Positions 1 to 16,860 of a stretch of DNA of 16,860 nucleotides are shown here, one piece after another; position 1 is the first letter of the stretch; each line of letters begins with the position of its first letter. The position numbers and the translations under genes were made by a program. The notes beneath the pieces were generated by a model. It did not search any database. It had not been told where the DNA came from and worked only from the letters and a program-made list of their open reading frames with translations. The DNA lies in NCBI GenBank assembly GCA_002403905.1, contig DHIR01000113.1, positions 1 through 16,860 of the forward strand. The letters are read 5' to 3'. This DNA is from Mucilaginibacter sp. UBA4741. Its GTDB lineage: Bacteria; Bacteroidota; Bacteroidia; Sphingobacteriales; Sphingobacteriaceae.

Positions 1-487
1 CCCCCGAACCATCAATGGAATCCCAACTGCCCACCACGTTAGCAATCGTAAAAGCCGTATTGTATCTGCTAAAGTCCAAATCTTCTAACTTGCCCGATGT
101 CAGGGCCACGTTCAACGAAAACAAATCCCCAAAAACTGACACTTCATATTCAGGGCGCCCCTTATCGATATTGATCTGCATCAGCCGCAGCACCCCCTTA
201 AAAGTTTGTATATTATCCTGAAATATAATACAGCTCGCGCTTTTACTGGCATTGAAATTATATCCAAAATTAGGCTGCGTCGCATCGTATGCGTTGCTTT
301 GCCCTATTTGAAACACGTGCCCTAATAGCTTATTATTGCCTGATGTCCCCGGCAAAATGATAGTCTTGCTGAATGAGGTTTGCCTGGCGCTAAAGTCGGC
401 GACATCATCAATGGCAAATGTTATTAGCGAAGAAATATCGGCGCTAATATCAGCCTTGTTATTTTCAATAAATACTTCAGTTCTCAT
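1..487 (-). CDS. Phage tail-tip protein (Bacteroidota type), truncated by left window edge
   Basis: The reading frame is open from ATG at 487 to the left edge, giving 162 residues with no stop, so the 3' part lies outside the window. The protein begins MRTEVFIENN. It has an N-terminal stretch (about residues 33-50) with the pattern S-x-x-Q-T-S-F-S-K-T-I-x-L-P-G-T-x-x-N, followed by an LLGHVFQIG segment. I know this N-terminal pattern from tail or baseplate proteins that follow a Dit-like gene in Bacteroidota phages. That is family recall, not a search result. The start overlaps the stop of the upstream 513-residue tail gene by one base (TAATG), which indicates translational coupling. A tail-tip or receptor-binding hub role is inferred from position and pattern. 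No catalytic motif is visible in the visible part. Confidence 0.75.
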   Translation of the reverse strand, partial: MRTEVFIENNKADISADISSLITFAIDDVADFSARQTSFSKTIILPGTSGNNKLLGHVFQIGQSNAYDATQPNFGYNFNASKSASCIIFQDNIQTFKGVLRLMQINIDKGRPEYEVSVFGDLFSLNVALTSGKLEDLDFSRYNTAFTIANVVGSWDSIDGSG

Positions 488-2028
488 TACCGGTATTGCG
501 CATTATACATTTCTCCAAATTCAAGGTCAATGATTAGGTTAGTCAACTTATCGTTTACATGCTTTTTGAATTCATAATTTGTATTAGTTATGGATACTGG
601 CCTAAAGAAGCCGTCCTGCTCGATATAAACCATTGGGGATAATGCGAGGTCGCCCAGCCATATATATTCGTCATCGGTTAATATATCGGTATTTAATGTT
701 AGCTTTTCGGTGTACTGGCTGGCGTATACGGATTTGGTTTCGTTATAGACATTATTGTTTGAATTAAAATAATTTACATGGCCGTCGCTATCTATCGTAT
801 ATGGCAATTTGCCGAAGCTTGTTTTTACAATATCGATAGCATCGCGCGATACCTTTGTAAAATTCCGGGTTTCAAAGCCGCCGAATTTATTTAAAAAGTG
901 CAATCGGTAAACCTGAAACCTCGCTTCACACACCATATCAAACCTATACAAGCTTGCGGCCCCAACCTGCACTGTATAGTATAGTACAGCATCATCAATA
1001 AAACCAGGCGTTAAAATATTGATCATGCCGGGGCTAACATTCAGCACCTGTAACTTTAATGCTTCTGCAGGTGTTAAAACAACAGTAAAAGTATTGCTGG
1101 CTACGGCCGGCGTAGAGCTTCCTGCGGATAAGTTGCTATAGGTGATCGCAAAGGAAGTGGAATCCAAAACTACCGGTTCCCTTGAAACATAATAGCGATA
1201 TGCCCCGATAACTACCGGCTCCCGAAATACAGCATCCGGAAACGTTCCGTAATTGAACGATGTATTAAACCAATTGGTTTTTACCGGCTCCGTTGCCGGT
1301 TCTTTAAGTACCAAATATTTAAGGTTTCCCGCGCTGGTGTAATTCAGCGAATGCGAGTTTGCACCGGAGATATAAGACAAGCCAAACTGCATGGTCTCGC
1401 TATCCACTGTACTATATGGGTCTGATGTAAAATAACCCCATTCTATCAGCACCGGCACCCCCGGAGCCGCTGCGCCGTATTTGGTGATAACTACATTGTA
1501 CGGATTGCTGGTTAATGGGAAGTAGGGGAGGAAGGTAAAGTTATCTTCGCCCATTACCGCTACCGCGTATGGCCGTAACGACACTACCTTATCCACGTAA
1601 GGCGGCAAATTGGTATTAGTGCCTAATAATCTGCCATTGTAATGATTATAATACCTGCGCTGGCTATCTACCGTAAGGTTTGTATACAGCGTAAAATCAT
1701 ATTCTTCTCCAAACTTTACCGTTACATCGATAAAAAAATCAGCCAGTCCTAACTCCTGGGCCAGCAAAGCAGTAGCATCGGGATCGAACGTTGTGGCGAA
1801 ATAACTCCTTACTACGTCCCCGATATTGAACACGCCCCTTTTATTGTCAGGCTGCGGTACTTTCTTTAGCCTTACAGCCAATGTCGAACCGATGTAAACA
1901 TCAGCTACATATTTATAATCTGGGTAAGTAACCGGATCATTTGCCTTTGTCGCTTCGTACACCACAAATATTAAGTCTCCTTGCGCGCTGTAATAGCTGC
2001 CCGGATTAGCGTTTATTACTATTGCCAT
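487..2028 (-). CDS. Phage tail protein, Dit-like/distal tail candidate (513 aa)
   Basis: This is a 513-residue protein rich in Tyr, Asn, Thr and Val, with no membrane segment and no catalytic motif, which suggests a beta-rich virion protein. Near residues 379-390 it carries LNKFGGFETRNF, a signature (LNxxGGF followed by NF) that I recognise from long tail-tip proteins in Bacteroidota phages. A short internal repeat, REPVV, appears twice around residues 270-286. Translation starts at ATG 2028, 23 bases inside the end of the preceding 215-residue gene, and the stop overlaps the start of the next tail gene by one base. The order of chaperone, completion protein, this gene and then a tip protein supports a tail-tip role. 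Whether it is Dit itself or an upper fiber/baseplate protein cannot be told from sequence alone. Confidence 0.7.
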   Translation of the reverse strand: MAIVINANPGSYYSAQGDLIFVVYEATKANDPVTYPDYKYVADVYIGSTLAVRLKKVPQPDNKRGVFNIGDVVRSYFATTFDPDATALLAQELGLADFFIDVTVKFGEEYDFTLYTNLTVDSQRRYYNHYNGRLLGTNTNLPPYVDKVVSLRPYAVAVMGEDNFTFLPYFPLTSNPYNVVITKYGAAAPGVPVLIEWGYFTSDPYSTVDSETMQFGLSYISGANSHSLNYTSAGNLKYLVLKEPATEPVKTNWFNTSFNYGTFPDAVFREPVVIGAYRYYVSREPVVLDSTSFAITYSNLSAGSSTPAVASNTFTVVLTPAEALKLQVLNVSPGMINILTPGFIDDAVLYYTVQVGAASLYRFDMVCEARFQVYRLHFLNKFGGFETRNFTKVSRDAIDIVKTSFGKLPYTIDSDGHVNYFNSNNNVYNETKSVYASQYTEKLTLNTDILTDDEYIWLGDLALSPMVYIEQDGFFRPVSITNTNYEFKKHVNDKLTNLIIDLEFGEMYNAQYR

Positions 2029-2653
2029 CGTTTAAGTTTTTTGGTAATGCATTTATTATATCAATAGCCAGCGCCCGGCCTAATACATCCTGTGAATATT
2101 CCTGGGCTATTTTAATTGCTTTATCCAGGTATCCGCTTCCTTTTATGCCATGTATTTTTATGGAACGGGCAACAGCAAAGGCGTGATCATATTGGCTTAT
2201 TGATTTATTTTTTGATTCGAGATTGCTTACCGGCTTTGAAATAATAGAAGTAGACGCTCCGCCTCTGGCTATCCATGCGGTAATAGACTTAACCATTTCA
2301 GCAGATGGGAACGCGGATTTAAAACTATAGTTACCCATACTGCCGCCGCCCCTTACGCCGCGCACTCCCTTGTTTTGGAAGTCGAAGTAATCAAGCGCCT
2401 CAATATCTAAGTGAATAGTTTTGCCTGTGCTTGATGGGTTGTTAACTTTAAAGCTATCAGATAAAGCGCCGGATGATACCTGTGCGGATTGATGCAAATT
2501 CTCGCCTACCTTTTCAATTAATATCCCGGCAACCTTTATAAGCGCCGTTAAGCTTTCCTTTGGTGTAAAATCAGTTGCTTTATCTGATCCTAAACCACCT
2601 AAGAAACCGCTTGATATTGCGCCTGCCTGTGCCGAGCTTATACTTTGTGCCAT
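2006..2653 (-). CDS. Tail-completion/neck-like protein, HK97 gp10 type candidate (215 aa)
   Basis: This 215-residue soluble protein has a Ser/Ala/Gly-rich N-terminus. A middle region reads like the HK97 gp10/tail-completion pattern: LHQSAQVSSGALSDSF (about residues 53-68), then an I-x-L-D-I-E-A-L-D-Y-F-D-F strand, then NKGVRG (about residues 84-99). In that family, a helix ending in an SGxLSxS segment is followed by strands and a Y-x-x-[FY]-x-N-x-G-V-x-G loop. The match is by pattern memory and is only moderate. The gene lies directly downstream of the frameshifting chaperone and the reverse-strand insert, and upstream of the 513-residue tail gene, which it overlaps by 23 bases. Its 5' leader shares a 10-base element with the chaperone leader. 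It is too short for a typical tape measure, but a very short tape measure cannot be excluded. Confidence 0.5.
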   Translation of the reverse strand: MAQSISSAQAGAISSGFLGGLGSDKATDFTPKESLTALIKVAGILIEKVGENLHQSAQVSSGALSDSFKVNNPSSTGKTIHLDIEALDYFDFQNKGVRGVRGGGSMGNYSFKSAFPSAEMVKSITAWIARGGASTSIISKPVSNLESKNKSISQYDHAFAVARSIKIHGIKGSGYLDKAIKIAQEYSQDVLGRALAIDIINALPKNLNDGNSNKR

Positions 2654-2672
2654 TACCGTTAAGTATAAAATA

Positions 2673-2704
2673 TTTGAGTTTGTTGGCGGGAATTTGTAAC
2701 TTTA
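2673..2704 (+). promoter_or_regulatory. Possible Bacteroidota-type promoter for the plus-strand ORF
   Basis: A TTTG at 2673-2676 lies 26 bases centre-to-centre upstream of TAACTTTA at 2697-2704. This is the spacing of the Bacteroidota -33 TTTG and -7 TAnnTTTG boxes, and seven of eight -7 positions match. It would put the transcription start within a few bases of the ATG at 2711, so the transcript would be almost leaderless. The sequence is AT-rich, so a chance match is possible. Confidence 0.3.
2679..2688 (-). promoter_or_regulatory. Leader element CGCCAACAAA, copy 2 (upstream of 215-aa gene)
   Basis: On the minus strand CGCCAACAAA begins 35 bases before the ATG at 2653. The same 10-mer begins 34 bases before the chaperone ATG at 3676. 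In both copies the following leader is AT-rich and ends TTAAC, one base, GT, then the ATG (with one extra A in this copy). The matching position argues for a shared promoter or leader function, or a local duplication. Confidence 0.4.
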
Positions 2705-2710
2705 TTACTT

Positions 2711-2929
2711 ATGTCGCCAAAGAGGTATAATATAGACAATGATATAATCCAATTAAGCTGCCCCCGGTATGACTGCATAGAGATAACACAATGCGCAACC
2801 ATTGAGGTGAAAATAAAAGATTATGTGTACGGCAAGCTAAAATGCCCCATTTGCGGTTCGCCACTGAATACAGTACAGGAGAACACTATTCAGCATCAAT
2901 TGATCGCTTTAGGAATAATTGATATTTGA
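2711..2929 (+). CDS. Small zinc-ribbon-like protein, only plus-strand gene (72 aa)
   Basis: This 72-residue ORF begins with ATG at 2711 and is the only plus-strand candidate not explained as a shadow of a minus-strand gene. It fits exactly into the gap between the start of the 215-residue gene (2653) and the stop of the frameshifted chaperone (2931). The protein has Cys17-x4-Cys22 and Cys45-x2-Cys48 in a CPxC context, plus a Cys28, which is compatible with one small zinc-binding knuckle. I do not recognise the family. Its opposite orientation inside a tail operon, with a possible promoter of its own, fits a moron-type insertion. If it is not translated, 220 bases between the tail genes would be unexplained. 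Confidence 0.6.
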   Translation: MSPKRYNIDNDIIQLSCPRYDCIEITQCATIEVKIKDYVYGKLKCPICGSPLNTVQENTIQHQLIALGIIDI

Positions 2930-2930
2930 T

Positions 2931-3676
2931 TTATTTACTCCATTCTTTCAGCAACCGCTTCTCATGTTCAGCCTTTGCCTTTAAATAACTAAGATCATTC
3001 AATACCTGTACAACCGGTAATTCGTATGCCAGATCAAGGGGAATGTCTTCTAAGCGAGCGACCTGCTCTGTTGAATAAATCCATCCATAGCGTTTATTGA
3101 ATTGGTCAGCAGTCTCGTTGCCTGGTTCCTCGTCGCCCCCTTGCTCATCATTTCCTTTATCAAAAAGTCCCGGGTATGTTCTATTAAATCCCTGTAGAGT
3201 TTGCAAAAAAAAACACATGAATGATAAACGGCGAATAATGGAGCATTGAGCATATCGCTTGCAATCTCTTCATGATTGCTTGCTTTGTTCCTGATCTTAA
3301 ATCCCCATTTAACACGGGTTACAAGCGAAGCCATAATGTTGTGCATATTCTCAACCGGCTTATCGGAGAAGTGAAGTATCTCAACGTATTGACGATGCTT
3401 CAATTCAGTTGGCCGGTAGTTGATAGCGTACTTTTTTACACCTACCCTAAATGATCTTACAGGCTTTCCCGGTATGGTATCGGTTGATAAAAACTTCTTG
3501 CAATCTTTAGCAAGTTCATTAAACCCAAGTATTGACATTTCGTCAACCTGCGCTTCGGTTTTATTGTAAAGTATACATATTACCCGGCTTAGCTTTTCGA
3601 TCTCATCGATATTGGCAGTAAGGGATAATCTATGAATGTCTTGAAATTGCTGGAGTGTTATATTTTCCCACGTCAT
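2931..3676 (-). CDS. Frameshifted tail-assembly chaperone (GT-like fusion, 248 aa predicted)
   Basis: This is the predicted -1 frameshift product. It uses the first 157 codons of the ORF starting at ATG 3676, slips at the T9 run (3213-3205), then reads 91 codons of the overlapping -1 frame (from TTG at 3206) to the stop at 2931. The extension starts LQTLQGF, contains an acidic Gly/Glu stretch, then a helical segment with RYGWIYSTEQVARLEDIPLD, and ends KRLLKEWSK. In lambda and many other long-tailed phages the G gene is extended to GT by -1 slippage, and both forms chaperone the tape measure during tail assembly. The layout here matches that mechanism. No typical tape measure gene follows, so assignment rests on N-terminal family resemblance and frameshift architecture. 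A missing T in the homopolymer would produce the same picture. Confidence 0.65.
3050..3676 (-). CDS. Tail-assembly chaperone, unshifted form (G-like, 208 aa)
   Basis: The zero-frame product is 208 residues, from ATG 3676 to the stop at 3050. It begins MTWENITLQQFQDIHRLS and includes a DEIEKLSRVICILYNK helix, an KYAINYRPTELKHRQYVE region and an IMASL helix. I associate this pattern with predicted tail-assembly chaperones of Bacteroidota phages. The last 51 codons (3205-3050) overlap the -1 extension frame, so this stretch is dual-coding if both products are made. The gene lies 38 bases downstream of the large terminase stop. The protein is soluble with no catalytic motif. The function is inferred from resemblance and the slippery site, not from a direct search. 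Confidence 0.65.
   Translation of the reverse strand: MTWENITLQQFQDIHRLSLTANIDEIEKLSRVICILYNKTEAQVDEMSILGFNELAKDCKKFLSTDTIPGKPVRSFRVGVKKYAINYRPTELKHRQYVEILHFSDKPVENMHNIMASLVTRVKWGFKIRNKASNHEEIASDMLNAPLFAVYHSCVFFCKLYRDLIEHTRDFLIKEMMSKGATRNQATRLLTNSINAMDGFIQQSRSLA
3205..3213 (-). promoter_or_regulatory. Programmed -1 frameshift slippery site (T9 run)
   Basis: The minus strand reads GTT TTT TTT TGC in the chaperone frame, so a T TTT TTT heptamer sits exactly in the X XXY YYZ register needed for simultaneous -1 slippage of both tRNAs. After slippage the next codon is TTG at 3206-3204, and the new frame stays open for 91 codons. Downstream there is a CCCGGG palindrome and a GC-rich GGGGGCGACGAGG stretch. 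I did not establish a convincing stimulatory pseudoknot. Confidence 0.65.
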
Positions 3677-3700
3677 ACTGTTAAATATAATTTAGTTTGT

Positions 3701-3710
3701 TTTGTTGGCG
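3701..3710 (-). promoter_or_regulatory. Leader element CGCCAACAAA, copy 1 (upstream of chaperone)
   Basis: CGCCAACAAA begins 34 bases before the chaperone ATG at 3676, in the 38-base gap after the large terminase stop. It is followed by an AT-rich leader containing TATATTTA, which resembles the Bacteroidota -7 box. Centred 26 bases upstream of that box is TTTC, a one-mismatch version of the -33 TTTG. The second copy stands at the same distance before the 215-residue gene. Confidence 0.4.
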
Positions 3711-3714
3711 AAAG

Positions 3715-4926
3715 TTACCAAATACTTATACTGCCCATATTAACGCTATCTTTCCAAATGCTATATGCCAAAGCTAAGGCGCAAACACAATCATCATGCG
3801 TTCCTTCCGGCGCTGAATACTTTACCCCTGTCCGGGTGTACTCAAATTCAAATGCCTCTAACTCTTCCCTTATCATTCCTTCCGGGAAGAATATCTCTCG
3901 CCGCTGAATAGCATAGGCCAGCCCTTCCATTAACTGCTGCTTGCTTCGTTGGGTGAATACCTTTAGCGTTACATTATCCCGCTTACTTGCGATATCTTCC
4001 GCAATAGGATCGCCAACGCCGGTGCTGTCTATCGCTAAAGGAGCTACCGGCAGCCCTAATATTGTTTCGGTTGTTTGCCGCCAATCCTTTTGAAACCTAT
4101 CGAAGTGCGATACATAAGCAAACTTATCAAGCCCTATATTTACGGTAAAGTCGAACTTCTTTGCCAGGTCAGTCCCAAAGCAAACAGCCGGCTTATCTGA
4201 TAACGGATAAGTGCATTGAGCTATATACTGTAAACCAAAAGGATTACTTCCATCTTCGCTTGCTTCCGCAAGGTACAGCTCATTAAACACGCTTTCTGGC
4301 AAATCCTTTTTAGCATCCTCTATCTCTTCAATGAATGGCCTGCCGTCCTTAGTTTTCATTCCGGCGCTTGCCGCGTCGTAAGCGGTTATTTTAAAATACT
4401 CGTAGTTCGGATCATCGCCTGACTTTGCCTTTATTGCCAACTTGTAGCCCCAGTTCTTTTTCCCTTTTGCATTCCCTATGAATTTACATTTGCCCCCGGT
4501 GGACGTTAGGGTTGAGCGTAACGCGTGCCAGCTTTCTTCACGGCCCCTGGTGTACTCGTCATATACCGCCGCATAAACGTCACCCCCATAAAGGTTATCC
4601 GGCTTTTCAGCGGTCTTAAATTCCATCTTAGCGCCGGTAATGAGCGTAATGGTCCTATTCGTTTCGTTCGCAGTAAACAGGTCCTTATTACTGATCTGCA
4701 CTTTCATGCGATCAAATGCGATTTTCGCCTGGCCTATTGTCGGTGCTACCCACCAAACTGATTGATTGGCTTTACACTTTAAAGCCTGCTCGAATAACCA
4801 AACGATATGGCTTGCCGTCTTTCCAACCTTAGTCGCCGCAATAGTTACGGTGAACCTGGCTTTGCTGTTTAGTATAGCAAGCTGGTAGGGGTAGAGAAAG
4901 GGGCGCGTATAGTTTATTGTTGGCAT
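3715..4926 (-). CDS. terL: Terminase large subunit (403 aa)
   Basis: This is the packaging motor ATPase and headful/end-cutting nuclease. The ATPase domain shows a Walker A-like motif A30-x4-G35-K36-T37, a Walker B VYAAVYDE at 117-124 with catalytic Glu124, and a coupling-type motif around GNAKG (151-155). The C-terminal RNase H-like nuclease has acidic residues in the expected three places: Asp253 in FGTDL, Asp300/Asp306 in AIDSTGVGD, and Asp378/Asp379 in GTHDD. At 403 residues it is at the short end for the family but appears complete. The start at ATG 4926 lies 13 bases inside the end of the GT9-like gene. The matching small subunit is encoded about 3.4 kb upstream, separated by six or more accessory genes, which is unusual. 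Confidence 0.93.
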   Translation of the reverse strand: MPTINYTRPFLYPYQLAILNSKARFTVTIAATKVGKTASHIVWLFEQALKCKANQSVWWVAPTIGQAKIAFDRMKVQISNKDLFTANETNRTITLITGAKMEFKTAEKPDNLYGGDVYAAVYDEYTRGREESWHALRSTLTSTGGKCKFIGNAKGKKNWGYKLAIKAKSGDDPNYEYFKITAYDAASAGMKTKDGRPFIEEIEDAKKDLPESVFNELYLAEASEDGSNPFGLQYIAQCTYPLSDKPAVCFGTDLAKKFDFTVNIGLDKFAYVSHFDRFQKDWRQTTETILGLPVAPLAIDSTGVGDPIAEDIASKRDNVTLKVFTQRSKQQLMEGLAYAIQRREIFFPEGMIREELEAFEFEYTRTGVKYSAPEGTHDDCVCALALAYSIWKDSVNMGSISIW

Positions 4927-5600
4927 AATCGAAATACAACTTCTTCCACTTCTATATCGGGTATGTGTTTATCAAATAATACCGCGTCAGGGTTTTGCCC
5001 CCAGCGTCCCTGATTAAAAAACAAATAATTAGTTACCCCCAGCGCATGCGCCAGGTGAGATATGCCGGTAACAACGCTTATTAAACCATGCTTGCTGTTT
5101 TTTAGCAGGTTGCAAACGTAGTCCATGGAGTGCCCGAATTGCGGGGTAATGTTAGGCGCTTTGATGAAATCAACAGGGTCAATAGCGGGATCGCCTAACA
5201 AAGCAAACTGCTTGCCGGGCATCGCATCAACAAGCTCCTGCCATTTATCCCATTTTTGCTCCGGTGGTAATGAGCGGCTAAACGGGGCCAGCAGAAAATC
5301 AAACACAGGCGCATGGCAGGGGTTAATTTTTAAAATCGGCTTTGGTATATCCTGCGGAACAGGTAAATCGGCATAAGCAAAATTAGCCTGTATCATGTGC
5401 AGGTTTTCCCGGCTGGCAAGTTCAAATGCCGCGTGCAAATCAAAAGACAAATCTTCATTTATATAAGCGCGTTTTAATCCGGTCATATTAAAAAGGTGCA
5501 CCATGCTTTCCCTTATGATTACATCCGCCCCTAATGCCTGCATTGCCGGGATAGTGCCTATAAAATCCCCGATCAGATCATTGTCGTTCCTGATTATCAT
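4914..5600 (-). CDS. GT9/heptosyltransferase-like glycosyltransferase (228 aa)
   Basis: This 228-residue protein looks like a shortened GT-B glycosyltransferase of the GT9 (heptosyltransferase) type. The N-terminal GDFIGTIPAMQAL (about residues 11-23) resembles the GDxLxxxPaLral start of the family. The second half has LLAPFSRSLPPEQKWDKW, then an LLGDP turn, and ends with GISHLAHALGVTNYLFFN, where the HxAxALG-type nucleotide-sugar-binding segment is expected. Full-length family members are usually over 300 residues, so the N-terminal acceptor domain is reduced. The start overlaps the methyltransferase stop (ATGA), and the end overlaps the large terminase start. It probably transfers a sugar to a glycan or virion component. 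The substrate cannot be read from sequence. Confidence 0.65.
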   Translation of the reverse strand: MIIRNDNDLIGDFIGTIPAMQALGADVIIRESMVHLFNMTGLKRAYINEDLSFDLHAAFELASRENLHMIQANFAYADLPVPQDIPKPILKINPCHAPVFDFLLAPFSRSLPPEQKWDKWQELVDAMPGKQFALLGDPAIDPVDFIKAPNITPQFGHSMDYVCNLLKNSKHGLISVVTGISHLAHALGVTNYLFFNQGRWGQNPDAVLFDKHIPDIEVEEVVFRLCQQ

Positions 5601-6130
5601 ATTACCACTAATGCTTGGAAGTTTGCACTAACGCAAAACTTTAACCCGGATTCATCCAATGCCTTTTTAACGCCGGGGCAGTTGCCCCATCCGTAGTCGT
5701 CAAATACGATCATGCCGCCCTTAACCATGCGGGGCGCGAACCATTCGATACACGCCTTAACTGACAGGTAAAAATCCGTGTCAATGTGCGCCAATGCAAT
5801 ATTTTCAATACCGCCGGTACTTTCTATACTCCATGGGAAAAGCCCTTTTATTAAATGAACATTTTTTGAATTAACGAAGTCTCTTACCGCTTCTATGCTG
5901 GTATCAGAAAACTCGCCGGGGTTATGGCGCTCGTCCTTATTCCAATGCTCCGGCGGCAACCCCTCAAATGTATCAAATCCCCAAACCTGCCTATCTGGAA
6001 ACAACTCCGCTAAATACTTTAATGATCCGCCCCTGTATACGCCTACCTCGGCAATTAACCCCGGAGGGATTAATTGCGCATTACGCTTGAATGTTTCCAG
6101 CCGGTCATTTGTGATTAAGGTATTATCCAT
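5597..6130 (-). CDS. TylF/MacF-type SAM-dependent methyltransferase (177 aa)
   Basis: The protein has a class I methyltransferase core with motif I at residues 26-36 (IAEVGVYRGGS), a WGFDTFEGLP strand-loop, and a metal-binding-type HIDTDFY segment. It ends with the IVFDDYGW...C-x-GVKKALDE block typical of the TylF/MacF family (PF05711), which O-methylates sugars in macrolide and related glycan pathways. At 177 residues it is shorter than the antibiotic enzymes but keeps the core. It overlaps the preceding gene by 8 bases and the following GT9-like gene by 4 (ATGA), so it belongs to a glycan-modifying cassette. Sugar O-methylation is the likely reaction. Another small acceptor is possible. Confidence 0.8.
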   Translation of the reverse strand: MDNTLITNDRLETFKRNAQLIPPGLIAEVGVYRGGSLKYLAELFPDRQVWGFDTFEGLPPEHWNKDERHNPGEFSDTSIEAVRDFVNSKNVHLIKGLFPWSIESTGGIENIALAHIDTDFYLSVKACIEWFAPRMVKGGMIVFDDYGWGNCPGVKKALDESGLKFCVSANFQALVVI

Positions 6131-6452
6131 TTTTATTGGGGTTTTTACGTTTCTTTTTTGCTATTTCAGGTTTGTCATGTTTTGGGAACGTGGCCCTTTG
6201 AACATCTGCAGGTAGTTCCTTTGGTTGCGCCAATAGCCATTTATCATATTGCGTATATACAAACTTCACCAAATCGCAAACGCATGGCCCGCACCATAAG
6301 TTGGCTTGATAGGCAGGGGCGAATACTCTCGCTGTGTTTAATAATTCCTCTTTGACCTGGTATCCTAAATTAGTCAGGAAGTCCGCTTTGATCAGCGTGT
6401 CATAATGCGGGCGGTTCTGCTCTAAGAAATCTTGTTGGTCTTGTGATAGCAT
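6123..6452 (-). CDS. Hypothetical protein with WCGPC motif and basic tail (109 aa)
   Basis: This is a 109-residue, mostly helical protein of unknown function. It contains WCGPC at residues 53-57 with a further Cys59, and a Lys-rich C-terminus (KKKRKNPNKNG). WCGPC is the thioredoxin active-site sequence. However, the surrounding helices lack the preceding beta strand and a recognisable cis-proline, so a thioredoxin fold is unlikely. The cysteines could bind metal or simply pack between helices. The gene starts by TAATG overlap with the 66-residue gene and runs 8 bases into the methyltransferase gene, so it is part of the same operon. Confidence 0.7.
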   Translation of the reverse strand: MLSQDQQDFLEQNRPHYDTLIKADFLTNLGYQVKEELLNTARVFAPAYQANLWCGPCVCDLVKFVYTQYDKWLLAQPKELPADVQRATFPKHDKPEIAKKKRKNPNKNG

Positions 6453-6652
6453 TAGCTTATTTCTATTACAGCCTGTTTAAATACTTCCGGGCCGAGAGTT
6501 ATTACACCCTTAGTGGTATAAAATGTTATTGATGATTGAGACGGCATGAGACCAATACCTGCTTTATATTGCTCAATATTAAAGCCATCCGCCAATTGGC
6601 CATCGATGGGTTGCGTATCAGAAAATGGAAAGCTAATCTTTAAAGTTTTCAT
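6452..6652 (-). CDS. Hypothetical small protein in glycan cassette (66 aa)
   Basis: This is a 66-residue soluble protein beginning MKTLKISFPF. It shows alternating hydrophobic stretches (SITFYTTKGVITLG) that suggest a small beta-sheet protein. I do not recognise a family. It begins 20 bases inside the 3' end of the GT4-type gene and its stop overlaps the next start by one base, so it is embedded in a translationally coupled string. This context and clean coupling are the main evidence that it is real. Confidence 0.6.
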   Translation of the reverse strand: MKTLKISFPFSDTQPIDGQLADGFNIEQYKAGIGLMPSQSSITFYTTKGVITLGPEVFKQAVIEIS

Positions 6653-7592
6653 ATCTTTTTTGGTTTATCGTTTGAAAGTTGTATTCTATTTTGCAATGAC
6701 CGTTAAGTATTGTGCCTAACTCATTCCGCATACCCTCGTCGTGAATAAGGTTATTTATATGCTTAAACCAATCTTTTTGGCTCTCGGCATATAACACCGG
6801 CAAATCCAAATATGGGTCAACCTTGCTGCAGATAATAGGCAAAGAACAATGAGCGGCTTCTAATACTTTTAGGTTTGATTTCAGCGCGTTAAAGCGTGAG
6901 GCAACTAAGGGCGCTATGCATATATCCGCATGGCTGTAATTAGAATAATACTCAAAAGGTGATTTACCAGGCAGCACCATCCCAGGCAGTGATAAGCCGT
7001 TGGTAAAGGCGTTAACCATCTTTTTCCAAACAGGATGATCGGTATACCCGGCTATGATAGTAGCGCAATTATTTAACCTTTTAAATGGATTTTTTAAAAG
7101 CATTATATCTTTTTCGTGCGTGATACTGCCCTGCCAAAAAATGCGGGGCAGCTTACTCTCGCTTTTTTCAGTCTTGAAATATTCGTGATCCGGGATAGCG
7201 TTCGGGCAAATAATCACATTTGAGTTATACGGCCTTATTAATTCAGCTAATCGCTCGTGTGTAGTTGTAATCACGTCGGCGACTTGCATGTGCCTGATCT
7301 GTAAATTAGCAAACCCGCCATTTTTATAATCGTCGAACGCGATATGATAATGATCCAGGTGCCAGTAATCATCAATGTCTACAATTATCTTAGCCTTGTG
7401 TTTAATGGCTAACTTTAGTACATCATCGCCGATTATCCGGTTATAATAAACCGCGTCGCATCCCTTTTCAAAGTCTTCTTCAGTAATTGAATTGGTGATG
7501 TAGGTATCAATATCAGGCATGAGTAGCAACGGCATGATAATCCGGTGAAACCCTGGCCCGCTATCTTTATTTACAAGTCCGATTATTCTCAT
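6633..7592 (-). CDS. GT4-type glycosyltransferase (319 aa)
   Basis: This GT-B glycosyltransferase transfers a sugar from an activated donor. Visible landmarks are VDIDDYWHL (71-79), an RPYNSNVIICPNAI linker, the phosphate-loop-type WQGSITHEKD (153-162) at the start of the donor domain, and the donor-binding block RFNALKSNLKVLEAA (233-247) followed by LPIICSKVDPY. This looks like the family with 'KSNIKYLEYAA' signatures found in phages and capsule clusters. I prefer ATG 7592 over the in-frame GTG at 7598: the ATG makes an ATGA overlap with the membrane-protein stop and has AGGTGG just upstream. It probably glycosylates a virion protein or host surface glycan. The acceptor is unknown. Confidence 0.85.
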   Translation of the reverse strand: MRIIGLVNKDSGPGFHRIIMPLLLMPDIDTYITNSITEEDFEKGCDAVYYNRIIGDDVLKLAIKHKAKIIVDIDDYWHLDHYHIAFDDYKNGGFANLQIRHMQVADVITTTHERLAELIRPYNSNVIICPNAIPDHEYFKTEKSESKLPRIFWQGSITHEKDIMLLKNPFKRLNNCATIIAGYTDHPVWKKMVNAFTNGLSLPGMVLPGKSPFEYYSNYSHADICIAPLVASRFNALKSNLKVLEAAHCSLPIICSKVDPYLDLPVLYAESQKDWFKHINNLIHDEGMRNELGTILNGHCKIEYNFQTINQKRYENFKD

Positions 7593-7816
7593 AGCCACCT
7601 ATATTTAACAGCTTCAAACATGGCGCCGGCAAAACAACCAACCGGGTAAAATAATATACTCCAGATTCCATGCCCTGTCAGTATTGCTAATACTAATGCC
7701 AGCCACCCGGTCAGGCACATCATGCAGTTAAAAGGCTTAAACTTTGGCCACTGGATTATATTAATCCAGCAGAAAGCTATTGATAGTGCTGTTATTATTA
7801 ATTCGATATTGCTCAT
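7589..7816 (-). CDS. Small membrane protein with Cys-pair motif (75 aa)
   Basis: This 75-residue protein has a first membrane helix at about residues 4-21 and a second, long hydrophobic stretch at about 34-66. Between them is FNCMMCLTGW, a Cys-x-x-Cys turn that I have seen in small membrane proteins of Bacteroidota phages. It could sit in the inner membrane and anchor the glycosyltransferase encoded next, or be unrelated to it. It has ATGA overlaps at both ends, with the sigma-like gene before and the GT4-type gene after. Confidence 0.65.
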   Translation of the reverse strand: MSNIELIITALSIAFCWINIIQWPKFKPFNCMMCLTGWLALVLAILTGHGIWSILFYPVGCFAGAMFEAVKYRWL

Positions 7817-8304
7817 GCTACTTTTTTTCTAATCGCCTTGCAGGCCCTTTGCACTGTTTTATATATACTTTCAAATGGTATCCCGGTTTCGGCTTCCACC
7901 GCCCTGTATGTTCCGAGCTTTCCGTATAGCTTGATAATCTCCCGGTCGTACCAGTAAAGGTTTTCTATTCCTAAAATGGCCGAGTCCTTTTTATCATTTA
8001 AACATGGCTCCGGTTGCTCTATAAATGGCTCTATTAATTCAGATAACTCAATATTATTGCCCCTGAATTTTTTGTAAAATGGGCTGGTGTTGCTTTTTAT
8101 TAAATTTAATATGATCCGTACCGTATAAAATTTTAATCCGCCTGAGTTATAGAGTTCCAATATCTTTTCCTCGCTCATCTCGCATAAGATCAATGCCACC
8201 TCGGACTTTAATTCGTCTTGCAGACATTCCGGTTTCATCTTTGCAATGCAGCCGGTAAAATCTTTAGAGACAAACAAGTCGGTTATGATCTTATCCCTTG
8301 TCAT
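7813..8304 (-). CDS. Sigma-70-like / HTH transcription factor (163 aa)
   Basis: The N-terminal part (about residues 24-85) contains PECLQDELKSEVALILCEM, then LKFYTVRIILN and SPFYKKFR, a pattern resembling reduced sigma region 2 in Bacteroidota phage sigma-like proteins. The C-terminal part, LYGKLGTYRAVEAETGIPFESIYKTVQRACKAIRKK, is a clear helix-turn-helix like sigma region 4. A role as a phage-specific sigma factor or late activator is inferred. Its position between the terminase genes, just upstream of the tail block, suits late-gene control. It is joined to the small terminase gene by a TAATG overlap. It could instead be a DNA-binding packaging accessory. Confidence 0.65.
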   Translation of the reverse strand: MTRDKIITDLFVSKDFTGCIAKMKPECLQDELKSEVALILCEMSEEKILELYNSGGLKFYTVRIILNLIKSNTSPFYKKFRGNNIELSELIEPFIEQPEPCLNDKKDSAILGIENLYWYDREIIKLYGKLGTYRAVEAETGIPFESIYKTVQRACKAIRKKVA

Positions 8305-8708
8305 TATAGATTAAGCTTAACATCATATACATCAAGTTTAATGTCCTGCTTATCCGCAAGCCCTAATTTCCTGGCAATTATATTAGCGTTAAATATTCCG
8401 GCGGTTGCCCCCTCGAATTGATCTTTCTCGATAAATCTTTTAATGCGCGTTATGATAGGTAGATAATCTTTATAAGAATTATCGGCGTTAGCTTCATAAC
8501 TTGAAAGATTGCAAATTATTTTATTGTCATATAGGTAGCATTCGAAGCCTACCCATGTTAGTGGTCGCTCCAGCCTTCGGTTAACCGAGTCGCCGTCTTT
8601 TCCTACGAAGTCATGCTTTAAATAAGGCTTGGCTTTTGTATCAGCCATGTAAGCTATAAATAGGCCCCAAAGCTTTTCGGGCGTTTTAATATACTTATGC
8701 TTACTCAC
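8304..8708 (-). CDS. terS: Terminase small subunit, P22 gp3-like (134 aa)
   Basis: This protein recognises viral DNA and loads the large terminase. The signature is C-terminal: FEGATAGIFNANIIARKLGLADKQD (about residues 99-122) matches the conserved 'E-x-A-x-x-G-x-F-N-x-x-I-I-A-R-x-L-G-L-x-D-K' end of the gp3-type family (PF16677). The N-terminal part, from YIKTPEKLWGLFIAYM, is a helical DNA-binding region. The start is GTG at 8708, directly after an in-frame TAA, so no longer start is possible. The next ATG is about 19 codons downstream and would cut the first helix. It is the first gene after the terminator and tRNA, so a promoter is likely just upstream. Confidence 0.85.
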   Translation of the reverse strand: MSKHKYIKTPEKLWGLFIAYMADTKAKPYLKHDFVGKDGDSVNRRLERPLTWVGFECYLYDNKIICNLSSYEANADNSYKDYLPIITRIKRFIEKDQFEGATAGIFNANIIARKLGLADKQDIKLDVYDVKLNL

Positions 8709-8710
8709 TT

Positions 8711-8732
8711 AGTTAATAGTTAATAGTTTAAT
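8711..8732. repeat. Short AT-rich tandem repeat before terS
   Basis: The 7-mer AGTTAAT occurs twice in tandem (8711-8717, 8718-8724), followed by the imperfect copy AGTTTAAT (8725-8732). It fills the last bases before the GTG start of the small terminase. It could be an operator or promoter element. The sequence alone does not decide. Confidence 0.4.
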
Positions 8733-8748
8733 TTTAGTTATATAAGCA

Positions 8749-8776
8749 AAACCCCCGGAGCATTTACCGGGGGTTT
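8749..8776 (-). terminator. Intrinsic terminator hairpin between tRNA and terS
   Basis: A perfect 10-bp stem (AAACCCCCGG at 8749-8758 against CCGGGGGTTT at 8767-8776) encloses an 8-base loop. On the minus strand it is followed by TTTTGCTTATAT, giving a U-rich tail, and GC pairs extend the stem past a single bulge. It would end transcription coming from the early block and the tRNA. The stem is symmetrical enough to work in both directions. The remaining bases up to the tRNA (8777-8890) show no gene. Confidence 0.8.
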
Positions 8777-8890
8777 GCTGGCTGCATCTTGTGGTTACTC
8801 CGATTTTCGCCTATCGTATAATTACCGGTACCACTTCGGCGGGGCTTTTACCTGAATATTACCTCCGATTTCTTAAACAGGGAAAGAATG

Positions 8891-8964
8891 TTGCGGCGAC
8901 AGGACTCGAACCTGCGACCTTCGGGTTATGGGCCCGACGAGCTGACCGGCTGCTCTACTCCGCA
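8891..8964 (-). tRNA. tRNA-Met (CAT), initiator-like
   Basis: The 74-base cloverleaf on the minus strand folds completely: acceptor stem with U1-A72, D-arm GAGC/GCTC, anticodon stem TCGGG/CCCGA, a 5-base variable loop and T-arm GCAGG/CCTGT with TTCGAGT loop. The anticodon is CAT. The three consecutive G-C pairs (29-31 with 39-41) and A11-U24 are hallmarks of bacterial initiator tRNA. The first acceptor pair is weak (U-A), where initiators avoid a strong pair. Oddities are C33 instead of the near-universal U33, an A6-G67 mismatch and no encoded CCA. It lies among same-strand phage genes, so it is phage-borne and not an attachment site at a prophage end. Confidence 0.92.
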
Positions 8965-9013
8965 TTATTAAGTCTAAAAGTATAAATTATTCGCAACTAT
9001 TCAAATAAGAATA

Positions 9014-9550
9014 TTATTTTTTATTTTCGATTGATTTCTTAATTAAGTCTATCACTTTCCCAGGCTGGTTTTTTATATCGGTGGGCGTACAGCGTATCAA
9101 TGTCCAGCCGTTAACATTGGCCAGCGTGCTCTTTTTCATGTCCCGGGCGATACCAGTGCCGGAAGAGTGCCCGCTATTGCCTTTGGCCCAAATGCCGCCC
9201 TCGACCTCAATAGCAATTTTTAACATGGTGTTATTACACCCGGTTGGTATAGCATAATCAAAGCGGTACTGCTTTTCGAGGGTAAAATAAAACTCGGGCC
9301 ATACACTTAAACCTAATTCTATTTTAACAAGGCGCATGAACATATCCTGATATTTTTCCTTATTTCGAATGTTGAGCTCGTCATCAATCCAGCCGGTACG
9401 TTTAGCTTTAGGCTTTCGGGCCGGCTTTAGTGCAGCTTGCGACAATTGCCGCCGCGCTGCCTGGGCAGGCGGATAAAACACACCGTCATGCTCTATATAG
9501 CCACGCTTGCGGCAATCTTCTATTATGGCTTTTGCTTCGGCTGGCTTCAT
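9014..9550 (-). CDS. PD-(D/E)XK-like phage endonuclease (178 aa)
   Basis: The first 50 residues hold a small N-terminal region with a Lys/Arg-rich linker (KPARKPKAKRTGW). The nuclease-like domain follows: RFDYA with Asp98, IAIEVEGG with Glu115 and Glu117, GHSSG (His128), RDMKK (Asp137 and Lys139/140), then GWTLIRCTP. This order (Asp, Glu-x-Glu, Gly-His, RDxxK, GWxxIR) is typical of VSR/DUF559-like members of the PD-(D/E)XK superfamily found in phages. A DNA-processing role (branch resolution or nicking) is inferred. The start overlaps the preceding gene by ATGA. A 49-base spacer separates the stop from the tRNA. Confidence 0.75.
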   Translation of the reverse strand: MKPAEAKAIIEDCRKRGYIEHDGVFYPPAQAARRQLSQAALKPARKPKAKRTGWIDDELNIRNKEKYQDMFMRLVKIELGLSVWPEFYFTLEKQYRFDYAIPTGCNNTMLKIAIEVEGGIWAKGNSGHSSGTGIARDMKKSTLANVNGWTLIRCTPTDIKNQPGKVIDLIKKSIENKK

Positions 9551-9873
9551 TTTAACCCGGGTATTTTAAAGCAACATTGGATTTTATGTTCCCACTTTTT
9601 GTAAAATATTTTAATTCGCAATTTGGTAGATTCTACCTGCTCTTTGTCATTGGTGAAAGCTTCCAAAGTAGCCAAACCCATACTCAACTCAGTGCCCATT
9701 TCACTTAACAGATTAGATTTATCAATGCGTTCCTGAGCAAGTATAGAAAGCAGTGCAGGTATAATTTTATCATCCTGCGCACAATACTTAAATATTTCTT
9801 CTTCCAGGTGTTTTTCAGTATGCCCGGACTCTTTGGCTTCATAAAGCCGGTCAATCAATTCTTTTATGTTCAT
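9547..9873 (-). CDS. Hypothetical helical protein (108 aa)
   Basis: This 108-residue protein of unknown function is almost entirely helical by composition. It starts MNIKELIDRLYEAKESGH and ends with a basic, Cys-containing tail (KWEHKIQCCFKIPGLK). There is no membrane segment or catalytic motif. It has its own 86-base upstream spacer containing a 9-bp tandem repeat, and is coupled to the nuclease gene by ATGA. The context suggests a DNA metabolism accessory, without direct evidence. Confidence 0.65.
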   Translation of the reverse strand: MNIKELIDRLYEAKESGHTEKHLEEEIFKYCAQDDKIIPALLSILAQERIDKSNLLSEMGTELSMGLATLEAFTNDKEQVESTKLRIKIFYKKWEHKIQCCFKIPGLK

Positions 9874-9929
9874 GCGTTTTTAGATTGATAATCTTAATTA
9901 AATATACCGGCTATTGTTGCTATTTGTGT

Positions 9930-9947
9930 ATTCATTACATTCATTAC
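9930..9947. repeat. 9-bp tandem direct repeat in intergenic spacer
   Basis: ATTCATTAC is repeated twice without a gap, in the 86-base spacer between the stop of the 146-residue gene and the start of the 108-residue gene. Two same-strand sites one helical turn apart could be an operator. The AT-rich composition makes chance possible. Confidence 0.35.
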
Positions 9948-9959
9948 GTATCCGTAAGA

Positions 9960-10400
9960 TTATTGGCCGGATATTAGCATTTTGAAGTCATTCTCCTTGA
10001 TCCGTTCATAAAAGGTTTGCTTTCCATCTGATAGGTAAGGAAAGAAAACTTGCAACGCCTCGGCTTGCTCCAGGTTGATCATAGTGATTTGAATTTCTAC
10101 CCAATCAGATATTATCTTCCATGCGGTACGTTCCGCCTGGGCCCTGGCAATAACATAACTTCTCTCAGTAGGCTTGGTATAATTTTCCATTAAGGCTGTA
10201 TAGATGGCCTCAACACGGGCGGGCAGTTGAAAGGTTAACGCCTTGCCATCCATTGGAAAAACAAAAGCTATGGATGAACAAATGCCGTTATCATCATAAC
10301 GTTTCATTATATCCCGGGCGCCGGCTGCTACCAGGTTCTTTTCGATACGGCCCTGTGATGTAGAAGCCGGTACTTCGGAAGTGTGATTTTTAATATTCAT
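9960..10400 (-). CDS. Conserved phage protein of unknown function (146 aa)
   Basis: This is the widespread phage/mobile-element protein that begins with an N-terminal [11 protein letters not shown] peptide and a '[11 protein letters not shown]' helix. It has a strand region [23 protein letters not shown], then [34 protein letters not shown] and a TFYERIKE end. I recognise the N-terminal peptide and the RTAWKI-x-x-DWVE-x-Q block from many tailed-phage genomes where it is annotated as hypothetical. Its function is unknown. It usually sits near replication or recombination genes, as it does here. It starts 15 bases after the ASCH-type gene. Confidence 0.85.
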
Positions 10401-10415
10401 GTCTGTAATTGTTAA

Positions 10416-11069
10416 TTACATTTCTGTTTTAGATGGAATTTTACCAAGTTTAAATTCTAGTAAATATTCAAAAGTGTATGCCCATACCCATAGATTAGGT
10501 ATTACGGCTGATGGTTTCATTTTATTGGCAAACTTAAACAGGGATAAAAAACTTTCCTTTGAGGTAAGTTCATACTCATTGCCTGATTTTGATAAATAGT
10601 TTTTCCAGCCGTGATAACCCATGTTTGTGATGCCCTCCGTGATACAATCCTCATCGGATATATCCAATAGCCGCTCACATTTTATACTAGTGATCTTAAC
10701 GAATGCTCTTGCAGCTGATGTAGGCATAAATAGCTTATTTTTCCATTTAATTACGCTTGGATGCGGGTCATCGTATTTATAATAAGGTTTACCAGCCATT
10801 CCAAAGTTATCCATGCAATATGGCTCTTTCAGGTAAAGTACTTCACCAATCCTATAACGTGGCTTTAAGTATATATTTCGTTGACTACCCATATAATCGC
10901 AAAAATCAACCTCTATCAAATCGCCACCCATTTCACCAGTATATCCAGTTATCTCCCAATCATCCGGGTTTTCGTTAACTACATCCAATCCGCCTGATCG
11001 CCTTGTCTGTGTTTTATTGCCTTTTACTATTTGATGATAAAGCGGCTCTATTGCCAATAATCCTCTCAT
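10416..11069 (-). CDS. Phage ASCH-like domain protein (217 aa)
   Basis: The protein starts MRGLLAIEPLYHQIVKGNKTQTRR, where the conserved KTQTRR (19-24) is typical of the phage ASCH/PUA-like family. It continues with KPRYRIGEVLYLKEPYC, WKNKLFMPTSAARAFVKITSIKCERL and ISDEDCITEGI, in the family order. ASCH domains are predicted RNA- or nucleotide-binding barrels (related to EVE, YqfB and PUA domains), and some have nucleoside amidohydrolase activity. For this phage branch, the activity has not been shown to my knowledge. The gene starts just three bases after a 46-residue zinc-binding ORF and ends with NLWVWAYTFE plus a divergent tail. Confidence 0.85.
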   Translation of the reverse strand: MRGLLAIEPLYHQIVKGNKTQTRRSGGLDVVNENPDDWEITGYTGEMGGDLIEVDFCDYMGSQRNIYLKPRYRIGEVLYLKEPYCMDNFGMAGKPYYKYDDPHPSVIKWKNKLFMPTSAARAFVKITSIKCERLLDISDEDCITEGITNMGYHGWKNYLSKSGNEYELTSKESFLSLFKFANKMKPSAVIPNLWVWAYTFEYLLEFKLGKIPSKTEM

Positions 11070-11072
11070 AAT

Positions 11073-11213
11073 TTAATAATTAAACCAATTGTCCTTTATG
11101 TAAGGCACTCTCATTTGGCGGCTGTTGCATCTATTGCATTGCCTTTTATACGGATCAGCCCAGTAAAGCCACACATGGCCCTTTAAAAAACAGATTAATC
11201 TTTTCATGTTCAT
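11073..11213 (-). CDS. Small zinc-binding-like protein (46 aa)
   Basis: ATG at 11213 opens a 46-codon frame ending TAA at 11073, three bases before the ASCH-type start. The peptide has Cys8-FLKGH-V-W, then CNRCN at 26-30. That is a Cys, Gly-His, Cys-x2-Cys arrangement that I have seen in very small phage proteins and that could bind one zinc. Precise fit between neighbours, with 3- and 5-base spacers, supports it. It could also start at the second ATG two codons later. Function is unknown. Confidence 0.6.
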   Translation of the reverse strand: MNMKRLICFLKGHVWLYWADPYKRQCNRCNSRQMRVPYIKDNWFNY

Positions 11214-11218
11214 ATTAT

Positions 11219-11383
11219 TTATTTTATTTTATAATGGCTAAGTAACCAGTCCGCGTAATCTTCTACCTTATTTACATCAAAAATGGTATCATTAACAGTG
11301 ATGATTTTATCGGGTGCATCATATAACCACAGGATGTTGCTAATTTTTTCAAAATTGATATACAGGCGGCAAACCATCATCAT
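11219..11383 (-). CDS. Hypothetical small protein (54 aa)
   Basis: The frame runs from three consecutive ATG codons (11383, 11380, 11377) to TAA at 11219. The peptide has a hydrophobic/aromatic core (NILWLYDAP, KIITVNDTIFDV) and ends with a helix EDYADWLLSHYKIK. It overlaps the end of the lysine-rich gene by 29 to 35 bases and ends 5 bases before the next small ORF, filling what would otherwise be a 135-base gap. No family is recognised and no Shine-Dalgarno is visible, so confidence is moderate. Confidence 0.5.
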   Translation of the reverse strand: MMMVCRLYINFEKISNILWLYDAPDKIITVNDTIFDVNKVEDYADWLLSHYKIK

Positions 11384-11738
11384 TTTTTGGTTTTGGTTTT
11401 TTCAGATATTTCTCCTTTATCTTTTCAATATCAGTTCCCGGTAATACATACACTATTGTTTTATGGTCAATACGTACCTGTATTTTATCAGCAAGGTTTA
11501 GCGGAAGTGTTTGAAAGACTTTATCACGCGATGGAACCGACCGTTGTGCCTGGCGGGCAATAGCTATTTGCCTGGCTTTTTGCTCCAGGGTGTTTTCTTT
11601 AACAGAAACTCTAAAAGTCTTTGCCTTTAATGGTTTTACAGATTTAATTTTAGCCGGTTTACCCTTAGCTTCCGCCTTAGCTTCCGCCTTAGCTTCCGCC
11701 TTAGCCCGCCTATATCTTTCCTGAAAACTAAGTGCCAT
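11349..11738 (-). CDS. Lysine/alanine-rich basic protein (129 aa)
   Basis: This 129-residue, highly basic protein has residues 11-25 reading as a repeated Ala-Lys-Ala-Glu helix (from three 12-bp DNA repeats). It is followed by Lys-rich linkers and, from about residue 73, a more ordered part with KIQVRIDHKTIVYVLPGTDIEKIKEKYLKK. The basic tails suggest a nucleic-acid-binding protein. No known domain is recognised. It is coupled to the ParB-like gene by a one-base TAATG overlap. Confidence 0.7.
   Translation of the reverse strand: MALSFQERYRRAKAEAKAEAKAEAKGKPAKIKSVKPLKAKTFRVSVKENTLEQKARQIAIARQAQRSVPSRDKVFQTLPLNLADKIQVRIDHKTIVYVLPGTDIEKIKEKYLKKPKPKNDDGLPPVYQF
11664..11704. repeat. 12-bp in-frame tandem repeat
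   Basis: CTTAGCTTCCGC is repeated three times (11664-11675, 11676-11687, 11688-11699) with a partial fourth copy. Because 12 is divisible by 3, copy-number change lengthens or shortens the AKAE helix by four residues without breaking the frame. Confidence 0.85.
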
Positions 11739-12451
11739 TATAATTTTATTATTAAGCGGTTCTTTTGTTGGCCATGGTTATATATTTCTTCAAACATGCC
11801 GTTATATTGCTTCACGTTAACACATTTTACCAATGATCGGCTTTGATATTCAATCTTTCTTTTCATTACCTCGTGGTCATAATCCTGAGTATATATACAG
11901 TTTATCACCGCTAATACAAAATTACGGTCGTAGGCAAAAGTGATTATGAGGCTATACTCTTTTACTATGCCTGCTATAATAAGGGCTTGATCATAGTTGG
12001 AGACATCAATAACGCCACGCCTTAGCCCGTCAAGGTCGCGCTTTTTGCCGGTTGATAACATCATCAGGACAGTTGATGGAGGTATAAGTGGATTATCGAT
12101 CATAAATGAACTCAGCATATCAAATCCCTCTTTCTTTTCAACTGTCCAGTAATTTATATAATCATTAATATTCCAATTTTTTGACAGCGCGTTAACATTT
12201 GCGATATCCGCTTTACTTATCTGATCATCTACGGTGTAATAAATATATAATTTTAATTTCTCAGCTGCAGCCAGGCGATGCTGGCCATCAATGATTTCAA
12301 ATTTAGAATTAACGAGGATCGGGAATAAATGTAAAAGATTTTTATCGGATATTTTTGCTATCAGACCGTTGACGTGGCGTTGATCAATAGGTCGGTTGCT
12401 TTCAATATGCTTAAATTGAAAGTAGTTAATTGTTTTTTGCAGTTCGTTCAT
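11738..12451 (-). CDS. ParB-like N-terminal domain protein (237 aa)
   Basis: The N-terminal domain carries the ParB/sulfiredoxin-fold signature: a PIDQRHVNGLIAKI region (about 21-34), a PILVN strand (44-48) and the IIDGQHRLAAA motif with DGQHR at 55-59. This motif belongs to the ParB/Srx fold, whose true ParB members bind CTP with a GxxRxxA box. Here it reads GQHRLAA. The rest has no clear HTH partner, so centromere binding is not expected. Similar phage proteins are annotated as ParB-like nucleases without proven activity. It lies 82 bases downstream of the polymerase-like gene. That spacer shows no other gene. Confidence 0.75.
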   Translation of the reverse strand: MNELQKTINYFQFKHIESNRPIDQRHVNGLIAKISDKNLLHLFPILVNSKFEIIDGQHRLAAAEKLKLYIYYTVDDQISKADIANVNALSKNWNINDYINYWTVEKKEGFDMLSSFMIDNPLIPPSTVLMMLSTGKKRDLDGLRRGVIDVSNYDQALIIAGIVKEYSLIITFAYDRNFVLAVINCIYTQDYDHEVMKRKIEYQSRSLVKCVNVKQYNGMFEEIYNHGQQKNRLIIKL

Positions 12452-12533
12452 CGTGTTTATTTAATAAGGTTTAGTTTTGCTGAATAAAATTGGTATTTCT
12501 CTCATACTTGTCTTTTTCATATTTTTTTAATGT

Positions 12534-13124
12534 TTATACATTTCTAAATTCCGGTTGTATAAATGGCACTTTAATCCATTTAAAGAACTCTTCTTCAGAC
12601 TGCCATACCGGGGGCCTATTGTTTTTAGCGCGTTCGCATTTATATTTTGTTTTGCCGTCCGGGCCTTTATGTTCGGTACAGTCCTTTATTAATCTCAATC
12701 CAATATCAGCGCCGCACCAGCCTATTCTCTTCCAGCCGGCAGCTATTATCTTAGCGGAGTAGTCCGCGCTGCCTGTACGGATAGCAAACTGCCTGTAATA
12801 GTCAAAGTCAGCAGGGATGAATAAGTCAAGCTTAATGCCCTCCGGTAGTTCAAGTTGCATGTACTTGCCTTGCGGAACCCCTTTTATAACCTGGCCAAGG
12901 GATAATACAGTTTTGGCAAATTCAGGGTCAACTATTGATATTTCCGTCCTTTCAAACAGATTTTCAAATTGGGCCAATATTTTTTTCGGAACGCAGATAA
13001 TTTCAATATCCTTCACTTCCGGTTTCTTCCTGCGAATTGATCCGGCTATATTAATTTTAGAGCAATAAGGCAGCAGCTGGTAACATATCGCCGTTGCTAT
13101 TTTTTTAGCTTTTATAAGTTCCAT
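12534..13124 (-). CDS. Family X DNA polymerase-like nucleotidyltransferase (196 aa)
   Basis: The palm of a polymerase beta-type nucleotidyltransferase is visible: GSIRRKKPEVKDIEI with Gly28-Ser29 and the carboxylates Asp39 and Glu41, and a third carboxylate Asp100 in KLDLFIP. The thumb-like part has YYRQFAIRTGSADYSAKI (110-126), where TGS is the conserved family X thumb motif. The N-terminal 8-kDa lyase domain and helix-hairpin-helix of typical pol X proteins are missing, and the second carboxylate is Glu instead of Asp. Gap filling or terminal nucleotide addition is a possible role. It starts by ATGA overlap with a 40-residue membrane peptide. Confidence 0.85.
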   Translation of the reverse strand: MELIKAKKIATAICYQLLPYCSKINIAGSIRRKKPEVKDIEIICVPKKILAQFENLFERTEISIVDPEFAKTVLSLGQVIKGVPQGKYMQLELPEGIKLDLFIPADFDYYRQFAIRTGSADYSAKIIAAGWKRIGWCGADIGLRLIKDCTEHKGPDGKTKYKCERAKNNRPPVWQSEEEFFKWIKVPFIQPEFRNV

Positions 13125-13246
13125 CAGGTGTTTTTTAATTTGTTATCATCTTCTTCCGGATCAGGCATAGCATGTTTTATTGCATATACAAAGTATCCTA
13201 TCGACAACAGGCATAAACCGGAAATAATTAATACCAAGGCTTTCAT
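13124..13246 (-). CDS. Small single-pass membrane peptide (40 aa)
   Basis: ATG at 13246 opens a 40-codon frame whose TGA overlaps the polymerase-like ATG (ATGA). Residues 2-23 form a hydrophobic helix (KALVLIISGLCLLSIGYFVYAI), and the tail is acidic then basic (PDPEEDDNKLKNT). Exact coupling to the next gene is the main evidence. The function is unknown. There is no lipobox in a convincing position. Confidence 0.6.
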   Translation of the reverse strand: MKALVLIISGLCLLSIGYFVYAIKHAMPDPEEDDNKLKNT

Positions 13247-13288
13247 ATTTTAACGTTTATAGTATTTAATTGCACTGGTTTTAAAGCC

Positions 13289-13432
13289 TTATAATATAAA
13301 GTAGTAACCACATTCTTCACAGATGATCATATCATTCAGCCTATTCATAAAGACTTCCTTCTCCCTTTTAAATTTACATTTTGCGCATTCTATTTTGGTT
13401 GATATAAAAAGCTGATCAGTTTGACTATCCAT
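13289..13432 (-). CDS. Small zinc-ribbon protein (47 aa)
   Basis: ATG at 13432 lies 8 bases inside the end of the 268-residue gene and opens a 47-codon frame to TAA at 13289. The peptide has two knuckles, Cys16-x2-Cys19 (ECAKC) and Cys38-x2-Cys41 (CEECG), which is a complete minimal zinc ribbon. Overlap with the upstream gene and intact Cys4 spacing make it likely real. A nucleic-acid- or protein-binding role is inferred. A 42-base spacer separates it from the membrane peptide. Confidence 0.65.
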   Translation of the reverse strand: MDSQTDQLFISTKIECAKCKFKREKEVFMNRLNDMIICEECGYYFIL

Positions 13433-14231
13433 TACCACTTAAATATATTTCGCGTTTTGCTTCAACCAGTTCAGCAAGATCTGTATCATCCATAATCAGG
13501 TTTCTTAAATAATTATTAAGGGCGATCCGCTTCGCGGTTTTAACCACTTCGGCATATTGCTCTTTGGTAATAATGTCTTTAGCGATGTTATCCCTTAGCA
13601 GCTCCAGTTCGGCATTTAATATCCGGCGCCGATTTATATCAGTACAAAAGCTGGCTTCAAGTTCCTTATCCTGGATAACCAGGTCAAGCGCGTTTTTCAT
13701 TATGCCGGCTTTAAACTCCTTATCAATCATTTCCAGATTATTAAGAAAGGTGAAAACAGTTAAGGCAGTTAAACCTATGGGCCTGTTAACTTTAACATTT
13801 TCATAGGCCTGTATGCAAAGGGCCTTTGCAGTCATAAATTTATCTTCAGCTGTTGGTTCGGTTTTTTCTTCGATCAGCAGCCTGTTTTTTTGTTCAACCA
13901 GCTTCAAACGGTCTTCACTGGCCAGATAACCCTCTATGAATTTTTCAAATGATATTACACATAAGCCGAAATATTTACCATATTCTTCCCGGATACCTTT
14001 TGCAAAAGCTTCCGGTATTTCCTGCAGCCGCATGGAAGGATAGTTTTTCAAAATGCTATCCGTTACCTCGTTCACCAGGTAAGTAGGATCTTCCGGAACT
14101 TTAAAATTTAAGTCTGCATAGCATTTGGCTATCGATGCATTAACTGCATTAAACAGTTCAGACCTTACCACCGCTAAAACATTCGGCTTTAACAGGGGGT
14201 TATCGTTTTGAATTTTAACAATATTGCTCAT
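13425..14231 (-). CDS. Replication-module companion protein (268 aa)
   Basis: This 268-residue, largely helical protein has, around residues 69-103, the signature RLQEIPEAFAKGIREEYGKYFGLCVISFEKFIEGYL. I recognise this as a family that accompanies DUF4373-type replication proteins in Bacteroidota phages and mobile elements ('EI-x-x-AF-x-x-G-x-x-x-E-[YF]-G-x-[YF]-F-G-L-x-x-x-[ST]-F'). The biochemical function is not known to me. A helicase-loader or replication accessory role is inferred from its fixed neighbourhood. It starts by a TAATG overlap with the DUF4373 gene. Confidence 0.75.
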   Translation of the reverse strand: MSNIVKIQNDNPLLKPNVLAVVRSELFNAVNASIAKCYADLNFKVPEDPTYLVNEVTDSILKNYPSMRLQEIPEAFAKGIREEYGKYFGLCVISFEKFIEGYLASEDRLKLVEQKNRLLIEEKTEPTAEDKFMTAKALCIQAYENVKVNRPIGLTALTVFTFLNNLEMIDKEFKAGIMKNALDLVIQDKELEASFCTDINRRRILNAELELLRDNIAKDIITKEQYAEVVKTAKRIALNNYLRNLIMDDTDLAELVEAKREIYLSGNG

Positions 14232-15094
14232 TATCCACGCATTTTAATATTTGAAAATTTGTCAATTACAGCGGCTACCCCGCGATCTGTTTGCTGTTGG
14301 TATTGAGTTATTGATTTTTTTCGATCCAATAATTTTTGGCCCCAGTTTTCTTCATTCCAACTGCCATCTGCAAACCTGTTGGCCTGGTTACCCATGAATT
14401 TTAAAAAATTATGCCGGTACCTAACCCCAATTTCTCCTATCCAGTCCTGGTAATCCTCAAATTGTTTTTTAAAAAAATCAAGCCGGCCAGCATAAAATTG
14501 CGCGGAACAACAGGCAGAGATCAATTTTAACTTGTCCAGGTGCGATATTTCATTAAATCCAAAAAATTCCAAAATCAAATTTTCAAAAAAAACATCGCGG
14601 GCGTAATTCTCTCCTTTCTGTTCCTTTTCTTTACTTTCCTTTTCTTTACTTTCCTTTTCTTTACTTTCCTTTTCTTTGTCAATTTCTTCCGGAATTTTTA
14701 TACATTCTTCCGGAAGAATGATATGTTTTTCCTGAATAATGTAAGAATTTGGGCTTCTTTTAGCTTTTTTGCTCCAGTCTAAAAACCTGGTTTGAATTGC
14801 CGCGGATGTTATTACCCCGCCGGATAGTAGTTCCTGATTGAAAAGACCCACTGAACCGCAGTATTTAACTATCTCTTTAACGGCATTTTCCGTCATTCCC
14901 CAGTAATCAGTTACGTCAAAGGCAGTACTTTCGTCCCACACGATGAAATATCCTTTTACCCGGTAAATTTCACATAATATATAATCATAAATAGCCACAC
15001 CGTCCCGGCCATGATGCTTTTTAAGCTTCTTGATCCTGATGTCCTGGTACCGGTTAGTATCGACTGAGTAATAAATAAAACCTGCTTTTGCCAT
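14231..15094 (-). CDS. DUF4373 / Lin1244-Lin1753-like replication protein (287 aa)
   Basis: Residues 1-110 match the DUF4373 domain (PF14297): MAKAGFIYYSVDTNRYQDIRI, KKHHGRDGVAIYDYILCEIY, YFIVWDE, then a VKEIVKYC helix. This winged-helix domain is found in phage and plasmid replication initiators or DnaD-like proteins. A low-complexity Lys/Glu linker (KEKES repeats) leads to a C-terminal helical domain with RYRHNFLKFMGNQANRFADG. I use ATG 15094, which overlaps the upstream stop (TAATG) and has GAGG upstream, instead of an in-frame TTG at 15109. It probably initiates phage replication or loads helicase at the origin. Confidence 0.85.
   Translation of the reverse strand: MAKAGFIYYSVDTNRYQDIRIKKLKKHHGRDGVAIYDYILCEIYRVKGYFIVWDESTAFDVTDYWGMTENAVKEIVKYCGSVGLFNQELLSGGVITSAAIQTRFLDWSKKAKRSPNSYIIQEKHIILPEECIKIPEEIDKEKESKEKESKEKESKEKEQKGENYARDVFFENLILEFFGFNEISHLDKLKLISACCSAQFYAGRLDFFKKQFEDYQDWIGEIGVRYRHNFLKFMGNQANRFADGSWNEENWGQKLLDRKKSITQYQQQTDRGVAAVIDKFSNIKMRG
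14621..14677. repeat. 15-bp in-frame tandem repeat
   Basis: TTCCTTTTCTTTACT is repeated three times exactly (14621-14635, 14636-14650, 14651-14665) with a partial fourth copy. It encodes the KEKES linker of the DUF4373 protein. The 15-base unit keeps the reading frame when copies are gained or lost. Confidence 0.9.
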
Positions 15095-15531
15095 TATGCT
15101 ACCTCGCAATATTTGTTGGTTAAATAATTCGTTATAATTCTACCGGCAACATCAGGATGGACCCGGGTTTTAGCAGCAATAACTGCTATGCTTGCTTTAG
15201 GATTACTTCTAAAAAGAGCGATGATATTACCAGCTTTACGGTTCGATATCTCCACCTTTCTTCCTGGCCTAAAGGCAGGCATGTTGTTTATTTTGGATTG
15301 CAAAGTGATTGCAACACCATTGTTTACATGGCCTTTATAATGCTGTGAAATCAGCCTGAAAACAGTACGCGGGTGAATATTATATTTATCCGCGAAATAA
15401 TATTCTGACGGCTTTTCTGTGTTGACCCATTCTTCAATAAGCTTTGCTAATTTTTCATTACATAAGGTTCTACCCTGATAGCCACGTTTTAATGACTTTA
15501 GGTTTATATTATTAATTAACTGCACAATCAT
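15094..15531 (-). CDS. Double helix-turn-helix protein (145 aa)
   Basis: This 145-residue basic protein has two HTH-like segments: SEYYFADKYNIHPRTVFRLI (about 42-61) and SIAVIAAKTRVHPDVAGRII (about 114-133). Each has the helix, turn (N/R-x-HP), helix shape of homeodomain-like DNA-binding units. It probably binds DNA as a regulator of the early operon or at the origin. The family is not recognised. It starts by ATGA overlap with the PcfJ-like gene and ends by TAATG overlap with the replication gene. Confidence 0.7.
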   Translation of the reverse strand: MIVQLINNINLKSLKRGYQGRTLCNEKLAKLIEEWVNTEKPSEYYFADKYNIHPRTVFRLISQHYKGHVNNGVAITLQSKINNMPAFRPGRKVEISNRKAGNIIALFRSNPKASIAVIAAKTRVHPDVAGRIITNYLTNKYCEVA

Positions 15532-16814
15532 GCTACAACGCTTTTTAACTCTTTGTACCTTTTTTTAATGACACTCATATTTTTGTTTAATAACTCAATA
15601 ATCTGTTCATTATATGCTGATACTTTGTTTCCCAAGCCTCGAGACTGAACTATTTTCATATTGGTAAGGGAAAGCTCAATAGTCTCCACAGGGACACTAT
15701 CAACTCTTGCCGATAATACAAGTGAGTTTTCTTTTTTATAGTACTCATTTGTATAAACACAATGCTTGTGAGCGTGGCCTTCTTCAAAGAATTCCATTAC
15801 ACTCTCTAATAGTTTAATCGTTAAATTATTCCTTGAGAAAACAAGCCCAAAATATGGCCATTTGGCTTCAATATATGCCTTTTGGTCAGCATCTATCTTC
15901 GATCTTTGTTTCTCCAATAAAAGACGTTTTTCAGCTTCATTCTTCTTTGCTACCAGCTTATCATGGGCGCGCTTTAAATCTTCCGGGCAAACGTATTTTG
16001 GGTTTCTAAGATCTTTATTGAAGTGCCTAAGCAGTTCAAGGTAGTCAAGCCAGGTAATAGCATCCTGAACAATATAATTTCTTCTGATGCATATTTTAAT
16101 TGAGTTCCAATATTCATCCACTGAATTATCTCTGTTGCCAATTCTGGCTTCCAACAAGGCCATTTGGTTAGATTTAAGCAATGTTTCTGCTTTATTATCG
16201 GTTATAATATAAGTGAACATATTATACGGGCTTATGTTACCAAACCTACCTTTAAACCCATTCCGCTTATATATTGGCAGACACTTTGCATTAGGATAAA
16301 CCTTATCAGGGAAAATATTGTATTTATTAGTAAGGTTGCTTCTATCTCTAATTTCGAGATATCCATTAAAAGTATCCTGATAATAATTCAGTGTTCTATT
16401 ACGCGCGATAACTTCGTTTTTACCGCTGGGCTGCATCCATTGTTGAACTATCTCCCAAACTAATATCCGGGGCTGTTCACCGGCCCTGTGATGGCTATAT
16501 ATTTCAAAGTATCTATTAAGCTGAAACCCTTTGTGAACATCAATAACGCTAAAAAAACTACATTGACTAATTTTCTTTTTTCGGGTATCTTTAATATTTA
16601 ATTTACGTTTGCAAGCCGGGCAGGTATCTGTTTTAGATGTTGGCTTACCCTTCCATTGGTGGCCGCAGCTTAAGCAGGAAGTAGCGGTTTTAGTTCTATA
16701 ACCAAAATGAGTAATACAGTTTTCAAAAGCCCAGGGCTGTAATTTTTTAGCCAAATTCGGGAGCTGTTCAGCTAAGGCAAATATTTGCACTTGAAGTTTG
16801 GTTCTTGGCCTCAT
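15528..16814 (-). CDS. PcfJ-like protein with N-terminal zinc ribbon (428 aa)
   Basis: Residues 47-68 form a zinc ribbon (Cys47-x2-Cys50, Cys65-x2-Cys68). The middle is mixed helix and strand with a coiled-coil-like Lys/Glu segment around 285-315. The C-terminal PcfJ block (345-396) has EGHAHKHCVYTNEYYKKENS, then SVPVETIELSL and QSRGLGN. These conserve the G-x-x-x-x-HCV, Y, S and ET-I-E residues of PcfJ-type proteins. PcfJ was named from the pCF10 conjugative plasmid, and the family is common in phages and plasmids of Bacteroidota. Its biochemical role is unknown, probably nucleic-acid-related. ATG 16814 is four bases after the preceding stop. Confidence 0.85.
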   Translation of the reverse strand: MRPRTKLQVQIFALAEQLPNLAKKLQPWAFENCITHFGYRTKTATSCLSCGHQWKGKPTSKTDTCPACKRKLNIKDTRKKKISQCSFFSVIDVHKGFQLNRYFEIYSHHRAGEQPRILVWEIVQQWMQPSGKNEVIARNRTLNYYQDTFNGYLEIRDRSNLTNKYNIFPDKVYPNAKCLPIYKRNGFKGRFGNISPYNMFTYIITDNKAETLLKSNQMALLEARIGNRDNSVDEYWNSIKICIRRNYIVQDAITWLDYLELLRHFNKDLRNPKYVCPEDLKRAHDKLVAKKNEAEKRLLLEKQRSKIDADQKAYIEAKWPYFGLVFSRNNLTIKLLESVMEFFEEGHAHKHCVYTNEYYKKENSLVLSARVDSVPVETIELSLTNMKIVQSRGLGNKVSAYNEQIIELLNKNMSVIKKRYKELKSVVA

Positions 16815-16818
16815 AAGA

Positions 16819-16860
16819 TCAAAACAATGATGGTTGATTTGTTGGAACCTGGTTTTTAGC
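16819..16860 (-). CDS. C-terminal end of an upstream gene, truncated by right window edge
   Basis: On the minus strand an open frame enters from the window edge, encodes 13 residues ending VPTNQPSLF, and stops at TGA 16821-16819, four bases before the PcfJ-like ATG. Spacing matches the tight packing seen elsewhere. The last five residues, QPSLF, fit the bacterial sliding-clamp-binding pattern Q-x-x-L-F found at the C-terminus of DNA replication and repair proteins. The stretch is too short to name a family. Confidence 0.4.
   Translation of the reverse strand, partial: AKNQVPTNQPSLF

Follow-up and report, generated by a model that had tools for sequence, protein, structure and literature searches.

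A run of nine T probably directs a programmed −1 shift to a G/GT-like protein pair in the tail module of Bacteroidota phages

In phage lambda, gpG and gpGT are encoded by two overlapping ORFs and produced through a −1 ribosomal shift, the −1 product sharing its N-terminus with gpG. The shift is placed near the 3' end of gene g and GT extends G; the domains of the pair are described as coating the tape-measure protein and recruiting the tail tube subunit (PMC5009743). A run of nine is also known from the 9A/9T genes with transcriptional slippage, e.g., Thermus dnaX and IS elements (Baranov 2005, PMC1088944). We found no published description of the family reported here in the literature on chaperone frameshifting, on slippage, and on Bacteroidetes, Flavobacterium, and Nonlabens phages, a body of papers that lay mostly outside subscription journals. 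PMC8008677, which we met in the Bacteroidetes frameshift literature, concerns a reverse transcriptase in its accessible text.

We analyzed a stretch of 16,860 nucleotides (the window) from a genome assembly of 299 contigs and about 80% completeness. The minus strand reads GTT TTT TTT TGC in codons 155–158 of a 208-residue ORF, and codons 155–157 span the in-phase heptamer T TTT TTT (Table 1). The −1 frame runs in codons from 3206 to 2934 with a stop at 2931–2933, giving a −1 product of 157 + 91 = 248 residues. Re-reading of the sequence confirmed every number of the original prediction concerning the coordinates and register of the heptamer, and reproduced the proposed slip into a 91-codon ORF with a fusion of 248 residues. 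The statement that both frames are open over 3050–3206 was borne out from the run to 3053, and the arithmetic by which 10 T would make one continuous ORF is correct. In the following, G denotes the zero-frame product, T the part encoded in the −1 frame, and GT the joined product.

Table 1. Coordinates of the recoding site, the two reading frames, and neighboring genes in the window.
Feature	Position	Strand	Basis or remark
T9 run	3205..3213	-	Runs from 3213 down to 3205; sequence and register
In-phase slippery heptamer T TTT TTT	3206..3212	-	Register read from the sequence
G-like zero-frame ORF, 208 aa	3050..3676	-	ORF list; 70 protein matches including itself; AlphaFold2 model
T-like −1 frame, 91 codons after the shift plus stop	2931..3206	-	ORF list; 35-row alignment
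Dual-coded overlap of zero and −1 frames	3053..3206	-	About 154 nt; both wobble classes slowed
Terminase large subunit	3715..4926	-	phrog_2, E 2.7e-27; directly upstream of the pair
Terminase small subunit	8304..8708	-	PF16677, phrog_606
215-aa ORF downstream of the pair	2006..2653	-	Similar-sized ORF follows the pair in the relatives listed
513-aa ORF	487..2028	-	phrog_35281 (labelled unknown function)
Start of 690-aa ORF	2..487	-	Whole in L006, there followed by a tape-measure-like gene

The locus shares several features with the lambda gpG/gpGT system. Two ORFs overlap and the −1 product has the N-terminus in common with G, a long upstream ORF is overlapped by a −1 ORF without a conserved start of its own, and a tape-measure-like gene belongs to the module of several relatives. 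Furthermore, an in-phase slippery site is kept in 174 of 174 distinct junctions, being absent in locus L334 and in 15 loci with a fused gene. The tape-measure-like gene is the fourth ORF downstream of the pair in L006 and the nearest upstream ORF on the same strand in L036. Unlike in lambda, the shift point lies 53 codons ahead of the end of the 208-codon G gene, and the zero-frame stretch from the run onwards comprises 28–65 residues in 31 lineages. GT would therefore swap the C-terminus of G instead of extending it, replacing the last 51 residues (158–208, the C-terminal helices) by a T domain of 91 residues. The dual-coded stretch of about 154 nt, the homopolymer site in nearly all relatives, and the lack of any sequence or fold match to lambda in our searches further set the locus apart. 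Taken by its sequence, the locus is probably a tail-module gene of a Bacteroidota phage in which a programmed −1 shift at T9 leads to two products in a G/GT-like manner; the best reading is a conserved two-product recoding gene of a large phage group that would work like G/GT with a variant architecture.

To gather DNA of relatives, we used three kinds of query: the whole G, G cut short ahead of the run, and T peptides alone. Cutting G kept the run from influencing which loci were found. With these cut queries, T9 was in place in 72 of 73 loci, and the 73rd fell outside the script's window on a contig that has T9 (the same as L027). In the T-peptide scan, for which the best 80 of 425 named relatives were fetched, 78 loci had T9, one had T8, and one had T10 at a contig edge. 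The 174 distinct junctions comprise 169 with T9 (164 in phase 1 and five, from two lineages, in phase 2), two each with T8 and T10, and one with T7. TTT TTT follows an NNT codon in every junction, which is automatic where the run is at least nine long; the X XXY YYZ register is likewise present throughout and is informative beyond run length only for T7 and T8. In these shorter runs (T7 in L111; T8 in L112 and L255), the heptamer is in phase and both frames are open. The 174 exclude L221, whose T10 lies at a contig edge; L331 and L340, which are at contig edges and lack the site; L334, with its internal deletion; L098, on the contig of L027; P12024L; and the 15 fused loci. The original prediction had proposed aligning relatives to see whether the slippery run and both frames are kept; the in-phase site was retained in all distinct junctions, and both frames proved constrained in the overlap.

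Junctions with a T peptide of at least 60 aa (172) fall into 43 lineages at 70% T identity, and for an earlier set of 81 loci, clustering at 70% N-terminal identity gives 31 lineages, of which 29 have T9. For phase-1 T9 in 27 lineages, the joint probability is about 10^-22.5 if amino acids are kept and synonymous codons are free; this value and the joint probability for the zero frame given below treat lineages as independent and are thus indicative only. F156, F157, and C158 are invariant in the alignment of the 70 zero-frame proteins found with the G of the window (itself included), and none of these proteins contains a T-domain motif. The isolated Nonlabens phages P12024S and P12024L carry T9 at the same place, and their frames are annotated as separate hypothetical proteins. 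In P12024S, gp38 (PHROG 32199) is the zero-frame product and gp39 (PHROG 38404) the 3' part of the −1 frame; the match to the window is weak (E 0.067). Against named phage records, tblastn gave no match for the window's G, L020, L022, or L112, two weak matches in Pseudomonas phage Bf7 records for L027, and only Nonlabens phages plus one weak Xanthomonas phage match for P12024S. L108 (G362), a weak match that looked unrelated, was dropped.

Two further loci are damaged. L110 (G766) is a remnant with a broken G-like gene in which T9 in phase 2 is retained, and in L334 (about 4951–5611) an internal deletion in the G-like gene removes the slippery site, with the T frame open downstream.

Both frames are constrained over the overlap of about 154 nt. 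In a 35-row alignment of the −1 peptides, GW, LN, and K positions are near-invariant, and in the zero-frame tail past the run, G199 is invariant and A186, S193, and M197 are near-invariant among 70 rows. Wobble sites were compared in 20 disjoint close pairs. Those of the −1 frame differ at 0.186 where single-coded vs. 0.097 in the overlap, and those of the zero frame at 0.272 before the run vs. 0.100 in the overlap. When codons were redrawn with the −1 protein given, the joint probability of the zero frame remaining open as far as it does was about 10^-23.7 (31 lineages, assumed independent). The claim of the original prediction that a programmed −1 shift gives this DNA two C-termini, and with it the existence of a two-product gene, is strongly supported by this conservation.

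The BFVD entries A0A6J7WJY4 and A0A516L611 match both the G and the T model, and relatives with one ORF were therefore sought. When protein sequences were searched with the T portion of GT, five proteins of 223–240 residues (P0078–P0082) were obtained. Their first 141 positions align with the G profile at a probability of 99.8% (hhalign, E 5.2e-30), and the T profile is matched by the last 105 (99.9%, E 1.4e-31). In a scan for the fused type, 82 relatives were named and 80 retained; 15 loci are fused (L274–L288), and the other 65 comprise 58 with T9, four with T10, two contig edges, and one internal deletion. Two T10 loci were read out, and their frames are still zero and −1. In the stretch examined near the junction, none of the 15 fused loci has a T run above 5. 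All 15 lie between a match to the terminase large subunit just upstream and a match to the gene of about 390 aa downstream, with PHROG matches for these neighbors confirmed in three. One fused locus (L276) has a terminase 70% identical to that of the window, placing the split and fused forms in fairly close relatives. Since fused orthologues exist, the GT product is a genuine protein elsewhere and the split form does not represent decay. A single ORF without a heptamer, which the original prediction had named as evidence against recoding, occurs only in this separate subfamily, where it supports fusion and does not refute a shift in the window. The frame-shifted pair and the one-ORF fusion are two orthologous solutions that occupy the same place in the gene order. 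By this route, no separate G arises in the fused subfamily, so some relatives may do without a G:GT ratio; if these phages truly lack a separate G, a fixed two-product ratio would not be required in all long-tailed phages.

Regarding the gene neighborhood, relatives of the 513-aa ORF with about 390 aa follow in both split and fused loci, and the 215-aa ORF has no family match at E 0.01 or better. L006 has the same G as the window; downstream of the pair, three ORFs lead up to a tape-measure-like protein (phrog_24676, E 2.5e-7), behind which come a protease and, further on, a probable capsid gene. In Mucilaginibacter pedocola TBZ30 (L036), which shows the same layout, an opposite-strand ORF lies between the tape-measure-like gene and the pair. 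Matches to tape-measure families were obtained for three of three candidates in a first test set, including L006 and L036; among four further candidates, L288 and L011 matched, L020 matched weakly, and L280 did not match.

The AlphaFold2 model of G has a mean pLDDT of 90. The T model (mean pLDDT 74) shows a disordered linker and two long helices, making the T domain an acidic flexible linker followed by a two-helix domain. Neither product matched a chaperone family in Pfam, PHROGs, or NCBIfam, and searches for the fold of G in the PDB listed no convincing match. Structural matches in BFVD are to uncharacterized phage proteins, along with weak matches to entries named tail assembly chaperone (E 0.14 over 59 columns for one). 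Flavobacterium phage 6H gp10, a weaker fold match assigned by length, was dropped; it has no T9, and its −1 frame closes right after T TTT TTC. In the 6H locus (L038, 10047–10927), T TTT TTC is in phase, and the 305-nt gap after gp10 contains an open frame that is unannotated.

A G/GT-like tail assembly chaperone is probably the correct identity, as layout, size, position, and the fused relatives suggest. The original prediction of such a pair holds as the best functional reading, with tape-measure-like genes in the modules of several relatives and natural fusions in its favor; no chaperone family, solved fold, or profile matched, however, and the architecture differs from that of lambda. The chaperone reading is built on layout and does not extend to membership in a named chaperone family. 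In the proposed mechanism, the shift at T9 would lead to the 208-residue G-like protein and the 248-residue GT-like protein, with GT expected to be the rarer one; we infer the occurrence of this shift as well as its level and rate. If the lambda roles carry over, the N-terminal domain common to both products would cover the tape-measure protein, and the tail tube subunit would be brought in by the T domain. Unlabelled protein families of Bacteroidota phages, including PHROG 32199 and 38404, would thereby gain a probable function.

Three alternatives concern the nature of the gene. A real two-product recoding gene could have a job other than that of a chaperone, e.g., as a head–tail joining or scaffold factor. 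The missing match to any known chaperone family, fold, or profile fits this view, as do the position of the pair next to the terminase, the three ORFs between the pair and the tape-measure-like gene in L006, and the fact that no major tail protein was recognised. We nevertheless consider it improbable in view of the G/GT layout, the size of the products, and the acidic linker, the presence of a tape-measure-like gene in the module (in L036, it is the first ORF upstream on the same strand), and the weak match in BFVD to a protein entered as tail assembly chaperone. That T is instead a separate gene with its own start, requiring no shift, would agree with an ATG that opens the −1 frame of the window two codons before the run (3216–3218) and with the seven database entries, the window's own included, that list T as a separate protein. 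In 19 of the 31 lineages, however, the open −1 frame offers no ATG, GTG, or TTG in the 60 nt upstream; five lineages have an ATG, and seven have only GTG or TTG. A separate T would also leave the invariant TTT TTT unexplained and is difficult to reconcile with fused orthologues, which makes it very improbable.

The original prediction had offered a miscalled homopolymer as its own alternative, and a decayed gene would likewise mean that the true gene is one ORF. One additional T would indeed join the frames, and fused relatives do exist. We regard the chance of this as negligible: T9 in relatives, in isolates, and in separate assemblies rules out a miscall, the zero frame is constrained past the run, and the fused relatives form a separate subfamily without a T run above 5 near the junction.

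Within the reading as a programmed shift, slippage may take place at two levels. The ribosome would slip on U UUU UUU to reach the −1 frame, and we favor this as the most likely level, though with some reserve. Alternatively, RNA polymerase would slip on T9 and add a U, the ribosome would read the U10 mRNA unshifted, and the run length would be under selection. This is a rather unlikely possibility, and the small remaining share falls to slippage at both levels or to another process. The junction reads V-F-F-L-Q whether a U10 message is translated or the ribosome shifts by −1; protein evidence, including the mass spectrometry suggested in the original prediction, cannot separate the two. Likewise, T9 was seen in two codon phases, each T9 holding an in-phase heptamer, and since any T9 contains one, the 169 T9 cases cannot discriminate ribosome from polymerase.

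Several findings speak for the polymerase. T9 is kept in 169 of 174 junctions, even where the phase of the run differs by one codon position, and in the ORFs of 12 phage loci, T runs of at least nine occur only at this site, with T8 found twice elsewhere. Run lengths in genes were compared with expectations from synonymous resampling in 914 kb (L133–L192) from the related hosts G765 and G732, long ORFs being taken as genes. T runs of at least nine are depleted there (4 vs. 18.7 expected), as are A runs of at least nine (7 vs. 37.3), and runs of 7–8 T are not avoided (O/E 1.16 in phase and 1.12 out of phase). Nine is thus the length from which runs are depleted in the genes of two related hosts, a feature shared with the 9A/9T genes, and selection against slippage is reported to be evident from length nine in many genomes (Baranov 2005). 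As in-phase T7–8 is not avoided in the two hosts, the heptamer alone may shift weakly there. A general ribosomal stimulator was also not found in 31 lineages: stimulatory structures and upstream SD sequences, which are common but not universal in programmed −1 ribosomal frameshifting, show no general signal here. Pseudoknot-free folding of the downstream RNA gave a mean z of +0.27 vs. +0.17 for the control, and SD-like stimulators lie upstream in only three of 31 lineages. L044 is the sole lineage with a strong downstream hairpin (z −3.9).

Other findings argue against the polymerase. The window's own genome shows no depletion (T at least nine, 2 vs. 2.1 expected; A at least nine, 8 vs. 9.0) in a small sample of 149 genes and 165 kb (G000, L113–L132), in which in-phase T heptamers number 13 vs. 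19.8 expected. Unlike in the 9A/9T genes, three relatives with T7 or T8 (L111, L112, and L255) keep the in-phase heptamer and both open frames, and a heptamer is always present in phase. T9 may also follow from protein constraints: NTT (Val/Ile/Leu) in frame zero together with Leu (TTA/TTG) in frame −1 around the heptamer results in exactly T9, and the codon after TTT TTT is Tyr, Cys, or Trp in 165 of 174 junctions. The depletion of long runs may have a mutational origin. For E. coli genes, PMC4066793 reports a shortage of the seven-U motif in each of the three frames and names transcriptional slippage or indels as possible causes. Finally, in the chaperone pairs that PMC5009743 discusses, it is the ribosome that shifts. 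It appears doubtful that polymerase slippage on T9, and not the ribosome, sets the product ratio in a large group of tailed Bacteroidota phages, with T9 held at a length that related hosts' genes avoid and sister phages having given up the ratio for one fused protein. The locus offers a natural comparison of ribosomal and transcriptional slippage.

Beyond the locus itself, T or A runs of at least nine in the G765 and G732 genes are depleted about five-fold, runs of 6–7 are slightly enriched, and the step lies between 8 and 9. In the window, the region between the terminase subunit genes (4914–7598, minus strand) encodes a TylF-like methyltransferase (PF05711, E 1.1e-20), a glycosyltransferase (PF13692, E 1.1e-7), and a 228-aa ORF that appears glycosyltransferase-like by eye and has no Pfam match; ORFs of similar appearance, again judged by eye, are found ahead of the terminase in L011, L020, and L276. 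The gap behind the T frame holds a 72-aa ORF with two cysteine pairs and no Pfam match (2711–2929, plus strand); it is oriented against the phage genes. A tRNA-Met (CAT) gene lies at 8890–8964 on the minus strand, upstream of the terminase genes.
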